A DNA stretch of 64,000 bases from an uncultured delta proteobacterium. GTDB taxonomy: Bacteria > Desulfobacterota > Desulfovibrionia > Desulfovibrionales > Desulfovibrionaceae. Positions 1 through 64,000 of this stretch are shown piece after piece; positions within the stretch are counted from its first letter, which is position 1, and each line of letters begins with the position of its first letter. Below the pieces are notes generated by a model, which saw only the letters and a program-made list of their open reading frames with translations, did not search any database and had not been told where the DNA came from. Made by a program: the position numbers and the translations under genes. The stretch is from assembly GCA_903835685.1 (NCBI GenBank), contig CAILNX010000060.1:1-64000 (forward strand), written 5' to 3'.

Positions 1-119
1 GTGAACGAACTGGGGGTGCAAACTCCAATATTGAGCTGATCAACCTCACCCCATCAGTGAGCAAGATATTTTCACAAGTAAAGTTTGACAAGTTGTTCAT
101 TACGAGAATGGGCAATTAG
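1..119 (+). CDS. STAS-domain protein, 3' end only (cut by window edge)
   Basis: Read from base 3, the frame gives ERTGGANSNIELINL and continues to VKFDKLF before a TAG at 117-119. This matches the C-terminus of the complete STAS protein at 60251-60574 (ERAGGASAKIQLINI, then VKFDKLF). STAS proteins are anti-sigma-factor antagonists switched by serine phosphorylation. Only the last ~38 residues are present, so the phosphorylation site lies outside the window. The codons are more AT-rich than in the 60 kb paralogue, so this is a divergent homologue and not a recent copy. Confidence 0.75.
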   Translation, partial: ERTGGANSNIELINLTPSVSKIFSQVKFDKLFITRMGN

Positions 120-289
120 AACAACATCGTGTTCAGCCAACGGTGAGCCAAAGTCTCGCCAAAGAAATCAGCCAAAGACCCGGGATGAGGGAGGTCTGAT
201 CCTGTGGCAGGAGCCACACTGAAGTTTGGCTAAACTCTATGATCCGTAGGCTTTACCTACTGTTTCACTGGCATGGCATTCAAGAGGCC

Positions 290-317
290 GTCAGTTCGAT
301 TCTGTCCAGCTCCACCA
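290..317 (+). other. tRNA/tmRNA-like 3' end, probable attachment site
   Basis: Bases 290-306 fold as a T-arm (GTCAG, loop TTCGATT, CTGTC, one mismatch). It is followed directly by a seven-base acceptor strand CAGCTCC, discriminator A and CCA at 315-317, which is the exact geometry of a tRNA or tmRNA 3' end. Upstream sequence does not fold into an anticodon arm, and a full tmRNA would overlap the STAS gene, so I see only the 3' portion. With the integrase ending 16 bases downstream, this is best read as an att site derived from the 3' end of ssrA or a tRNA. No second copy (attR) was found in the window. Confidence 0.45.
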
Positions 318-328
318 CGCAATTCCAA

Positions 329-360
329 GGGTTTAGGTCGAAAGGCCTAAACCCTTTTTT
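329..360 (+). terminator. Rho-independent terminator after the tRNA/tmRNA-like end
   Basis: A nine-base stem (GGGTTTAGG at 329-337, CCTAAACCC at 346-354) with an eight-base loop is followed by six T residues. The stop codon of the integrase on the other strand lies inside this hairpin, so the last integrase codons are made of terminator sequence. That is expected if recombination happened at this point. Confidence 0.85.
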
Positions 361-1520
361 CGTGATTTCAACCCCATATCTACCACATGTCTACCTTCCC
401 CATCCGCGCCACCCCGGTAATGCCGGTCCAGGGCCTTAAGCAGCCCATGCCTGTGCTCCACAGTCAGGTGGGAGTACCGGTTGGTCGTCTTGATATCCGC
501 ATGCCCGATCAACTCCGAAACGTCCTTGATCCCAGCCCCGGACAACAACAGGTTCGAACAGAACGTGTGCCGCAGATCATGGAAGCGGAAGTTGCTGATC
601 TTCGCAATTCTTCGCGCCTGAGCAAAAGCCGTCCTGAACGCCGCCAAGGGCTTGCCGTCGAGACGGCAGAAGACCGGAGCGTCTGGATTCAGTTCCGCAG
701 CTTGGCCCCCTCCATTTTTGCGGAGGTGCTCCCGCCATCGAAGTAAGGCCTCCCGTGTCCGGGGCATGAGCAAATCACCCCGATCCCGGGCGTTCTTGGT
801 CCTATGCAGTTGGATCAGGCCTGGCCCAGCGGAGTCGAGGTCAATTTTCCCCCAAGTCAGCCCCAGACATTCCTGCTTCGAGGCCCCATGCTCGGCCCCG
901 AGCATGATAAGTGCAGGAAGATAATACTTGGCCCGGGTCTTTTCCGCCGCCTCCAGGAGCCGGCTCAGCTCCCGGGGCTGTAAGAACCGCTTCCGGCAGT
1001 GTTCCTTCTCGCTTAGATAGTGGATGCCCGCCGTGGGATTCTGATGGATGGCACCCATCGCGAGCCCTTTTTTGAAGAGCTGCTTGAGGACGAACAGAAC
1101 CCTGTTGGCCAGGACGTTCGACCTCGATCCAGCCAACTCCGCTCGGTAGTCCAGAACATCGTCGGCTTGAAAGCGACACATCAATACCCGACCCCGATCC
1201 CGAATAAGCCGATCAAGGTGAATATAATATGCCTCCAAGGTCGCCGACCGAAGCTCTCCCGTCTTTCCTTTCCGCTCCCAATCCGTTCTCAGACTGGCAG
1301 CGACATCCACTACCGTCAGGGGCCTGACCCCGCCCTTCCGCACTTCCGGAATCCGGCCAAGATCAATCAGTGATCTCAACTCGTTCGCAGCGAGGTCCGC
1401 TTCGGCCTTCTTGCGGAAGGTTTTGTAGTGTTTTTTCACGCCGGTCTGGGGATCGCGAAAGCTCACATTGTAACTCGCCCCATCTTGTCGGGGGCGCCGT
1501 TGGATAGTCACGGTTGCCAC
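333..1520 (-). CDS. Tyrosine recombinase/phage-type integrase
   Basis: A 395-residue site-specific recombinase that would insert and excise the element. The N-terminal ~60 residues look like an arm-type binding domain, residues ~70-170 like a SAM-like core-binding domain, and the rest like the catalytic domain. Visible catalytic residues are HDLRHTF (H-x-x-R), the IGHADIKTTNRYSH region with the second His and the nucleophilic Tyr, and a TKN lysine region. The first catalytic arginine region reads GASKQE where many relatives have G-x-R-x-x-E, so Arg I is not obvious. The excisionase-like gene lies 13 bases upstream, and the gene ends at the tRNA/tmRNA-like att site. This is the usual arrangement of an integrative element. 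Confidence 0.88.
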   Translation of the reverse strand: MATVTIQRRPRQDGASYNVSFRDPQTGVKKHYKTFRKKAEADLAANELRSLIDLGRIPEVRKGGVRPLTVVDVAASLRTDWERKGKTGELRSATLEAYYIHLDRLIRDRGRVLMCRFQADDVLDYRAELAGSRSNVLANRVLFVLKQLFKKGLAMGAIHQNPTAGIHYLSEKEHCRKRFLQPRELSRLLEAAEKTRAKYYLPALIMLGAEHGASKQECLGLTWGKIDLDSAGPGLIQLHRTKNARDRGDLLMPRTREALLRWREHLRKNGGGQAAELNPDAPVFCRLDGKPLAAFRTAFAQARRIAKISNFRFHDLRHTFCSNLLLSGAGIKDVSELIGHADIKTTNRYSHLTVEHRHGLLKALDRHYRGGADGEGRHVVDMGLKSRKKGLGLST

Positions 1521-1533
1521 GTGTCAATCTCCT

Positions 1534-1734
1534 TCACGCGCCTTTCACACACTCTCGATTGTCAAAGAACACTTGGACTTCCGACAGCTTGAACAACCGC
1601 CGATTGCCGATCACATAGCTTTTAAGCTGGCCTGCAAGGGCTAGGCGGGTAACCGTAGATCGGTGTACACGCAAATACGCTGCTGTTTCGGCCAAAGTCA
1701 GGATCGGGTCCGCTTGAAGCTGATCAAAATTCAT
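1534..1734 (-). CDS. Excisionase-like MerR/HTH_17 DNA-binding protein
   Basis: A 66-residue protein with a winged-helix excisionase pattern: LTLAETAAYLRVHRSTVTRL followed by IGNRRLFKLSEV. The start at 1734 (MNFDQLQ) is chosen because GAAGGAG lies just before it. A TTG start five codons earlier would overlap that ribosome-binding site. It probably directs the neighbouring integrase toward excision and may repress transcription. It lies 13 bases upstream of the integrase and is presumably co-transcribed. Confidence 0.75.
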   Translation of the reverse strand: MNFDQLQADPILTLAETAAYLRVHRSTVTRLALAGQLKSYVIGNRRLFKLSEVQVFFDNRECVKGA

Positions 1735-2155
1735 AGTGGGCTCCTTCAAGATTGTCCAGCTTGTGCGCCAAAGGTTGACCTTTTAGCGCTCCTACCCTCT
1801 ATGTTAAAAAATGATCAGAACCCCCCGCAGCAAAAGCGTAACGCGATGAAAATTATACTGATATTTTTTTTGATTTTTTATTTTTCCGTTTAATTTTATA
1901 AAGTTTTGGCCTAGAATGGCTTGGTTCAGGCTTTCCGGACTAGCTGGCCTCTGGACGAAAAAGGGGATCCATGGGGAACGAGAGGAGGTATCGGAACAAT
2001 TGGCCAACATCCCAGTGAAGCTGGCCAGCGGCCAGGAGGCAAGACCACCAAAAGAGGCCAATCAAAGAAGCAGGAGATCCAAGCCTGGCGGCTATGGGCC
2101 CCTGCGGCTTGGATACTGAGAGCTTTTACTTCACATCCAACCAACGGTGGACACC
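1735..2155. other. Intergenic region with AT-rich promoter-like stretch
   Basis: No convincing gene. Bases ~1800-1910 are strongly AT-rich, with long T runs at 1863-1890, and probably hold divergent promoters for the excisionase/integrase pair and the gene at 2156. Bases 1916-2146 return to high GC. Short open frames there have no recognisable protein. Confidence 0.5.
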
Positions 2156-3154
2156 ATGACCAAGGCATTTCAAAATACTGTAAACCGCGAATTTCTAATT
2201 GAAACCTTAAAACAAGATGAATTCTACTCAGAAAAAAAAATATTAAGCGCAATAGCAAATGGTGTATCATTTACACATAAAGACAATACAAATAATATTG
2301 GAATAAACGCAAAGAATTTAGCATCTATAATGATATGTCAGTTATGTGAAACTGCAATTGACCATACAAAATACATTTGCGGCGACGACGATTATAACAA
2401 ACGAATTGAGTCATTTAAAGAACATACTGGCAAAACAGAACTTGCATCAAAAGATATGCAGATACTTTTTGATATTCACTTAGACAGCAAAAACCCCTAC
2501 ATTAAAACCGATGATGACGAGTCATCTAGAGTACCAATTTCGGTGAGCACTGATGACTTACAAGAGGCGCTACTTAGGAACAAACTTCCACTTCCGCATG
2601 CTATCTACCCAGATGCTGACTGTAACACGAATAAAATATTCGAATATATACAAAGAGTAAATCCTGGCCTTATTAATAATTTTTCTATTAAGGATATACA
2701 CGACTGGGTGGATGAAAATAATACCATCCACGATGTGCAGCAATTACAAGTCAGCTCGGATGAGATAATCCCATTCATAACAGACAAAGGAGCAGACTGG
2801 GGTGAACTAACTATATCTTTTGTTGACAGAGAAACAGTGCGCATAAAATATAAAAACACCATAGAAATAAGAACATATAGGGAGATGGGGTTTTTTAATA
2901 ATAAAACAGAAAAAGAGCCGGTTAAGAGTTGGCTATTTTTTGAGTGCCTAGCGATGGAATATGGGACATGGCCGCCGAATGGGAGCAAGCGGTGCGAAAA
3001 ATTTAAGAATCCAGCAAATACTATTTCAATTTTGAGAGGCAAGCTAAGCCAAGTGTTTCAACAAATTGAAGGCGACCCATTTTATAAGCACCATACAAAA
3101 TACGGGTACAGCATTAAGATTACCTTAAGACATGAATGTTTACTAAACGCATAA
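2156..3154 (+). CDS. Low-GC hypothetical protein, probable acquired cargo gene
   Basis: A 332-residue protein I do not recognise. The start at ATG 2156 follows GGTGGA at five to six bases; a GTG three codons upstream is an alternative. The coding sequence is markedly AT-rich against the GC-rich surroundings, so it was probably acquired recently. No signal peptide or membrane segment is visible. The C-terminal ~60 residues (ISILRGKLSQVFQ, then YGYSIKITL) could form a small winged-helix or wHTH-type domain. It stands alone between the integrase module and an IS fragment, a common place for defence or other cargo genes. That role is inferred from position only. Confidence 0.7.
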   Translation: MTKAFQNTVNREFLIETLKQDEFYSEKKILSAIANGVSFTHKDNTNNIGINAKNLASIMICQLCETAIDHTKYICGDDDYNKRIESFKEHTGKTELASKDMQILFDIHLDSKNPYIKTDDDESSRVPISVSTDDLQEALLRNKLPLPHAIYPDADCNTNKIFEYIQRVNPGLINNFSIKDIHDWVDENNTIHDVQQLQVSSDEIIPFITDKGADWGELTISFVDRETVRIKYKNTIEIRTYREMGFFNNKTEKEPVKSWLFFECLAMEYGTWPPNGSKRCEKFKNPANTISILRGKLSQVFQQIEGDPFYKHHTKYGYSIKITLRHECLLNA

Positions 3155-3220
3155 TCATGCAGAATATCGACAGCCCCGGGCGGGTGGCTTGGGTTCAGCA
3201 ACCAGTTCGGTTTGGCAGCG

Positions 3221-3547
3221 TCATTCCCCCTCTTCCGGATCATGGAAATTCCTCAGCACGCTGTTGAACCATTTCGCCCGGAAATCATCGGAGACGGGCA
3301 GTTGGCTGGCAAACAGGGTAGACTTGGTAAGAAAGCGATCATTCAGGAGATCGACGAGGAGCCACCCTTGTTCAGCCGTGACCGGGTCGCGGAGCCAGTC
3401 ATCGATGACTAGGATGTATCGCTGGGCAAATTTGTTGGCCAGTTTGTTGTAGGTGCCGTCGCCGCTGGCGATGACCAGTTTCCCGATCAGACGCGGGAAG
3501 TGCTGGTAGCTGGCTCGAAGCCCGTCCCGGCAGGCCCTGTGAGCCAT
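3221..3547 (-). pseudogene. IstB-like ATPase remnant of an IS21-family element
   Basis: The translation AHRACRDGLRASYQHFPRLI, then KLAKRFAQ-like sequence, ILVIDDWL, TAEQGWLLVDLLNDRF and TLFASQLPV, follows the central part of IstB, the AAA+ helper ATPase of IS21 transposition. The Walker B-type IDDW is present. The N-terminal half with the P-loop is gone: an in-frame TGA lies four codons before the first Met, and no IstB sequence continues upstream. The C-terminus also diverges from the family. No istA transposase or IS21 ends are visible. Confidence 0.75.
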
Positions 3548-3697
3548 AGCGTAGGATCAATATGATGACCGTATCGGACGCGGGCCCCCCAAGCCAATAA
3601 ACTGATTATTCTTGACTTGTTGCCGATACGCTCTATTCTCCCTCAGTAAAAATTGGCCGTTGGTCCGCATCTTCCGGCCTTGAGAGGGAGTTCCAAA

Positions 3698-5374
3698 ATG
3701 CCTGGACAGATCGGCCAGTATTGTCTCACCCCCGAAGAGGAGGAAGCAGCCCGGAAAACGGCCATGCACTGCCGCAAGGCTGCGAAAAGTCTGCACCAGA
3801 AGGGGGTCGCGGAGTACGAGGCCGAGAGCATGGTGATACGTTGGCTTTCGGGTGGGAAGTGCACCCCGCCTCCACTCATGTCCAGCGATGACATCGAACT
3901 TGTTTGGCAAATGGTGCCCGTCGTCTCGGATTCGAAGGCCCGGGCCCAGACTTTGATCTGCTTCCTCGACGATGTTGGAGTTGTCCAGGGCTGGCGCTGT
4001 TCCCTTCTTCGGATGCCACCGGAGATGGCCTGGCTCATGAGTACACTCGGTGGCCTTGAAGGGAAAAAACATGTGCGCTGCCAGCATCTTCGGTCAGTGA
4101 ACGCCGCCATTCTAGCCAAGGGGTATGGATACGGAGGCGAAACCATCCTAGAGTCCCAGCCAATCGACCCCAGACTTAAGGCCTCGCGGGGCGAGGTTGC
4201 TACAGGACCGGATCCCATGGAGATGGAATCAGCCCCGCCTTTTCCAGCCTTGAGCCTGGTTCTGGCGGTCCCGGAACTTTCCAACCGTCTCACCCATGCA
4301 CAGTTGATTGGACCGAACCGGGGGGCACAGACCAGCAACGGTGAACTCCTTGCCCTGGGCAGGGCTGTGAAGCGGATGGGGCCTGGCTGCCGACTGGTGA
4401 CGTTGGCCTCCTGGGGGTTTTGTAGCGACTCTGCCCCGACCGAAACTGAGTTAAAGGGTAGGATTCTCAACTCGAGGTGGCTGGAAAGTGTAATCCAACT
4501 CCCGACCGGACTCATCCATAAAACGCGGTGGCAACCGGCCCTCTTGGTGTTGGACAGTTCGCGCCAAGGCAAACAGGTCCGCCTAGTCGATGCGACCGAA
4601 GGATTTGCTGAGCGGCGCGGTTCCCGTGGCGGCTCCGTGAGTCTCTCCGATTGGCGTGAGGTGGCTGACCTGGCCCGGGGCAAAGAAGGCCCCTGCGCCA
4701 TCTCCGTGTCTCCGGAAGATTTGATCGAGGCAGGGTGCAACCTGTCCCCCCGACGCCATATCCAGGCGGCCCAGGCGGACGCCTTGGGCTTTGGCCATGG
4801 CACACCTTTAAAGACACTGGCGGCAATACTACGCGGCGGTGTATGGCCCAAGGCCGTGCCCGATAATCTTGGCGTCACGGGTGACATCTACTTGGAAGCT
4901 GCCATGCGAGACATCGGGCCGGACGGGATGCTTCGGCCCCCGGCCAAGCGGATACGTGTGACCGGATCTCTTTCAGAGCGACAGCGGTCAGAAATTCTCA
5001 AGGCCGGGGATATCATTATCGGGGTCAAGGGAGCAGTGGGCCGGGTTGCCCTGGTCCCGGAGGACTGCGGTGAAAACTGGATCGCCGGGCAGAGCTTTCA
5101 ACTCTTGCGTGCAATTCCAGGTGTGAATCGAATCGTCCTGTTTCACTGGCTGAGATCCCTCAAGATCCAAACCCTCCTTTCAAAGGTGATTACTGGGGCC
5201 AGTTCGGCTGTCCTCAAGCGCAGGGATATCGAGTCATTGCCCGTGCCTGACTTCGGCCCTGGCGGAGTGAAGCAGGTTGAAGCGAACCACCAAGAATTAC
5301 TTAAGTTATCCAAAGACATTGAGTCCCTGGAAAGCCAACGGGCTGCCTTGCTGAAACTGATGCAGGATATTTAA
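3698..5374 (+). CDS. Fusion of degenerate HsdM-like and HsdS-like (TRD) domains
   Basis: A 558-residue protein starting at ATG 3698, with GGGAG seven bases upstream. The middle (WLESVIQLPTGLI, then QPALLVLD) matches the C-terminal half of N6-adenine type I methylases (HsdM). I see neither a convincing NPPY/F catalytic motif nor a clear SAM-binding FxGxG. The C-terminal ~180 residues (ILKAGDIIIGVKGAVGRVAL, SFQLLRA, LKRRDIESLPVPDF, then a coiled LSKDIESLESQRAALLKL tail) look like one target-recognition domain of a specificity subunit. It may be a DNA-recognition protein without methylation activity, and no hsdR is nearby. The VirD4/TraG-like ATPase follows after 354 bases, so a role in element transfer or stability is as possible as restriction. 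Confidence 0.65.
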   Translation: MPGQIGQYCLTPEEEEAARKTAMHCRKAAKSLHQKGVAEYEAESMVIRWLSGGKCTPPPLMSSDDIELVWQMVPVVSDSKARAQTLICFLDDVGVVQGWRCSLLRMPPEMAWLMSTLGGLEGKKHVRCQHLRSVNAAILAKGYGYGGETILESQPIDPRLKASRGEVATGPDPMEMESAPPFPALSLVLAVPELSNRLTHAQLIGPNRGAQTSNGELLALGRAVKRMGPGCRLVTLASWGFCSDSAPTETELKGRILNSRWLESVIQLPTGLIHKTRWQPALLVLDSSRQGKQVRLVDATEGFAERRGSRGGSVSLSDWREVADLARGKEGPCAISVSPEDLIEAGCNLSPRRHIQAAQADALGFGHGTPLKTLAAILRGGVWPKAVPDNLGVTGDIYLEAAMRDIGPDGMLRPPAKRIRVTGSLSERQRSEILKAGDIIIGVKGAVGRVALVPEDCGENWIAGQSFQLLRAIPGVNRIVLFHWLRSLKIQTLLSKVITGASSAVLKRRDIESLPVPDFGPGGVKQVEANHQELLKLSKDIESLESQRAALLKLMQDI

Positions 5375-5728
5375 ACCTCCGGCACAATCAACTTTTCTGC
5401 TGTGCAGCACCATATTGTAAGCTGCTTACTCTTGACAGCGTTCCCCCCGGTCGCTATTGGACAGGGAAAGGAGCGCGTCATGCCAAAAGTCATTTTACTG
5501 CTCTCACTTCGGCCAAGCCACCATCCGGTGCGGCAACCGGTCCCTTACCAGCGTCCAAGAAATGGGCGCGAGGATCATCGACAATTGGATCGCGGTCACG
5601 TGCCAGAGGGGCGCCGCGTTTAACCGGAAAGATTCTTTTTGATCCCTCGGGGGGCATAGCTGAGGCGGCTCAGGAGTGATGTTGTTCCTTTCAACCCAGG
5701 TAGAAATTGGTGAACCATCGAGGAATCC
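5375..5728 (+). other. Intergenic region with possible decayed small ORF
   Basis: No secure gene. Around 5436-5460 there is a TTGACA-like hexamer (ttgacag). An open frame at about 5457-5642 contains a Cys/His-bearing stretch (FYCSHFGQATIRCGNRSL) loosely like Ogr/Delta-type zinc-finger proteins, but the zinc ligands do not line up. I treat it as unproven. The last 30 bases carry the GAGG ribosome-binding site of the next gene. Confidence 0.35.
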
Positions 5729-7774
5729 ATGCGCCAGGTAAAAATCGTCCGTAAAATCGGTTTCTTATCGCCAGCCGAAACGACCAGTGTCTCGACGCCA
5801 GCCGCCGCCCCTGCCCATCTTGCTGCCGACGATCTCTTCCGGTTCGATTCGGGCCGTACCCTGGATTTCCTCGAGGGGACGTTCAACGTCCTCATCGCCG
5901 GGGCCACCGGCCGTGGGAAATCCAAGTCCGTTGTCGAGCCCTGCCTTGACCAGCTGATCGCCGCTGGACACGGCGGGATCGTGATCGACGTCAAAGGCAA
6001 CTGCACGGACGCCGCCCGCACCATGGCTGCGGCTCACGGCCGTGCTGCGGACGTCCTCGAACTTGGGACGTCCAGAACGGCCACACCGATCAATCTTTTC
6101 AATGGCTTATCCCTTCCGGACCTTCAAAAAATGGTCCGCTCACTGTCTGTCGGCGAGTTTGAAAACGCGACGGGAAATCTCGATTGGGCTCTCAAAGGGG
6201 TGAAAGTCGCACACGATCTCATTCAACTCCTGGCGTTCATCTCCAAAAAGGAGCCTTCATTCGCGCCAAATGTGGTCCTGGTCAATGCACTGCTCCACAA
6301 TTTCCGTCTCTCACGTGGAGTCATGCATTATTTTAAGAAGAAGCATTTTGACTCTAGCAATTACGAGCACACGCTTTTTGTGGACGAGTTGCAGGAAATA
6401 ACCTTTCACCCCCTGGTCCAAAAACCAACGAGTGGGCGCGCTCTGAGCGATTGGGAGTCGCAAACAACCTGGAACCTCCAGGCGGTGCGTCGTGCATTTT
6501 CTCTTTTGGCCGGGGATCCAAAAATCCGGCGCAACTTCGCGTCCACACTCAACCCCAAGATCAAGCTGGACTTCGGACAGCTGGTCTACAAGCAAAAGAA
6601 GATCGTGATCTTGCGGTTTGATCCGCAAACCACGGCGGGAGGATTGAAAATAGCCAAGTTCGTCAAGGAGAAATTCTACCAGGATGCCTACGCCCACGGT
6701 CTTTTACTGGCTCATGGGGACTTTACCTTCTGCGTAATGGACGAGTTTCAAGACATTATTGATCTCGATCCGAGCAATTCATATAACGACTCCGCATGGT
6801 TTGCGAAGTCGCGGGAGTTCAGCAATATCAATGTGATTGCAACGCAGGCGTTTGCCTCTCTCTACGCAGTCGCTGCACGTCCAGCTTCGGTTGATTCTTT
6901 GTTGAACAACTGCTCAACGAAGATCATCATGCAGATGGACGATCCACGGACGAACGATTATTTGGCCGGGATCCCGTCTGTGCCTTTGATGCCGAGTGAG
7001 TTGTGTAAAGGTCGGTGCCTGTTGCTGAAATATGATCTGTCCACGAGGAATTACATCATAAAAGAGGACGGGGTACAGCAGGCGCACGACGCGGGCAAGG
7101 CCCTGCTGGAGTCGATGGCGGCCCCGGACGAGGCCCCGGTGCCTATCCCGGCCAAGGGCCGGAAGGCCAAGCCGGAGCAGGAGTCCCCACACCCAAGCGG
7201 GCTGCCGGTCAAGCTGGTGCAACGGATCCTCAAACTGGACCCCGACAAGAAGTCGGATTCGGCGCCCAGCAGCAAGGCCCCCACCGAGGTTGACGAGGAA
7301 CAGCGAGCGGCCACCCTCCGGGCGGCCTCCCCCCGGTTGCTGGAGCTGTTTGAGGCGCACAAAAGTTTGTTTGACCCTCAAATGAAGGCCTCTCATTTGG
7401 CCGTCCCTGCGGGGTGGATCCAGGTGGCTGAGTGGTTCCTGCTCCGGGTGTCCAAGTTGGGCGTCCCCGTGGAAATCAGTGGGATCGGCGGGGAGCGGAG
7501 CGGGTTGTCGGTGACGATCCGGGACTTTGGGAGCCCGGCCAAGGTGCTGGCCGAAGAGGCCATGGAGCTCAGCCGGAAATTCTGCATGGAGTGCGGGGGC
7601 CGAATTGTCCGGCGCAAGCCTGCGGACCCGGCCAAGAGAGAGGGGGAAGAAGACGGACACTACCGCCTGCGGATTATGCGTCTGGAGCGCAAGCAGGCCA
7701 GCCTGTTCTGCCGGTCCTGCCGGGACCAGGATCTGGACGTCATCCGGGAGCCCCTGGCCAGGACGACGGGATAG
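5729..7774 (+). CDS. VirD4/TraG/TraD-like coupling ATPase with C-terminal zinc ribbon
   Basis: A 681-residue P-loop ATPase. The Walker A motif GATGRGKS lies near residue 57, followed by GGIVIDVKGN, a common signature of type IV coupling proteins (a strand, then DxKG). The Walker B is FCVMDEFQDI around residue 340, followed by ATQAFASL. Family members pump DNA-protein complexes into a type IV secretion channel. I see no clear N-terminal membrane segments, so it resembles soluble TraG/TraD-like or mobilisation ATPases. A proline- and lysine-rich linker (~455-530) leads to a C-terminal domain with CMECGG and CRSCR, a likely zinc ribbon. No relaxase or secretion genes are in the window, so the transfer module is incomplete or lies elsewhere. 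Confidence 0.72.
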   Translation: MRQVKIVRKIGFLSPAETTSVSTPAAAPAHLAADDLFRFDSGRTLDFLEGTFNVLIAGATGRGKSKSVVEPCLDQLIAAGHGGIVIDVKGNCTDAARTMAAAHGRAADVLELGTSRTATPINLFNGLSLPDLQKMVRSLSVGEFENATGNLDWALKGVKVAHDLIQLLAFISKKEPSFAPNVVLVNALLHNFRLSRGVMHYFKKKHFDSSNYEHTLFVDELQEITFHPLVQKPTSGRALSDWESQTTWNLQAVRRAFSLLAGDPKIRRNFASTLNPKIKLDFGQLVYKQKKIVILRFDPQTTAGGLKIAKFVKEKFYQDAYAHGLLLAHGDFTFCVMDEFQDIIDLDPSNSYNDSAWFAKSREFSNINVIATQAFASLYAVAARPASVDSLLNNCSTKIIMQMDDPRTNDYLAGIPSVPLMPSELCKGRCLLLKYDLSTRNYIIKEDGVQQAHDAGKALLESMAAPDEAPVPIPAKGRKAKPEQESPHPSGLPVKLVQRILKLDPDKKSDSAPSSKAPTEVDEEQRAATLRAASPRLLELFEAHKSLFDPQMKASHLAVPAGWIQVAEWFLLRVSKLGVPVEISGIGGERSGLSVTIRDFGSPAKVLAEEAMELSRKFCMECGGRIVRRKPADPAKREGEEDGHYRLRIMRLERKQASLFCRSCRDQDLDVIREPLARTTG

Positions 7775-7839
7775 GTATTCGCTTCATGGATGGTCATTAG
7801 TCAACGATGCTGTACGATCATTAGTTTCCGAGGTGGAAA

Positions 7840-8223
7840 ATGTGTAAGCAAGAGGCCATAGTCAATGATTGGTGGCTGGTCGGCGGGCCGGACAAGCCGT
7901 TTTGGATGCTTTGCGGGACCGTGGTCAGTCACCCGCACATTCGGAGCGGGGCGAGGGATCTGCGGACCAGTGAGGTGGTCAGGCTGGATCGTGATGCTGG
8001 GATCTGCGAGACTCAAAACACGATTTACCGCCTCGAGGGGCCGGAGCGGGTTGTGACCGATGCCGACGAGCGGAACAATGTGTTGGACTATGTGGCCTGC
8101 GGAGTTGCGAACCGATGCGCTGCGGCGGGCCAGGTGATGAGTCTCGGCCAGTTTGTGAAGCTGCTGGAGCACCTGGCCACGGCGGATGAACTCCGGGGGC
8201 CGGTGGAAGGGCCGAAGCAGTGA
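7840..8223 (+). CDS. Hypothetical protein upstream of a HAD-type gene
   Basis: A 127-residue protein not recognised. It has an N-terminal segment with clustered aromatics (DWWLVGGPDKPFWMLCG), then TSEVVRLDRDAGICETQNTIYRL, which is typical of small phage or plasmid proteins that report element-specific responses. No membrane segment or signal peptide is seen. Its stop overlaps the start of the next gene by four bases, so the two are translationally coupled. Codon use is like the rest of the element. Confidence 0.6.
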   Translation: MCKQEAIVNDWWLVGGPDKPFWMLCGTVVSHPHIRSGARDLRTSEVVRLDRDAGICETQNTIYRLEGPERVVTDADERNNVLDYVACGVANRCAAAGQVMSLGQFVKLLEHLATADELRGPVEGPKQ

Positions 8224-8782
8224 TGCCCCGGTTGACCCTGGCCCTGGACCTGGAGGACACGCTGATCACTCCTCTGGTTCAGCACGACTACGCCATGATG
8301 TCCCCTGGGCCATTCCGTGCTCGTCCAGGCCTGCGGAAGTTCCTGGATTGGGCCCTGGGGCGGTTTGACCTGGCGGTGTTCACCGGGGTCCCAAAACTCA
8401 TGTCCGCCAGGGTGCTGGCCCAGCTCGTGGAGGAGGGCCACGCCCCGGAGGCCTTCGGGCGCGTCCGCGTCCTGCGGGCCATGGACGCCGATGGGAATAC
8501 CCAGCCGGACCCCAGGGGAGAGGATATGCGGGTCAAGGATCTCACCAGGACTGGGCCGCTCGGGACCGTGCTCATGCTTGACGACTGCCCGGCCGGATAC
8601 TGCGTCCCTGGCCAGGAGGCCTACTGGATACAAATCCCGGAAGTTCCTCGGAAAAGGGGGGGCCTACCGGGGATGAGGATCTGGCGCGGGCCAGGGAGAA
8701 GATCGAGCAGGCTGCGGCCAGGCTGGAGACTGGGGAGACACCCCTGGTCACCTGGGGAGGCTGCGGTCTGGGCGGGTGGTAG
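8220..8782 (+). CDS. HAD/NLI-type phosphatase-like protein, apparently -1 frameshifted
   Basis: The N-terminus MPRLTLALDLEDTLITPL carries a HAD nucleophile-like motif (DLEDT instead of DxDxT). PGLRKFLDWAL, LAVFTGV and VLMLDDCP follow, in the order seen in small HAD phosphatases of the NLI/FCP group. The zero frame runs on to 8801 as an Arg/Gly-rich, non-protein-like tail. The -1 frame entered at the run AAAAGGGGGGG (8652-8662) gives a clean helical end (GDEDLARAREKIEQAAARLE) with stop TAG at 8780-8782. The zero-frame heptamer G GGG GGC at 8657-8663 fits a -1 slippery site. A simple indel in the G run is the alternative. Coordinates given are for the shifted product. Confidence 0.6.
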
Positions 8783-8863
8783 GCGTTTGGTAAGATTTTG
8801 ACGAAATATTACCAAACATGGCAACCATTCGAGAATTCCGAATAGTTCAATCTTGGGTGATTT

Positions 8864-9241
8864 TCATCGCTCCACGAGGATGCGGAGTGCCCACCAGACA
8901 TGGTCTGCCACTCCCCCGTCCACCTGGTGCAGGCCCAAGGACTTGAGGACGACGTTGGCCCGGTTCAACTCGTTCGGGTGGATTGTGCCGAGCATGTCTC
9001 TGGCCTCCTGTGGGCCTACCGGGATGCTCCCCATGTCGTCCATGACGTGGGGTTCTGCCGCAGGCCGGGAGGCCTCTCCAAGGGCTTGGGAGCAAAGATT
9101 CACGCCCAGGGCGTGGTGCAGGACGATCCGGTGGGCCTCGCCAGGGGCTACCTCGAAATACTGGTCCATGAACTTGTGGACTTCGGGCCAGGGACGGCCC
9201 AGGATGTCCTGGCACCGGGCACTGTGCGAATCGTGGTCCAT
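8864..9241 (-). CDS. DUF6915-like small protein
   Basis: A 125-residue protein transcribed against its neighbours. The pattern HSARCQDILGRPWPEVHKFM, then RIVLHHALGVNLCSQALGE, resembles from memory the small DUF6915-type family (H-S/A-W-G-x-x-x-D-Y-x-x-H-x-W-x-D plus R-H-R-A-L-x-H-H-x-x-G), often found on phages and plasmids and of unknown function. The C-terminus (IPVGPQEARDMLGTIHPN, then VVLKSLG) is also protein-like. Near the start are two ATGGACCAC repeats, only one of which is in frame. Confidence 0.6.
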   Translation of the reverse strand: MDHDSHSARCQDILGRPWPEVHKFMDQYFEVAPGEAHRIVLHHALGVNLCSQALGEASRPAAEPHVMDDMGSIPVGPQEARDMLGTIHPNELNRANVVLKSLGLHQVDGGVADHVWWALRILVER

Positions 9242-9540
9242 TGTGGTCCATGGCCGTCCTTCGTGGATTCGGCCTGATGCCCAGGCAAAATAAGACGGTT
9301 GGCCGGGTAGGGGATGGGCAGTCGGTTACAGGATGATACCAACTGAAAGTGGCTTTGAGCGGGAGTAAGTTCTGATTGAAGATAACTGGTAATCCCCCAA
9401 TGCCTTTCCAGAAAAGGTATGATTTTATAACCCTTTTCACCATGGAAGGATGAACGTCTACAATAATATCTTGTAGTTGAACTTGAGCGCAGTACCTTTG
9501 CCACCGTCACGACGGTGGTTCCTGTGCTGCCTTCACCAAA
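9242..9540. other. Intergenic region with a perfect inverted repeat
   Basis: No gene supported. The notable element is a seven-base inverted repeat with a four-base loop, CCACCGT at 9501-9507 and ACGGTGG at 9512-9518. It has no T run, so it may be an operator or RNA hairpin and is unlikely to be a terminator. Sequence at 9400-9480 is relatively AT-rich. Confidence 0.4.
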
Positions 9541-9737
9541 GTGAACGATTTGTTGCGCCTGGTGACAGGGAGGTCGGGATTATCTCAACCTGAAAGACGT
9601 GGTGGCCGAGATTCAAGTCGGTGGGTGCACGTGCTCCGGACCATCGCCACAGAACTCGAACGTCGCAACGTCAGGACCAGCTAGGCAAGACCTGGTCAGC
9701 CGTCACGGTGTCCAGGCTGTTGAAGCGCCTAGCGTAA
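9541..9737 (+). pseudogene. Decayed recombinase/HTH fragment
   Basis: Spliced across frames, the sequence gives DYLNLKDVVAEI, then VHVLRTIATELERRNVRTS, then LGKTWSAVTVSRLLKRLA and a TAA at 9735-9737. The last two segments look like the C-terminal end of a recombinase-type helix-turn-helix (I-A-x-x-L-x-x-x-x-x-x-T-x-x-G-x-x-W-S-x-x-T-V-x-R-x-L). At least two frame changes separate the parts, so it is a relic. Confidence 0.4.
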
Positions 9738-9781
9738 AAGGATATGAGGTGAGAATGAACACGATCAACTGGTGATTCATC

Positions 9782-9913
9782 ATGGCCGGGTCAGTGTTTC
9801 TGGTCGGCCTGTTCTTGCTGTTTGTCATGTCCGGTACCAAGAAAGGCGGCGGCCAGGACATCAAGGACGTGGACTTCGGCAGGCACAAGGGCAAGGAAAA
9901 TAAGAAGCAATAG
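9782..9913 (+). CDS. Small single-span membrane protein (43 aa)
   Basis: This ORF encodes MAGSVFLVGLFLLFVMSGTK, then a basic, polar tail rich in Lys and Asp ending KENKKQ. One hydrophobic N-terminal helix (residues ~4-17) would anchor it with the charged tail in the cytoplasm. Its stop codon is directly followed by the ATG of the RepL-like gene, so the two may be expressed together. Function unknown; such small proteins are frequent on plasmid-like elements. Confidence 0.5.
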   Translation: MAGSVFLVGLFLLFVMSGTKKGGGQDIKDVDFGRHKGKENKKQ

Positions 9914-10241
9914 ATGACGGCACCAGAACCAAAAGAAAAGCCCTGGGCCATCCTGGAGATCACGCGTAGGGCTTACGACTCGGCCCGGCCATCCCAACTT
10001 GAGTGAGATTGCTCGTGAGTTCAATGTCGCGCGGAGTTCGATACACCTCTCAATGAAGAAGCTCGTCGAACTCGGAGTGCTCCTGGTCGGCCCTTCCCGT
10101 GGTTCGGTCCGCACATATAGAATCAACCCTGTACTCGGGTTCAAGGGCAGAATTTCGGAAAGGGTGAAGGAGCGTAGAATTCACCTCAACCTGGTCAAAA
10201 AGCAACCGTCAAAAAGTGACGATCTGCTGCCGACTGCCTAA
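9914..10241 (+). pseudogene. RepL-like plasmid replication/regulator protein, frameshifted
   Basis: The first frame from ATG 9914 gives MTAPEPKEKPWAILEITRRA and runs into TGA at codon 31. The neighbouring frame, entered around 9990-9998, continues naturally as HPNLSEIAREFNVARSS, then IHLSMKKLVELGVLL, TYRINPVLGFKG. This is a winged-helix DNA-binding protein with the Y-x-I-N-P-x-x-x-F-K-G ending I associate with RepL-type replication proteins. A one-base change in the TCGGCCCGGCC stretch explains the break. A replication role would suggest a plasmid-like origin for this part of the element. A transcriptional regulator is the alternative. Confidence 0.5.
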
Positions 10242-10286
10242 ATATTTACGGATCAGCCGAGCTCTGTACGAGGCGTCCGTAAATAT
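10242..10286. repeat. 11-bp inverted repeat downstream of the RepL-like gene
   Basis: ATATTTACGGA at 10242-10252 is repeated inverted as TCCGTAAATAT at 10276-10286, separated by 23 bases. It overlaps the last base of the TAA stop of the RepL-like frame. It could be a protein-binding site or part of an origin; a terminator is less likely because no T run follows. A TTGACA hexamer follows at about 10309. Confidence 0.55.
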
Positions 10287-10400
10287 GGTCTGACCGCCCC
10301 ATTTCCTTGACATGGCTCGAAGCGTAGCGCAGAGTCATGGCAAGTCTTGGGGGGGGTAGTCAGACGGTCTTTCCCCCCACACGGAGTGGATGGGGGTCTT

Positions 10401-11606
10401 ATGTCGAGCAGGGCCAGGCATCGGGAAATCGATGAGGATGAGGTAGCGGTAACCCCCCAGGTGTCCGCTCCGCTCCTCATCGATGCCGACGATCCCGTCC
10501 GCAAAGCTCTCCTCGAACAGGGTCAAAAGCTCGTCCAAACGGACCAGGTGGTACCTGGTCAACCTCGTGCAAGGTGGTCGAGCCTCGACGCCGATCTCAA
10601 AGCCATTGAAAAACAAGCAGTTGAAATTACTCATAAAAGTCGAAGTATCACGACTAAGAAAGCATACGCTCGGGCGTATGGGAAAATGGTGGCACTCGGT
10701 GTGGACTTTGAAGATTACAAAAATAAGCGTAGGTCCACGTATTACTTCCACAAAGCCGCCTACCAGCTTGGCGTGGCCAGGGAGGCAAGGCTTGCACTCA
10801 AAAGGGGCGATGAAGGTGCCGCCCTCGATGCCAAGGCCAAGCTGGACAAATGCGATCCGGACTATGCCCGTGAGCATAGGAAGGACAAAGAAACCTACGA
10901 GATCAAAGACGAGGAAGGGAACAAGTGGAAATTCGGCGGCAAAAAACGCAAGGGGCGCCAGGCGATCAGCGGTCTGCCAGATGACTGGCGACAGCTGATC
11001 GTGAACGCTTCAACTGAAAAGTACCGCACCGCAACGATTGTGTCCGCCCTGGCCGGATGTCGGCCAGCGGAATTGAAAGGCACGAAGGTTGTGACCAGGG
11101 ACGATTTTATTCAGATCACGATCCCCGGCTCAAAAACTGGCCAGGGTCACGGTCAACCCTCCCGGACAATCACTCTGGCCGTGGAAGGTGACCTGGCCGT
11201 GGAGCTGCACCAAAAGACTCAAGGATCACCTGAGGGGATCGTTTTGGACGTGAGTGGGGATGCGTATGCACACAGCTTCCGCAGGGCCGCAGGACGCGCC
11301 CTAGGTCGTTCTGTGAACGCATATGGTCTACGTCACCAGTTCAGCTCGGACCTCAAAGCCAACCTGTACGAAAAAACGTTCGATTTTGAAGAGGACGATC
11401 CTGCCCGGCTCGAAGTCAAGGTCCAGATTGCCAAAGGCATGGGCCACTCGTCAGTCCGGAGCCAGCAACACTACGGACATAGCAACCAGGCCCGTGGTGG
11501 CGGAGGGAAGGTGACCTCCGTTTCCGGTTCCAGGCCCGTAAATACCAAATCCAAAAAAGATGGATCAGGCCCATCCCATGGGCAAGTTCCCCCTCAAGGA
11601 GGATAA
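10401..11606 (+). CDS. Second tyrosine recombinase-like integrase
   Basis: A 401-residue protein. ATG 10401 is chosen as start because a GGATGGGGG purine stretch precedes it and upstream codons are not protein-like. The catalytic domain shows ALAGCRPAELKG (Arg I), GSKTGQGHG (lysine region), YGLRHQF (the H-x-x-R box with Tyr in place of the first His), and MGHSSVRSQQHYGH (second His and nucleophilic Tyr). The N-terminal half (residues ~60-180) is charged and helical, with an internal YKNKRRSTYYFHKAAYQLG segment. The family is often plasmid- or ICE-borne. No att site could be assigned to it. Confidence 0.72.
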   Translation: MSSRARHREIDEDEVAVTPQVSAPLLIDADDPVRKALLEQGQKLVQTDQVVPGQPRARWSSLDADLKAIEKQAVEITHKSRSITTKKAYARAYGKMVALGVDFEDYKNKRRSTYYFHKAAYQLGVAREARLALKRGDEGAALDAKAKLDKCDPDYAREHRKDKETYEIKDEEGNKWKFGGKKRKGRQAISGLPDDWRQLIVNASTEKYRTATIVSALAGCRPAELKGTKVVTRDDFIQITIPGSKTGQGHGQPSRTITLAVEGDLAVELHQKTQGSPEGIVLDVSGDAYAHSFRRAAGRALGRSVNAYGLRHQFSSDLKANLYEKTFDFEEDDPARLEVKVQIAKGMGHSSVRSQQHYGHSNQARGGGGKVTSVSGSRPVNTKSKKDGSGPSHGQVPPQGG

Positions 11607-11612
11607 CCAAAT

Positions 11613-12130
11613 TTATTTGGCGTAGTTAAACCAGGCAAAGGGCTCAAGGCCCTTGGCCCTGGCCGTGACTATGAACGAGTACAAAGAGGCGCTGGCTACG
11701 GCTCCGGCCGGGCAGTCGCTGAACAGCCAGTTGCATCTGCCCACGGCAAAAGGCCGGATGTCGTTTTCAATCCTGTTGTTGTCCGGCTTCACCATACCGT
11801 TGTCAAGGTAGACCAGGAGCTTTGGCCACTGGCCAAGGGCGTACCGGATGGTCTTGCCGAGAAGGCCTTGGGGCGAGCTGGTCACAACCCCCGGTATCCA
11901 GCAATTCCTTAATGCCCGCAATGAGCGGCTTGGACTTTTTCTGCCGAAGCGCCAGACGCTCTTCGACCTCAAGGTCCCGGGCGTTTCGCCATGGATTCCA
12001 CAGCATAAACGGGGCGTATAAGCTCGATGACCTGGTGGGTCATACCCACCTTGGCGTTCGGGCCACTCGCCTTTTCCACCTCCACGAATTTTCGGCGGGC
12101 ATGGGCAAGGCACCCGGAGTGGGTAATGCG
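11613..12130 (-). pseudogene. IS66-family transposase (TnpC) C-terminal remnant
   Basis: Pieces in different frames read HSGCLAHARRKFVEVEKA, then LEVEERLALRQKKSKPLIAG, then GKTIRYALGQWPKLLVYLDN, PDNNRIENDIRPFAVGR and NWLFSDCPAGAVASASLYSF. These follow the C-terminal catalytic and tail regions of IS66 TnpC in the right order. At least two frameshifts interrupt it, and tnpA, tnpB and the N-terminal half are missing. It marks the boundary between the mobile region and the magnetosome genes. Confidence 0.8.
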
Positions 12131-12239
12131 TAACCGACAATAATTTCACTTCTTCCAAGCCCGCATAGATTACGTATGGCCTGCTCAAATCCCCAAGGTC
12201 TCCAGGACGCCAAAGTTTACCTGCAAATAATGCACACAA

Positions 12240-12597
12240 GGAGAACCGGGGCGCAAAGGGGCAGACGTCTTAACACAGCCATTTCTTTCTGACGTCCCCC
12301 TGACGATGTCACTGGAAATCCTGATAAGAAGCGATGAGGGTCCCCTACCAGGCGAAAAATAATCCAGCCATTTTTGTGAATCGGGCGAAAAATTCGCCCT
12401 GCACTGATCCCCACCTTCCTGTTATTAAGCCCAATCCTCTGAATATCTTCCCCCTTATCTCCCTGGCATGCTCCATGCTTTAGGAGCAATACCCGGGATG
12501 ACCAGCCAGCGAGAACATCGGGCTTGCTGACCACGCCCCGGGCTGTTCACACAGTCAGAATCCAGCCATCCGGGCGAATCGATTGAACGCAATACGG
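12240..12597. other. Intergenic boundary between IS66 remnant and magnetosome operon
   Basis: No gene seen. The stretch is AT-richer than its surroundings and holds a sigma-54-like promoter pattern at 12464-12479, described separately. It marks where the mobile-element remains end and the magnetosome genes begin. Confidence 0.5.
12464..12479 (+). promoter_or_regulatory. Candidate sigma-54 promoter upstream of the first magnetosome operon
   Basis: TGGCATG at 12464-12470, then four bases, then ATGCT, puts GG and GC exactly ten bases apart. It agrees with TGGCACG-N4-TTGC at most positions. It lies about 250 bases before the MamA-like start. A sigma-54 activator gene at 20381-21700 lies at the end of the same operon. 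Position and match are suggestive only. Confidence 0.3.
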
Positions 12598-12629
12598 AAG
12601 CATCCGTCGCCGCGAGCAGCGGGATGCTT
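12598..12629 (+). repeat. Hairpin upstream of the MamA-like gene
   Basis: AAGCATCC at 12598-12605 and GGATGCTT at 12622-12629 form an eight-base stem with a GC-rich interior, followed by TTCGTTATATACTTTG. It could end transcription from the left or sit in the leader of the operon. The following TATACT could be a -10 element. Confidence 0.4.
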
Positions 12630-12729
12630 TTCGTTATATACTTTGATCTTCATCCCTGTCGCGGGCCTGCCTCCGACTGATCCGTCGGCAGGGGCGAGGC
12701 CTGCTGCGCGGCATGGATCGAGAGGGAGC

Positions 12730-13497
12730 ATGGGCATGGTCGGGGAATTCCCCAAGAGGAGAGTATCTTGCGCCCGCGAGGCGGATGACGAGGACGCCGG
12801 TTCAACGTCCAGGGACGCGGCCAGACGCGAGGCGCAGGCCCAGGTCGAGAGCATCGAGGGATCCGGATACTACTGCCTTCACTCGGTGCTCCTGCTGGGC
12901 AGCAGGCTGCTCACCCGCGCCCTCAACTGGTACACGGGATTGCTGCATCTGGCGCCCAAGGACAAGGCCAAGATTTATCGCGCCTTGAGCCTGCACCATC
13001 GCCATCGAGACGAATTACAAAAAGCCCTGGTCTTTCTGAAAGAATGGTCCAGAAACGAGCGAGGAAATCCTGAGCCGGTCTTTCAGATGGGGGAAGTCCT
13101 GGCCTCCCTGGGCGAACACCGGGCCGCCCTGGCCGCCTTCGACAGGGTGCTGGCCATGCGGGGCGGCCATATCCCGGCGCTCACCCGCAAATGCGCCCTG
13201 CTCTTGCGTCTGAAGAACTACAGCGCGGCCATCGCGGGTTTGGAATTGCTGGCCCGGGAGCAGCCCGACCAAGCCAAACATTTCTATCGGCTCGGGCTGG
13301 CTTACGACGGCGAGGGACGATTGGAAGACGCCATAACGGCCATGCGCAAGGCGGTGGACCTGGATCCGGAAGAGGTCAAGTACCACCATCACCTCGGTTT
13401 CATGAGCGTCCGGAAGGAGGACCACAGCAGCGCGGCCGAACATTTCGGCAAAGCCCTGGAACTGGCCAAGGACGAAACGCACCTATGCGACGAATGA
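12730..13497 (+). CDS. MamA-like tetratricopeptide-repeat protein
   Basis: A 255-residue TPR protein, paralogous along its whole length to the MamA homologue at 52529-53329. Both share a leader (SLLLxGxRLLxRxLxWYxGL), APKDKAKIYR, then consecutive TPRs ending DPEEVKYHHHLGFMSVRKED. MamA forms the protein coat around magnetosomes and binds other magnetosome proteins through TPR grooves. The start at ATG 12730 follows GAGAGGGAG; upstream in-frame codons look non-coding. It opens a plus-strand operon of haem, PDZ and ferredoxin proteins in the same order as the duplicated set at 41-53 kb. The N-terminal 45 residues are acidic and differ from the paralogue. Confidence 0.78.
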   Translation: MGMVGEFPKRRVSCAREADDEDAGSTSRDAARREAQAQVESIEGSGYYCLHSVLLLGSRLLTRALNWYTGLLHLAPKDKAKIYRALSLHHRHRDELQKALVFLKEWSRNERGNPEPVFQMGEVLASLGEHRAALAAFDRVLAMRGGHIPALTRKCALLLRLKNYSAAIAGLELLAREQPDQAKHFYRLGLAYDGEGRLEDAITAMRKAVDLDPEEVKYHHHLGFMSVRKEDHSSAAEHFGKALELAKDETHLCDE

Positions 13498-13525
13498 ACG
13501 TCCCGTTTCTCTTCCAGGAGGTTTG

Positions 13526-14407
13526 ATGCGTTGGTCCCTGCTGGCGATCACGGCCGCGCTCCTTCTGGTTTCATGGAGCCTGGTCGCCGCAGCCAACGCG
13601 GCGCGGGTGGTGTATTACGACCCGACCATCCGGGACATCGTGGCCAGGGATTGCTCCCGTTGCCATTCCGGGCCGGTCAGGAATCTCATGAGCTACCCGG
13701 CCCTGAAAAGCTATGCGGACCGGGGCGTTCTCGGAGCCATGGTCCAGAGCCTGATGCGCCAGTTCGCCGGACCCGACGCAGGCCCCATTCTGGACTGGAT
13801 CGCCGCCGGAGCGCCCGAAAAGGCTCCGGGTGCGGCCGGGTCGGGAAAATCGGCCACACCGGCCGCCGCGCAGAAAATCTATTTCGAACCCACGGTCCGG
13901 GACATCATCGTCCGGGACTGCGGGCGTTGCCATTCCGGCAAATCGAGGAACCTGACGGACTGGGACCATATCCGGGTCTATGTGGACAACGGCATGCTCG
14001 AGGCCATGCTCCAGGGCCCCATGCAGCGTTTTGCCGGACCCGACGCCGACGTCATCCTGGCCTGGATCAAGTCCGGAGCCTCGGAGAACCCGCCCAAGTC
14101 CGGAGGCGGTGCGACTCCCGCCGCCCTGGTCTGCCCGACGCCGCCAGGGGGGGGCTTCCAGATGCGGCAACAACCTATGGCGGGAAACATTACCTATACG
14201 AATACCATCGCTGATGTTTTGAACAGGGACTGTCTCCGTTGCCACCTGGGCCCGTTCCGCAAGCTGACAACGTATGAGGACGTGAAATTCTATGTGGACA
14301 ACGGGCTCCTGGAGACCCTGGTGATGACTGGCGGCCCCATGCACCGCTTCGCCGGCCCGGATACAAAATTCTTCATGATGTGGATCAGAGCAGGAGCTCC
14401 CAGATGA
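13526..14407 (+). CDS. Exported trihaem c-type cytochrome, magnetosome-cluster type
   Basis: A 293-residue protein with AGGAGG before ATG 13526. Residues 1-26 form a signal peptide or anchor. Three tandem domains follow, each with one haem-attachment motif: CSRCH 43-47, CGRCH 132-136, CLRCH 236-240. Each haem motif is followed by a conserved FAGPDA-type stretch and W-I-x-x-G-A. Linkers are Ala/Gly/Pro-rich. It would carry electrons in the periplasm or magnetosome lumen, plausibly poising Fe(II)/Fe(III). A close paralogue lies at 51622-52527, and a one-domain membrane version at 17566-18216. The haem-domain pattern differs from the H-x-x-W-G-x-C-x-x-C-H magnetochrome of the MamP-like protein. 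Confidence 0.82.
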   Translation: MRWSLLAITAALLLVSWSLVAAANAARVVYYDPTIRDIVARDCSRCHSGPVRNLMSYPALKSYADRGVLGAMVQSLMRQFAGPDAGPILDWIAAGAPEKAPGAAGSGKSATPAAAQKIYFEPTVRDIIVRDCGRCHSGKSRNLTDWDHIRVYVDNGMLEAMLQGPMQRFAGPDADVILAWIKSGASENPPKSGGGATPAALVCPTPPGGGFQMRQQPMAGNITYTNTIADVLNRDCLRCHLGPFRKLTTYEDVKFYVDNGLLETLVMTGGPMHRFAGPDTKFFMMWIRAGAPR

Positions 14408-14434
14408 ACCCATGGGCGTCTCCCAAGGATTGAT

Positions 14435-16075
14435 ATGTTCAAAACCTTCTTCGTGGGAAAAGATTTGGGACTCCTCGGGTCGGAAAAGACTCCCATGTGG
14501 ATTCTGGTGGCCGCCATATGCGCCACCATGGGCCTCATGTTCTTCATCCTCCGCTGGGTGGACTCGCCGCTTCCCCTCTGCCCCAACCCGGACGACGCCC
14601 CGGAACCCACCCTGGCAGTGACCCAAAGCCTTCCCCGGATCACGGAGAAATCATTTCCCGCCGGACTGGGGAGCGGACAGATACGACTCATCGGCACCCC
14701 TCTTCCCACTGGCATCGGAAACCAGCCCATGCAGTTGATCCGGCAGAATGGCCCCTATCTGGGCCTGGTCTTAAGTCCCGCTCCGCCGGATGCTGCGGCC
14801 AGACTCGGGCTCGCCGCAGGTGGCGGCGTCGTGGTGACGAGCGTGGTTGCCGGTTCTCCCGGCCAGAAGGCAGGAATCCTCCCGGGCGACGTTCTGCTGC
14901 GCATGGACGGGACCGATCTCGGAACCCCCGAGGACATGGGGGCCATCCTTTCCGGGAAGAAGGCCGGGGATGCGGTCAAAGTCGTTTACGACCGCCAGGG
15001 CGCCCGGAAATCCACGCACCTCACCCTGGCCAACGTGCCCCTGGGGGTGGAGGTGGCGGTCACGGCTGATGGCCCGTGGCTGGGTCTTGACGTCCAGGAC
15101 ATCGACGCGGTCATGGGCGTCCAGTTCAACCTGCCGGACACCCGGGGGGTCATCGTCACTTCCGTGGCCCCGGGCTCTCCGGCCCTGGCGGCGGGCCTGG
15201 CCACCGGGGACGTCATCCGCCGGGTGGCCCAGACCCGGATCAGGGACGTGGTCCAGTTCCAGGCCGTGGTCGCCAAGACCAGGTCGGGGCAGTCCCTGCG
15301 CCTCTCCCTGCTGCGGGCCGGATCGCCCCTTGAGGCGGACCTGATGGTGGGTGTGCCGCCCCTGGCTCCGCAATCCGTGCCCATGCTCGGGGCAGCCAGC
15401 GTCGATATCGAGGCGACCTGGATCGGCATGTCCCTGGCGGAACTCACGCCTGGGAATGCGGCCTCCATGAACCTGCCTTCAAGCCTGCGGGGCATCCTGG
15501 TCGTGGACGTCGACGGGCCTCCGGCCACCATGTCCGGATTCATGACCGGAGACGTCATCCTGTCCATCAACACCCGGGAGACGCCGGACCTGCAAACCTT
15601 CATGAAGGCCGCCCAGGGGCAGAACAGCGCGGCGGTGGTGGTGTATCGGGGCGGCAAGCACATGTTCGTCAGCGTGGCTCCTGCGGGATACACGCCCCAG
15701 GGCACGCAGTTGAAGACCGGGCTGGACCAGCGATTCCGGCAGGTGGCCCTGACCCGCCCGGGATTCTTGGCCGCCCTGGCCGAGGACAAGTCCCTCACCG
15801 CCCCGGTCAGCACGGAGAACAACGCCCAGGCCGTCATCATCCTGGATCCGGCCAAGGGGACCTACTCCATCAAGGAACTCAGCCAACGCCTTCCGCTGGC
15901 CGAATTCCTCCGGCAGAACGGCGTGACCGCCCTCGTCTGCAGAAACCTCGCCCAGGTCACGGCCGACGATTTGGCGGCCAAGGGAATCGCCGTCAGCAAC
16001 GGGGCGGCCGGTCCCGTAGGCCAGGTGCTGTCCCAATACCAGAAACAAACCCGGGCGGCCCCGGCCGGACCATAG
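14435..16075 (+). CDS. Membrane-anchored triple-PDZ protein with C-terminal NifX-like domain
   Basis: A 546-residue protein: a transmembrane helix at ~22-42, a short conserved GIGNQPMQLI segment, then three PDZ domains (about 105-200, 205-305, 315-405). Each PDZ shows the G-L-A-x-G-D-V-I pattern. Residues ~425-535 (LAEDKSLTAPVSTENNAQAV, then QNGVTALVCRNL, AAKGIAVSNG) match the fold pattern of the dinitrogenase Fe-Mo cofactor (NifX/NifB-like) domain. There is no protease domain. It resembles the C-terminal part of MamE made as a separate protein. The 559-residue protein at 45959-47638 is its full-length paralogue. It may scaffold peptide tails and bind a metal cluster; the metal role is inferred from the domain family. 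Confidence 0.75.
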   Translation: MFKTFFVGKDLGLLGSEKTPMWILVAAICATMGLMFFILRWVDSPLPLCPNPDDAPEPTLAVTQSLPRITEKSFPAGLGSGQIRLIGTPLPTGIGNQPMQLIRQNGPYLGLVLSPAPPDAAARLGLAAGGGVVVTSVVAGSPGQKAGILPGDVLLRMDGTDLGTPEDMGAILSGKKAGDAVKVVYDRQGARKSTHLTLANVPLGVEVAVTADGPWLGLDVQDIDAVMGVQFNLPDTRGVIVTSVAPGSPALAAGLATGDVIRRVAQTRIRDVVQFQAVVAKTRSGQSLRLSLLRAGSPLEADLMVGVPPLAPQSVPMLGAASVDIEATWIGMSLAELTPGNAASMNLPSSLRGILVVDVDGPPATMSGFMTGDVILSINTRETPDLQTFMKAAQGQNSAAVVVYRGGKHMFVSVAPAGYTPQGTQLKTGLDQRFRQVALTRPGFLAALAEDKSLTAPVSTENNAQAVIILDPAKGTYSIKELSQRLPLAEFLRQNGVTALVCRNLAQVTADDLAAKGIAVSNGAAGPVGQVLSQYQKQTRAAPAGP

Positions 16076-16134
16076 GCCCGGTCAAGGCCGGACCATCCAC
16101 GCCCAGAGACTCCAACGACGAAAGAAGGACCCAA

Positions 16135-16710
16135 ATGGCCACACACACCCGGAAGGTTCACACCGACCAGATCTCGTTTTTCGAGACGTACATGGGGCTC
16201 AAGCCGAGAGTGCTGGTGATTTTCGCCGCGTCCATCGCCGGGGCCGCCCTGGTTTCGACAGCGGTATATTGGGGAATTTTCGGATTCCGGCATTGGAACA
16301 AGGAGGTCACGGTGGCGGGCAGAATCCTGACTGCGGCCGCGCCCCTGCAGGCCGTGCAGGGTCAAGTCGGTGCCCTGCCCGGCCAGTACGTCTGCCCGGT
16401 GCACGGGGCCGTGGGCCTGCCCCGGTTCAATGCCGCCGGAACGCCCCTGTGCCCGGTGGGCGGGGAGGTCATGCAGTTCCGCAGCCTGGACACAGCAGGC
16501 CTGACCCAGGCCGCCTTTGCCGGTGGCTGAGGTGGCGGCGCTGGCCCGGTGGGCCAGTTCAACACCGTCGCCTTTGCCGGAACCTCGAAAGTTCCGGCCA
16601 CCGCTCCACTCGGACAGAATGCGCGCGAAACCATGATGGACGCCGCCCAGGTCGCCTTCACGGGCGGCTGAGGCGGAACTGCTGGCCCGGTGGGCCAGAA
16701 TTTCAGATAA
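16135..16710 (+). CDS. Putative two-selenocysteine membrane protein (UGA read-through)
   Basis: The conventional frame stops at TGA 16528-16530, but the frame stays open to a second TGA at 16669-16671 and ends at TAA 16708-16710, giving 191 residues if both UGAs encode Sec (U132, U179). Each UGA sits in the same peptide: AFAGG-U-GGGAGPVGQ and AFTGG-U-GGTAGPVGQ. A third copy is in the paralogue at 42327-42770. Each is followed by an identical SECIS-like hairpin. The protein has one transmembrane helix (~25-50) and a CPVHG...CPVGG pair (C87, C106) like the heavy-metal-binding CPxHP motif. It lies between the PDZ/NifX protein and the polyferredoxin, so redox chemistry at metals is plausible. I do not recognise a named family. 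Confidence 0.72.
16528..16557 (+). promoter_or_regulatory. SECIS-like element 1 with its UGA
   Basis: TGA at 16528-16530, ten bases, then the perfect hairpin CTGGCCCGGTGGGCCAG at 16541-16557: seven base pairs closing a GGU loop. Bacterial SECIS elements lie directly downstream of the UGA inside the coding region, with a G-containing apical loop roughly 16-37 bases away. Here the loop begins 18 bases after the A of UGA. Confidence 0.65.
16669..16698 (+). promoter_or_regulatory. SECIS-like element 2 with its UGA
   Basis: TGA at 16669-16671, ten bases, then the same 17-base hairpin at 16682-16698. It has the same spacing and loop as element 1, although the sequence between the two repeats is unrelated. 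No T run follows, so it is not an intrinsic terminator. Confidence 0.65.
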
Positions 16711-16733
16711 CAAGACCAGGACGAACAAGACGC

Positions 16734-17579
16734 ATGATGAATCTTTCCCGCTTCAGACCCCTTATCCAACTCGCCAGTTCGGTGTTCACCAACGGCTATG
16801 CGGGCGTATTCGTCACCCGGGCGGTCAACGACAATCCCCTCAAGGGGCTGTGTGTGCCCTATCTGAATTGCTATGCTTGTCCATCGGCCCTGTTTTCCTG
16901 CCCCATCGGAACCCTGCAGCATTTCATGGCCATCCGCTCCATTCCCTTTCTGCTCCTGGGCATGCTGGGAGCGGTGGGCCTGGCCATAGGTCGCATGCCC
17001 TGCGGCTGGGCCTGCCCATTCGGATTTGTTCAGGACCTGCTGCACAAGATCCCCTCCCCAAAGTTTGCGGTTCCCCGGTTCCTGCGGCCATTCAAGTACG
17101 CATTTTTGCTCATCTTCGTCCTGCTCCTGCCGTTTTTGACCGGAGACAACTGGTTTTCCAAGATATGCCCGGCAGGCACCCTGCTCGCGGCCATACCCTG
17201 GGTGGTCTGGAACCCGGCCTCTCCCGAAACGGGCCTGCCGGTGCTCCCGAATCCGCCGGGGCTGCAGTTCCTGGCCGTGGTGGCCAGCCTCTGCGGCTTC
17301 CTGGTCTGGTTCGTCCTGTCCAAACGACCCTTTTGCCAGGCGGTCTGCCCCATGGGGGCCATCCTGTCCCTGTTCAACCGGACCAGCCTCATCCGGCTGG
17401 AGGTGGCCGAGAATTGCGACGCCTGCAATTTCTGCAATGTCAACTGCCCCATGGGGCTCACGGTGCCGCTGGAGATCAATTCGAGGGAATGCATCCGCTG
17501 CCTCGAATGCACCCGGTGCGGCCACGTGAAGATCACCTATCCCTTTGCAAGCGGAGACCTGTGTGATGAACGACTTTGA
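16734..17579 (+). CDS. NapH-like membrane polyferredoxin
   Basis: A 281-residue membrane iron-sulfur protein. It has about four hydrophobic segments (for example FLLLGMLGAVGLAIG, then AFLLIFVLLLPFL and FLAVVASLCGFLVWFVL). The Cys motifs CPYLNCYACP-like, PCGWACPFG and FCQAVCPMG are arranged as in NapH/CcoG-type quinol-to-periplasm electron-transfer proteins. The C-terminus holds two 4Fe-4S motifs, CDACNFCNVNCP and CIRCLECTRCG. It would pass electrons from the quinone pool to the haem proteins encoded beside it. ATG 16734 (or 16737) gives the same MMN start as its paralogue at 41465-42304 (MMQ). Its 3' end overlaps the next gene by 14 bases. It may correspond to one of the named mad genes, but I cannot say which. 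Confidence 0.82.
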   Translation: MMNLSRFRPLIQLASSVFTNGYAGVFVTRAVNDNPLKGLCVPYLNCYACPSALFSCPIGTLQHFMAIRSIPFLLLGMLGAVGLAIGRMPCGWACPFGFVQDLLHKIPSPKFAVPRFLRPFKYAFLLIFVLLLPFLTGDNWFSKICPAGTLLAAIPWVVWNPASPETGLPVLPNPPGLQFLAVVASLCGFLVWFVLSKRPFCQAVCPMGAILSLFNRTSLIRLEVAENCDACNFCNVNCPMGLTVPLEINSRECIRCLECTRCGHVKITYPFASGDLCDERL

Positions 17580-18216
17580 TTTCCCCTGGCTGTCCGAGAA
17601 AAACATTCTTCTGCTCATCGGCCTGGTCCTGTTTGTCATCGTCCTGGTGGTGTCGCTGGTGCTGAGCAAGGCCGAAAAGAAGCCCCAGAGCCCCCAGGCC
17701 ATGGCCGCCGCCGCGTTCGCCCCGGGCAATTCGGCGCGTACCTGGCGGCCTCTCCCCCAACGCCCGGGACTGGTCACCGCCGCAGCCCGCATGGTGTATT
17801 ACGAGCCCACCATCCGCGACATCATCACCGCAGATTGCAGCCAGTGCCATTCCGGCGCCGTGCGGAATCTTATGGATTACGACAGCCTGCGCGCCTATGC
17901 CGACAGCGGCATGCTGGCGGCCATGGTCCAGGGCCCCATGGCCCAGTTCGCCGGTTCCGATGTCGACGCCATCCTGGCCTGGGTGGACGCCGGGGCTCCG
18001 GAGAAACCCTCCAAGGCGGCGGGCCCCACTCCCGCAGCCATGGTCCGGAATCAGCCGGGCATTGGTGGCGGCATGGGCGGCGGCATGGGCCAGGGCATGG
18101 GCCAGGGCATGGGCCAGGGCCTGGGCAGCTGGACGCCGCTCCCGCAGCCCTCGGGCGGCGGGGGCCGCAGCCAGGGGCAGGCCCCGGTCAGGGCCTATCA
18201 GGGGCCGGTTCAATAA
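17566..18216 (+). CDS. Membrane-anchored monohaem protein with Gly/Met/Gln repeat
   Basis: A 216-residue protein with one N-terminal transmembrane helix (~12-34), a KPQSPQAM segment, then one cytochrome domain with CSQCH, built like the domains of the trihaem proteins. After it come four G-M-G-Q-type repeats encoded by a 12-bp tandem repeat and the C-terminal tail VRAYQGPVQ. The paralogue at 41032-41472 keeps the helix, KPQSPQAM and the tail (IRAYKGPMQ) but has no haem motif, so the tail is under selection. The start overlaps the upstream polyferredoxin gene, so they are translationally coupled. The likely role is electron transfer at the vesicle membrane. Confidence 0.75.
   Translation: MNDFDFPWLSEKNILLLIGLVLFVIVLVVSLVLSKAEKKPQSPQAMAAAAFAPGNSARTWRPLPQRPGLVTAAARMVYYEPTIRDIITADCSQCHSGAVRNLMDYDSLRAYADSGMLAAMVQGPMAQFAGSDVDAILAWVDAGAPEKPSKAAGPTPAAMVRNQPGIGGGMGGGMGQGMGQGMGQGLGSWTPLPQPSGGGGRSQGQAPVRAYQGPVQ
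18070..18129 (+). repeat. 12-bp tandem repeat coding for Gly-Met-Gly-Gln
   Basis: The unit GGCATGGGCCAG is repeated exactly at 18082-18093, 18094-18105 and 18106-18117, with imperfect copies on both sides. The length is in register with the frame, so copy-number changes would lengthen or shorten the protein without a frameshift. Confidence 0.85.
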
Positions 18217-18309
18217 GATACGGTTCTCCTCAGGTTCCCGACCGGGCCGTGTCCTGCCGGAAACCCGGGGCCGGGCCGAAAAGTAATGGCTTGAACTGAT
18301 GGAGGGAGT

Positions 18310-18381
18310 ATGCACATTCTTCTGTTTGTGGTCGTTCTGGGCGGAGTCGGATACCTGGCCGTGAAATTCTTCCGCAAATGA
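18310..18381 (+). CDS. Tiny membrane peptide (23 aa)
   Basis: MHILLFVVVLGGVGYLAVKF then FRK. It has an ideal ribosome-binding site (GGAGGGA, two to eight bases before the ATG) and is a single hydrophobic helix with a basic end. It stands alone between the monohaem protein and the kinase gene. Similar short one-helix proteins occur at 42864, 49779 and 63300. Function unknown. Confidence 0.5.
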   Translation: MHILLFVVVLGGVGYLAVKFFRK

Positions 18382-18511
18382 CCAGAGGGGGCTGCAGGCC
18401 GACTCAAGGACGGCGTGAGGTCAGACGCTCTCTGAGGCCTGTCTTGTCCCGGATGGTTTGACGGTTTTTCTGGGACGGCCAGCATCCCCTGCCAAAGCCA
18501 CGGAGGGCGAC

Positions 18512-19360
18512 ATGGGCAATCTCTTGAAGACCGCGAACAAGAACCTCCTCGGCAAGGAGGGCCTGACCGGACTGGGAGCCTCCTTTCTCCTGACCCTGGC
18601 GCAGTATATTCTCCGCAAGCCCGGCGTCCAGGCGTATATGGACTCGCTCGTGGACAGGCTTTTCCCGGTGGCAGGAGACCGGCCGCCGCCCCCTCCAGGG
18701 GTGGCCGAATCCGCAGACGCCATCCGCGGCCTGTTCGAGGGCAAGGGGATCAGACCCTGCCGCGTGGCCATCGACGGCGTTCCCGGAAGCGGCAAAAGCA
18801 CCCTGGCCCAGGCCCTTGGCCAAAGGCTCCGCATGGACGTGGTCTGCCTGGATCATCACGACATGGACATTCCCGGCAACTTCACCCGCGAAAATGCCAT
18901 CTACGAACACCACCGGCTTCTGCGGACCCAGGACATCGATGCCTTCGACGTCCTGTGCTACCTCGACGAACCGGTGTACGAGTCCAAAAAGAAGGTTCTG
19001 GAACGCCGCCGCGGCGGCTACCTCATGGAGTTCATGGACTACGAACGCCTGAAACGCATCGGGGACCTGGCCTTCGCCTGCGCCCAAGGCGAACCTGTGT
19101 CCTTGGGGCGGAGTTGCATCAGGCTCAAATTCCGGCCGGACGGGGGATACCAGGACCGGGGCCGCATGAACGCGGACCTGCGCCGGGCAGGGTTCGACGG
19201 ATCGGCGTATTCCAAGGAGGAGGCGTTGTTTCTGCTGCTGGAAGGAAAACCGCGCAAGGGATTCAAGGCCTACATCAATCTCCATGCCTGCGATCGGGAA
19301 CTGTGCGCCGCTTTGACCGAGAGCCTTCTTTTGTCTGGCGGGAGGAGACGGGGCCGGTGA
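18512..19360 (+). CDS. P-loop kinase of the uridine-kinase/phosphoribulokinase type
   Basis: A 282-residue protein. ATG 18512 follows CGGAGGG. The Walker A GVPGSGKST lies around residues 93-101. VVCLDHHDMDIP then resembles the substrate-binding D-x-x-D-x-x-x-P region of uridine-kinase-like NTPases. A later LERRRGGYLMEFMDYERLKR follows, and SLGRSCIRLKF comes before the end. The N-terminal ~65 residues are predicted to be helical and partly hydrophobic (GASFLLTLAQYILRKPG). The substrate is unknown. The gene overlaps the PAP2 phosphatase start by four bases, which suggests a kinase/phosphatase pair acting on the same kind of molecule, possibly a lipid. That is inference. Confidence 0.65.
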   Translation: MGNLLKTANKNLLGKEGLTGLGASFLLTLAQYILRKPGVQAYMDSLVDRLFPVAGDRPPPPPGVAESADAIRGLFEGKGIRPCRVAIDGVPGSGKSTLAQALGQRLRMDVVCLDHHDMDIPGNFTRENAIYEHHRLLRTQDIDAFDVLCYLDEPVYESKKKVLERRRGGYLMEFMDYERLKRIGDLAFACAQGEPVSLGRSCIRLKFRPDGGYQDRGRMNADLRRAGFDGSAYSKEEALFLLLEGKPRKGFKAYINLHACDRELCAALTESLLLSGGRRRGR

Positions 19361-19908
19361 ACAGGCTTCTGGCCCGCATCGCCGTGCTGGACTTGAGCGT
19401 GGACCAGGCTCTCTCCTGGCTGCGCAGACCGGGGTCCGCGCGAGTGATGGCGTTGACCACCATCCTTGGGTCAGGGTACTTCTGTTTTCCGGTCTATACA
19501 CTGGTCCTCGGACTCGCCCGGGAATCATCCTTTCCGGTCCTGATCCCCGTCCTTGGGGCCGAAGCCATCCTGTTTCCCCTGATCGCGGGCCTCCGGATGC
19601 TCACCCGGCGGGAACGACCCTTGGCCCGGGCTGCGCGGCCCTGGGAGGCCTGGAACCGCTATTCCTTCCCTTCCTACCACGCGGCCAGAATCTGGATGCT
19701 CGCCTTGGCCTGTTCTCTTCACTTCCCGGGCGTGGCGCCCTTCGCGCTCGGCCTGGCGGTGGTCGTCAGTGCGAGCCGACTGACCTTGCGACGACACTAT
19801 CTTTCGGATATCCTGGCTGGGAGCTTTCTGGGTGGTCTGGCTTACTGCGCCGGAGCGGTTCTTTCAGCCCACCTGGGTATGCTGCGCGGTTTGCTGACAT
19901 ATTTTTAG
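19357..19908 (+). CDS. PAP2-family membrane phosphatase
   Basis: A 183-residue protein started by GTG 19357, overlapping the upstream stop (GTGA). It carries the three acid-phosphatase motifs: RRERPLARAARP (K/R-x6-RP-like), PSYHAAR (PSGH-like) and SRLTLRRHYLSDILAG (SR-x5-H-x3-D). It has about five hydrophobic segments. The family dephosphorylates lipid phosphates (phosphatidate, PGP, undecaprenyl-PP) at membrane faces. In a magnetosome operon it may adjust vesicle lipids, as suggested by its coupling to the P-loop kinase. The last helix ends HLGMLRGLLTYF. Confidence 0.75.
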   Translation: MNRLLARIAVLDLSVDQALSWLRRPGSARVMALTTILGSGYFCFPVYTLVLGLARESSFPVLIPVLGAEAILFPLIAGLRMLTRRERPLARAARPWEAWNRYSFPSYHAARIWMLALACSLHFPGVAPFALGLAVVVSASRLTLRRHYLSDILAGSFLGGLAYCAGAVLSAHLGMLRGLLTYF

Positions 19909-19969
19909 CCGGGCGTCCCGGAAAGGTCTGCGTCTTTCGCAACCCATCAAGAACGGGGATTTTTTGAAG

Positions 19970-20194
19970 ATGGCAAAGAAGAAACTCCCATTTCTGCTTT
20001 TTCTTGGCTTTGAGGGCTGCCTGGGCTTCATCATCCTCAAAAAGCTCGCTCCCGTAGCCATCAAGACCGGCAGTTTCGTCAAGCTTGCAGGGGCAGTCGT
20101 TGCCGCAACGCCATGGAGCTTGCTCGCAGGCGGGACCTACTTGGCCTATCGAAAGATTTCGCAACAGTTTCAGAGAGAGTCCATCTCCAGATAG
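19970..20194 (+). CDS. Small two-helix membrane protein (74 aa)
   Basis: MAKKKLPFLLFLGFEGCLGF, then IILKKLAPVAIKTGSFVKLA and GAVVAATPWSLLAGGTYLAY, with a polar Gln/Arg/Ser tail. It has a basic N-terminus and two hydrophobic stretches separated by Lys residues. It is the last gene of the plus-strand operon. About 190 bases without a gene or clear terminator separate it from the convergent regulator. Function unknown. Confidence 0.6.
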   Translation: MAKKKLPFLLFLGFEGCLGFIILKKLAPVAIKTGSFVKLAGAVVAATPWSLLAGGTYLAYRKISQQFQRESISR

Positions 20195-20380
20195 CCACTG
20201 GGGATTTACTGATCTGCACCCTTCTTCTCCACCCCCCGCGCGAGAATCTGCTGAATCTCTCCCCTTGCCCACGGACTTTGGGCTGGAATCGTCCCCCCCT
20301 TCGGCGAGGAACGGCTTCCGATCTCCCATCACAAGGCGGAGGCGGTAATGGCCCCGCACCCGCGCTCCGGGAACGAAACG

Positions 20381-21700
20381 CTAATCCCCGCCGTTCAGGA
20401 TGCGCCGCAGGGTGTCTTTGGTGATTCCGAGTTCCCGGCTGGCCGCCATCTTTCGCCCGCCGTGCCGCTGCAGGGCGTTGATCACCGCCTGCCGCTTCAT
20501 GTCTTCCATGGTCCGGCCCGGCTGCCCTCTCGGCGCTTCGCTCGGCTTGGGATGGAGATAGTCCGGCAGGTGCTGGATCTGGATGAACCCGTCGGGGCAG
20601 AGGATGAAGGCGTACTCCAGGATGTTGCGCAACTCACGGACATTTCCGGGATAGTCGTGCCGCAGGAGCACGTACATGACATCCTCAGACAGGCCATGGA
20701 TGTCCTTGGACTGCTGCTGGTTGAGCAGGCACACGAAATGCGTGGACAGCAGCAGGATGTCCTCGGGCCGCTCGCGCAAGGGGGGCAGGGACAGGCGCAC
20801 CACGCTCAGACGGTAGTAGAGATCCTGCCGGAACTGACCGTCGCAGACCATTTGTTCCAGGTCGCGGTTGGTGGCCGCGATGACCCGGACGTCGGCGGCC
20901 ATGCTTTTCGATGAACCCAGAGGCTCGAAGGCCTTTTCCTGAAGCACCCGAAGCAGCTTGACCTGGAGGGGGATGGGAAGGTCCCCTATCTCATCCAGGA
21001 ATATCGTGCCCTTCTGGGCAGCCTGGAACCGGCCGACGTGGTCGGTCTTGGCGTCGGTGAAGGCCCCTTTCTTGTACCCGAACAGTTCGGACTCCATGAG
21101 CGTTTCAGGCAGGGCGGCACAGTTCACGGCCACGTACGGCCCCGGACTGCGCGGGCTCAAATCGTGGATGGCCCGGGCGAAAAGCTCCTTTCCGGTCCCG
21201 GACTCCCCGAGCAGAAGCACCGTTGATTCGCTGCCTGCGATGGGGGGGATGATGTGGAGGATTTTGGCCATGGTCTGGCTGCGGGAGATGATGTCACCGA
21301 CCTGGTCGGTGGCCTGGAACTGGCTGCTGCTCAAATGGATGGCGCTCAGATCGCGGAAGCTCTCCACCCCGCCGATGATCTTGCCGTGGCGATCCCGCAA
21401 GGGGGAGGCGCTGATCGAGAGGGGAATCCGTTTCCCGTCGCGCCTGACGATGTGGATGGATTTGTTGGACAGATGCAGGTCCTGCTCCATGCAGGCCTTC
21501 AAGGCGCAGGCACCGTCGCATATGGAGGACTGGAAGACGTCCCGGCATTTGCGCCCGATGGCTTCGGCCGCCGGAATCCCGGTGATGGCCGTGGCCGCGC
21601 GGTTGAAGAAGGTGACGGTCCAGTCCAGGTCCACGGTGAAGACGCCGTCGGCCAGGCTTTCCATGATCGCTTCACAGGGTATGTTCTGGGGCAGGGCCAT
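20381..21700 (-). CDS. PAS-domain sigma-54-dependent transcriptional activator
   Basis: A 439-residue enhancer-binding protein. It has an N-terminal PAS domain (~8-120, GVFTVDLDWTVTFFNRAA) and an AAA+ domain (~140-375) with Walker A GESGTGKE, the loop ELFGYKKGAFTDA, Walker B GTIFLDEIG and the arginine finger region QDLYYRLSV. The C-terminal Fis-type helix-turn-helix ends LGITKDTLRRILNG. The sigma-54 contact loop reads GAFTDA in place of GAFTGA, a known natural variant. It has no receiver domain, so a small ligand or redox signal via PAS is likely. It is divergent in purpose from its neighbours but could control the transporter gene upstream or the magnetosome operons. Confidence 0.88.
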   Translation of the reverse strand: MALPQNIPCEAIMESLADGVFTVDLDWTVTFFNRAATAITGIPAAEAIGRKCRDVFQSSICDGACALKACMEQDLHLSNKSIHIVRRDGKRIPLSISASPLRDRHGKIIGGVESFRDLSAIHLSSSQFQATDQVGDIISRSQTMAKILHIIPPIAGSESTVLLLGESGTGKELFARAIHDLSPRSPGPYVAVNCAALPETLMESELFGYKKGAFTDAKTDHVGRFQAAQKGTIFLDEIGDLPIPLQVKLLRVLQEKAFEPLGSSKSMAADVRVIAATNRDLEQMVCDGQFRQDLYYRLSVVRLSLPPLRERPEDILLLSTHFVCLLNQQQSKDIHGLSEDVMYVLLRHDYPGNVRELRNILEYAFILCPDGFIQIQHLPDYLHPKPSEAPRGQPGRTMEDMKRQAVINALQRHGGRKMAASRELGITKDTLRRILNGGD

Positions 21701-21703
21701 GGG

Positions 21704-23128
21704 TCATCCTCTCGGGGTCGGTTCACCGCGCGGCGGCAGGGCCAGGGCGGCCAGGAGATTGAGTCCTGAAAGGACGACCAGGTACAGCGCTGGCGCGGAC
21801 ACGGTCTGATAGTGCTTGATGAGCCAGGTGGCCAGGAGCGGGGCCGTGCCACCGAAAACGCACAGGGAAACATTGTAGCTCAAGCCGATGGCGCTGTAGC
21901 GGACCCGGGCCGGGAACATCTCCACCAGAGTCGCGGGAATCGGCCCGAGAAAGAGCCCCATGAGCACGGTGAAGCACACCTGGGCCACGAGGACGGGAAA
22001 GAACCCGCCCTGGCACGCCAGCAGGAAGAGCGGCCAGGACAAGAGCGTCATGCCCGCCGAGCTCCAGACCAGCAGGGGTTTTCTCCCCCAATCGTCGGAA
22101 AGCCGTCCGGCCAGGGGGATCAGGAGAATGAGCAGCACCAGGCACAGGGTGTTGAGCGTCGTGGCGAAGGGCGCATGCGGATGGACGAACTGGTTCAGGA
22201 ACGTGGGCCACCAGATAAAGAGGGTGTAGAACCCTCCTCCGACCAGAATAACAAGCAAACCCGCATGGAAGATGGCCCCGGGGACCAGCCGCACCGCCTC
22301 GGAAAGGGGATTCTCGTCCAGGCGGCTCTCCTTCTGCATTTTCTCGAAAACCGGCGTTTCCGTCAGTTCCCTGCGCATCCAGATCGCCGCGAGGCCGATG
22401 AGTATGCCCGCGAGAAAGGGCAGACGCCATCCCCAGTCCGCCATGGCCCGTGGTCCCAGGGCCAGATTGAGGGCCACGGCGCTCAAGGAGCCCAACATCA
22501 TCCCGGTATAGCCGCTGGCAAACGTCCAGCTGCTGAAATATCCGCGCTGTCGGGGGGGCGCGTTCTCTGCAATAAAAGCGATGGATCCGATCAGCTCGCC
22601 CCCCACGGAAAGTCCTTGGGCCATGCGCAGCAGGATCAGGAGAACGGGCGCAAGGGTGCCGATCTGGGCGTGTGTGGGGAGGATGCCAACCAGAAACGTG
22701 GGCACGGCCATCATCATCACCGAGAGCTGGAGCGCCTTTTTCCGGCCGAAGCGGTCACCGATGTGGCCGAAGAGGATTCCCCCGGCCGGTCGCGCCAGAA
22801 AGGCGGCGGCGAAAACGCTGAACGCTCCCAGAAGAGAATCCAGGGGGTCGTCCGAGGGGAAAAAATTCTCGCCTATCACCGGGGCCAGAAAGCCGAACAC
22901 CGCGAAATCATACCATTCGAGGATGTTGCCGATGACGCCCCCGAACATGTTCGTGATCGAGGCAGCGGTCCGGCTTCCTCCCTCGCGCTTCTTCGTCCGG
23001 GCGACCCTCGACTGGCGAAGGAGGACGAGACTCATCATCAGATGCGCGAGGCCCTCGCGGGCTGCGGGGTCGCTCCCGTTCTGCGGAGCTTTTTCGGCAT
23101 GTGGGCCATCAATGGGCATACGAACCAT
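21704..23128 (-). CDS. MHS-type major facilitator transporter
   Basis: A protein of about 474 residues with 12 predicted transmembrane helices. Signatures: FGGVIGNILEWYDFAVFGFL, AFLARPAGGILFGHIGDRFG, RKKAL and GELIGSIAFIAENAP. These place it in the metabolite:H+ symporter branch (citrate, alpha-ketoglutarate, proline/betaine transporters). The substrate cannot be read. The start is uncertain: ATG at 23128 or 23119, or later Met codons just before the first helix. The gene lies four bases upstream of the sigma-54 activator, so the two are likely one operon. Confidence 0.85.
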   Translation of the reverse strand: MVRMPIDGPHAEKAPQNGSDPAAREGLAHLMMSLVLLRQSRVARTKKREGGSRTAASITNMFGGVIGNILEWYDFAVFGFLAPVIGENFFPSDDPLDSLLGAFSVFAAAFLARPAGGILFGHIGDRFGRKKALQLSVMMMAVPTFLVGILPTHAQIGTLAPVLLILLRMAQGLSVGGELIGSIAFIAENAPPRQRGYFSSWTFASGYTGMMLGSLSAVALNLALGPRAMADWGWRLPFLAGILIGLAAIWMRRELTETPVFEKMQKESRLDENPLSEAVRLVPGAIFHAGLLVILVGGGFYTLFIWWPTFLNQFVHPHAPFATTLNTLCLVLLILLIPLAGRLSDDWGRKPLLVWSSAGMTLLSWPLFLLACQGGFFPVLVAQVCFTVLMGLFLGPIPATLVEMFPARVRYSAIGLSYNVSLCVFGGTAPLLATWLIKHYQTVSAPALYLVVLSGLNLLAALALPPRGEPTPRG

Positions 23129-23144
23129 ATCCTTTTGACGAACA

Positions 23145-23486
23145 CTAGGATCTGAAAATGAAATACACCGCGCCCAGCAGGCACAGCCCGGCCCACAGAT
23201 AATCAAGCTTCAGCGGCTGATCCATGTACCATATGGAGAACGGGGCGAAAACCGCCAGGGTGATGACTTCCTGCAATATCTTGAGCTGCGGCAGCGAAAG
23301 CTGCGTGTACCCGATGCGGTTGGCCGGAACCTGGAGCAGGTATTCGAAGAGCGCAATCCCCCAGCTGAAAACGGCCGCGACATACCAGGCCCGCGAGGAC
23401 AGGTTCTTCAGGTGCGCGTACCAGGCGAAGGTCATGAAGACATTCGAGAGAATGAGCAGACCAACGGTTTTTGCCAGGGTAATCAT
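23145..23486 (-). CDS. DMT-like small membrane protein (DUF486 type)
   Basis: A 113-residue, four-helix membrane protein: SNVFMTFAWYAHLKNLSSR, then SWGIALFEYLLQVPANRIGY, LPQLKILQEVITLAVF and YFIF. The pattern is that of DUF486, a small drug/metabolite-transporter-like family. ATG 23486 is preferred because upstream codons are polar and unlike the family. Substrate unknown. It lies on the same strand as the transporter gene, 16 bases before it. Confidence 0.75.
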   Translation of the reverse strand: MITLAKTVGLLILSNVFMTFAWYAHLKNLSSRAWYVAAVFSWGIALFEYLLQVPANRIGYTQLSLPQLKILQEVITLAVFAPFSIWYMDQPLKLDYLWAGLCLLGAVYFIFRS

Positions 23487-23562
23487 ATGCTGCGACCGGT
23501 TGGGTATGAGCACCTCCCCGCAAGGCGAGGACGGTACCGGGATCATGGAAAAACAATGCGTT

Positions 23563-24471
23563 TCAGGCCCCTGCGCCCAGAAAGCGCGCGATCTTTATCA
23601 TATCCATGGCGAAGGCCGAGGACGGGTCCGTCAGCATGACCGGCTTCATGCGGGCTGCGGCGCTGGTCACAGCAGCGTCCTCGCGGATGCTCAAGATCTC
23701 ACCCTTATGGAGATTCAGGAACTGTCCCATGAGATTCTTGATGACCTTGCCGGAATTTAAGTCCGCGCCCGCCTTCACCCGGTTCACCAGGATCAGAGGG
23801 TCGAGACGGGCGAGGGATTTCTCCGCCTGCCGGGTGATCCGCGGATCAATCAACCGGGCCTGGACGTAGAAGTCCTCCATGGTCTTGAGATCGGGGTTCT
23901 CCTCGAAGTTCTTGGATTTCTCCAGCAGAGCCAAAAGCTCGTCCGACCCGGCCTGCCTGAAAAGCAGATACAGTTGCCGGTACACCGCCGTCTTGATGAA
24001 GCTGTACAGGCTCATGAGCGAGGGGATGTCCGGCGTGGTCACGAACAGGCTCCGGTTGGCGATCAGGGCGAAATCGACCACGTTGTAGGAAACGCCCGCA
24101 GCCAGGTCCAGCAGGAGATAGTCGCAGTCAAGTCTGCCCAGGTGGCGGAGGAGCTTCACCTTTCTCTGGTAGGGCAGGCTGGCGATGCCCGGCACGTTCC
24201 CGCCGCCGATGAGCGACAGCCCGGGCACGCTGGTTTCGCACACGACCTCGGCCAGGGAGGGAACCCGGTTCAGGAGGAAATCGTCAAGAGTGTGCGGCAC
24301 GCTCTTGATGCCGAAGATGACGTGCAGGTTGGCCGAGCCCAGGTCCAGATCCATGGCCACGACGCGGGCTCCGGCCCGGGTCAGGGCCACGGCCAGATTG
24401 GCCGAGATGGTGCTTTTGCCCACCCCACCCTTGGGGCCGATGACGCCCACGACTTTGGGGGATGATTTCAT
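23563..24471 (-). CDS. MinD/ParA-type ATPase at the end of the coiled-coil operon
   Basis: A 302-residue deviant-Walker ATPase: GPKGGVGKSTISANLAVAL near the N-terminus, VVAMDLDLGSANL (Walker A'), DYLLLDLAAG and a later LILVNRVK. It is closest in pattern to MinD/FlhG, with an acidic helical C-terminus. Such ATPases position large assemblies. Being the last gene of the run of coiled-coil, HEAT and actin-like genes, it may place or segregate the magnetosome chain. It could instead be a FlhG-like flagellar number regulator, but no flagellar genes are nearby. No clear C-terminal amphipathic membrane-targeting helix is visible. Confidence 0.82.
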   Translation of the reverse strand: MKSSPKVVGVIGPKGGVGKSTISANLAVALTRAGARVVAMDLDLGSANLHVIFGIKSVPHTLDDFLLNRVPSLAEVVCETSVPGLSLIGGGNVPGIASLPYQRKVKLLRHLGRLDCDYLLLDLAAGVSYNVVDFALIANRSLFVTTPDIPSLMSLYSFIKTAVYRQLYLLFRQAGSDELLALLEKSKNFEENPDLKTMEDFYVQARLIDPRITRQAEKSLARLDPLILVNRVKAGADLNSGKVIKNLMGQFLNLHKGEILSIREDAAVTSAAARMKPVMLTDPSSAFAMDMIKIARFLGAGA

Positions 24472-24482
24472 GGGGGAAGAGG

Positions 24483-25061
24483 TCAACTGAGTCGCAGAAA
24501 ATCTTTGAGATCGTGCTCCAGGCTGTCAGTTTCGACAGGAGCAGCCGGGGGAGCCAGGGAAAAAAGTCCTTGGATGGTGGAGAAGAGCAGTTCGGGGTCC
24601 AGGGCAGCGGACAGAAGAGTGACCCCTTCACGGTCACGCATCCAAGTCAGGCCGGGGTTGGCATCCTCGCCAAGCACCACGGCCCTGGTCGAGGCGTTCA
24701 TGTCCGAAGCGCAAAACCGGGACAGGAGGCGCAATTCCTCAGGGATGCATCCGCAGGTGTCGAAGATAAAGATGCTCGGCCGGTTCGCGGCCACCGCCTC
24801 CGCAGCCTGGCAGGCCCGGTCGAACAGCAAAACTTCCATTCCTTCGTGCTGCATCTTTCTGCTCATCACATTTCCACGAATCACGTCCGGGGAAAAGACC
24901 ACGGCTGTCTTGGGCATGCTTGAGCCTGTCTTCGTCTCCCGGACAGAAGAATCCCTTGTATCCGTCGTCGTTGCGGGTTTGGGGTTCTTCCCCTGGTCGG
25001 GATGGTCTTCAGGCGTGGCGTTCACGAAACGAAACCCGGCCTGCTCGGAGAACAGGCCCAT
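24483..25061 (-). CDS. Degenerate receiver-like (CheY-fold) protein
   Basis: A 192-residue ORF. The C-terminal ~140 residues (KTAVVFSPDVIRGNVMSRKM, then SIFIFDTCGC, TRAVVLGED and LLSAALDPELLFS) follow the alternating strands and helices of a response-regulator receiver. FDTCG is at the phospho-Asp position, but the acidic pocket at the N-terminus is missing. A start at ATG 24917 would leave just this domain. The upstream start at 25061 has a GGAGGA almost touching the ATG. It is adjacent to the ATPase and actin-like genes, so it may be a partner or targeting factor for one of them. Confidence 0.6.
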   Translation of the reverse strand: MGLFSEQAGFRFVNATPEDHPDQGKNPKPATTTDTRDSSVRETKTGSSMPKTAVVFSPDVIRGNVMSRKMQHEGMEVLLFDRACQAAEAVAANRPSIFIFDTCGCIPEELRLLSRFCASDMNASTRAVVLGEDANPGLTWMRDREGVTLLSAALDPELLFSTIQGLFSLAPPAAPVETDSLEHDLKDFLRLS

Positions 25062-25114
25062 TCCTCCGGTTGTGATGGTCTGTCGCCACCAATGCCGGTT
25101 TCACGGCCTTCAGA

Positions 25115-26314
25115 CTATCCGCTCTCGGTCATGGCCATGATCAGGGCGCCCTTGGCCGTGGCGTAGAGGGGGTCGGCAGCCAGACGCACCTCGGAGATCT
25201 CGATGGGCAGGCGATACCGGTCCAGGAGCTTGGCGACCCTGGCGTGGCAGCCTCTCATGGCCGTGCCGCCGGACAGAACCATCGGAATGGGCTTGGAGAT
25301 CTTGGGCAGCTTGTCCGAAGCGGTGAGGACCCGCTGCAGGTTCTTGAGCAGGTGGTGGATGACCTCGTCGTAATAGATGTGCAGCGCGGTATGGATGGAG
25401 TCAGCCGGATCGCGGGTGAGATCCAACTCGGCTTCCTTGATGACCTTGATCTTGGTCGTGGGTTCGGCCACCGCCAGACCGGCCATCCGGTCGATGTAGT
25501 CGCCTGCGGTCTGGATGCTGAAGGTGATGACCGGGAAGGAAAGGTAGGACAAACAGACGTTGCACATGCCGCCGCCCATGCTGATGCCGATGCCCGTGTA
25601 GTCGTCACCAGCCAGTTCAGCAAGCACGGTGGCCATGCCCTCATTGATGGAAATGGGCGTATACCCCATGTTCCGCAAAAACATCTTCAGGACCTGTTCA
25701 TGGTAGGTGACGGCTCCGGGTCCCTGGGCATCCACGGGTTCGCCGGGAATGCCGAAACAGATGGTCTCCCCGAAACGCCTGGGCTTCTGGATGAGGGTGT
25801 TCACCACGGCCTGGACCACGGTCAGGCCTTCCTTTTCCGTTGGGCTCAAGAGTCCGCCCTGGATGGGGCGATGCGTGCTCGTGTTGAACATGTTGGCGAA
25901 GCTGTCGGCGGAATAGCCGACGATATAGAACAGGTCGCCCCGCTCGAAGAACATGATGTCGTGGTTCTGGAGAATACGACGGGAAAATTTCGACACGGGG
26001 ATGGTGAAGAAGGCGTTGAGCTGATCAACCATATGCACATGGTTCAACTTGTTCTGCGCAGCCACGATATGGCTGGTGCCCACGTCCAGCCCGACCGGCC
26101 CGCTGGGACGCTCGGCCTGATCCGCCCCGTCGATCTGGGTGCCAATCAACGGCTTCTGGGACGCCGCCACAGCCTCATCAACCGTCCTGTCGGCCGCGTC
26201 GTTCCCGCCCCAGGAAGGCTGCTCGTCCACCGTCCGGCGGGCATCGTCATCAGGCGCGGTACGCTCGAACAAATCGGTCTTTATGTCTTCCGCCATCTTT
26301 GCCGTCCCCATCAT
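25115..26314 (-). CDS. Actin-like ATPase with N-terminal extension (second magnetosome actin)
   Basis: A 399-residue actin/ParM/Hsp70-fold protein distinct from MamK. Residues 1-70 are an acidic extension. The fold begins at GPVGLDVGTSHIVAA (phosphate 1), then GIGISMGGGMCNVCL (phosphate 2), and PIPMVLSGGTAMRG (adenosine motif). In published Deltaproteobacteria magnetosome clusters a second actin-like protein, Mad28, accompanies MamK. This gene fits that description by position among coiled-coil genes, but I cannot confirm orthology here. The start overlaps the upstream stop (ATGA); ATG 26296 is an alternative. It presumably forms filaments for chain assembly or positioning. Confidence 0.78.
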   Translation of the reverse strand: MMGTAKMAEDIKTDLFERTAPDDDARRTVDEQPSWGGNDAADRTVDEAVAASQKPLIGTQIDGADQAERPSGPVGLDVGTSHIVAAQNKLNHVHMVDQLNAFFTIPVSKFSRRILQNHDIMFFERGDLFYIVGYSADSFANMFNTSTHRPIQGGLLSPTEKEGLTVVQAVVNTLIQKPRRFGETICFGIPGEPVDAQGPGAVTYHEQVLKMFLRNMGYTPISINEGMATVLAELAGDDYTGIGISMGGGMCNVCLSYLSFPVITFSIQTAGDYIDRMAGLAVAEPTTKIKVIKEAELDLTRDPADSIHTALHIYYDEVIHHLLKNLQRVLTASDKLPKISKPIPMVLSGGTAMRGCHARVAKLLDRYRLPIEISEVRLAADPLYATAKGALIMAMTESG

Positions 26315-26868
26315 TTTTTCAAGACAATTGAAAGCTCCATCCTATCCTGCGCCTCTTTGAGCAGCATGAAGGCTTTTTTCAACATGTCATCCTGCTGTTT
26401 CCCATAAGGTGCTATACGTTCTTTGTCCAGTTCAATCCGTTGGATACCGGCCTTGAGTTCCTTGAGCTTCCGGAGGATGCTTCCCCGCTCATGATTAAGG
26501 TCGGCAAGATCGTCGCGCATGGCGGTCAAAAGGGCCGAACTGGAGGCTTCCTCGTTGCGGCTGGCGCTGGCCTTGAGCCTCAAATCATTGATCGTGTCCA
26601 TCAGGACGCCCTTTTGTTTCTCGAAGGCGGAGATGGACTGCCAGCAGAGAGCGGATTCGTCCTGAAACGTTTTTACCGTAGTGTACGATGCCGCGGTCGC
26701 CGCGTCGATCCCCTCCATTTCCCTCTGAAGCGCGCTGAGCTTGTCGCGCAAGACCTCGTTCTCGGCCTGGAAAAATGAGGACATCCGCGACAATTCCCGC
26801 AGATCGTTGAGGTCGGCCTTCTGGCTGGCCCCGGAGGCGGACACGGTATTCACGGTGCGTTTGAGCAT
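26311..26868 (-). CDS. Coiled-coil protein (185 aa)
   Basis: Almost wholly alpha-helical with heptad patterning (FQAENEVLRDKLSALQREME, then DDLADLNHERGSILRKLKEL). It has no enzymatic motif, membrane segment or signal peptide. It has GAGGG before the ATG, and its stop overlaps the actin-like start. It belongs to the coiled-coil series that seems typical of magnetotactic Deltaproteobacteria and probably binds the actin-like filament or other coils. Confidence 0.7.
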   Translation of the reverse strand: MLKRTVNTVSASGASQKADLNDLRELSRMSSFFQAENEVLRDKLSALQREMEGIDAATAASYTTVKTFQDESALCWQSISAFEKQKGVLMDTINDLRLKASASRNEEASSSALLTAMRDDLADLNHERGSILRKLKELKAGIQRIELDKERIAPYGKQQDDMLKKAFMLLKEAQDRMELSIVLKK

Positions 26869-26911
26869 GCGTCCCTCGTTTTCCCCTCATGGGCAGGGGA
26901 ATGACGCCCGA

Positions 26912-27673
26912 TCACGGGCGTTGCGTGTCCTTGAGCTCCCTGGCCAGCTTGAATTTCTCATCCAACAGAACGTCCAGATCGTGCTCCAGCTCCCTGATCC
27001 GGTCCTTGTCCGCAGCCGACTGGGCATCCAGACGCTTGGCCTTTTCCTCGGCCTGCCTTTTCTGGTCCAGGGCGGCGCTCAAACGCGACTCCATAAGGTT
27101 GACTTCGGTGATGAGGCCCTTGCGGTCGCTTTCCAGTTCCGAAACCTTGCTTTGAATCCGCAGGAGCTGGTCGGCATACTGGTCGTTCTGCCGTTTCTGG
27201 TCCCGGATGCGCAGTTCCGCCTCGTTGCGTTCCTCCAGGAACTGGTCGATGACCATCTGAAGTTCGTGAACCGTCGGCATCTCCTCTTCCTTGCGGGCCA
27301 GTATCTCGCGCAGTCGATCCCTTTCGGCCTTGAGTTCCGCGATCCGCTCCTTGGACTGGTTGAGGTCCCGTTCCAGGAGGAGATTGATGTCCAGCACGTG
27401 GGCCAGCTGGGACTCCATCTGCTTGATGATGTCCAGCATGTCTTCCAGGGTTCTTTCAAAGTCGATGCTCGTGGCCCCCTCCTTGAGGGATATGGCTTCC
27501 TTGGTCCAGGCCAGCCGGTCCTCCCCGGGCAGGGGAACGCTTACGGAAGAGTCACCAGGCTCGACCTCCTCCGTCCAAGGTTCTTCGGTTTGCGGACGGC
27601 TGTCCTGGGCGGTTTGCGGTTTGCGGCCCAGGATCGACCCCAATCGTCCCATGATCGTATCAGTAGGGGGCAT
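26912..27673 (-). CDS. Coiled-coil protein (253 aa)
   Basis: A cytoplasmic helical protein. From about residue 65 it is continuous coiled coil (LEDMLDIIKQMESQLAHVLD, DINLLLERDLNQSKERIAEL, QYADQLLRIQSKVSELESDR). The first ~60 residues are Pro/Thr/Glu-rich. ATG 27673 (MPPTDTI) overlaps the upstream gene by 14 bases; ATG 27652 is possible. There are no recognised catalytic residues. The likely role is structural within the filament system. Confidence 0.68.
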   Translation of the reverse strand: MPPTDTIMGRLGSILGRKPQTAQDSRPQTEEPWTEEVEPGDSSVSVPLPGEDRLAWTKEAISLKEGATSIDFERTLEDMLDIIKQMESQLAHVLDINLLLERDLNQSKERIAELKAERDRLREILARKEEEMPTVHELQMVIDQFLEERNEAELRIRDQKRQNDQYADQLLRIQSKVSELESDRKGLITEVNLMESRLSAALDQKRQAEEKAKRLDAQSAADKDRIRELEHDLDVLLDEKFKLARELKDTQRP

Positions 27674-28304
27674 GCGTTCTCCGCAGTTCGTTCTTTTTCT
27701 TGTAGTAGGCAAGATTGACGCTGTTGCCCGTGGTCTGGAGCCGTTCGGCAAGCTGTCCGAACTCCTTGGTCAATCTGGATATCTTCTCGTCGAGATGGCT
27801 GATGCCCGTGACCCGGTCGGGAACCCTGGTCTTGATGGATTCGACGTGCTGGGCCAGGGCCTCCAGTTCGCCCTTGATGAACTCGAGTTCGCGGACGGTC
27901 TTCTCGACCTCGACCATGTTCAGCCGGAGAGTCTCCAGGCTCGCGGCCAGCATTCGCTCCTGCCCGACCTTCTCGTCCTCGAGAAAGGTCAGTTCGTCCT
28001 TGAGCGAACGCTCCAGGGCGCGCAGACGGAACAACTCCTGCTGGGCGCTGTCCGTCTTTGCGTACTGGTCCTCGGCCGCCTGCATTTTCCTGGCGACTTC
28101 GGCCTGGGTCTGCTTCCAAAGCTCGGCCAGACCACGGTGCTCCTCTTCGAGCTTGGCCACCTCGGCCACAAGAACCCGCCGTCTGGCGAGCAGATCCTGC
28201 GCCTTGAGGTCCGCGGCGGCCTGCCGTTCAGCCTGAAGGGATTCGCGGTCTTCTTCCATCATATCCATGGGCGCGGCGAGAACGCCCTGCGCTGCATGCG
28301 TCAT
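27660..28304 (-). CDS. Coiled-coil protein (214 aa)
   Basis: Heptad-patterned throughout (LEEEHRGLAELWKQTQAEVA, LRALERSLKDELTFLEDEKV), with a basic C-terminus (YYKKKNELRRTHAPY). Its ATG overlaps the TAA of the HEAT-repeat gene and its 3' end overlaps the next coiled-coil gene, so expression is tightly coupled. No membrane segment. Confidence 0.68.
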   Translation of the reverse strand: MTHAAQGVLAAPMDMMEEDRESLQAERQAAADLKAQDLLARRRVLVAEVAKLEEEHRGLAELWKQTQAEVARKMQAAEDQYAKTDSAQQELFRLRALERSLKDELTFLEDEKVGQERMLAASLETLRLNMVEVEKTVRELEFIKGELEALAQHVESIKTRVPDRVTGISHLDEKISRLTKEFGQLAERLQTTGNSVNLAYYKKKNELRRTHAPY

Positions 28305-29857
28305 TATTCATCCTTGAGGAGAAGCTTTCTGATTTCGGCCTTGGACATCTTCGGGTCGCCCGCAACCCCCATCTGCTCGCACAGGGCGAGGAGATCGGCC
28401 TTGTTCATCTCCCTGATGCTCTCCCGGGACACGCCGTGTGGGTGCGTGTCCGCCGGAGCCGGGTCGACCGGCGCGGAGTTCTCTGCTGGGGCGGCTTCGG
28501 GGGCGGCGGGCTCGGTCGCCCCTCCGTCCCAGGTGGGCGCGGACAATTCGAATTCAGCGCTGGCTTCGCTGGCTTGGGGCACCGGGGCTTCCACCACAGG
28601 CGCTTCGGGGCTGGCCGGGGTTTCGGAAACCGGGGCGGCGGCCGCGACGACAGGGGCCGGGGAAACGTCGGTCTGTCCGGCACCTCTGTCCTGCCACCAG
28701 GAGGTCAGGGCGTTGACCGCCAGGTCCAGTTCGGTGCCTGAGGCGTTCAGGTCAAAAGCGAGGCTTTCGCCCGTGATGTTTCTTACGGCTTCCAGGGCTC
28801 TTTCGCGCAGTTCGAGCTGCTTGTCGCCCAGGACCTTCATCAGGGGGATCACGGAGTTCGGGTCGCGCAGATTGGCCAGGGCGGCGATGGCCCCCTTGCG
28901 CACATTGGCGTCCTCGTCCCTGAGGCACTGCATCAGGGAAGGCGCTGTGTCGGGATAGTCCTTCCAGCCCAGGAAGGAGACGGCGGTCCGCCGCACTTCC
29001 GGGTGCTCGTCCCGCAGGGCGGTGATCAGGATGTGGCTGGCCTCGTCGTCGGTGGCCAGCTTGTAGATGCCCCGCAGGCAGCCCATGCGCACCCGGTGGC
29101 TGGGGTGCGAGGCCAGTTCCGTGAACAGGCCCAGGGCCGCGCGGTCGCCGAGGCTGGTCAGGGCGTTTATAGCCTCGGAGGTCAGTTCCGCGTCCCTGGT
29201 CCGGGATGCGGCCATCAGGACGGGCACGGCGGCCGGATTGCCCATCTTTCCCAGTTCCGAGGCGGCGAGGATTCTCACTTCCGGATTCTTGTCCAGCAGA
29301 TCCTCGGCCACCTTTTTGAAGATCGCCTGGGCCGAGGCGTCCTGGAAGGACCCCTTGCGCACGGCCTGGGTGATGGCCGCCTTCATGTCCTGAGGGGCCT
29401 GCTTGGGCCGGGAGGATGCGGCGGCCGGAGCGGCCTCGGCCTTCTCCTCGACGGGCTTGGCCTCTTCCCGGGGCCGTGAGTTGATCTGCGTGATCTGCTC
29501 CTTGAGCTGCTTGATCTCGGCGTCGTATTCGCGGATGTCCGCAATGAGCTTCTGGATGGATTCCTTCTGCAGGGGGTTCTCGGCGTCCTGGCTGACAGCC
29601 CCCTCGCGGCCGATTTCATAATAATTCTGCCTTATTTTCTCTTCGTAGCTCTGGATCTTCTCCTCCAGCTTCTTCGTCTCGCTCTTGGAGATTCGCCCGA
29701 AGACCTTGAGTGGGGCGTCACCCAGCTTTTTGGCCAGGGTGACGGCGTCCCCGAAGGTCGACGAGGCCCCTTCGCACACGACCACCAGGGCCCTGCCGCC
29801 AGCGTTCAGGGCGGCGGCGACACCGCCCAGGATGCCGGATCTTTTCATTTCTTCCAT
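28304..29857 (-). CDS. HEAT-repeat protein with coiled coil and C-terminal SAP-like motif
   Basis: A 517-residue protein with AAGGAGA before ATG 29857. Order: a hydrophobic/Gly patch (~8-60, GILGGVAAALNAGGRALVVV), a coiled coil (~60-125), an Ala/Pro/Glu linker, then HEAT/armadillo-like repeats (~175-365) with recurring D-x-x-V-R-x-x-A-x-x-A-L-G/A. A long Pro/Ala/Glu-rich linker (~395-470) precedes a final ~35 residues, NKADLLALCEQMGVAG then SKAEIRKLLL, which resemble a SAP/Rho-N helix-extension-helix. HEAT proteins are adaptors; this could join filaments to vesicles, with the first patch touching membrane. Confidence 0.75.
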   Translation of the reverse strand: MEEMKRSGILGGVAAALNAGGRALVVVCEGASSTFGDAVTLAKKLGDAPLKVFGRISKSETKKLEEKIQSYEEKIRQNYYEIGREGAVSQDAENPLQKESIQKLIADIREYDAEIKQLKEQITQINSRPREEAKPVEEKAEAAPAAASSRPKQAPQDMKAAITQAVRKGSFQDASAQAIFKKVAEDLLDKNPEVRILAASELGKMGNPAAVPVLMAASRTRDAELTSEAINALTSLGDRAALGLFTELASHPSHRVRMGCLRGIYKLATDDEASHILITALRDEHPEVRRTAVSFLGWKDYPDTAPSLMQCLRDEDANVRKGAIAALANLRDPNSVIPLMKVLGDKQLELRERALEAVRNITGESLAFDLNASGTELDLAVNALTSWWQDRGAGQTDVSPAPVVAAAAPVSETPASPEAPVVEAPVPQASEASAEFELSAPTWDGGATEPAAPEAAPAENSAPVDPAPADTHPHGVSRESIREMNKADLLALCEQMGVAGDPKMSKAEIRKLLLKDE

Positions 29858-29914
29858 GAGTGTTCTCCTTTTGATTGAATGGCCCCGCTCGCGGCGGGGG
29901 GCGACCCCGTGGGT

Positions 29915-31111
29915 CTATCCTGTTCTGGAAATTTGTTTTGCCAGGCCATCGAATTCCGTCACAACCGGCAGGACGTCCTCGCAGGCAGAGCGTAACCGGG
30001 TGTTGAAGCGGCTAACGTCCTTGACCAGACCCTGCCCCACCCGGACCATGGCCGACACGAACCCGGACTCCTCGTCCAGGGCCACCGTTTCGGCACGCAA
30101 TCTGGCCGTTGCCGCCTCCACGTCCTCTCCGTCCGAAAGAGTGGCCTTGGCGGCATCCAGGAAGGAACGGGTTTCCGCAGCCCGGTCCAGGCCGGATTGC
30201 AACCCTTGGAGGGTCTCGTCCAGCTCGCTTTTCGTCCGCCGCAATGCCTCCATATCCTGTAACGCCTCCTTGAGCTGGCCGGTTGCGACGGATTTTGCCG
30301 CATTCAACCGGTCCACCTCCTCGGTCAGACTCTCGACGGATTCCTCGTCGAGCTTGCCCCCAAGCATGCTCCCGACCTGTTTGGCCAGGACCTTCTTGCG
30401 TTCCAGAAGTCCGCCGCGCTGCTGGCGGAGCTGCTCCAATTCTGTGTTGAGCCTCTCCGTGTTGGCGGTGATCATCTCAATGTCGGACTGGACGTCGCTG
30501 ATATAGGCCTTGAGCGTCTCTCCCATGTCTCCCTGGATGGACTCCATCACCTCGGGGTCGATGTCCGTGGGCACAAGGCCGCCGATGATGTCTCGGGTGG
30601 ACATGACCACCTGGATTTCGGCCTCCAGGCTGTCGAGATTGGCCCGGAGGGCTTCGGTTTCGGCCAGGGCCGACCTGCTCCTGGCAAGCTGCCGTTCCAA
30701 CTGCGCCTCGCGCTCGGCGCACTTGGCCTCAAGAAGCTTGATCTCGCGTTCCAGATGGGGAATCTCCGCCTCCATCCTGGGCAAGGAGCGGATTTTGTCG
30801 GCCAGGCTTTTTTCCAGCTCTTCCAGGTCCTCCCACCCGGAGATGGCGTTGCGCTCATCAGTAAGCAGCCCCGTCTGCCGTCTCAGGGCCGCGACTTCAG
30901 GCTCAAGCTCCGCGACCTTCTTGCGCGATTCCGCCGCGTGAGAATCCACCACTTCGAGCTGATCCCTGATGAAATCGATATCCCGCATCAGGGTCCATAT
31001 TTCCGGCGAGAGCAGGGCCTTTTTCTGGCGCGCCTTCATGTCCGATTCCACGGAATCGAGCACCCGCTGGAACCGTTCTTCACGAAGAGTTCTGCACGTG
31101 TCGGCTGTCAT
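29915..31111 (-). CDS. Long coiled-coil protein (398 aa)
   Basis: ATG 31111 is preferred over codons further upstream, which encode a Pro/Gly-rich non-helical stretch. From residue ~40 to the end it is charged and heptad-patterned (LEELEKSLADKIRSLPRMEA, KIRSLPRMEAEIPHLEREIK), with a loop around 190-215 (GGLVPTDIDPEVMESIQGDM). It resembles SMC/tropomyosin-like rods but has no ATPase head, and no signal peptide. It is probably a structural partner of the actin-like proteins. Confidence 0.7.
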   Translation of the reverse strand: MTADTCRTLREERFQRVLDSVESDMKARQKKALLSPEIWTLMRDIDFIRDQLEVVDSHAAESRKKVAELEPEVAALRRQTGLLTDERNAISGWEDLEELEKSLADKIRSLPRMEAEIPHLEREIKLLEAKCAEREAQLERQLARSRSALAETEALRANLDSLEAEIQVVMSTRDIIGGLVPTDIDPEVMESIQGDMGETLKAYISDVQSDIEMITANTERLNTELEQLRQQRGGLLERKKVLAKQVGSMLGGKLDEESVESLTEEVDRLNAAKSVATGQLKEALQDMEALRRTKSELDETLQGLQSGLDRAAETRSFLDAAKATLSDGEDVEAATARLRAETVALDEESGFVSAMVRVGQGLVKDVSRFNTRLRSACEDVLPVVTEFDGLAKQISRTG

Positions 31112-31160
31112 ATGCGTTCCGATCCCGCCGCAAGGTCCGGGGGGGTTGCGCATCCGGAGG

Positions 31161-32204
31161 TCACAGGACCGCCCCGACCCCGGCCATGCGCTCGATCTTG
31201 TGGCTGAGCTCGCTCAATTCGATTTCCAGCCGGGCACGGATCTCAAGCTCCGCCAGAAGTTCGGCTTCCGTTCGAATCTGCCCTTCCCTGGCGTCGTCCC
31301 AGGCGGCCCGCGCCCTGTCCAGCGAGCCCCTGGCCCGGGAATACTCCCCGACCTCCAGCTCCAGCGCCGCCACGGCGGCCTTGGCCTGTTCAAGGGCCTG
31401 GGAGGCGTCCTCGGCCTTTTTGCGGGCCTCCTCGACCCGGGCGCGCTCCGCCACCAGTTCCGCGACGGCCTCGGCCAGGCGGGCCTGGGTAGTCCGCAGC
31501 CCTTCCTTGGCCTGTATCCGCTCCGCCTTGAGGGCCTTGATCCTTTCGGCGGTCGCGATCCGCTCCTCCAGGCTGGAGATGGCCTCCAGGGCCTGGTCCA
31601 CGGCCGCCTTCTCGACGTCGTAAACGGCCTGGAGCTCGTCGCGGGAGTTCACGGTGTCCCGGAACTCCACGGCCAGCCTGTTCAGGTCCTCCTCAACCTT
31701 GTCCCGGTCCAGGGAGACGTTCTTGAGCCGATCCGAAATTTCGTTCACCAAGCCGAGCTTGGTTGCCTCCAGTTCGGCGTGGCGCGCCGCACCGGCGTTG
31801 CATTCCTGGGTGAGCGCGGCGAGTTGCTCGGCCAGGTTGGCGATCTCCTTCCCCAGCTCGGCCAGCCGGTCGGTCAGGGATTTCTTCCTGGCGCTCAACT
31901 TGGTCAGGGCTTCCTGAAGCGACCAATAGTTCGGCGCATGCTGGTGCAGACGGGAGTCCAACTCCTCTCGGCGTCTCTTGAGTTGGAAAATTTCGTTCTG
32001 GAGGGTGTGCGCCTCCCGTTTGGCCAGGGCCCTTTCCCGATGCAGGGACCGCAGCCGCTCGCTCAAGGCCACGAGGTCGGACCGCTTGGCCTCCAGCATG
32101 TTCTCCAGGCCGGAGTACTCCTCCCTGAGGGCGGCAAGCCTCAGCCCTGGATCGAAATCCTTGGCCCCGCCGACCAGGGTTTCCACGCTCAGAACATCGA
32201 TCAC
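31161..32204 (-). CDS. Long coiled-coil protein (347 aa), GTG start
   Basis: GTG 32204 overlaps the TGA of the upstream gene (GTGA), the coupling expected in this operon. The ORF extends 11 codons further upstream but those overlap the previous gene. Nearly the whole protein is coiled coil (LENMLEAKRSDLVALSERLR, LAELGKEIANLAEQLAALTQ, LEQAKAAVAALELEVGEYSR). No domains apart from the short N-terminal VIDVLSVETLVGGAKD. Confidence 0.7.
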   Translation of the reverse strand: MIDVLSVETLVGGAKDFDPGLRLAALREEYSGLENMLEAKRSDLVALSERLRSLHRERALAKREAHTLQNEIFQLKRRREELDSRLHQHAPNYWSLQEALTKLSARKKSLTDRLAELGKEIANLAEQLAALTQECNAGAARHAELEATKLGLVNEISDRLKNVSLDRDKVEEDLNRLAVEFRDTVNSRDELQAVYDVEKAAVDQALEAISSLEERIATAERIKALKAERIQAKEGLRTTQARLAEAVAELVAERARVEEARKKAEDASQALEQAKAAVAALELEVGEYSRARGSLDRARAAWDDAREGQIRTEAELLAELEIRARLEIELSELSHKIERMAGVGAVL

Positions 32205-33145
32205 GATTCGCCTCGCGCCTGCAGGAGCTGTTCCCAATGTTCCTGGAATTCCGAAAGCTTGCCCTCGACCTTGACCTTTTCGGCCACAGCCAAGTCCTTG
32301 GCCGCCTTGGCTTCGCGCAACTGAGCGTCCAGAATGACGATCTGGCGGGAGGACTCTTCGGCCTGCTGCTTCACCCGGGCGTCCAGGGCCTGGAGCCTGC
32401 CCAGCACTTCCGCGTTCTCCTTGGCCATGGCCGCCGTCCGGTTTTGGGCCGCGTCCATCTGGGACTGGAGATCCTGGCTCCGCCTGTCGAACGCCTCCCG
32501 CTCCTTGTCGAAAGAGGCTTTGGCTTCAGCCAGGGACGCTTCAAGCCGATTTTTCTCGGTTAGCGCCCCTGCCAGGCGCTCCCTCAAGGCCTCGGCCTCC
32601 CGGAAGGCCGCATCCAGCGCCTGCTGGGCGGCGGCCGCCTCGCCCTGGGCCTGGGTGCGTTCGCGACCAGCCGCGTCGAGTTTCCGCCCCAGGTCCTCCA
32701 GGCCCGCGTCCCGCTCGGCGACCTGTTGGGTCAGCGCGGCGTTGGTGTTCAGCAGGTCCTTGATCTGTCCGTGAAGCATCTCCACCAGGGTGGTGTGCGT
32801 GGACCTGGCCTCGGTGAGAAGTTGGTCCAGGGAGGGAACCCGGTCCTGGGACAATTTCCGGGCAGCCTCCAGTACACTTTTGAGTTTGAGCAAGGCTTCG
32901 GCATCCTCATTCCGGGCCCCGGTACCACGGGCCAACATGCGCTTGAGTTCTTCGTCTCCCTCGGGGCCGGGCACGGCGAAGTCGCCGATGACGGCCGCGT
33001 ATTTGGTCTGTGTGGCCATCTCAAGGGCCTGCTCGCGATCCCGGGCGCGCTCGATAGAGAGATAAGGTCCCAAAAGTCCGGAAAGGACCTCCTGGGCTTT
33101 GGGCTCACCGTCTACGAGCAGGACGATGTCTTTCGTCTTGGCCAT
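32201..33145 (-). CDS. Receiver-like domain fused to a long coiled coil
   Basis: A 314-residue protein and first gene of the ~9.6-kb coiled-coil operon (GAGAGGGATTC before the ATG). Residues ~5-75 look like a CheY-fold receiver (DIVLLVDGEPKAQEVLSGLL, then YAAVIGDFAVPGP). The paired acids are reduced to one (VDGEP), and GDF is at the phospho-site. The remaining ~220 residues are coiled coil, ending KLSEFQEHWEQLL. The same ending style (LQENWERL) closes the protein at 60705-61220. It may sense a signal and relay it through the rod, or be a dead receiver used for binding. Confidence 0.7.
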   Translation of the reverse strand: MAKTKDIVLLVDGEPKAQEVLSGLLGPYLSIERARDREQALEMATQTKYAAVIGDFAVPGPEGDEELKRMLARGTGARNEDAEALLKLKSVLEAARKLSQDRVPSLDQLLTEARSTHTTLVEMLHGQIKDLLNTNAALTQQVAERDAGLEDLGRKLDAAGRERTQAQGEAAAAQQALDAAFREAEALRERLAGALTEKNRLEASLAEAKASFDKEREAFDRRSQDLQSQMDAAQNRTAAMAKENAEVLGRLQALDARVKQQAEESSRQIVILDAQLREAKAAKDLAVAEKVKVEGKLSEFQEHWEQLLQARGES

Positions 33146-33360
33146 GAATCCCTCTCACCGTAAAACAAACCATTGATGCGCGGTTTCCCCCCTGACCCAG
33201 GCCGGTCCTGAAGCTTCGCGGGGTGGGACGGCTCAGGTCGAACCTTCTCGTTCCTCGCGTCGCGCTCCTGAAATGCGCCCAGTCAAGAGCAAAGAATAAG
33301 ATAAATTATCTCTGATTCTTGCACATCCAAAAACGACACTGCCAATTCCAGAACGCAACG

Positions 33361-33699
33361 CTAGGCAGGCTGCTCGGTCGCCCGGGAACGGGGATACAGC
33401 CGTTCTTCGCGCTCCTGCTTGCTCTTGGTCAGTTCCTCGTCGATGCCGTCCAGTTCGGAGAACAGAATTTTGAGGTCGTCGTCGCTGAACAGCTCGTTCA
33501 TCGGATTGCGCTGGCGCAGGGTGGCGGTGCGTCGGCCGATCTTGGCGAAGCTCTTGTTCTGGTCCTTGCCCAGGCAGCGAATCCGATAGGTCAGCGAAAT
33601 GCCCTTGGTGGACTCGCTGAGCCAGCTGAAAAAGCCTTCCAGCCCGGACACGAAACGGTCCCCCACATGCTCCAGATTCTCTTTGGTCTTCTCGTCCAT
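33361..33699 (-). CDS. Hypothetical protein downstream of mamK
   Basis: A 112-residue, charged, probably helical protein (HVGDRFVSGLEGFFSWLSES, NELFSDDDLKILFSELDGID, EELTKSKQEREERLY). The central LTYRIRCLGKDQNKSFAKIG may form a strand pair. An AAAAGGAGCGCC precedes the ATG. No known domain. It is 55 bases after mamK in the same orientation and is probably the last gene of the feoB-mamK operon. A 215-base gap with an AT-rich patch (33281-33330) follows before the coiled-coil operon starts. Confidence 0.6.
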   Translation of the reverse strand: MDEKTKENLEHVGDRFVSGLEGFFSWLSESTKGISLTYRIRCLGKDQNKSFAKIGRRTATLRQRNPMNELFSDDDLKILFSELDGIDEELTKSKQEREERLYPRSRATEQPA

Positions 33700-33754
33700 G
33701 ATGGCGCTCCTTTTATTAAAATTTCCCCTGGCTGTATCTCATGATGCACGACGG

Positions 33755-34816
33755 TCAGCTTTTCGGGCTCAGCTCGTCCCAATATTCCTGGGGCATGTCC
33801 TTGCAGAGCAGAAGCCCGCCGTTGGCCCCGCCGAAAAGCGGTTCCTCCACGCGGGTCACCTTGCCGTAGCCGAGGTGTTCCATCATGTAGTTTTCTATGT
33901 GTTTCACGATCCCGCCAATCTGGCTCCCGCCTCCGGCCAGAATGACGTTCTGCTTCATGGCGTCCTGGAACTCCGGGTCAAAGGAGGCGATAAGCGTCCT
34001 GATCCCTTCGACGATGTCCGGAACGATGGACTTGCAGGCCTGATGCAACTCCTCGGTCACGTCAACGGGCGTGGGTTTCCCCGCGATGGGAAGCTTGACG
34101 ACGACCGTCTCGTCCTTGTCGGAAATGGTGGAGTTCTCTTCCTTCAAGCGCTTGACCATGTTCAAGGTCAGGTCCACGTCCTTGTGCCTTTCCTTAATAA
34201 GATTGAAGAGCACCTCGTCGATGTAGTCCCCGGCCTTGGTCAGGGTGATCTGGTCATCCTCGGTGGGGATGATGCCCTGCATGCGGCAAAGGTCCACGGT
34301 GCCGGCTCCGATGTCCACGATGAGCGCCTGGGAAAGCACGCCGAGTCCATAGGCAACGCAGAAGGGCTCCGACGCGATCAGCACGTCGTCGACGATCCCG
34401 GACGAGATCTCCAGAAGCGTCTTCTTGTTCTGGGTGCTGGCCAGGGAAGGCGCGCCAAGCACGGCCCGGATGACGACGTCGTCGGGCTCGCCTTCCTTGG
34501 CCAGGCTGACCAGATGCTGGAGCAGGTCCCTGGCCGTGGACTTGATCTTCTGGTATTCCGCAGACTGCACGTCCAGGGTGTTTGAAAACTTCAGTCGGCC
34601 CTTCTCAAAAGGCCTGCGCAACTCAAGTGCCAGCCTGTTCTTGAGGGCCTCCTCCCCGAACACGACATCCTTGCCCATCAGTTTCTTGGACACGGCGTCC
34701 TTGGGGTATCCCACGTAGCTGGACACCGAGGTCCGCACCCCGTTGTCGCAGGCAATGGTGCTCCGGGACGTCCCAAGATCGATGCCTATGTTCAGGACCT
34801 TTCTGCCATCGGCCAT
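33755..34816 (-). CDS. mamK: MamK, magnetosome actin-like filament protein
   Basis: A 353-residue actin-like ATPase. MamK signatures are clear: LNIGIDLGTSRSTIA (phosphate 1), SSYVGYPKDAVSKKLMGKDV, IVDIGAGTVDLC (phosphate 2), LTKAGDYIDE, the VDVTEELHQAC segment, QNVILAGGGSQIGG (adenosine motif) and the C-terminal PQEYWDEL. MamK polymerises into cytoplasmic filaments that align and position magnetosomes. The length equals known MamK proteins. It lies in a run feoB - dtxR/feoA - orphan - mamK, apart from the main mam operon. Confident. Confidence 0.95.
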   Translation of the reverse strand: MADGRKVLNIGIDLGTSRSTIACDNGVRTSVSSYVGYPKDAVSKKLMGKDVVFGEEALKNRLALELRRPFEKGRLKFSNTLDVQSAEYQKIKSTARDLLQHLVSLAKEGEPDDVVIRAVLGAPSLASTQNKKTLLEISSGIVDDVLIASEPFCVAYGLGVLSQALIVDIGAGTVDLCRMQGIIPTEDDQITLTKAGDYIDEVLFNLIKERHKDVDLTLNMVKRLKEENSTISDKDETVVVKLPIAGKPTPVDVTEELHQACKSIVPDIVEGIRTLIASFDPEFQDAMKQNVILAGGGSQIGGIVKHIENYMMEHLGYGKVTRVEEPLFGGANGGLLLCKDMPQEYWDELSPKS

Positions 34817-34862
34817 CTCCGCTCTCCTTCACGCCATGGTTGAGGGAAGAAATCCCATTCGG

Positions 34863-35456
34863 TCAATTTATCGATCGCAACAGCTTGTTGTCTTCCAGGA
34901 TGGCGCGCAAAACCATGCGCCTGTCCTCTTTGAGCATTTTCCGGGGTTCCGGGGCCACGGCCGAAGGCGCGGCGCGGACTCCGTATTTCTCCAGGGTCGC
35001 GATGCGTTCCTCAAGCTGCCGGACCCGATCCACCAAGCGATCCTCTTCGATAAGCCCAACGCGGGCCTGAAGGGCCTCGACGGATTCCACGCTGGCCGGT
35101 CTGCGCCGCAAAATCCAGCCGGTCAGGCTGGCGGCCCGGGCCATGGGCCTGGACACGGCGGAAGAGACCGGGTCGATCACTTTCCTGGCGCAGGCGCACG
35201 TGGCCGAGGTCGTCCTCTTGACCACGCTGGTCGAAATCAAGCCGATATACTCGGCCACGGCCACCGAATACTTTCCCGTGTCCACGACCGCCGTGGCGGA
35301 ATGCCGCGCCCCGTCGGACAGGTATGTGCCGACGCGCACGATGGCCTCCCCGCTCCTCTTGAACAGGCTGCCGACCACCAGCCCCGAATGCAGCACCGCA
35401 GCCTGGGAATATCCCGCGAGGTCACAGCCCATGACGGAGTCCTGGCAGTCTGCCAT
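34863..35456 (-). CDS. Hypothetical protein upstream of mamK
   Basis: A 197-residue protein with GGAGGG before ATG 35456. The N-terminal half has weakly hydrophobic and small residues with spaced Gly and Ser (LHSGLVVGSLFKRSGEAIVR, VAEYIGLISTSVVKRTTSAT). The C-terminal half has a short coiled coil (VEALQARVGLIEEDRLVDRV, RQLEERIATLEKYGVR). No signal peptide or known domain. Being next to mamK on the same strand, 46 bases away, suggests a filament partner, an inference from position only. Confidence 0.6.
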   Translation of the reverse strand: MADCQDSVMGCDLAGYSQAAVLHSGLVVGSLFKRSGEAIVRVGTYLSDGARHSATAVVDTGKYSVAVAEYIGLISTSVVKRTTSATCACARKVIDPVSSAVSRPMARAASLTGWILRRRPASVESVEALQARVGLIEEDRLVDRVRQLEERIATLEKYGVRAAPSAVAPEPRKMLKEDRRMVLRAILEDNKLLRSIN

Positions 35457-35524
35457 AGAGAAGCCCTCCATTGTCCTTACCTTCTGGTCTATTTCCAAGA
35501 AATTGTTCTATCGGTCAAGTACAA

Positions 35525-36289
35525 TTAAACCCGCCGTTTCCAGAACCGCCAACCGGCCCTGCGGGGGGCCTCCTGTCCGCCATGGGGAACATGGGGGACG
35601 TGGTGGGTTTCGACCCGCGGCTTGCTCTTGGACCAAACCCGGATCCCGGCGGCGATGTCCGCGTCCAGGGCCACCACCGAGCCCTCGCATTCCACGACCA
35701 GACAGGGATACTTCTGCTGCAACAGGAGCTCGACCCCGGGCCGGACCTGAAATCCGTTGAGCTTACGCAGCTCGCTGTTGTCGCGACAATCGATATAGGC
35801 CACACGAGCCCTCTGCCCGAGATGCATATCGGTCAAAGGGCACACGGCGTTGTAGGCCTTCTTGTCGAAGTTCCGGCAACAGTCCCCTTCGGGGATGGGG
35901 TTGCCGTGGGGGCATTTGCGGGGATGCCCCAAAAGGGTGCACAGCCCGTCCACAAGCTCCACGGTCACGGTGTGCTCGAACTCGCAGGCCCCATCCTCGA
36001 TGTTGCCCCCGAACACGTCGGACAGAAGCAATTCGCCGATGCGGTGGGCTCGGATGATCCGGCGCGCCCTTTCGTTTCCCTTGCCAGACAGGGCTATGGC
36101 GTTGTCCCGGAGGTGCATTTCCACCAGTCCTTCCGCCGCCATCTCAGCCAGAAGATCCGGATCGAAGTCATCGCCCATCCCTTCAGCCAGACTGCCGAGG
36201 TCGGTGTTCCCGCGCTCGCGCAGAACCCAGAGCCTTTCCAGGTATTCATCCTTTCTGCGGTCCAATGAATCACTGCTCACGTCGTCCAC
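35525..36289 (-). CDS. DtxR/MntR-type iron regulator with C-terminal FeoA/SH3-like domain
   Basis: A 254-residue protein. The N-terminal winged helix has the DtxR layout (DEYLERLWVLRERGNTDLGS, HLRDNAIALSGKGNERARRI). The metal-sensing/dimerisation domain follows: IRAHRIGELLLSDVFG, CEFEHTV, then LGHPRKCPHGNPIPEGDCC. Residues ~150-220 (LGQRARVAYIDCRDNSELRK) look like a FeoA/SH3 domain. Start is GTG 36289 or 36280. It would repress iron-uptake genes when Fe(II) binds. Six bases after feoB and upstream of mamK, it probably autoregulates this operon and coordinates iron supply with magnetosome assembly. The C-terminus is His/Arg-rich. Confidence 0.82.
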   Translation of the reverse strand: MDDVSSDSLDRRKDEYLERLWVLRERGNTDLGSLAEGMGDDFDPDLLAEMAAEGLVEMHLRDNAIALSGKGNERARRIIRAHRIGELLLSDVFGGNIEDGACEFEHTVTVELVDGLCTLLGHPRKCPHGNPIPEGDCCRNFDKKAYNAVCPLTDMHLGQRARVAYIDCRDNSELRKLNGFQVRPGVELLLQQKYPCLVVECEGSVVALDADIAAGIRVWSKSKPRVETHHVPHVPHGGQEAPRRAGWRFWKRRV

Positions 36290-36295
36290 CTTGGG

Positions 36296-38239
36296 TCATG
36301 AATACCCGAGTACAATCAGAATCCAGTTCAGGGCCGCGCATGACGCCAGGGCGGCGACATTGACCGAGGCGAAGATCACCAGGGCGCTTCTGAGCCCCAA
36401 CACCCGCACCATGGCCATCATATTGGCGAAGCAGGGAATGAACATGGTGGTCAGGGTCACGGCGATGATGCTTTCCCTGTAGCCGAGCTGCCCCTTGCGG
36501 ATCAGGTCGATGATGACGGCCGCTGCGGCCTCGTGCCGGGCCAGGAGCAGGATGATGGCGTCCAGCATGGAGCTTGGAAGCCCCAGGAATCGTTCCAGCA
36601 CCGGCCCGAGCAGGTCCTTGATCGCGCCCAGCAGGCCGATGCGGTCCATGGCAAACAGAGCAAGAGCGGCCATGACAAAAATGCCCAAAGACTCGCGCAA
36701 GAACGAGCTGATCCTCATGTAGGTCTTCTGGAGCACCGCCTTGGGCTGGGGGATGCGGATGGGCGGCAGTTCCAGGATGAAGAGGTCCTTTTCGTCGCTG
36801 CGTTTCAGGAATCGGTGCAGGAATACCCCTGCGGCCAGTTCCACGGCCACCAGCGAAACCGAGGAGATGACGAAGGCCCCCCACCCCATGCGGCCGATGA
36901 TGCTCATGTTCAGGCCCATCTGTCCGGCGCAGGGGATGGCGAAGGCCACCAGAAAGATGGTGATGAACTTTTCCCGGGACGAGGTGAGGGTCTTGGCCGT
37001 GAGCGTGGCCATGGTCTTGCAGCCGAACCCGAGGATAAGCGGCATGATGGCGCTGCCCCCGAGTCCGATCTTGGCCAGGATGCGGCGGGTCAACACCGAG
37101 AGGTTGGGGAGGTAGCCCGCGTCTTCCAAGGTGTTGAAGACCAGGTAGAAGACCGAGAGAATGGGCAGGACCGTCAAAAGGGCGTTGGCCAGACCCATGG
37201 ACAGGATACCATAGTCGCCGATGAGGAAGTCGCTGATGAAGCCCGGCGGCAGCACCCCGGCCAGGTAGTCCCGGATCGGCATCCAGAGGCCGTCGTTCAG
37301 CAATTCCGCGATGGTGTTGGCCACGTCCACCACCATGAAGAACGTGAAATACAAAATGATAATCAAAATCAGTGGCCCGAAAATAATCGACCTCGTCAGC
37401 CGGGCCAGGGTCTGCAACGCATTGATGCTGGAGTTGCGGCGCAGGCGGACCAGTCGGCGGGCGGACTGGTCGATCCAGCGGCTCCATGCCTTTTTCACGA
37501 TGCTCAGCGCGTCGCCCCGGATATGGAGGATGACCTCTTCGGCCTGCCGCATGAGGTCAATGGCGGCTTCGATCCCCACCGTGCGCTCCATGAACGCCGA
37601 CGCAGCTGCGCCGCCCATGAGCATGTGCATGGCCACGGCCCGTGGGTAGGGCACGTACTCGGGCAGGCCGGACTGGATGCGCCGGAGTCCCTCCCCGATA
37701 GACTTGCCGTAGGACAACCCCTTGGCCTGGCCGGGCCGGGCTGTGCCCAGGGCGTCGGCCAGCAGAAGGGCCTCACGCACGTGCCCATTCTGAGTGACCA
37801 CCGGAACATCGAGTGAGTGGGAGAGCAGCTTGGCGTCGATGGTCAGCCCCCGGGCCCGGGCCTCTTCGGCCAGGTTCAGGGAGACCACCATGGGAATGCC
37901 CAGGGTCTGCACCTCCAGGGCCAGGGCCAGGGACTGCTTGAGCCGGTTAGCGTCCAGGCACATGATGATCGCGTCGGGATGCAGGGCGAAAATCGCCTCC
38001 CGGATGGTCTCGGACTCGTTCAGGCTGGTGAACAGGTCCTGGATGCCGGGAGAATCAATAATCTCGTAGGCCCCTTTGCCCTTGCCCAGGGCCAGGGGAG
38101 CCTGATTCAGGTCGATGGTGGTCAGGGGAGCGTTGGCCACTTCGGCGTAGCGGCCCGTCAACCGGCTGAAAAGGCGGCTTTTGCCGGAGTTCGGCAGGCC
38201 CAGGATGAGGACCTTCTTGGTTGACAAAGCCGTTGACAT
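36296..38239 (-). CDS. feoB: FeoB-like ferrous iron transporter
   Basis: A 647-residue membrane protein with an N-terminal G domain. ATG 38239 follows AAAGGA at six bases. G1 is GLPNSGKS (14-21), G3 DSPG (62-65). G4 reads NLAE (122-125) where most FeoB have N-x-x-D, so nucleotide recognition may be weakened. The membrane part shows two repeated Gate motifs around ADPGFISDFLI-like and PCAGQMGLNMSIIG, and LGFGCKTMATLTAKTL, as in FeoB. It is likely the magnetosome-cluster FeoB (I think Mad17 in published nomenclature), supplying Fe(II). The ferredoxin gene is divergent 90 bases away. It is the start of the feoB-dtxR/feoA-mamK operon. Confidence 0.88.
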   Translation of the reverse strand: MSTALSTKKVLILGLPNSGKSRLFSRLTGRYAEVANAPLTTIDLNQAPLALGKGKGAYEIIDSPGIQDLFTSLNESETIREAIFALHPDAIIMCLDANRLKQSLALALEVQTLGIPMVVSLNLAEEARARGLTIDAKLLSHSLDVPVVTQNGHVREALLLADALGTARPGQAKGLSYGKSIGEGLRRIQSGLPEYVPYPRAVAMHMLMGGAAASAFMERTVGIEAAIDLMRQAEEVILHIRGDALSIVKKAWSRWIDQSARRLVRLRRNSSINALQTLARLTRSIIFGPLILIIILYFTFFMVVDVANTIAELLNDGLWMPIRDYLAGVLPPGFISDFLIGDYGILSMGLANALLTVLPILSVFYLVFNTLEDAGYLPNLSVLTRRILAKIGLGGSAIMPLILGFGCKTMATLTAKTLTSSREKFITIFLVAFAIPCAGQMGLNMSIIGRMGWGAFVISSVSLVAVELAAGVFLHRFLKRSDEKDLFILELPPIRIPQPKAVLQKTYMRISSFLRESLGIFVMAALALFAMDRIGLLGAIKDLLGPVLERFLGLPSSMLDAIILLLARHEAAAAVIIDLIRKGQLGYRESIIAVTLTTMFIPCFANMMAMVRVLGLRSALVIFASVNVAALASCAALNWILIVLGYS

Positions 38240-38329
38240 GCCCATTCCTTTCACTCAAAAGACCACGAGAAGAAGCAGTCCCTGCACATCCATTTCTCAA
38301 CGCATCACGGCAAAGAGTACGACCGCTGC

Positions 38330-38755
38330 ATGTCCTATCAAATAACTGATGATTGCGTCGGATGCGGCGCGTGCGCCAAAAAATGTCCCGAAGACGCCAT
38401 CACGGGGCAGCTCAAGGACAAATTCCACATAGACGCCCTTTTCTGCGTCGAATGCGGGACCTGCTTCAACACCTGCCCCCGGGGAGCCATTCTCGATCCG
38501 CAAGGACGGCGCTCGCCGAAAAAGGGGGCGAAAACTTCCATCAAGGCCTCCATCGACACCCAAATCTGCGCCGCCTGCAAGACCTGTCTGCTCCACTGCC
38601 CCCAGGAGGCCATCCAGGTGGTCAAGAAAGGCCTCATCAAGGGATACCACTGCAAGGTGGACCCGGCCAAATGCGCGGGCTGCGGATCGTGCCGCAATCT
38701 CTGCATAATGGGGGCCATCACCCTCATCGAGTCCGATCTGTCAGACGAACCTTGA
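38330..38755 (+). CDS. Ferredoxin with four 4Fe-4S cluster motifs
   Basis: A 141-residue polyferredoxin with four complete C-x2-C-x2-C-x3-C motifs: CVGCGACAKKC, CVECGTCFNTC, CAACKTCLLHC and CAGCGSCRNLC, each followed by a P/I-x-x-A-I-type stretch. It has no signal peptide, so it is cytoplasmic. It could pass electrons to the NapH-like polyferredoxins or reduce iron. It is the only plus-strand gene within this minus-strand block. Its last 32 bases overlap the end of the next gene on the other strand. Confidence 0.9.
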   Translation: MSYQITDDCVGCGACAKKCPEDAITGQLKDKFHIDALFCVECGTCFNTCPRGAILDPQGRRSPKKGAKTSIKASIDTQICAACKTCLLHCPQEAIQVVKKGLIKGYHCKVDPAKCAGCGSCRNLCIMGAITLIESDLSDEP

Positions 38756-38990
38756 AATAATATCCGCATTTGGGACAGCAGCTCACGGTCTCATGGGCGT
38801 TCATCGCGTAGACGCCGCCTGCGAGCATGAACACCCCGACCACGATCCCGCCCATGAGGCTGAGCAGGCCACCTGCGCCGATGAGCCACCAAGGCCACTT
38901 CCCCTCATATTTCGGAAGCTGCATGATATCCATGGGGGAGTGGCAGTACGTGCACTCGACACCGGAGTCGCGGATGATTTTCGTCCCCAC
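38724..38990 (-). CDS. Small zinc-ribbon/CXXCH membrane protein (88 aa)
   Basis: GTG 38990 follows AGGAGG by eight bases. It has two Cys pairs, CTYCH near residue 13 and CCPKC near residue 74, with two hydrophobic segments between them (WWLIGAGGLLSLMGGIVVGV, then FMLAGGVYAM). The paired Cys at both ends could form one zinc ribbon. CTYCH also matches a haem-attachment motif, but there is no signal sequence, which argues for metal binding. It overlaps the ferredoxin gene's 3' end by 32 bases, so the transcripts are convergent. Confidence 0.65.
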   Translation of the reverse strand: MGTKIIRDSGVECTYCHSPMDIMQLPKYEGKWPWWLIGAGGLLSLMGGIVVGVFMLAGGVYAMNAHETVSCCPKCGYYFKVRLTDRTR

Positions 38991-39015
38991 GTAAGAGGCC
39001 TCCTGTCCGGCGTCG

Positions 39016-39351
39016 TTAGTTGGGCTTCTTGCCCTTGCGCAGGCCGTCGATGCCCATGGTCAGGCCCAAGGCCCCGCCCAGGACTCCGGCGATCTTGGTG
39101 ACCACCCCGGCCAGGATGAGTTCCCCGGCGCTGGCCACCACGGCGATGGTGGCGATTCCGGCCAAAAGGCCCACGCCGCCTCCGATGACCACCTTGCTTC
39201 CCACGTTCAGCACGTCCGCAATGCCCACCTGGCGAGTACCTTCCAGGCGATCCTCGGCGTAGGTCTCCATGTCGCACAGATCGTCCGAGGCCTTGCTTCG
39301 GCTCAAAATTTCCGTCTTCCGCTGTTCATAGCTCGACAACTGCTCCGCCAT
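39016..39351 (-). CDS. Small Gly-rich membrane protein (111 aa), magnetosome type
   Basis: AGGAG before ATG 39351. The N-terminal half is hydrophilic (YEQRKTEILSRSKASDDLCD). The C-terminal half has Gly/Ala/Val-rich helices (VVIGGGVGLLAGIATIAVVA, LILAGVVTKIAGVLGGALGL) ending in a basic KGKKPN. The Gly-rich helices recall MamC/MamF-like magnetosome membrane proteins, but no named family is proven. It lies in the operon after mamM and the Cys-rich gene. Confidence 0.62.
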   Translation of the reverse strand: MAEQLSSYEQRKTEILSRSKASDDLCDMETYAEDRLEGTRQVGIADVLNVGSKVVIGGGVGLLAGIATIAVVASAGELILAGVVTKIAGVLGGALGLTMGIDGLRKGKKPN

Positions 39352-39364
39352 GACTCACTCCTGC

Positions 39365-39781
39365 TTACAGATATAAAGGTGGAACGAAGTGCTTGCGCTT
39401 TTTGGGCGTCGTCGGCTGCTCGTGTCCGTCTCCAGACTTCAGGGCGATGTTGGTCATGGCTCCGGCCATGCCCGCCCCGGCCACCACCTTGGCGGCCACG
39501 ATGGCCTCCAGGGCACCCTTGATTCCGATAACGCAGGCCGCCGTAATCCCCAGGGCCGAGGTCAGCACACCCGCACAAGCCCCCACAGCCAGGATCTTGC
39601 CCAGCTTGGACTTCTGGGCATCATCGTTTCCAGTGATATGGTGCTGACATTTTTGCGCTTTTCCATCCATGTATTTGTGGTGGAAAGTGCAGATCTCCGG
39701 ACTGTAGCCCCGCAGGGAGCAACTCTTGCAGACCTGCTGCGTCTTCGCCTTGGTCGTCGCCATGTTAGTTTGCTTGGACAT
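39365..39781 (-). CDS. Cys/His-rich protein with a Gly/Ala membrane helix pair
   Basis: A 138-residue protein. ATG 39781 overlaps the mamM stop by 17 bases. Residues ~18-45 contain CKSCSLRGYSPEICTFHH and KCQHH, a cluster of four Cys and several His that should bind a metal. It is followed by hydrophobic Ala/Gly stretches (ILAVGACAGVLTSALGITAA, AIVAAKVVAGAGMAGAMT) and a basic tail (PKKRKHF). The pattern, a metal-binding head plus a Gly-rich membrane segment, suits a mineral-associated protein. Family not recognised. Confidence 0.62.
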   Translation of the reverse strand: MSKQTNMATTKAKTQQVCKSCSLRGYSPEICTFHHKYMDGKAQKCQHHITGNDDAQKSKLGKILAVGACAGVLTSALGITAACVIGIKGALEAIVAAKVVAGAGMAGAMTNIALKSGDGHEQPTTPKKRKHFVPPLYL

Positions 39782-40655
39782 ACCGTTCCCTGCTTGGTCT
39801 GAAGTGGACGACGACCTGATCCATTTCATCGATCGCCGCCAGAAGGGCGCTCTGGGCCTTGTCCGCTATTTGCTGGCCCTCGCGGATGGTTTCCGCGGCC
39901 ACGGATATCTCGACCTCGGCCCAGACCTTGGTCCCGACCCGCTTGGTCTTGATCCGTCCCACGCTCATGACGCCCGGGACATCGTCGAGAAGCAACCCGA
40001 CTTTTTCACCGTATTCGGCATTGGCCGAATGATCAAGAAGTCCCTTGCCCGCCTCGATGAGCGTGGACAGCAGCGTCTTGGCGATCAGGACGACCATCAC
40101 CAGGGTGGCGATGGAGTCCAGGCGCTGCAGCCCGAACCAGGCCCCCAGGGAGCTTAAGATCAGGACGCCCGAGGCGTAGCTGCCGACCCGGTTGGCCCAG
40201 GCGTTGGCCATGATGGTCTGGCTCTTGGCCTTGAGCGCCACGCAGCGCATATAGGCAAAGAGCACCTCGTTGGCAATGAGCGAAAGCACGCCCACCAGGA
40301 TGGGCGAAAAATCGGTCATGGTCCCCGGAGCGCCCATGAGCTGCTTGACCGCCGTTTCGGTCAGATAGATGGTCACGGTCCCGAACAGAAGGGCCGTGAA
40401 GGCCGCAGCCACGAATTCGACCTTGCCGTACCCGTAGTGGAACTCGTCGTTGGCGGGCTTGTTGCTCACCTGCTGGCAGATGAGGATGCTGCCTGCGGTG
40501 ATGATGTCGCACATGGACTGCAGGGCGATGGCCAGGCAGGCCTTGCTCCCGCTGGCAAAGCCCACGGTCCCCTGCAAAAGGGCCAGAAAGACGCTGGTCC
40601 ACAGCCCCAGCCATCCGACCTTGGAAATGCATTTCATACAGTCTTTGTCCACCAT
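39765..40655 (-). CDS. mamM: MamM-type cation-diffusion-facilitator protein, transport site apparently degenerate
   Basis: A 296-residue CDF protein. It is nearer MamM than MamB: GYGKVEF, GLLDHSANAE, and VPGVMSVGRIKTKRVG, followed by VWAEVEISV in the C-terminal domain. MamM stabilises MamB and takes part in iron transport into the vesicle. The residues aligning with the transport site do not match: TM2 has ALQSMCD (Tyr to Gln, Asp kept), and in TM5 the H-x-x-x-D becomes AWANRVGSYASG. If alignment by memory holds, three of four metal ligands are missing, so the protein may act mainly as a partner of MamB. Six predicted helices and a cytoplasmic C-terminal domain are present. Confidence 0.8.
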   Translation of the reverse strand: MVDKDCMKCISKVGWLGLWTSVFLALLQGTVGFASGSKACLAIALQSMCDIITAGSILICQQVSNKPANDEFHYGYGKVEFVAAAFTALLFGTVTIYLTETAVKQLMGAPGTMTDFSPILVGVLSLIANEVLFAYMRCVALKAKSQTIMANAWANRVGSYASGVLILSSLGAWFGLQRLDSIATLVMVVLIAKTLLSTLIEAGKGLLDHSANAEYGEKVGLLLDDVPGVMSVGRIKTKRVGTKVWAEVEISVAAETIREGQQIADKAQSALLAAIDEMDQVVVHFRPSRERYVQAN

Positions 40656-40664
40656 GGTTCTCTC

Positions 40665-40937
40665 TTATTCCAGCGTATCATCAACATCGGAGAGCCGGGT
40701 GCGGTGCACTCTTTTTTTCCGCTCGGCCAAGAGCCGCCGTTTGAGTTCCTCTTCCCGGGACACCCCTATGAAATGCCGGATCAGGTATCCGATGAGCCCA
40801 GAAATGCAGATGATGAACACGAGCCGTACCTCGATGGCCTTGCCAAGCAGAAGATGCACGGGCACGTGGTCGAAATTGTTCAGGGTGAAAAGGACCCCGA
40901 TGATGGTCAACCCTACGGTCAGAATCGTTCTCAACAT
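40665..40937 (-). CDS. LapA-like (DUF1049) small membrane protein
   Basis: A 90-residue protein: two hydrophobic segments (MLRTILTVGLTIIGVLFTLN, LVFIICISGLIGYLIRHFIG), then a basic coiled tail (REEELKRRLLAERKKRVHRT). The pattern F-x-x-x-N-x-x-x-V-x-V-x-L-L-x-G between the helices matches the LapA domain. It is translationally coupled to the tiny upstream ORF (overlap of bases at 40931-40937). It may be an assembly or lipid-related scaffold. Confidence 0.68.
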   Translation of the reverse strand: MLRTILTVGLTIIGVLFTLNNFDHVPVHLLLGKAIEVRLVFIICISGLIGYLIRHFIGVSREEELKRRLLAERKKRVHRTRLSDVDDTLE

Positions 40938-41035
40938 GGATGCGGCTCCGTGTGCTCGTCGTGGTCGGTCTCGCCGTGCGGCCCGGCCCCCATGGTCATT
41001 GTCGCGGTCATCGTCCTGTTCACTGCACTGGTCAT
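40931..41035 (-). CDS. His/Asp/Glu-rich micro-ORF, doubly overlapping
   Basis: Thirty-four codons. The ATG overlaps the stop of the upstream gene (ATGA at 41035-41032), and its stop overlaps the ATG of the LapA-like gene. The product is Met/Thr-rich, then GPHGETDHDEHTEPHPC, a tail dense in His, Asp and Glu that could hold metal ions. It has no hydrophobic helix. Being overlapped on both sides favours translation. Lack of conservation data keeps confidence low. Confidence 0.42.
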   Translation of the reverse strand: MTSAVNRTMTATMTMGAGPHGETDHDEHTEPHPC

Positions 41036-41472
41036 TGCATGGGCCCCTTGTAGGCCCGAATCGGGGGTGCGCCTCCGGCGGGGTTTCCCGCAACGCCAGC
41101 ACCGGCCGCACCGGGCAGGGCGGTCCAGCCCCCCTGTCCTCCCCAGGCCGCCGCCTGGGGCTGGACGGGAGCGGGGGTCGGCGCGGCTGGCGACGCGTCG
41201 GGCAGAGGACGCCAGACCGGCCGCTCCACGGCTGCCGGGTGATAGATCAGGGGCTGCTGCCCCATGCCGGGCTGCCACTCCAATCCGTTGGGGGAGATGG
41301 GGCTGGAAAAAAGGTCGGTCAGGGCCGCCGCCACCATGGCCTGGGGGCTCTGGGGCTTGGTCCTGGCCCGGCCCAAGACGAAAACCAGCACGAGCATCAC
41401 CACGACCAGGACGGCCCCGATGGCCAGAAAGACCTGTGTGTTGCTCCACCCCTTGCATGGTTGGTCAGACAT
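41032..41472 (-). CDS. Membrane protein, haem-less paralogue of the 17.6-kb monohaem protein
   Basis: A 146-residue protein. It has one N-terminal helix (~12-34), KPQSPQAMVAAAL, then a Pro/Ala/Gln-rich low-complexity region with Trp spaced (EWQPGMGQQ, RPVWRPLPDA, AWGGQGGWTAL), ending PPIRAYKGPMQ. It lacks the cytochrome domain and CXXCH of its paralogue at 17566-18216 but shares the N-terminus and the final R-A-Y-x-G-P-x-Q. The start overlaps the polyferredoxin stop. The shared tail could be a docking signal. Confidence 0.68.
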   Translation of the reverse strand: MSDQPCKGWSNTQVFLAIGAVLVVVMLVLVFVLGRARTKPQSPQAMVAAALTDLFSSPISPNGLEWQPGMGQQPLIYHPAAVERPVWRPLPDASPAAPTPAPVQPQAAAWGGQGGWTALPGAAGAGVAGNPAGGAPPIRAYKGPMQ

Positions 41473-42304
41473 GGGTTTCCCCTCCGAAATCCCAGGGTTT
41501 CGCGACCTTGACGTATCCGCATCTGGTGCATTCCAGGCAGCGGATGCATTCCAGCGAATTGATCTCCAGCGGCACGTCCAGGTCCATGGGGCAATTGACC
41601 TGGCAGGCGTTGCAGGCGTCGCAATCTTCGTTCACTTCCAGGCGTACCAGGCTAAACTTGTTGAAAACCGACAGGATGGCCCCCATGGGGCACACGGTCT
41701 GGCAGAAGGGGCGCTTGGACAGGACAAACCAGACCAGAAAAAGCAGCAGGCTGACCAGAACGGCAACGAACTGGAGGCCGGGCATGGCCGGGAGCACGTT
41801 CTGCCCCGTGGCCGGATTGGCCGGGTTCCAGAGCATCCAGGGGATGGCCGCAGTCAAGGTCCCTGCCGGGCATATTTTGGAAAACCAAGTGTCGCCGGTC
41901 AGATAGGGCAAGATCAAGACGAACACGGCCAGGAAGCCGTACTTGAAGGGCCGCAGAAAGTGTGGAACTCTGAATTTCGGGGATGGAATCTTGTGCATCA
42001 GGTCCTGGATGAAGCCGAAGGGACAGGCCCAGCCGCAGGGCATGCGGCCTATGGCCGTCCCGATGACCCCAAGAAAACCGAGGAGAAGGAAAGGCACGGA
42101 GCGGATGGCCATGAAATGCTGCAACGTCCCGATGGGACAGGAGAAGAGCGCCGAGGGACAGGCGTAGCAGTTCAGGTAGGGAACGCACACGCCCTTCAAG
42201 GGGTTCGCGTTCACCGCCCTGGTGGCGAACACCCCAACATAGCCGTTGGTGAGCACCGAACTGGCCAGTTGGATGAGGGTTCTAAACCGGGAAAGCTGCA
42301 TCAT
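41465..42304 (-). CDS. NapH-like membrane polyferredoxin (paralogue of the 16.7-kb protein)
   Basis: A 279-residue protein, highly similar over its length to the one at 16734-17579. It has the same CPYLNCYACPSALFSCP-type segment, PCGWACPFGF, SKICPAGTL, FCQTVCPMG, and two C-terminal 4Fe-4S motifs (CDACNACQVNC, CIRCLECTRCG). ATG 42304 gives MMQ, as its paralogue gives MMN. The gene follows the putative selenoprotein by 22 bases, exactly as in the left copy. It would move electrons across the magnetosome or inner membrane. Confidence 0.82.
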   Translation of the reverse strand: MMQLSRFRTLIQLASSVLTNGYVGVFATRAVNANPLKGVCVPYLNCYACPSALFSCPIGTLQHFMAIRSVPFLLLGFLGVIGTAIGRMPCGWACPFGFIQDLMHKIPSPKFRVPHFLRPFKYGFLAVFVLILPYLTGDTWFSKICPAGTLTAAIPWMLWNPANPATGQNVLPAMPGLQFVAVLVSLLLFLVWFVLSKRPFCQTVCPMGAILSVFNKFSLVRLEVNEDCDACNACQVNCPMDLDVPLEINSLECIRCLECTRCGYVKVAKPWDFGGETHV

Positions 42305-42326
42305 TCCACCTGTTGTTTCAATCAAA

Positions 42327-42770
42327 TCAGCGAACGGTCTGCTGGCCCACCGGGCCAGTTGCGGGGCCGCCTCAGCCGCCCGCGAAAGCAGCCGGGGTCG
42401 CGCCCGGCGCGGTCACGCACCGAACGAACTGCATCACCTCCCCACCCAGGGGGCAGACCGGCACTCCGGCGGCGTTGAACCGGGGCAGCCCCACGGCGCC
42501 GTGCACGGGGCAGACGTACTGCCCGCTCTGCTGGCCCATTTGCTGGCCAGCACCCTGCATGGGGGCCACGGCGGCGGCGGTCATGATCCTGCCCGCCACG
42601 GTCACTTCCTTCTTCCACTGGCCGAACCCGAAGACGCCCCAATAGATGGCCGTGGCCACCAGGGCCGCCCCGGCGATGGACCCGACGAAAATGGCGATGT
42701 TCTGCGGCCGGATGCCGAAATAGGTCCGGCAGATCGACGGTCCTTCAAAAAAATCTTTCAACGTCCACAT
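42327..42770 (-). CDS. Putative selenocysteine-containing membrane protein (one UGA)
   Basis: The conventional frame stops at a TGA (42374-42372). Continuing in frame gives GGPATGPVGQQTVR and stops at TGA 42329-42327, making 147 residues with Sec at 133. The peptide AFAGG-U-GGPATGPVGQ matches both UGA sites of the left paralogue, and the same 17-nt hairpin follows. The N-terminus has one transmembrane helix (~25-50), followed by QYVCPVHGAVGLPRFNAA and CPLGG (C87, C106), shared almost word for word with the paralogue. ATG 42770 has GGGTGGAG upstream. The next gene starts 22 bases later. Confidence 0.72.
42342..42374 (-). promoter_or_regulatory. SECIS-like element 3 with its UGA
   Basis: On the minus strand, TGA (42374-42372) is followed by 13 bases and then CTGGCCCGGTGGGCCAG (42358-42342), identical to the two elements at 16.5-16.7 kb. 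The spacer is exactly one codon longer, as expected for a translated sequence. The loop starts about 21 bases from the UGA, within the bacterial SECIS range. Confidence 0.65.
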
Positions 42771-42863
42771 AGCTCCACCCCTGTGATCGATTGTGCCTCG
42801 AACGGCTTGATTTCCGTCCTTCCCCAAGTCGTGGCCGGGCTACCCGAGCCCGATGCACGACCC

Positions 42864-42977
42864 TCAAAGGGTCGCTCCGTTGTACCATGTCTCCCGGAAC
42901 TCGCCCCGGTACGCGCCGAACGCGGCCATGGCCACGAGAATGGCCAGCACCACGGCCAAGGTCGTTTGCTTGAACAT
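42864..42977 (-). CDS. Small single-helix membrane protein (37 aa)
   Basis: MFKQTTLAVVLAILVAMAAF then GAYRGEFRETWYNGATL. GGAGGG precedes the ATG by eight bases, and the gene sits 13 bases after the MamO-like stop. It has an N-terminal helix and a short polar, aromatic tail. Function unknown; a small accessory subunit of neighbouring membrane complexes is plausible. Confidence 0.55.
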   Translation of the reverse strand: MFKQTTLAVVLAILVAMAAFGAYRGEFRETWYNGATL

Positions 42978-42990
42978 CTCGGAATCCCTC

Positions 42991-43908
42991 CTATTGCACC
43001 TGCCCGGACAGAAGCGGGGCTGCGTCGTTGCTGGGCACGGCGAACCCGATGCCCGAGAACCGGTGGTCCGGGATGAGGCAGGCCATGTTGATCCCGATGA
43101 CCTCACCGTTGATGTTGACCAGGGGGCCGCCGTCGTTGCCCTCGTTGATGGCCGCGTCCAACTGGATCAGGTCCGGGTATTTGACCCCGCCGATGTTGAC
43201 CTTGCGGTTGTTGCTGCTGACGATGCCCATGGTCACGGAACCGCTGAACCCGAAGGGGTTGCCGATGGCGAACACGATGTCCCCCACCTTGACCCTGTCG
43301 GAGTCGGCCAGGGGCACGGCCGGAAAGGTCCTGGTCCCCCGGATCTTCAGCAGGACCAGGTCGCAGGAGGGGTCGACCCCCACCACGTCGGCCAGGTAGT
43401 CGCGCCGGGTTCCGGAGTACAAATGGATCTTGACCAATTCGGATTTGCCCACGGTCTGGAAGGTGGTCAGGACGTAGCCCCGGTCGTCCACGATGATCCC
43501 GGCCCCGGTGGACCCGGCCGGGCCGCCGTAGGGCGTGATGAACGCCGTGCCGCCGGTGTTCTGGGGCGCATCGGGCGGGCTGGGCTTGGACACGCTCACC
43601 ACGGCCGGAAGCACCCGGGCCAGCACCTGGTTGACGCCATCCTGCATGGACAAGGCCGCATTGGGGGCCGGGGCCGCATTGAGAGCAGGAGCCGCAGCCT
43701 CGGGCAGGGGCACGGCGGCCATGGGCGCGACCCCGCCTGCGGACATCTGGATGGGGGGGGCCGGATTGGGCAGAAGGCTCGCGCCTGCCCCGCCGCCCTG
43801 AGTCCGGAACACCGCGACGTTGCTCGCCAGGGCGGCCACAAAAAGGGTCAGCAGAAACAGCCCTGGCCAGAGGACGTTTTTCACGGTGAAATTTCGGTTC
43901 TTTTTCAT
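42991..43908 (-). CDS. mamO: MamO-like degenerate trypsin-fold protease
   Basis: A 305-residue protein. ATG 43908 overlaps the stop of the upstream gene (ATGA). It has an N-terminal helix (~12-32), a Pro/Ala linker, then a trypsin/HtrA-like fold (95-305) with GSTGAGIIVDDRGYVLTTFQ, CDLVLLKI, GNPFGFSG and NEGNDGGPL. By comparison with the active-looking protease encoded upstream, the catalytic His is Gln (151) and the Ser is Asp (259); the Asp (183) is kept. So it should be a pseudoprotease, as reported for MamO in Magnetospirillum, where it binds metal and activates MamE. There is no TauE part here, unlike Magnetospirillum MamO. Mapping to MamO is by context and degeneration. Confidence 0.75.
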   Translation of the reverse strand: MKKNRNFTVKNVLWPGLFLLTLFVAALASNVAVFRTQGGGAGASLLPNPAPPIQMSAGGVAPMAAVPLPEAAAPALNAAPAPNAALSMQDGVNQVLARVLPAVVSVSKPSPPDAPQNTGGTAFITPYGGPAGSTGAGIIVDDRGYVLTTFQTVGKSELVKIHLYSGTRRDYLADVVGVDPSCDLVLLKIRGTRTFPAVPLADSDRVKVGDIVFAIGNPFGFSGSVTMGIVSSNNRKVNIGGVKYPDLIQLDAAINEGNDGGPLVNINGEVIGINMACLIPDHRFSGIGFAVPSNDAAPLLSGQVQ

Positions 43909-45956
43909 ACGAGGCCTACGGTTCGCAAAACAACCCAAGCCCCGGCCAGTCCCAGGCTTATGGAGGCGGCCAGACGGGGCTGGGCCTTGCCCCGGAAACC
44001 GGAAAACAGCATTCCCACCATGGCCCCGATGAGGGCCGCCATGCACAGGGGCACGAGCAGGGGAATCTTGAAGTCACCAGCCAGGGCGTGGCCCAGGAAG
44101 CCGAAAAGGCCCACCACGGGAACGACCACGGCGGACACGGCCCCGGCCACGGCAAACGGGACCCGGAACACCGTGAGAAGAAGGGGGATGAGCAGCCAGC
44201 TCCCCCCCGCGCCCAGAAGCCCCCCGGCAAAAGCGGCCATGGCGATGCACAGCCCCAGGAGAACCAGGTCCAGGGTGTAGTCCACGCCCTGGAATCGGGT
44301 CCGCCAGGCCCAGCCGCCCTTGTCCGGCCGGCCGCCCCAGGCCGAGGCCAGGGAGGGATCGCGCAGCATGAACATTGCGGCCACCAGGAGGGAGCCGCTC
44401 AAGGAAAGGCCCAATACCAGGGGCGAAAGAGTGGTCATGACCAGGCCCCCGCCGAAAGCGGCCAGCATGGCGGGCGGGGTGACCACCGCGATGAGGCGCA
44501 TGTCGATGAGTTCCGATCCCTTGAAATGCGACATGGTCGGAATTCCCTTGACGTTGAGCAGGAGCAGGCTGGTCGCGGTGGCGATGCCGATGTCCAGGCC
44601 ATAGGCCAGCAGGACAGGCACGAAGAGAAGGCCCGCGTCCAGCCCCAGGGCGGCGGAAAGCAGGGCAATGGCCAGGACCGACAGGCACAGGACCAGTTCC
44701 CGGACCGTGAGCGGCCCGCCGCCGGGAATCCTGGCCAAAACCGTGGTCCAGGCCACGGTGGTCGGTCCCTGGACGACCTTTTCGCTGACCAGGACGTGGC
44801 AGGTCTCGCAGGCCGGGGCCACGGGCGGGTGCGGCAGGCCCAATTGCATGTTCGCCGGAAGTTTCTTGGTGATGTCGTGGCACGCGGTGCAGTCGGAAAA
44901 TTCGGCGTGCTTGGCGTCCTTGGGCATGGGCTTGTTCAGGTCCACGGGGACCTTCTTGGCCGGGGGCGCGTCAACAGGGACCTGGGCAGCGGCCAGCGGC
45001 CCAGCCAGGGAAAAGGACGGGGTCGGCTTCATCGGGGGAGGAAACCCCTGAGGAGTGTTCGGCGCAGGCGAAGGGAAAGGAAGGCTCTGGCCTACTTGGG
45101 GGGCGGCGGCCGTCGGCAGTGGCTGGAAGGTCAGCGGTCCCTTGGGCCCAGGCTTGCGGGCCATGGTCCCCGAGGGCAGGGGCTTGAAGGCCGGGCGCGC
45201 CTGGGTCGCGGCCGGGGTGACGGCCGGGGTGGCGATCAGGCCGGAAATGAACTGCCGGACCCGGTTGACCGGGATGGCGAACCCGATGCCGGTGAAAGCG
45301 TTCTCGGGTGAAAACACGGCCGCGCTAAGCCCAACCACCGCGCCCTGAAGGTCCAGCAGCGGGCCGCCGCTGTTGCCCTGGTTGATGGTGGCGTCGGTCT
45401 GGATCATGTCCGGGTATTCCAGCCCCTCGATGAGCAGGTTGCGGTGCAGGGCGCTGACCATGCCGAAGGTGGCCGAGTGCTCATAGCCGAAGGGGGAGCC
45501 CACGCTGACCACCCAGTCTCCTATGGCCAGGCTGGAGGAGTCCCCGAGCACGGCCGGGGCGCTGGGACCGGCGGCGTCCGCACGCAGCAGGGCCAGATCC
45601 TGGTCCGGGGCGTCCTGGACCAGCTGGGCGACGGTATCCACGCCGCCCTTGGTCCAGAACCCGACCAGGATCTTCTCCGCTCCCTTGATCACGTGGGAGT
45701 TGGTCACTATGGAGCCGCGTTCGTCCACCACAATCCCTGAACCGATGCTCTCATACCACATTTCCCCGCCGCCCTGGAGCCACTGCCGCTTCTGGGCCTT
45801 GATGCTCACAACCGACGGTTTGATCTGTTCCACGGCCTGGTTCACCCTGGCCTGCAACTCTGGCAGAAATCCGGCCGGAGCCCCGGCCCAGGCGGTGCCC
45901 GGCCAGGCCAGGAGCCAGGCCAGGGCAAGCGTCCATCTGCCCCACCAGTGCCCCAT
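43905..45956 (-). CDS. MamEO-type fusion: active-site-intact protease, two haem motifs, TauE/SafE domain
   Basis: A 683-residue protein. Signal-type helix 1-25; HtrA/trypsin-like domain ~35-245 with an intact triad H88-D120-S196 (VTNSHVI, DQDLALL, NQGNSGGPL). A Pro-rich linker follows, then two haem motifs CTACH (356-360) and CETCH (383-387), as in a magnetochrome region. The C-terminal eight-helix TauE/SafE membrane domain spans ~415-683. This is the E/O chimaera I recall described as MamEO in Deltaproteobacteria. It would process magnetosome proteins, with haems coupling redox state to proteolysis, and the TauE part possibly transporting ions. There are no PDZ domains here; those are on the next gene. 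Confidence 0.85.
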   Translation of the reverse strand: MGHWWGRWTLALAWLLAWPGTAWAGAPAGFLPELQARVNQAVEQIKPSVVSIKAQKRQWLQGGGEMWYESIGSGIVVDERGSIVTNSHVIKGAEKILVGFWTKGGVDTVAQLVQDAPDQDLALLRADAAGPSAPAVLGDSSSLAIGDWVVSVGSPFGYEHSATFGMVSALHRNLLIEGLEYPDMIQTDATINQGNSGGPLLDLQGAVVGLSAAVFSPENAFTGIGFAIPVNRVRQFISGLIATPAVTPAATQARPAFKPLPSGTMARKPGPKGPLTFQPLPTAAAPQVGQSLPFPSPAPNTPQGFPPPMKPTPSFSLAGPLAAAQVPVDAPPAKKVPVDLNKPMPKDAKHAEFSDCTACHDITKKLPANMQLGLPHPPVAPACETCHVLVSEKVVQGPTTVAWTTVLARIPGGGPLTVRELVLCLSVLAIALLSAALGLDAGLLFVPVLLAYGLDIGIATATSLLLLNVKGIPTMSHFKGSELIDMRLIAVVTPPAMLAAFGGGLVMTTLSPLVLGLSLSGSLLVAAMFMLRDPSLASAWGGRPDKGGWAWRTRFQGVDYTLDLVLLGLCIAMAAFAGGLLGAGGSWLLIPLLLTVFRVPFAVAGAVSAVVVPVVGLFGFLGHALAGDFKIPLLVPLCMAALIGAMVGMLFSGFRGKAQPRLAASISLGLAGAWVVLRTVGLV

Positions 45957-45958
45957 GC

Positions 45959-47638
45959 CTATTGACCGTTCGCCGGAGCAAGGCCCTGCTGCTCATATTG
46001 CCCGACAGCGTCCAGGACCGAACCGACCATTCCGCTATAGGCCGAAATCCCCTTGGCGCTTAAGGCGGCCTTGGTCTGACCCGAGAGGTCCGCGCAGATC
46101 AGGGCGCTCACCCCGTTCTGCTGGAGCAGGTCGGCCAGGGGCGCCCGGGTGTTGGTCTCCACGATGGCGAAGGCCCGCTTGGTCAGGTCCACCAGAACCA
46201 CCGCCTGGGCGCTGGCTTCGGTGGAGACCTGGGCGTTCAAGTCCTTGTCCGCCACCATGACCGCCACCATGCCCGGCGCGGTCGCGGCCACCTGCCGAAA
46301 TTTGCGGTCAATGCCAGTGTTCAGCTTGGTGCCTGCGGCCGTGAAGCCCGGGGGCGGCACGGTGAGGAACACGTGCTTGTTGCCCCGGATCACGGCCAGG
46401 ACAGCCCCGGCCTGCTGCCGGGTGGCCTCGGTGAAAGACTTCAGGTCCGGCGTGGGCGTACCGTTCACGGCCACGATGACGTCGCCGGTCGCCAGCCCCG
46501 AACTCGAGGCCGGAGGCCCTTCCACGTCGCTGACCAGCATGCCCCGGGTGCCAGGCGCGAGCCCCAGGTTCTTGACGTCCTTGGGCGTGAGTTCGCCCAG
46601 GTCCATTCCGATCCAGGCCGCGTCCACCACGATGTCTGCCGGAGAAAGGTACGGGACCGTGGGCGGGGTCGTGGGTTTGAGGCCCAGGGTCACGGTCATG
46701 GGCAAAATCTGGTTGGCGCGCATGATGGACATCCGCAGGGCCTGGCCGGGCTGCCCCTTGACGATGATGGACTGGAACTGCTTCACGTCCCGGATGCGCA
46801 CCTCACCCACCCGCTGGATCAGGTCCCCGATGGCCATGCCCGCCAGGGCGGCCGGGGAGTCCGGGGCCACATAACCCACCAGGACGCCCTTGCTGTCCGG
46901 AAGATTGAGCTGGATGCGCATGATGGCGTCCACGTCCTGGACATCGGCCCCGAGCCAGGAGGTGGCCGGAAGCTGGCCGATATCCACGCCCAGGGGGGCG
47001 TTTTCCAGGACGATGCGCACGGACTGGCGCGAACCGCCCCGCTGAATCACGGCCTGGAGCATGTCCCCGGGCCTTTTGCCGGTCATGACCTGGCCCACGG
47101 TGTCGGGTCCGGCCAGATCGGTGGTGTCCAGCCGCAAAACTACGTCGCCAGGCGCAATCCCCACCTTCTGCCCGGGGGAGCCCGGGACGACCGTATTCAC
47201 CAAGGCCCCCACGCCCGCCGGAAGCCCGAGCTGGGCCGCGACGTCCGGGGGCACGGCGCTCAAGCTCATTCCGAGATAGGGACCGCCCTGCTTGATGAGC
47301 TGCATGGATCCCCCGCCGATGCCCACGGGCATGAAGGTGTCGATGAGCTGCATCTGCTGGTTGCCGATTCCGGCCGGAAACTGCGGCCCGAGATGGTGGG
47401 CCGGCTGGCCGCCGGGAGAAAGCTGGGCGCCAGGAAGCACCTGCGCGGCAGCCGGACGGAGTTCGCGGGCGTCCTCGCCGCTACCGGAAACCGGCACGCC
47501 CACCAGCTTGATCATGATGGTCAGGAGGATGATGGTACAGACGCCCATCAGTATTCCGAACCACAGGGTAGTCTTGTTCATGGTCATCGGGCCTCCGAAG
47601 CCCTCGCCGCCTGTGTTGTTCCCTTTCCGTTCAGGCAT
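45959..47638 (-). CDS. Triple-PDZ membrane protein with C-terminal NifX-like domain (MamE C-terminal-like)
   Basis: A 559-residue protein with GGGAGGTT before the ATG. It has a TM helix at ~24-46 and the segment GIGNQQMQLI and GIGGGSMQLI. PDZ 1 is ~125-215, PDZ 2 ~220-320, PDZ 3 ~335-425. Residues ~445-550 (VADKDLNAQVSTEASAQAVV, LLQQNGVSALICADLSGQT, KGISAYSGMVGSVLDAVGQY) have the NifX/NifB-like Fe-Mo-cofactor-binding fold pattern. It ends three bases before mamEO, so the two are probably one functional unit: the protease and its PDZ module. Full-length paralogue at 14435-16075. Confidence 0.8.
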   Translation of the reverse strand: MPERKGNNTGGEGFGGPMTMNKTTLWFGILMGVCTIILLTIMIKLVGVPVSGSGEDARELRPAAAQVLPGAQLSPGGQPAHHLGPQFPAGIGNQQMQLIDTFMPVGIGGGSMQLIKQGGPYLGMSLSAVPPDVAAQLGLPAGVGALVNTVVPGSPGQKVGIAPGDVVLRLDTTDLAGPDTVGQVMTGKRPGDMLQAVIQRGGSRQSVRIVLENAPLGVDIGQLPATSWLGADVQDVDAIMRIQLNLPDSKGVLVGYVAPDSPAALAGMAIGDLIQRVGEVRIRDVKQFQSIIVKGQPGQALRMSIMRANQILPMTVTLGLKPTTPPTVPYLSPADIVVDAAWIGMDLGELTPKDVKNLGLAPGTRGMLVSDVEGPPASSSGLATGDVIVAVNGTPTPDLKSFTEATRQQAGAVLAVIRGNKHVFLTVPPPGFTAAGTKLNTGIDRKFRQVAATAPGMVAVMVADKDLNAQVSTEASAQAVVLVDLTKRAFAIVETNTRAPLADLLQQNGVSALICADLSGQTKAALSAKGISAYSGMVGSVLDAVGQYEQQGLAPANGQ

Positions 47639-47668
47639 GGGAACCTCCCTTGGAAATCAAGGACGCCG

Positions 47669-48901
47669 TTAATAGAGCGTCTGTGGAAACACGTTGGCTC
47701 CGACCTGGGGCTGCACCCGGCCGGGAGTGGACGGGACTACGCCCGCCTGTGCGGTCTGGGCTCTCTGCAGCCGCCCGGCCGCAAAGGCGTCAAAGGCTGC
47801 CTGCACCCCGCCTGTCAGGCCCGGATAGGCGGCGATGCCCAGGGCCGAGAGTGTGGCCAGGGCCTGGGGGCTGAAACCGCCCGAAAGGACTCCGGACACG
47901 CCCAGGTTGGCCATGAGCTGGCCGGTCGGCACCCCGTTTCCAGGTGTCCCGGCATTGGGGTTCTGCTCCACCCGAAAGGACTGGCGGATCGGATCGATGA
48001 GCACGAAATAAGGTGCGGTGTCGAACTGCGGGGCCACGGGGGCGCTTAAGCCGGGTCCGGAGGCGGCCAGGGCCACCAAGCCCTCGGCGGGCCGCGCGGC
48101 CTGGGCCACGGGCGCCGGGGCGGCGACGACCGGTTGCGCAATAGGCTGCCCCACGGGCGCGGTCAGCAGGTCGGGCAGGTTGGCGGGCAGGGAGACGATG
48201 ATGTTCCGGCCCGTCCTGCCCCGATAGATGGCGAATTTCAGGTCCTCGCCGGGCTTGGCCGCATCGTTCAGCGCGGTCTGGAAATCGGCCACCGTGGGCA
48301 CGCTGGTCTTCTCCACCCGGGTGATGAGGTCACCGGGAAGCAGTCCGGCCTTGTCCGCCACGGACCCGGCGGCCACTTCGGAAATCAGCAGGCCCTGGTC
48401 CTTAGCCAAGCTGAACTTCTGGGCCACGGCCGCGTTGACCGGAACCAGGGAAAGGCCCACGGACTGGGGGGTGAGCCCGGCAAAGGCGGCCGCCTTGGCC
48501 GGGGCGTTCGGGGCATTGGCCGGGGCCACGAAGGAGCCGTCGGCCTGGAACCCGTCCACCACCTGGTGGCACTGGACGCAATTTCCCCAATACTTGTGGG
48601 GTTGCTTCTGATTGATGGTGATGGGCGCCCCGGCCATGACCTTGGAAACCGGCTTTCCACCGCCCGAGGTGACATGGCATTTGTTGCAGTTGCCCCAATA
48701 GGCGTGGGTCATAGGGGCCTTGACGTCAATGGGCGGGGTCATGGGCTGCTTGGCCGCGGCCGTGGACGCGCCAGGCTTGACAAAGGACCCAGGGCAGACC
48801 CGCCACAGCGTCCAGCCCACGATGATCACCACCAGCACCGCCATGACCGCGATGGCTGGCTTGAACTGACGCATGCAAAAATCGTATTCGATCTGCTTCA
48901 T
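47669..48901 (-). CDS. MamP-like protein: magnetochrome pair, PDZ, NifX-like end
   Basis: A 410-residue protein. ATG 48901 overlaps the mamB stop (ATGA). It has an N-terminal helix (~13-34) and two magnetochrome units, HAYWGNCNKCH (haem 72-76) and HKYWGNCVQCH (108-112), each preceded by the typical H-x-Y-W-G. One PDZ domain spans ~145-235 (LISEVAAGSVADKAGLLPGD). A C-terminal NifX-like domain ends YPGLTGGVQAAFDAF. MamP oxidises iron and controls crystal size in Magnetospirillum, where PDZ precedes the haems. The haem-first order and the NifX-like end differ here, so I leave the symbol blank. It lies directly after mamB in the operon. Confidence 0.78.
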   Translation of the reverse strand: MKQIEYDFCMRQFKPAIAVMAVLVVIIVGWTLWRVCPGSFVKPGASTAAAKQPMTPPIDVKAPMTHAYWGNCNKCHVTSGGGKPVSKVMAGAPITINQKQPHKYWGNCVQCHQVVDGFQADGSFVAPANAPNAPAKAAAFAGLTPQSVGLSLVPVNAAVAQKFSLAKDQGLLISEVAAGSVADKAGLLPGDLITRVEKTSVPTVADFQTALNDAAKPGEDLKFAIYRGRTGRNIIVSLPANLPDLLTAPVGQPIAQPVVAAPAPVAQAARPAEGLVALAASGPGLSAPVAPQFDTAPYFVLIDPIRQSFRVEQNPNAGTPGNGVPTGQLMANLGVSGVLSGGFSPQALATLSALGIAAYPGLTGGVQAAFDAFAAGRLQRAQTAQAGVVPSTPGRVQPQVGANVFPQTLY

Positions 48902-49782
48902 GATGAGTGCTCTTCCACGGGGTAGAGAGTGATTGTCGTCCGGGTCTTGCGTTTGATGGCCTCATCAACGGCCAGGGCAGCCTGCTTCTTCACGACCTCG
49001 CCCTGGGTCATGCTCAGATCCGCCGAAACGCCGACCCATATCTTCAGTTCCAGGGTGGGGCCGAGTTCCCGGGCCAGCACCTTGCGAACCGTCAGCACGT
49101 CTTGCACGCCGCCCAAAACCTTCTTGATTTCATCCAGGACTTCCTGGTCCGGGGCCTCGTCCATGAGCTTCAGGGAGGACTCGTAGATCGATTCCACGCA
49201 GAGCTTCAGGATGACCAGGCCCACCACGATGGCGGCCAGGGGGTCCATGAAGGAGAAGCCCATCATGGCCCCGATGATGCCGACCAGAACGGCGATGGAC
49301 GAATACACGTCAGAACGGCTTTCCCAGGCCTTGGCGATCATCGAGGGACTGCCGATCTGGGACCCGGCGCAGACGCTCTGGCGGAACATGAGCTCGTTGA
49401 TGACGATGGCGAAGAAGGCCCCCCACAGGGCGAACCAGCAGGGGTGGACCATCTTCTTCTCCACGATGGTCACGAACCCGTCGTGAGTTATGTACAGGCC
49501 GATGATGAACAGGAACACATAGATGGCGATGGCCACCATGTATTCGGACTTGCCGTAGCCGTCGGGGTAGTCCTCGTCCGGTTCCTGGGCCGAGATGCGC
49601 ATGCCCAGGATCATGACGAAGGTGGCCAGGAGGTCGGCCACGGAGTGGACGGCGTCGGCAATGAGCCCCTTGCTCCCGCCCACGACGCCCAGATAGGCCT
49701 TTAAGGCCACCATCATGATGTTCCCGGCGATGTTGACCAGCCCCACCGACCGGGCGCATTTTTCACAGGCTTTGTATTTCAT
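48898..49782 (-). CDS. mamB: MamB, magnetosome iron-transporting CDF protein
   Basis: A 294-residue cation-diffusion facilitator. TM2 carries the intact LIADAVHSVADLLAT (D-x-x-H-x-x-x-D type) and TM5 WESRSDVYSSIAVLVG. The N-terminus has a C-x2-C (CEKCARSVG), as in MamB proteins. The cytoplasmic C-terminal domain ends IKRKTRTTITLYPVEEHSS. Intact transport ligands contrast with the MamM-like protein at 39765-40655. The start overlaps the upstream micro-gene and the end overlaps the MamP-like gene. It should load Fe(II) into the vesicle. Confidence 0.9.
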   Translation of the reverse strand: MKYKACEKCARSVGLVNIAGNIMMVALKAYLGVVGGSKGLIADAVHSVADLLATFVMILGMRISAQEPDEDYPDGYGKSEYMVAIAIYVFLFIIGLYITHDGFVTIVEKKMVHPCWFALWGAFFAIVINELMFRQSVCAGSQIGSPSMIAKAWESRSDVYSSIAVLVGIIGAMMGFSFMDPLAAIVVGLVILKLCVESIYESSLKLMDEAPDQEVLDEIKKVLGGVQDVLTVRKVLARELGPTLELKIWVGVSADLSMTQGEVVKKQAALAVDEAIKRKTRTTITLYPVEEHSS

Positions 49783-49910
49783 CGCTCGTCAGACTCTTTC
49801 TTTTCGTCTTCGATCTCTTTTTCGAGCTTGCTCGCGCCTCGATACAGCACGATGCCCAGGGCCAGGGTGCTCAGCACCATCGCCATCGCCACGGCATGCA
49901 GGGTAAACAT
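49779..49910 (-). CDS. Small membrane protein upstream of mamB (43 aa)
   Basis: MFTLHAVAMAMVLSTLALGI then VLYRGASKLEKEIEDEKKES. One N-terminal helix (~3-22) and a highly charged, probably helical tail. Its TGA overlaps the mamB ATG (ATGA at 49782-49779), so it is likely translated together with MamB. Upstream AAAGGGAACGGAACG contains a possible ribosome-binding site. Function unknown. Confidence 0.55.
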   Translation of the reverse strand: MFTLHAVAMAMVLSTLALGIVLYRGASKLEKEIEDEKKESDER

Positions 49911-49937
49911 GGTTCGTTCCGTTCCCTTTGAGATCGT

Positions 49938-50438
49938 CTAAAAAACGTAGTGCCCTTTCAACATGGCGAACAGCATCACGAAAAACAGAGTCTGCTGGGT
50001 ATGCAGGATGTATATCCCCTTTTTAACCCGGCCCGGCTGGTATTTGATCCACATAAGAAACCCGAAGAAAGTCAGGAACCCCATCAGGGTCAGGGCCAGC
50101 ATCAGCCAGTTATTCCCCCACAAGGCCACATAGCAATGGACGCAGGCGGCAAAAAAAGAGAACGTATTCAGCCAAATATGATAAATCAAGAGCAGGTTCA
50201 TATGGGCCTGGGCACCCTTAATCTTGTAATGCAGCAGAATCCTCTTGGCCGGGAAGTAGATGTTCGCGGCCAGGAACAGGGCCATGCTCAAGTTCCCGCT
50301 GCCCGTGGCCAAGTTGTAGTCCGACCAGTAGGCGTACAAGGTGGCGCACCCGAGAAACCCGAGCAGGTAGATCACGCGCAGCCTGATCGGCCCCCAGCCC
50401 CAGATGGGCAGGGTATGGATGTAACTCTCGTTGGACAT
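49938..50438 (-). CDS. Four-helix b-type cytochrome/ferric reductase-like membrane protein
   Basis: A 166-residue protein with four to five hydrophobic segments. Several His residues sit at helix ends: LLHYKIKGAQAHMNLLLIYH, then HCYVALWGNNW, ILHTQQTLFFVML and LKGHYVF. Bis-His haem binding inside a four-helix bundle, as in cytochrome b561 or ferric-reductase-like domains, fits. No NAD or flavin domain is fused. Between mamQ and mamB, it could carry electrons across the vesicle membrane for iron reduction. I do not know a family name. Confidence 0.65.
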   Translation of the reverse strand: MSNESYIHTLPIWGWGPIRLRVIYLLGFLGCATLYAYWSDYNLATGSGNLSMALFLAANIYFPAKRILLHYKIKGAQAHMNLLLIYHIWLNTFSFFAACVHCYVALWGNNWLMLALTLMGFLTFFGFLMWIKYQPGRVKKGIYILHTQQTLFFVMLFAMLKGHYVF

Positions 50439-50456
50439 GCGCAGCCATTTCCCCGG

Positions 50457-51200
50457 TCAATAGGCGATGGGTTTCAAGGTCTGGGCTTCCTGGGTGGCCG
50501 TGAAGTACGGCGTGGGCTTAAAGCCGAACATGCCCGCAAAGAAATTGGACGGGAACCGGCTCACGTAGCCCCAGTAGATCATGGCCGCCTCGTTGAACTT
50601 GAGCCGCTCACCCGCCAGGTCCTTTTCCACCTCGACGAGCGCGGCCATGAGGCTCTGGAAATTCGCCGAGAGCTTCAGGTCCGGATACTGCTCGGCCACG
50701 GCCAGCAGGCTGGCCAGGGCAGCTGTCCCGTCCTGGCCCTTGAGCAGCCCGGCCAGTTCGTTCCCTGGTTTGGGCGGCGCGGCTGCGGGGTCCTCGGGTT
50801 TCGCACCCCTGGCAGCGTCCTTGGGCAGCAGGGAGCGCAGCTTGACGATTTCGGTCAGCACCTGGCGTTCGTAGGAGGAATAGTCGCCCACGGCCTTGGC
50901 CAGGTTGATGGAGATGTCGTTCCGGCGCTGCAGGAGCACCTCCACCTGGGAGGCGGATTTGAGCATTTCATGTTCGTAGTCGAGCAGGATGTTGTAATAG
51001 TAGATGGTGGCCGCCAGGAACACGACGCCTGCCGCCGCGCCTATGATCTTAAACTTGGCGTCGGCCAGCACGGGCAGAACGGCCCTCCAGCGCACGGCCA
51101 GTTCCTGCCGCCACACGGGCCGCATCTCGACCTCCGGCTCAAGATTGTACTTCTTGCCGTAGGCCTTGACGATCATCTCGGAGATTCGTCTGGAGTCCAT
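50457..51200 (-). CDS. mamQ: MamQ, LemA-family magnetosome protein
   Basis: A 247-residue protein. ATG 51200 (MDSRRISEMIVKAYG) fits the family better than the upstream Arg-rich ORF. It has one transmembrane helix (~64-84, KIIGAAAGVVFLAATIYYYN), then a long helical LemA domain (QVEVLLQRRNDISINLAKAV, YSSYERQVLTEIVKLRS, EQYPDLKLSANFQSLMAALV). LemA-type MamQ is essential for making magnetosome vesicles in Magnetospirillum. The end, SNFFAGMFGFKPTPYFTATQ, is the conserved LemA tail. Between the b-type cytochrome and the MamI-like gene. Confidence 0.9.
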   Translation of the reverse strand: MDSRRISEMIVKAYGKKYNLEPEVEMRPVWRQELAVRWRAVLPVLADAKFKIIGAAAGVVFLAATIYYYNILLDYEHEMLKSASQVEVLLQRRNDISINLAKAVGDYSSYERQVLTEIVKLRSLLPKDAARGAKPEDPAAAPPKPGNELAGLLKGQDGTAALASLLAVAEQYPDLKLSANFQSLMAALVEVEKDLAGERLKFNEAAMIYWGYVSRFPSNFFAGMFGFKPTPYFTATQEAQTLKPIAY

Positions 51201-51214
51201 AATGGTCGTTCCGT

Positions 51215-51550
51215 CTAGGTTTGGCTTTTGATGCCGTGGGCCACGGCCATGAGACCGCCGATCACCATGAGCACGGGGAAACACCCATAGATGAAGTCCA
51301 TGGTGGCGATGTACTCATCGTAGAAGCCGTAGCCCCCGATGGCCAGGAACACGACGGCCGCGCCCAGGCTGACCTTCTTGTGGCTGGTGCGATCGAAGAT
51401 CACCGACAAAAGGGCCAGGGCCCCCAGGATGATCAGCACCGGCTGGCCCGCACCCTTGACGAACATGACCACCAGGGGGCTGTACATGTAGGCCAGGAAC
51501 AGTCCCAGGCCGAATGCCGTGATCCCCGCGAAAAAATGACCCATTCTCAT
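51215..51550 (-). CDS. MamI-like protein with N-terminal extra helices (111 aa)
   Basis: Four hydrophobic segments. The C-terminal half (LGAAVVFLAIGGYGFYDEYI, then IYGCFPVLMVIGGLMAVAHG) repeats the MamI pattern seen at 53322-53507 (G-x-x-G-x-Y/W-x-D-E-Y, then P-x-x-x-x-G-G-L). The N-terminal half adds two further helices. ATG 51550 has GCGAGGG before it. It may have arisen by fusion of a MamI unit with another small membrane protein, and could vary the vesicle-forming activity of MamI. Confidence 0.65.
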   Translation of the reverse strand: MRMGHFFAGITAFGLGLFLAYMYSPLVVMFVKGAGQPVLIILGALALLSVIFDRTSHKKVSLGAAVVFLAIGGYGFYDEYIATMDFIYGCFPVLMVIGGLMAVAHGIKSQT

Positions 51551-51621
51551 AGCACCCTCGCTTCCGTTGACCAATGCGGTCTGTCGCCGTCCGGCCGGGC
51601 TCCCAGGCAGGCCCGATGGGC

Positions 51622-52527
51622 CTACCTGGGCGCTCCGGCCCGTATCCAGTCCAGAAATTTCATCGCCTGCGGCCCGGCGAAGCGGTTCATGGGCCCCCCG
51701 GGCTGGACCAGGGTCTCCAGGAGTCCGTTGTCAACGTACATTTTCACTTCTTCGTAGGTCGTCATCTTGCGGAACGGCCCCATGTGGCAGCGTAGGCAGT
51801 TCTCGGCCAGGAGCCCCTGGATCTCGCCGGAATAGGTCAGGCCTCCCGGAGGCGGCCCGCCGTGCGCCCGTCCCACGCCCGAAGGCGGCCCGGGCTTGCC
51901 GAAGGCCGCCGGCTTCGGGGCCTGTCCAACCCGGGGGGGATTCTCCGGCGCTCCGGAATCGATCCAGGCCAGGATGATGTCCATGTCCGCCCCGGCGAAC
52001 CGCCGCATGGGCCCCCGCAGCATGGCCTCCAGCCTTCCGTTCTGCACCACGGCCCGCACGCTGTCCCAGTCCAGAAGGTTCATCCGGCCCTTGGAATGAC
52101 ACCGTCCACAGTCCTTGCGGATGATCTCCAGGATGGTCGGCTCGAAATATATCTTCTGGGCCGCCGCAGCCTTGGCTCCGGCCTTGGCCGCAGCGGGCGC
52201 TTTCTCCGGAGCTCCGGCGTCCACCCAGTCCAGGATGGTCTGGGCGTCCGCCCCGGCGAACTGCCGCATGAGGCCCTGGACCATGCCCGCCAGCATGCCG
52301 CTGTCCGCGTAGGCCAGGACGCTGTTGTAGTCCATCAGGTTGCGCAGGGTCCCCGAATGGCAGCGGCTGCAGTCCTTGCGGATGATCTCCTTGATGTCCG
52401 GCTCGTAATAAATGCCCGGGGCGGCCTGGGCCGTGCCCGCCAACAACACGAAGAACGCCACGCCCCCCGCGAGGAGGAAGAGGGCCAACCCGCACAACGC
52501 GACGCTTGGCGTCCCCTTGAAGGTCAC
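51622..52527 (-). CDS. Exported trihaem c-type cytochrome (paralogue of the 13.5-kb protein)
   Basis: A 301-residue protein started by GTG 52527, directly after mamA. Signal/anchor 8-36. Three tandem domains have haem motifs CSRCH (53-57), CGRCH (140-144) and CLRCH (244-248). Each domain includes FAGADA-type, I-L-D/A-W-I/V-D-x-G-A-P. Pro/Gly-rich linkers separate them. It shares domain order and the terminal DWIRAGAPR with 13526-14407. It probably receives electrons from the NapH-like proteins and poises iron. Confidence 0.82.
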   Translation of the reverse strand: MTFKGTPSVALCGLALFLLAGGVAFFVLLAGTAQAAPGIYYEPDIKEIIRKDCSRCHSGTLRNLMDYNSVLAYADSGMLAGMVQGLMRQFAGADAQTILDWVDAGAPEKAPAAAKAGAKAAAAQKIYFEPTILEIIRKDCGRCHSKGRMNLLDWDSVRAVVQNGRLEAMLRGPMRRFAGADMDIILAWIDSGAPENPPRVGQAPKPAAFGKPGPPSGVGRAHGGPPPGGLTYSGEIQGLLAENCLRCHMGPFRKMTTYEEVKMYVDNGLLETLVQPGGPMNRFAGPQAMKFLDWIRAGAPR

Positions 52528-52528
52528 G

Positions 52529-53329
52529 TTATTCCTCGTCCCCTTCCTGATCGCGCTCCAGCTCCATGACCTTAGTGAAGTGCTCGGCGGCGGTCTTGTG
52601 GTCCTCGCGCCGCACGTTCATGAACCCCAGGTGCTGGTGGTACTTGATCTCGTCAGGGTCGAGGTCCACGGCCTTCTGCATGGCCGCGATGCCCTGCTCC
52701 AGCTGCCCGGCCCCGTCGTAGGCCAGCCCGAGCAGGTAGAACACCTTGGGGTCGTTGGGATTTTCTGCGGAAATCTGCTCCAGCCCCTTGATGGCCCCGG
52801 CGTAGTCCTTCATTTTCACCAGGAGAGCGCTCTTGCGGTACATGGCCACCATGTGGGTGGGCCGCAGCTTGAGCACCTTGTCGAAGGCGTTGACGGCCCG
52901 CTGGTATTCGCCCATGGAGGCCAGGGCCAGCGCCATCTGGTAGATGGGTTCCGGGTCGCTCTTCTCGTTGCGGGCCCATTCCTTCAGGTACTTCATGGCC
53001 TTGTCGTAGGAGCCGCGCTTGAGGTAGTGCTGGCTGATGTTCCGGTACAGCTTGGCCTTGTCCTTGGGGGTGAAGCTGAACAGGCCGTTGTACCAGTCGA
53101 GCATCCGGTTGAGCAGGCGGCCGCCAACCAGCAGGAAGGAATGCCAATACAGGCTCGTGGACCCTTCCAGGGAATCCGCCTCGGGTTCCGGGGCCGGTTT
53201 CTTGGCCTTGGCCGACTTGCGCTGGCCAAGCGTCTCGGCGTCCTTGGAGGGAGTCGCCGCCTCGGGTGCCTCGATTTCCACTTCCACGTCTTCCAAGGTC
53301 TCCGCCTTCTTTTTCTCTTCTTTAGCCAT
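52529..53329 (-). CDS. mamA: MamA, TPR magnetosome coat protein
   Basis: A 266-residue protein. ATG 53329 overlaps the mamI stop by eight bases. Residues 1-60 are Lys/Glu-rich and disordered; then LEGSTSLYWHSFLLVGGRLL precedes consecutive TPRs (~90-250): YDKAMKYLKEWARN, GEYQRAVNAFDKVLKLRPTH, KDYAGAIKGLEQISAENPND, GQLEQGIAAMQKAVDLDPDE. MamA coats magnetosomes and docks partners. A second paralogue sits at 12730-13497, with a shared SxxLLVGxRLLxRxLxWYNGL-type leader that is not part of classical MamA and may be an anchor. Second gene of the main mam operon. Confidence 0.85.
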   Translation of the reverse strand: MAKEEKKKAETLEDVEVEIEAPEAATPSKDAETLGQRKSAKAKKPAPEPEADSLEGSTSLYWHSFLLVGGRLLNRMLDWYNGLFSFTPKDKAKLYRNISQHYLKRGSYDKAMKYLKEWARNEKSDPEPIYQMALALASMGEYQRAVNAFDKVLKLRPTHMVAMYRKSALLVKMKDYAGAIKGLEQISAENPNDPKVFYLLGLAYDGAGQLEQGIAAMQKAVDLDPDEIKYHQHLGFMNVRREDHKTAAEHFTKVMELERDQEGDEE

Positions 53330-53507
53330 TTGCCTCGTCCTCCTCATTCTTTTGCCCGGCACAGGCCGCCAAGGTGGCCAGAAGGCCGCCCAACATCAAA
53401 GCTATGGGGATGCCGCCCTTCAGAAAATCCACGACATAGTAATACTCGTCGTACAAGCCCCAAATCCCGAGAGCGAGAAGGAGCAGCCCACCGACTATAT
53501 GCGCCAT
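53322..53507 (-). CDS. mamI: MamI, vesicle-forming membrane protein
   Basis: A 61-residue protein: MAHIVGGLLLLALGIWGLYD, then EYYYVVDFLKGGIPIALMLG and GLLATLAACAG, and a charged tail. The layout (Gly-rich helix, aromatic patch, L-K/R-G-x-x-P, second Gly-rich helix) is that of Magnetospirillum MamI, which is needed for vesicle formation. ATG 53507 is the first gene after the promoter at 53755-53783, and the stop overlaps mamA. A larger relative is at 51215-51550. Confidence 0.75.
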   Translation of the reverse strand: MAHIVGGLLLLALGIWGLYDEYYYVVDFLKGGIPIALMLGGLLATLAACAGQKNEEDEANG

Positions 53508-53754
53508 TTTGATCCCCCTGTACGCCGTCCGGAGCCCCGGGTGGCGGTTCATCCACTTCCTGGTTGCACGTCCTGGCGAAACCCCGCCAAGGGCCCTGCC
53601 CGCTTGTGAAAGGGTCGGGCGACCCAAGGCGTCAAATCGACATTGTTCAGCGATGCCGCTGGCAACATCAGATCGAGAAGCCCTTTTCGGGCCAAAGCCA
53701 TCAAGCTGAATATGTTAGTACTCCCTGATTGTCGAGCCCATTAGCGAGGGTGGA

Positions 53755-53783
53755 ACTTTATCTCCACACACATGCTTTGTCAA
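53755..53783 (-). promoter_or_regulatory. Sigma-70-type promoter for the main mam operon
   Basis: On the minus strand there is a perfect -35 TTGACA (53783-53778), a 17-base spacer, and -10 TAAAGT (53760-53755). It leaves a leader of about 240 bases before mamI. No competing gene lies between. It would drive mamI, mamA and the following minus-strand genes leftward. Confidence 0.65.
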
Positions 53784-53818
53784 TTTAATGGAGACGTTGC
53801 GCAGGCCCTACCGGATTC

Positions 53819-53829
53819 GGGGGGGGGGG
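53819..53829. repeat. Eleven-G homopolymer upstream of the mam promoter
   Basis: Eleven consecutive G on the plus strand, so C11 on the transcribed side. It lies 36-46 bases upstream of the -35 hexamer. Such tracts mutate by slippage. Here length changes would alter the spacing of any upstream activator site without touching a gene. Confidence 0.85.
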
Positions 53830-53911
53830 CAACGACAAGGCCCAAAACAGGCCCGAACTTAAACAACATATTCTATAAATAAGTCGGCTATGCCATACGT
53901 CCGGGTGCCGC

Positions 53912-54328
53912 TCAGGGGCGCCGATCGCCTTCATCGCGGACGACAAAGGCAGCCAACGCCTTGTCCATGACCATGATATGTTCAAGCAGCCAATCTAAGA
54001 GGAACTCACAGGCCTCCTGCAAAACGTGCTGCTCTCCCCTGCCGATCCTTTCGGAAAATTCGTTCACCTTGTCGATGTAGAACAAGTGCGCCGCCTGCTG
54101 AGCGGCGATGTCATCATATTGTACAGACGTCATGAAGGCCTCTTCTTCCGAAAAATGGTATACGGCATATGCCGAAAGCTCGCTGACCATGTCTTTCGTG
54201 AGGGTGGCGTCATTGCGCTCCAGAATGAGTCCGTGCAGCCTGTTGATGATATCGACCAACTGCTTGTGCTGGGCATCGATTGCATCGATGCCTATGGCCA
54301 GAGAACTGCCCCAGCGGACAATGGACAT
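53912..54328 (-). CDS. Bacteriohaemerythrin
   Basis: A 138-residue oxygen- or iron-binding four-helix protein. The di-iron ligands are in the usual places: DAQHKQLVDIINRLH, VYHFSEEEAFM, QQAAHLFYIDKVNEF and LLEHIMVMDKAL. A Gln-Gln-Ala-Ala-His stretch replaces the H-x-x-x-H found in some relatives, so one ligand may be lost. Free-standing haemerythrins bind O2 in microaerophiles. A related one is at 63537-63947. It lies next to the RsbU-type regulator and may report oxygen to it; that link is inference. Confidence 0.88.
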   Translation of the reverse strand: MSIVRWGSSLAIGIDAIDAQHKQLVDIINRLHGLILERNDATLTKDMVSELSAYAVYHFSEEEAFMTSVQYDDIAAQQAAHLFYIDKVNEFSERIGRGEQHVLQEACEFLLDWLLEHIMVMDKALAAFVVRDEGDRRP

Positions 54329-54415
54329 GAACCACCTCGTATCCTTCTATGAATTCATGACAGAACAAAACCCGGCCAAAGAGGAGGCCTGCTGTGCGTC
54401 GGCCCGGGCACGCCT

Positions 54416-55615
54416 TCAGCCCTGTGACGGCCCTTCCCGCCAAGGCCCATGGTAGGCGAAAGCCAGCATGCTGAGATCGTCTCGCAGGGGCTCGCCAGCC
54501 GCGAAATTCATGACCGAAGCGTACAGGCCGTCGACCATGTCCGGGAGGGGTTTCGAACGAAGCTCCCCCACAGCTTCGACAAGCCTCGGTTCGCCGTAGA
54601 GTTCTCCCTGGGGACCGTCCGCCTCGAACACGCCGTCGCTGAAAAGGAGGAGACGGTCCCCTTGGCGCATCTCGACCTGCGTCTGACCGAAGGGAAAGGC
54701 CCCGACACCGATGACGGTTCCACATTCTTCAAGACGCTCAAGAGAACCGTCCTTCCTCAGGAGGATCGGGGCGCAGTGGCCCGCATTGCTGTAGGTCAAG
54801 ATGCCCGTGGAAAGGTCCATCACCACGTAGATGATGGTGAAATGCCTGCCGAAACGAAGGAGCGGGAACTCCCGGTCCAGGATGTTCAGGACCTCTTCGG
54901 GTTGGAGCACCGCGTTTCCCCCGGCCGAGGCATCGCAAACGCTCCCGAAGTGAGGGGTCACCATCTGGTAGATGAGAAAGGCGATCATGGCCGAGGGGGG
55001 GCCGTGCCCTGAAACGTCGGCCATGTACATCCCGACCATATCCTTGCCCAGCGGAATGACATTCAGGATGTCTCCCCCCAACGCTTCGCACGGCATGAAT
55101 TTCCATGCGAATTCAGCCCGGGCGTCTTCAGGCAGCCTGGAGGGCAGGAGGCTCTGCTGGATGTCGCCAGCAGCCTTCAAGTCTTCCAGTATTTTCGCCC
55201 GATGTTTGGCGATCACTTCCTGCTGCAACTTGATGATGATTTGGTTTTTGACCCTCGCCCTCACAATAGAGACGCTGATCGGCTTTGTAATGTAGTCGAC
55301 AGCACCGATTTGAAGGCCTTTTGTCTCGCTATCCTCATCTCCCAATGCAGTGACAAATATGATGGGAATGTTTTTGGTGTTTTCTGCTGATTTGAGCCGG
55401 GAACATACTTCAAACCCATCCATGTCGGTCATCATGACATCAAGCAGGATAATATCCGGGATCGCGGCCGCTGCGATGTCAAGGCATTCTTGCCCCTGAC
55501 CGGCCGTAAGGACATGATACTCGCCCTTGAAAAGGCTAGTAAGCAAATGCAAATTCACGGGTTCGTCATCGGCGATGAGGATGGTGGGCCGTCGTGCGCC
55601 ATTAATTACTCCCAT
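54416..55615 (-). CDS. Response regulator with PP2C/RsbU-type phosphatase domain
   Basis: A 399-residue protein. The receiver (~10-130) has acids DDE at 16-18, phospho-Asp 59 (IILLDVMMTD) and Lys (YITKP). A helical linker (~130-175) leads to an SpoIIE/PP2C domain (~185-395): ALGGDILNVIPLGKDMVGMY, ADVSGHGPPSAM, RDDLSMLAFAYH. Family members dephosphorylate STAS anti-anti-sigma factors when activated. It pairs with the RsbW-type kinase directly upstream (55628-56125), and the STAS proteins at 60251 and at 1-119 could be its substrates. It is a signalling module and not part of the mam operon. Confidence 0.9.
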   Translation of the reverse strand: MGVINGARRPTILIADDEPVNLHLLTSLFKGEYHVLTAGQGQECLDIAAAAIPDIILLDVMMTDMDGFEVCSRLKSAENTKNIPIIFVTALGDEDSETKGLQIGAVDYITKPISVSIVRARVKNQIIIKLQQEVIAKHRAKILEDLKAAGDIQQSLLPSRLPEDARAEFAWKFMPCEALGGDILNVIPLGKDMVGMYMADVSGHGPPSAMIAFLIYQMVTPHFGSVCDASAGGNAVLQPEEVLNILDREFPLLRFGRHFTIIYVVMDLSTGILTYSNAGHCAPILLRKDGSLERLEECGTVIGVGAFPFGQTQVEMRQGDRLLLFSDGVFEADGPQGELYGEPRLVEAVGELRSKPLPDMVDGLYASVMNFAAGEPLRDDLSMLAFAYHGPWREGPSQG

Positions 55616-55627
55616 GTGATCCCCCCA

Positions 55628-56125
55628 TCATCCGGCGAAGCGCTTGCCGAGCCGCACCCGGCATCCGCTCTTGGAGAATTCCAACGAATCGAACTGCATA
55701 CGGGCCAGGAATATCCCCCGTCCGCATGGAGTTTCAAGGTTGCACGTCTCATTGGGGTCCAGCAGCTTTTCAAAATCGAATCCACCCCCCTCGTCGGTGA
55801 TGGTCCAAAAGATGGACCCTCCGCCAACGAAGGATTCGATCATCACCTTGCGCCTACCCAAATCCGGGTTGCCCCGCCGGCTGCCTCGCAGCCGCTCCAG
55901 GGCGTCCATGCCGTCCTTGAGTGTCTCTACCTTTTCGTCGAAGGATATCTCCAGATTCCCGTGCTCAATGGCGTTGATGATGATTTCCGACAGGCCGAGT
56001 TCCAGCCCCAGTCGGTCTTCCTCCTTGATCAGGCCTGCATATTCGTCGATCATGGATCTGACAATTTCAGGAACTTGAAGACAATCGTTACCGATATATC
56101 GTGCTGTTTTGTTTGACTTGGTCAT
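55628..56125 (-). CDS. RsbW-type serine kinase/anti-sigma factor (HATPase)
   Basis: A 165-residue GHKL ATPase: LELGLSEIIINAIEHGNLEI (N box), ITDEGGGFDFEKL (G1) and CGRGIFLARMQFDSLEF (G2). It has no membrane segments. Such proteins bind a sigma factor or another target and phosphorylate a STAS partner. It lies 12 bases before the RsbU-type gene, so they form one operon. No sigma factor gene is adjacent. Confidence 0.85.
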   Translation of the reverse strand: MTKSNKTARYIGNDCLQVPEIVRSMIDEYAGLIKEEDRLGLELGLSEIIINAIEHGNLEISFDEKVETLKDGMDALERLRGSRRGNPDLGRRKVMIESFVGGGSIFWTITDEGGGFDFEKLLDPNETCNLETPCGRGIFLARMQFDSLEFSKSGCRVRLGKRFAG

Positions 56126-56149
56126 GCTTATATTGGTTTGAAACGGATT

Positions 56150-56410
56150 TCAGGCGGCCAGCTCGGCCAAAAACTCGTTGATCTTTTCCTTGATGACGGT
56201 CCAGGGGAGCAGGAAGGGTTTCTCCTCGACGGTTATGATGATGTTGCCATCGTGGATGCGGTAGCTCCCGGAAATGCCCTTGCCGGAAAAGGTCCCCCCG
56301 GTCAGGTCGCCCGCAACGCTCCCTCCAAAGGACCGGGCCATCTGTCGAACACTCTGCAAGGTCTTTTCCGGAGGCGCGTCCAGTCTCCTTTCGATGATCA
56401 ACTTTTTCAT
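56150..56410 (-). CDS. PHA-granule-region-type small protein (86 aa)
   Basis: ATG 56410 overlaps the upstream stop (TGATG). The pattern KLIIERRLDAPPEKTLQSVR, SFGGSVAGDLTGGTFSGKGI, GSYRIHDGNIIITVEEKPFL, LPWTVIKEKINEFLAELAA corresponds to the polyhydroxyalkanoic-acid-system (PHA_gran_rgn-like) family. The role in granules is not well defined. It is coupled to the EcsC-like gene upstream. Recognition is from memory of the family pattern. Confidence 0.68.
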   Translation of the reverse strand: MKKLIIERRLDAPPEKTLQSVRQMARSFGGSVAGDLTGGTFSGKGISGSYRIHDGNIIITVEEKPFLLPWTVIKEKINEFLAELAA

Positions 56411-57228
56411 CAACGCATCCCGATCCGTTGGGGTACATGCTGTCCAGTCCGGGCCCTGGTCAGTTTCATGGCCTGATAGCGCTCCAGGACTTCGCTGCGT
56501 CCGTAAATTCTTTCCAGCCTCCGGACGGTGAAGTGGCCCGTGGCCATCTCCTGAAAGTGAGTCATGAACAGGTAGTTCACCGTGGCCCCGCCGACTGCGC
56601 CGATGACCGGCACGAACTGGGCCGCCGCCTTTTCGCCGACCACGACGCTGAATCTCGACGCAATGGTCTCGATGAGCCGGAGGAGGACCGGGGTCAGATC
56701 GTCGCCGACCCTTCCGACGATCAGGAGCTGGATGACCCGTTCGGCCTCGGCGGCCAGGACCTGCCGCATGGCGAAATATCCCATCGACGAGGCCGGACCG
56801 CCCAGGGCAAAGACCTCCATGCAAGCCACCCGGGTCGAGGGGGCGGCGATGTCCTCACCTTTGGACTGGGCGATGCCTGCTATGGACCGGAGCATGAGGC
56901 AGGTGGTGAACGGAAGTTCCACCAGGAGAGCCGGGCCGCCAAAGGCCCCGCTGGCCGCTCCGGCAGCCGTGGCCAGGGCCTTCTGCATCCAGCGCGACGG
57001 GACGGACGAACCCTCGCCCATGGACCCCACGGCGAGGTTCATGGCCTTGGACAGGGAATGGTTGACCGCCGCTCCCAGGCCGTTCTTCAGCCGGGTCGGC
57101 AGGCAGTCCAGGGCGATCTCGATGGGCGCGCCGATATGCGCGCACAGGCGCGAGACGAACCCCGGGTTCTCCAGCAGCCGGACCGCCAGGGCCAGGTCGC
57201 TCAGGTCCTTCTTGTCCCAGTTCATCAT
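56410..57228 (-). CDS. EcsC-like protein
   Basis: A 272-residue protein. ATG 57228 overlaps the TauE stop. The central part (AGAASGAFGGPALLVELPFT, TCLMLRSIAGIAQSKGEDI, CMEVFALGGPASSMGYFAMR, FVPVIGAVGGATVNYLFMTH) matches EcsC-family proteins, with Gly-rich hydrophobic helices that could touch membranes. The C-terminus ends VLERYQAMKLTRARTGQHVP. The family's biochemical role is unknown. It sits between the TauE gene and the PHA-type small gene, all overlapping and so one operon. Confidence 0.78.
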   Translation of the reverse strand: MMNWDKKDLSDLALAVRLLENPGFVSRLCAHIGAPIEIALDCLPTRLKNGLGAAVNHSLSKAMNLAVGSMGEGSSVPSRWMQKALATAAGAASGAFGGPALLVELPFTTCLMLRSIAGIAQSKGEDIAAPSTRVACMEVFALGGPASSMGYFAMRQVLAAEAERVIQLLIVGRVGDDLTPVLLRLIETIASRFSVVVGEKAAAQFVPVIGAVGGATVNYLFMTHFQEMATGHFTVRRLERIYGRSEVLERYQAMKLTRARTGQHVPQRIGMR

Positions 57229-58124
57229 TGGAAGGTGAAAAACATGAGTTTGACGGCCAGGAGGAGGAAGACCGGGACCAGGAGGAACAACAGCTTCTTC
57301 CCGTCGATGCGGTTGGAGAGCTTGGCCCCGAACTGGGCTCCGATGACGGACCCCAGGCCCATGCACAGCGCGGTCTTGTAGGGCATGGAGCCGTGGGACA
57401 GGATGGGAATGAGGGTGAAGCCCGCATTGATGGCGGTGATGAAATGCGAGGTGGCCGTGGCCACGTGGACCGGGAAGGACAGGATGTAGACCAGGGCGGG
57501 CATCTGGATCAGGCCGCCGCCGATGCCGAGAAAGGAGGAGAGCACGCCGATGACCGCTGTGACGCCGACCCCCAGGGCCTCGTTCACGGTGTACTCGAAC
57601 CGGTGCCCGGAACGGTCCACGATCACCCTGCGGGCGTGATTGCTCTCCTGAGGCCGGTCCAGGATGACTTCGTCAATATGGGACAGGCGCGAGGAAGCGG
57701 CCGCCTTGCCGAGGTCGGCCTTGTTCTTCCAGAAAGGGCGGGCCGTCGCGGCCCCTTCGTTGTCCCTGGGATGCAGGAGAATGTACAGGGCCAGAAGCAA
57801 GAGAAAAAAGCCGAAGATGAAAGAGAACAGATTCAGGTGGATGTGGTACATGACCGCCACGGTGATCAGGGCGCCCGGAATGGCTGCCAGCCCGAACTTG
57901 GTGGCGCTGACCATGTCGATGCGTTTTTCCCGCCAATAGGCCAGGGTGCCGGACAGGGTGTTGCAGAACACCACAAAGGTCGACACCCCGATGAGTTCGA
58001 TGGTGCTGTAGGTATAGAACGTGGCCACCATGGGGACGATCAGGGGACCGCCCCCGATGCCGACCAGGGTTCCGTAGCAGCCCACGCACAGGCCGAAAAG
58101 AATAAGCCCAATGGCCTCGAACAC
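57225..58124 (-). CDS. TauE/SafE-family anion exporter
   Basis: A 299-residue protein. GTG 58124 has GGGAGAAAGAC just upstream and begins at the first helix; an ATG at 58151 is an alternative. Two repeats of the TauE motif are seen: GTLVGIGGGPLIVPMVATFY and FLGIGGGLIQMPALVYILSF. Eight helices in all with a central hydrophilic loop (~140-190). It would export sulfite/sulfonates or similar ions. TauE-type genes also occur in published RS-1 magnetosome islands. This one is separate from the TauE domain of MamEO. Confidence 0.85.
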   Translation of the reverse strand: MFEAIGLILFGLCVGCYGTLVGIGGGPLIVPMVATFYTYSTIELIGVSTFVVFCNTLSGTLAYWREKRIDMVSATKFGLAAIPGALITVAVMYHIHLNLFSFIFGFFLLLLALYILLHPRDNEGAATARPFWKNKADLGKAAASSRLSHIDEVILDRPQESNHARRVIVDRSGHRFEYTVNEALGVGVTAVIGVLSSFLGIGGGLIQMPALVYILSFPVHVATATSHFITAINAGFTLIPILSHGSMPYKTALCMGLGSVIGAQFGAKLSNRIDGKKLLFLLVPVFLLLAVKLMFFTFQ

Positions 58125-58415
58125 GTCTTTCTCCCGGCAAATAACGCACATCGCGGAGGGCCGCAGGCATCCCCGCTCCGGAAACACGGAACCCGGCCCA
58201 TTCCTCGGACCGGGTTGCTTGTCAGCCAAAGATGTTTGCATTAAAGTCCATTTCGGATCGAAACGCCAGCATAAAAACGCCCTGGACAAGAGCGGGATGC
58301 TCTCGCTGCCGCTGCCGCGCCGTCCCCCCGGGCCTCATTCTCAACCCAGCCGCCGCCGACGCCCGCTGCCCGAGGCCGGTTTTTCGGCATATTGAAGGGG
58401 AGTTCAGGAAACCGA

Positions 58416-59963
58416 ATGCGTGAAATCACCGTTGAACTGTTCGAGCACGGGACCGGGCGGCGGACCCGCTTCATTCTGACGGACACGGACCTGGACACCC
58501 TGCGCCGGGACGCCCGAGGGGCTCCGGCCGCCCCGCTGCTGGCCAAAAGAATGGCCGCGCTGGCCCTGGACCAGGGATATGCCCTGGACGACGACCGGGG
58601 GCAGGTTCTCGAAGCCGCACGGCTGATCCTCATCGAGGCGGCCCGGAGCGTCCAACTCTTCGGGCGGCCGCGCCAGGGTGGCGCGGCCCCCGATGCTGCC
58701 CCGACGGCCCGGGGATCGAACCTGCGGCTGGCCCGGTACGCCGACCTGTCAGCGGAAAGGGAGCGGCTGGCCAAGTCCGCGCGGGACCAGGGCTTCATCC
58801 CGGTCTTCTGGTCCAAGACCCAGGGCCTCAAATTCCAGGAACTCTCCCGGCAGGCTGCGGTTGCCGACAACGGCCAAGGCCGCGCCCTCCTCGATCCCGT
58901 GGCTATGCTGTCCTTCATAACCGACCGCCCCAACCGGAATGTCGCCTACATCCTGGAGGATTTCCACCATCACCTGGGCACGGAGAGCGAGGTCAATCCC
59001 GAGATCGGCGTCATCCGGTCCATGCTGAAAGACCTGCGCGACGCCCTGGCCGGGCGGGACGAACTGGTCTATCTTTTGGTTCCGGCCTCCTTCGAGGCCC
59101 CGGAGGAGATGCGCTCGGTGTTCTGCTCCGAATCCGGAGAGGCGGCCGCCGCCTCGGGCCTGCTCCAACGCTACGGCCGACTGATGACCGACCCCGAGGC
59201 CATCGCCCGCACCAAGCCGGTCATCGGGGTCGAAAGCCACGTCCAGAGGCTGGTCCAGATCCTCTGTCAGATGGAGGCCAACAACCCCCTGCTCATCGGG
59301 CATCCCGGCGTGGGAAAGACCGCCATCGTCGAAGGGCTGGCCCGAGCCATGGTCGAGGACCGGGTGCCTGACGCCATGAAAGGCCGCAAACTCTTCGCCC
59401 TGTCCCTGAACAGCATCGTGGCCGGAACGCGGTACCGCGGCGACCTCGAATCCCGGCTGGACGGACTGATACGGGAGGTCATGCGGGAACGGGACCGGAT
59501 CATCCTCTTCATCGACGAGATGCACAGCCTGGTGTCTGCCGGTCAGTCCGAAGGATCCATGGGCGTGGGCGAGGTGCTCAAGCCGTCCCTGGCCCGAGGC
59601 GATTTTCCGTGCATCGGCGCCACGACCTGGGAGGGGGAGTCGATCATCGCCCAGGACCCCGCGCTTTCCAGGCGGTTCAAACGCGTCCTCGTGAACGAAC
59701 CGAACAGGGAGCACACCCTGCGCATCCTGCGCGGCATCGCCCCCAGCTTCGAGAAACATCACGGGCTGACCATCGACGGCGAAGCCCTGCTGGCCGCCGT
59801 GGAACTCAGCGCGGAGCACATCCCGAGCGCATATCTTCCGGGAAAAGCCGTGGCCCTCCTGGACGGAGCGGCGTCCTTCTGCGCCATGCAGGGCAAGCGC
59901 AGGATGTCCCGGGCCGACATCAGCGCCGAGCTTGAAAAAATATTCGAATTCGAGCGCGATTGA
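58416..59963 (+). CDS. AAA+ ATPase: Ycf46-like N-terminal domain plus ClpA/B D1-like module
   Basis: A 515-residue protein with AGGAAA before ATG 58416. Residues ~125-240 (IPVFWSKTQGLKFQE, LDPVAMLSFI, VAYILEDFHHHLG, DELVYLLVPASF) follow the N-terminal domain of Ycf46-type AAA proteins. The AAA module starts near 270: Walker A GHPGVGKT (295-302), pore/arm GTRYRGDLESRLDGL, Walker B ILFIDEMHSL and sensor IGATTWEGESII, as in ClpA/ClpB D1. It ends in a short helical lid. It is not a full Clp: no second ring, N-domain or ClpP-docking loop. Divergently transcribed from TauE and followed by the STAS gene. Confidence 0.78.
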   Translation: MREITVELFEHGTGRRTRFILTDTDLDTLRRDARGAPAAPLLAKRMAALALDQGYALDDDRGQVLEAARLILIEAARSVQLFGRPRQGGAAPDAAPTARGSNLRLARYADLSAERERLAKSARDQGFIPVFWSKTQGLKFQELSRQAAVADNGQGRALLDPVAMLSFITDRPNRNVAYILEDFHHHLGTESEVNPEIGVIRSMLKDLRDALAGRDELVYLLVPASFEAPEEMRSVFCSESGEAAAASGLLQRYGRLMTDPEAIARTKPVIGVESHVQRLVQILCQMEANNPLLIGHPGVGKTAIVEGLARAMVEDRVPDAMKGRKLFALSLNSIVAGTRYRGDLESRLDGLIREVMRERDRIILFIDEMHSLVSAGQSEGSMGVGEVLKPSLARGDFPCIGATTWEGESIIAQDPALSRRFKRVLVNEPNREHTLRILRGIAPSFEKHHGLTIDGEALLAAVELSAEHIPSAYLPGKAVALLDGAASFCAMQGKRRMSRADISAELEKIFEFERD

Positions 59964-60250
59964 CGCATTTCCCACCCCTTGCCGACTCGACCTCGGCGGG
60001 ATGGACATCCCGGCTCCCTCGCCGCGTCCCTGCCAGGCAGGCGCAGAGGGTTTATCATGGACAAATGAGGGCAGGGTGGTTAATGATGACCGGTAAGAAT
60101 GAGTTTATTTTCATTTTTATCCGCCCGAGCAATGCTTCCTCGCTATTCGGCGGCACGGTCCCGTCGCTTGGCCGAGATGGGCATGAGGGCTGACAACGAA
60201 AGAGCTTTCGCTATCCGAACATGAAGCAGCGATTCACATAAGGAGTGGGC
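59964..60250 (+). other. Intergenic region before the STAS gene
   Basis: Near 300 bases without a supported gene. An inverted CGAAAG/CTTTCG pair lies at about 60198-60211. An AT-rich patch (60090-60122, GAATGAGTTTATTTTCATTT) could hold a promoter for the STAS gene at 60251. Confidence 0.4.
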
Positions 60251-60574
60251 ATGCCCGTCAACGTCACCCTGCAAGAAGATGGAAATTCCGGACAGGCGCT
60301 GCACATCAGCCTCATCGGACGATTCGACATCTCCATGTACACGCAATTCGGCGCCTGCTACAAGGACCATCTCGGGAACGTCTCTCAGATCATCATCGAC
60401 ATGGACGAACTGGAATACCTGGACAGCAGCGCGCTGGGCATGCTGCTCATGCTGCGGGAGCGGGCCGGGGGGGCCAGCGCCAAGATTCAGTTGATCAACA
60501 TTTCCCCGGCCGTGGGCAAGATCCTCTCCACAGTCAAATTCGACAAGCTGTTCTCAACCCAGATGAAGGCCTGA
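60251..60574 (+). CDS. STAS-domain anti-anti-sigma factor
   Basis: A 107-residue STAS protein. GGAGTGGGC precedes the ATG. The conserved phosphorylation region is LEYLDSSALGMLLML (DSSA 58-61). It is the likely substrate of the RsbW kinase at 55628 and RsbU phosphatase at 54416. Its C-terminal half matches the partial gene at 1-119. It lies between the AAA+ gene and the coiled-coil/OmpA genes, followed by a terminator. Confidence 0.9.
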   Translation: MPVNVTLQEDGNSGQALHISLIGRFDISMYTQFGACYKDHLGNVSQIIIDMDELEYLDSSALGMLLMLRERAGGASAKIQLINISPAVGKILSTVKFDKLFSTQMKA

Positions 60575-60614
60575 CCCGTGCATCAGCACCGAAAGAACGG
60601 GCGTTGAACGCCTT

Positions 60615-60656
60615 GAAGAGGGGGTCGCCCAGCTCAAGCCGGACCGCCCCCTTCTT
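60615..60656 (+). terminator. Probable Rho-independent terminator after the STAS gene
   Basis: GAAGAGGGGG (60615-60624) and CCCCCTTCTT (60647-60656) form a long, slightly imperfect stem with an internal extension, followed by GTTTTGAT. It separates the STAS gene from the coiled-coil gene. Confidence 0.6.
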
Positions 60657-60704
60657 GTTTTGATCTCGCCCGGTTTCACGAACCCCAAGAATGGACAGAC
60701 GCGC

Positions 60705-61220
60705 ATGACGCCAGCAAACATGGGCACATCACCGGACGACGAGGCCAGGGCCGTCGAGGAGGCCGTGAGTGGTCCCCTGGGACGGGCGATCCATGACGCG
60801 GCCTGGGGAATCCTGTCCCGGCATCTGGAGCAGGAGGGCCTGGCACTCCAAGGCGTTGTGGAGACGATGGACCAGGCCCACGAGCGTCTGCTCGCGGCGT
60901 TGTCCGACCTAGCCGGATCGCACGAGACGTCCCGGACCATGTCTCAAGACGAACTGGAAGGATTCCGACTTTTCGCCGACAGGGTCTGGGCCGAGAGGAC
61001 CAAGGGCGTGGAGGTCGAGCGTCGAATGGAAGCGCTGGTCACGGAGAACCATGCCCTGAGGAGGGAACTGGCCTCACGCACGGAGCAGTTGGCCCTGTGC
61101 GAGGAAAGCCTGGCCCGGGCCGTGGCCCGGGGTGACGGCTTGTCACGCGAGGCCGCCCTGCTGAAGGGCCGTCTGGCGGAACTTCAGGAGAACTGGGAAC
61201 GGCTCAGCCTGCACCGTTGA
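60705..61220 (+). CDS. Coiled-coil protein (171 aa)
   Basis: ATG 60705 (MTPANMG) with GGACAG upstream; 60720 is possible. An N-terminal helical region (LGRAIHDAAWGILSRHLEQE) is followed by coiled coil (MEALVTENHALRRELASRTE, EAALLKGRLAELQENWERL). The C-terminal L-x-E-N/H-W-E-x-L matches the end of the protein at 32201-33145, suggesting a common origin. No membrane segment. It precedes the large coiled-coil/OmpA gene by 28 bases. Confidence 0.65.
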   Translation: MTPANMGTSPDDEARAVEEAVSGPLGRAIHDAAWGILSRHLEQEGLALQGVVETMDQAHERLLAALSDLAGSHETSRTMSQDELEGFRLFADRVWAERTKGVEVERRMEALVTENHALRRELASRTEQLALCEESLARAVARGDGLSREAALLKGRLAELQENWERLSLHR

Positions 61221-61248
61221 GCCTTCGCAACCGACAACCGGGGCGGAC

Positions 61249-63303
61249 ATGGATTCCCACGAAGATGTGAAAAAAATCGATCCAGAGGCCTTGCTCGCCG
61301 TTGCCGAGCGCGTCGGCGCGCGAGTGGGGGAGGCGCTGGTCCAGGCCGTGGACCAAAAGCTTAAGACCCACCCGCCGATCCCTGGACTGGAACGGATCGG
61401 CCCTACCCAAGAGCGCATCGTCGCCCTTCTGGAGTCTCTCATCGGGAAAAAGCCGTTCCCGGTGGACATCTGGAACGACCTCAAGAACCAGGCGGAAAAC
61501 GACCCCGGAGCATCGGCCGAAATTCGGCGGCTCAAGGCCGAGACGGGAGAACTTCAGTCCCGCTTGGCCCTGACCCGCGAGCAGGCGGCCGAGCTTGAGG
61601 ACCGGCTGCGCACGGCTGAAACCAGAGAGCAATCCGCCGCGCAACGGGCCCAGGAACTGACCGCCCTGGCCCAGACCGTGGGGCGGGAGCAGCGGGAATC
61701 CGCCCAAGAGTTGGAGTCCCTTCGCTCGGCCCTGGAGGTCTCCCGGTCCCTGGCTCAGGATCGCCAGGCCGCCGTGGACAGCGCCCAGGCCACCATCACC
61801 TTTCTTGAATCCGAGATCGAGGGGCTGAGCCGACGCCTGGAAGAGGCGGCCGCCTCGTCGGGCCTTGCGGCTTCGGACCAGGCCCGACAGGAAGAGGCAC
61901 GGCTCCGGTCTCTCGTCCAGGCCGGTCGGCTGGCCGCCCTGGAGCAGGAACTCCACCAGGTTCGCGCCCGGGAGGATGCGGGCCGCTTGGCCCTGGAGCA
62001 GGCTTCGGCCCGGATCGAAGGGTTTGAGCAGCAGGTCCGGGATGCGGAAGCGCGCCTGGAGGCCATGCGCCAGGAAAAACGGGCCGAGGCCGACCAGGCC
62101 GCAAGCGCCCTGGCCGAGGCCCAGGCCCGTATTGCCGCGCTTATGGAAGAAATCCAGCATCTGGAACACGCGGCCCGGGACGCAGCCATGCGTGACCAGA
62201 CCGCATTTCACGAGGTTCCAGCCCCGAAGCAAGAGGCACCCCGGCCGCAGGAACCGGAACAGGCGGATCAGTCCGCCCCGCCGTCCGCCTGGCCGTCCCA
62301 CGGCCCGGAACAGCCCAAAAATGGTGCAAAAGCGCGAAACCCGCGCCTGCCATGGATTCTCTGCGCCATCCTGGCTGGGCTCCTGGCGGTCCAGGGGATC
62401 GCCCTCCGGTCCAGGACCTGCCCGCCCCTGACATCCCAGGAACCCGCCCCGCCTCTGGCCCGGGCGGGCGTGGTCGAAGCCCCCCCTCCCGCGCCGTCTG
62501 CCCAGACCCAAGCGCCTGAGCAACCCAAAACCCCGGTGCAACCGCTGGAACTTCAAAAGGAGCAGAAGCCCGCGCCAGTTCCGCCCCCGGCGCAAGCCAA
62601 AGCGCCCGTTGAAGTGCATCCCCCCGTCCAGACGGGAGAGGCGGCCCGCCCCCCGAAACCGGTGGCGGCGCGAGAACCGGCCCAGCAAAACCCAGAGCAG
62701 GTGCAGACCGCCGCTTTGCCCGCGCCCCGTTCGACCACGGCCCCCCCCCATTCCAAGGCCCCGGAGCAAGGCAACGAAACATCAGTCCTGATCCTGCCGC
62801 GCGCCTTGGCCCCCCTGCTTTCGGCCCTGAACGCCACATCCCCCTCGAACCGGAAGGCCCTGGCCGGGCTGCTTCCCTTCATCCTGGAAAACTCCGGGTC
62901 TGGAGACGCCGGAACCCGAGGTGGAAACGCGGTTCATGGCAAGCAGTCCAAGAAGGTCATTTCCTTCAGCCTGGGCACTCCCGAACTTTCCCCCGAAGCT
63001 GTCCGGCAGGTGGCCGATGCGGTGCAAAAGCTCAAGAAGAAGCCCGGGGCCATGGTCTGGGTGACCGGCTATACCGACGCCACCCCCTTGCCCTCCGAGG
63101 TGGGCACACAGTTCGACAACCTGGCACTGTCTCGGGCGCGGGCCGTTTCAGTAGCCCGCCTTCTTGTCGAGGCAAGCATCGATCCGGAGAGCATCGCCGT
63201 GTTCGGCCTGGGCTCGGCCCTGCCCCTGGCCCCCAACGACAACCCCGGCAACCGGGCAAGGAACCGCCGGGTGGAAATTACCTGGATATGGAGCGGACAA
63301 TGA
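61249..63303 (+). CDS. Coiled-coil, single-span protein with C-terminal OmpA-like domain
   Basis: A 684-residue protein. Residues ~85-310 are coiled coil (IRRLKAETGELQSRLALTRE, LEQELHQVRAREDAGRLALE). One transmembrane helix spans ~365-385 (LPWILCAILAGLLAVQGIAL). A Pro/Ala/Gln-rich linker (~390-510) leads to an OmpA/MotB-type peptidoglycan-binding domain (~560-680): WVTGYTDATPLPSEVG, ALSRARAVSVARLLVEA, NRARNRRVEI. This topology, cytoplasmic rod, membrane, periplasmic wall anchor, would tether an internal structure to the cell wall. Next to coiled-coil genes, it could anchor the filament system, though it lies outside the mam operons. Confidence 0.85.
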   Translation: MDSHEDVKKIDPEALLAVAERVGARVGEALVQAVDQKLKTHPPIPGLERIGPTQERIVALLESLIGKKPFPVDIWNDLKNQAENDPGASAEIRRLKAETGELQSRLALTREQAAELEDRLRTAETREQSAAQRAQELTALAQTVGREQRESAQELESLRSALEVSRSLAQDRQAAVDSAQATITFLESEIEGLSRRLEEAAASSGLAASDQARQEEARLRSLVQAGRLAALEQELHQVRAREDAGRLALEQASARIEGFEQQVRDAEARLEAMRQEKRAEADQAASALAEAQARIAALMEEIQHLEHAARDAAMRDQTAFHEVPAPKQEAPRPQEPEQADQSAPPSAWPSHGPEQPKNGAKARNPRLPWILCAILAGLLAVQGIALRSRTCPPLTSQEPAPPLARAGVVEAPPPAPSAQTQAPEQPKTPVQPLELQKEQKPAPVPPPAQAKAPVEVHPPVQTGEAARPPKPVAAREPAQQNPEQVQTAALPAPRSTTAPPHSKAPEQGNETSVLILPRALAPLLSALNATSPSNRKALAGLLPFILENSGSGDAGTRGGNAVHGKQSKKVISFSLGTPELSPEAVRQVADAVQKLKKKPGAMVWVTGYTDATPLPSEVGTQFDNLALSRARAVSVARLLVEASIDPESIAVFGLGSALPLAPNDNPGNRARNRRVEITWIWSGQ

Positions 63304-63458
63304 GCAAGGACGACCTGCTTGGTCGGTTCGAGGACGTCTCGGACAAGGGATGCCATCCCCGCGTGAGGTTCAGTTCATGGTGGCTCATCGGCCTGTTCGT
63401 GGTCGTGGTCCTGGTGACCATCCTGCATTATTTTTTCGGCCCGGATTGCGGGTGTTGA
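63300..63458 (+). CDS. Small membrane protein (52 aa) after the OmpA-domain gene
   Basis: ATG overlaps the preceding stop (ATGA at 63300-63303). The product is MSKDDLLGRFEDVSDKGCHP, then RVRFSSWWLIGLFVVVVLVT and ILHYFFGPDCGC. One helix, an N-terminal cytoplasmic part and a short Cys-rich tail (CGC). It presumably forms a unit with the OmpA-domain protein. Too short for most gene finders. Confidence 0.6.
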   Translation: MSKDDLLGRFEDVSDKGCHPRVRFSSWWLIGLFVVVVLVTILHYFFGPDCGC

Positions 63459-63536
63459 GCCAAGGGCTCCCAGGCTGAGCGTCCACGCGGCACCATCCAC
63501 GCCGCTGGAGCCTGGCCCGCCGGGACGAAAACCACT

Positions 63537-63947
63537 TCACTTCGCTCTGTCTCCCTCGATGAGGAACCTTCCGAGTTTCTTGTCCACGGTCAAGATATGG
63601 TCAAGAAGCCAGTCGACCAAAAACCGAAAGGTTTCTCCAGCCACCTGTATCTCTCCCTGGCCGAAATGAGTCGCTATGGCATCCAGGCGCGAGATGAAAA
63701 ATTCATGTTCCTTGTAGTGGGTTTGAAAATCTGGATAGTTGTTGTCGCGCATCAATGATTCTTCTTCGCTGAAGTGATGCGTGGCATATTTGAAGAGTTG
63801 AAATATGACTCTCCTGATGACTGCGCTTTCATTGCCATCGGCTCTGGCAGTATGGATCTTGTTTATAAGATCAATCAATTGCCTATGCTGATCGTCAATT
63901 TGTGCCACACCGACAGAAAAGGTCTCGTCCCACGAAAGAAGGAGCAT
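63537..63947 (-). CDS. Bacteriohaemerythrin
   Basis: A 136-residue four-helix di-iron protein with all usual ligands: DDQHRQLIDLINKIH, ATHHFSEEESLM, THYKEHEFFISRLD and LLDHILTVDKKL. It belongs to the same family as 53912-54328, and keeps the H-x-x-x-H in helix 3 that the other lacks. Probably cytosolic O2 binding in a microaerobic or oxygen-sensitive cell. The upstream promoter lies at the window edge, so regulation cannot be read. Confidence 0.9.
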   Translation of the reverse strand: MLLLSWDETFSVGVAQIDDQHRQLIDLINKIHTARADGNESAVIRRVIFQLFKYATHHFSEEESLMRDNNYPDFQTHYKEHEFFISRLDAIATHFGQGEIQVAGETFRFLVDWLLDHILTVDKKLGRFLIEGDRAK

Positions 63948-64000
63948 AATCTCTCCCAGTGTGCGTGTTTCAATTGAGCTATTTTTCTACCTAGCCGCCG

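Follow-up and report, generated by a model that had tools for sequence, protein, structure and literature searches.

The in-frame UGA codons of mad4, a gene of the magnetosome region in the window (by which we mean the whole stretch of 64,000 nucleotides analysed here), are, as far as sequence can show, almost certainly decoded as selenocysteine (Sec). What the DNA itself provides are the UGAs, the hairpins behind them, the sequence conserved beyond them and the genome's genes for Sec insertion. In the proposed mechanism, a hairpin just downstream of each UGA would direct Sec insertion, and SelB together with tRNA-Sec would decode the mad4 UGAs as Sec in both copies of the window. Beyond an earlier sequence-only reading of the first copy, our data add a second copy, the identity as Mad4, the occurrence in Desulfovibrio magneticus RS-1 and a Sec motif on a MamI-like protein of one genus. 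The features of the first copy are:

16135..16710, plus strand: complete mad4 copy 1, 191 aa when both TGAs are taken as Sec (U132 and U179), with a TAA stop (from the reading frame and homologues)
16528..16530, plus strand: Sec codon 1 of mad4 copy 1, TGA
16669..16671, plus strand: Sec codon 2 of mad4 copy 1, TGA
16541..16557, plus strand: SECIS-like hairpin 1 of copy 1, CTGGCCC-GGT-GGGCCAG, loop 17 nt past the TGA
16682..16698, plus strand: SECIS-like hairpin 2 of copy 1, identical in sequence to hairpin 1, loop 17 nt past the TGA

The frame of copy 1 opens with ATG at 16135 and, with its two internal TGAs at 16528 and 16669 read through, stays open to TAA at 16708-16710, just as the sequence-only reading had described it. 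The peptide runs ...AFAGG-U-GGGAGPVGQ... around the first Sec codon and ...AFTGG-U-GGTAGPVGQNFR around the second, which bears out the shared context AF[A/T]GG-U-GGxAGPVGQ, and the identical hairpin claimed for both places is indeed there, CTGGCCCGGTGGGCCAG standing at 16541-16557 and at 16682-16698, each time 10 nt past its TGA. One count needs correction: the spacing of 141 nt between the TGAs corresponds to 46 codons and not to the 47 given before. Ordinary annotation truncates the protein, as had been expected, since the table-11 ORF stops at 16530 after 131 aa. Both hairpins are of the SECIS type that had been suggested, as they fit our strict form of the bSECIS model from the literature, which describes a stable stem and a loop of 3-9 nt with G in the first two positions, 16-37 nt from the UGA (PMC13188914). 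Each taken alone, they are only moderately unusual given the GC-rich DNA: compared with dinucleotide shuffles, hairpin 1 reaches z -3.65 over 48 nt and -0.85 over 33 nt, and hairpin 2 -1.38 over 42 nt and -1.87 over 33 nt.

When the read-through product of copy 1 was searched against the genome of the window, a second copy was returned (65% identity over 136 residues), and a mad6-like gene lies directly downstream of each:

42327..42770, minus strand: mad4 copy 2, 147 aa with one Sec; ordinary TGA stop at 42327-42329
42372..42374, minus strand: Sec codon of mad4 copy 2, TGA
42342..42358, minus strand: SECIS-like hairpin of mad4 copy 2, loop 20 nt past the TGA
16734..17579, plus strand: mad6-like gene for a 4Fe-4S membrane protein of the NapH type, immediately after mad4 copy 1
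41465..42304, minus strand: mad6-like gene immediately after mad4 copy 2, assigned by similarity to the first mad6-like copy and a shared sequence pattern
41032..41472, minus strand: MamI-like gene after the second mad6-like gene, without the Sec motif that the corresponding genes of five genomes in a single genus carry at their end

The TGA of copy 2 is found at the place equivalent to the copy 1 TGA, and the peptide reads ...AFAGG-U-GGPATGPVGQQTVR before the ordinary TGA stop. Its hairpin equals that of copy 1, shifted one codon further from the TGA, and a shift by a whole codon is as expected of coding sequence. The two sets of mad4, mad6 and MamI-like gene (16135-18216 and 41032-42770) are on opposite strands, about 25 kb apart, and both sit inside the larger magnetosome gene region of the window. 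The window also encodes a triple-PDZ protein (14435-16072, plus strand) with a C-terminal NifX-like domain (Nitro_FeMo-Co, just above the cut-off), whose tail reads GAAGPVGQ as in the Mad4 arm, and, between the MamA-like and PDZ genes, a protein (13523-14407, plus strand) with three heme-type C-x-x-C-H motifs (CSRCH, CGRCH, CLRCH).

We assign the family to Mad4 by homology and gene order, not by comparison with an annotated Mad4 sequence or length. One of the searched genomes (G262) agrees with RS-1 at 10 of 10 published base positions, and codon 177 of its mad6 turns from CAG into TAG by the published change; therefore, this genome is that of D. magneticus RS-1. Its homologue (4641268-4641714) is located directly before mad6, hence the name of the family. 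In RS-1, Mad6 (DMR_41050) is described as mostly a NapH domain and mamO as DMR_41070 (PMC4287615), and in FSS-1 the locus tags run MamE-Nter, Mad4, Mad6 (PMC7951924); from this locus-tag order we infer that the RS-1 homologue is DMR_41060. By sequence pattern, a mad6-like ORF follows 16 of 21 mad4 genes, including both copies of the window. The likeness of the window genes to the Mad4 of RS-1 and FSS-1 consists in homology (RS-1) and in the place directly before Mad6, while the string "selen" is absent from the main texts of the papers concerned (PMC4287615, PMC12748827, PMC7951924). Mass spectrometry found Mad4 enriched in early-stage RS-1 magnetosomes, using a translated RS-1 protein database (PMC12748827).

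Altogether, 21 Mad4 genes were found in 17 genomes, and every one of them carries a TGA in a Gly/Ala/Pro-rich motif. The search covered 288 genomes of the family (4 with Mad4, the window's genome counted), 395 sampled evenly from a larger set for the phylum (5 with Mad4, the window's genome again counted), three of one order (2 with Mad4) and 241 of one class, likewise drawn evenly (10 with Mad4); in addition, a collection of 84,980 species was scanned by two peptide patterns only, yielding 31 stretches at 7 loci. Homologue rows L003 (E 0.6), L025 (a second piece of the second G135 gene) and L070 (MamI-like, with the knuckle and a TGA end, without the Sec motif) were dropped. The 37 motif TGAs are distributed as one in 8 genes, two in 11, three in one gene (G491) and four in another (G813). 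We thus see no homologues in which the gene closes at the first TGA and only unrelated sequence follows. The expectation that relatives would carry Cys for Sec failed: none of the 21 genes has Cys at the Sec position, which takes away the customary argument from Sec/Cys pairs, although distant or Cys-bearing homologues may escape this search, and nearly all selenoproteins have Cys homologues according to a 2026 review (PMC13188914). In the second mad4 gene of G363 (L047:8149-8297), one repeat has CGA (Arg) and another TGA; the CGA is one transition away from TGA and is still followed by a hairpin (score 18), so that this repeat looks like a lost Sec codon.

The extension past the TGA is itself conserved. 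Versions of LGQNARETMMDA recur past the first TGA in copy 1 of the window, in RS-1 and in G135. The second mad4 copies of RS-1 and G135 (L041:8905-9522 and L043:10882-11493) have two Sec codons each, and the 1.5 kb downstream of them contain no mad6-like gene; the two-Sec copy of the window shares their architecture but adjoins a mad6-like gene. In Desulfamplus (G678, G686, G795, G818), the motif reads LALAAGG-U-PPP, and a further copy of it occurs directly past the membrane helix, upstream of a conserved CPVHG domain, which in consequence lies wholly downstream of the first TGA. Past this TGA the Desulfamplus genes are under purifying selection, with dN/dS of 0.18, 0.18, 0.07 and 0.21 for four pairs (132-141 codons), compared with 0.04, 0.15, 0.53 and 0.20 before it. 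Other pairs give weaker estimates (G292-G363 0.17 over 14 codons; G666-G703 0.40 over 40 codons), as do close pairs of Desulfovibrionaceae genes, where pN/pS is 0.33-0.57 over 13-71 codons with partly saturated synonymous sites. Past the last TGA, some pairs retain only 3-4 codons, too few for a useful estimate.

It is the homologous motif TGAs, rather than the individual hairpins of the window, that decide the hairpin case. We scored the best stem with a loop of 3-5 nt, G in its first two places and a loop start 20-28 nt from the T of the TGA, a narrow range that was chosen post hoc with the data already viewed. All 42 motif TGAs (37 in Mad4 and 5 in MamI-like genes) score at least 12, compared with 654 of 11,425 other TGAs of the same loci (5.7%); at a threshold of 13.5 the proportions are 41 of 42 and 3.3% of the 11,425 controls, and with a wider scoring range 42 of 42 and 14.9%. 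The 42 sites belong to related genes, hence are not independent, and comprise 32 distinct stem-loops. They include the fourth TGA of the G813 gene (AAP-U-PGG), whose motif is less typical and which we accepted as Sec because its hairpin scores 21. Left out were the presumed end TGA of copy 2 and the TGA three codons after it, the presumed end TGAs of Mad4 and of the MamI-like gene in G667, and one TGA each in G703 and G813 that precedes the start codon. The strict version of the published bSECIS model fits 29 of the 42 sites, among them all sites of the window (three), RS-1 and G135, versus 6.7% in a sample of 3,000 of the 11,425 controls; the remaining 13 deviate in stability or by an early mismatch. 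An Rfam search returned no SECIS family at the window sites of copy 1 and copy 2. A Sec-motif DNA pattern run on 13 genomes gave 24 rows, of which 3 lie in known mad4 genes, alongside 4 control matches, and revealed no further Sec protein; a scan of TGA-ended ORFs at 18 loci gave, besides the Mad4 and MamI-like sites, many matches resembling chance.

These data bear on the strongest competitor, namely that translation really ends at the UGA, with the short product as the working protein and the conserved extension made only now and then through read-through by near-cognate tRNAs. UGA is in fact the commonest stop among 19 hand-picked ORFs of the window, ending 11 of them, and the detection of Mad4 in RS-1 magnetosome proteomics is compatible with either length (PMC12748827). 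However, a genuine stop is hard to reconcile with a first Desulfamplus TGA that precedes the conserved CPVHG domain, with the purifying selection behind it or with as many as four TGAs in one gene. Moreover, the presumed ordinary end TGAs of Mad4 and MamI-like genes (n=8) score 2.8, 0, 0, 8.1, 8, 12.3, 3 and 2, so that at the score reached by 42 of 42 motif sites only one of eight follows suit. The first two values, 2.8 and 0, are those of the two Mad4 genes ending in TGA. The one at 12.3, the end TGA of the G135 MamI-like gene, equals the weakest motif site, and therefore the score separates the classes well, not perfectly. On balance, we regard genuine termination as very improbable.

Sec insertion also has the machinery it needs. 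All of the genes on which the sequence-only reading depends are present in the window's genome: selA (608 bits) and selB (368 bits), both above the cut-off and on one contig (C9), selD (347 bits) with an in-frame TGA of its own, and tRNA-Sec (selC) with 82.7 bits versus a gathering score of 47, the tRNA-Sec search having covered this genome only. Three of the four FdhA genes above the cut-off in this genome have an in-frame TGA followed by a hairpin with the loop GGC, of the same type as in Mad4; with Rfam SECIS_3 these FdhA hairpins remain below the gathering score (E 6.5e-5 to 0.0015). In 16 of the 17 Mad4 genomes (all but that of L027), selB is above the cut-off in 16, selA in 14 and selD in 13; the selB of G363 is a partial match only (positions 1-301), and the genomes with a selA or selD gap (G292, G363, G813, G818) are drafts, all less than 90% complete. 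G155 and G037, two genomes in which our threshold detected no Mad4, have selA, selB and selD all above the cut-off, and thus the Sec machinery is not Mad4-specific. Together with the homologues and the hairpins, this machinery supports the earlier proposal of a two-Sec membrane protein in a magnetosome cluster.

The nature of the inserted residue cannot be deduced from sequence alone, which leaves some room for decoding of UGA as another amino acid by a suppressor tRNA or a changed code. A changed genetic code is rejected, since TGA is an ordinary stop in 11 of the 19 ORFs and copy 2 uses it once internally with a hairpin and once as the final stop without one. This dual use and the complete Sec pathway also speak against a suppressor, so that insertion of a different residue appears still less probable than genuine termination.

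The chance is negligible that the hairpins are a by-product of Gly-Pro-Val-Gly-Gln coding in a GC-rich genome and the TGAs errors or decay: GCTGGCCCGGTGGGCCAG is one natural coding of AGPVGQ and hairpin 1 reaches only the z of -0.85 over 33 nt, but the mean score of 32 sites is 17.9 versus 5.5 (sd 0.66) in dinucleotide shuffles, the motif TGA is present in all 21 genes, and the hairpin survives both changes of the peptide (VGSGSRL or PPGGSVNL) and positions beyond the gene's own stop codon, and therefore is not dictated by GPVGQ codons. Examples from divergent peptides are GTCGGCTC-GGG-GAGCCGAC in the second copy of RS-1 and GAGGTTC-GGT-GAACCTC in G292.

With decoding as Sec as the preferred reading, Mad4 resembles bacterial bSECIS selenoproteins such as FdhA and SelD in the UGA, the downstream hairpin with G in the loop and the use of SelB and tRNA-Sec. 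In contrast to these, it is a membrane protein of the magnetosome cluster with one to four Sec in Gly-rich arms, its Sec has neither a catalytic Cys partner nor a known fold surrounding it, and no Cys homologue was found. A few of the known families (such as MbdU, UXX-star and selenobacteriocin) have 2-3 Sec or a name implying a Sec near the C-terminus; none of them is named as a magnetosome protein, and "magneto" is absent from the text of the review (PMC13188914). Among the 119 families of this 2026 review, as far as its accessible part describes them, there is nothing like Mad4, the comparison drawing on names and motifs and, for just those families that have an NCBIfam model, also on sequence (PMC13188914). 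The statement that no selenoprotein has been described in a magnetosome cluster agrees with the open-licence literature, in which we found no paper naming one. Magnetotactic bacteria with selenium granules have been recorded (cited in PMC12805115).

If Mad4 is a selenoprotein, the table-11 gene model removes its reactive end, deletion and proteomic studies built on that model would miss this end, and experiments on biomineralisation have to reckon with the supply of selenium as a variable. In a family without Cys homologues, the chemistry of the arm becomes a testable question, and the Sec reading would point to an unsuspected role of selenium in bacterial magnetite formation. A genome-editing method is reportedly at hand for RS-1.

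As judged from its sequence, full-length Mad4 would have a single membrane helix, a small domain resembling a metal knuckle (C-P-x-H-G ... C-P-x-[CG]-G) and a Gly/Ala/Pro-rich arm with one to four Sec in motifs of the type AAxGG-U-xPPxGxxGG. The Sec arms are probably flexible: AlphaFold2 models of 18 sequences are poor (mean pLDDT 64.8, pTM 0.29), with one long helix, two short strands and low-confidence Sec arms. The knuckle produced only sub-threshold zinc-ribbon and zinc-finger matches to profiles. A Pfam search gave no family for Mad4 and a PDB sequence search no match at E<=1; NCBIfam release 20, searched with 18 full-length members, has no Mad4 model and no family matching the window copy, and its zinc-finger model HVO_2523 appears in 2 of the 18 (best E 0.00068), below the cut-off where seen. 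By the positive-inside rule, basic residues before a membrane helix point to its orientation. Because basic residues precede the helix of Mad4 at its N-terminus, the arm is predicted to face the magnetosome lumen. There, with the neighbouring NapH-like Mad6 as a partner, the selenols might transfer electrons or handle iron while magnetite forms, a role that we put forward tentatively; the putative chemistry may be redox coupling to Mad6 or direct iron coordination.

The Sec motif extends to a second protein. In five genomes labelled as one genus (G678, G686, G795, G818, G667), the MamI-like gene downstream of mad6 bears it, either at the C-terminus as ...LAAFG-U-PP or near the end as ...TAAGG-U-VPP...; it is absent from the MamI-like genes of the window, RS-1, G135, G166, G666, G292 and the related L070 (G491). 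The latter (L070:1501-1794; G491:C23:35869-36162) encodes a MamI-like protein with a Mad4-type CPTHG...CPICN knuckle, and from this gene the Mad4 knuckle and the Sec arm seem to be separable modules. It is conceivable, if somewhat doubtful, that magnetite formation in Desulfobacterota is selenium-dependent: lumenal, reactive Sec arms of Mad4 and of the MamI-like protein of one genus would perform iron redox chemistry or coordination for which Cys is no substitute. The family would then be Sec-only, and its arm module would have been passed on to a second protein of the organelle. The MamI-like protein of the window (41032-41472, minus strand) contains AAAWGGQGGW, which resembles AAWAGG-U-GG of Mad4 with Gln in place of Sec and is possibly a former Sec arm, or a chance likeness.
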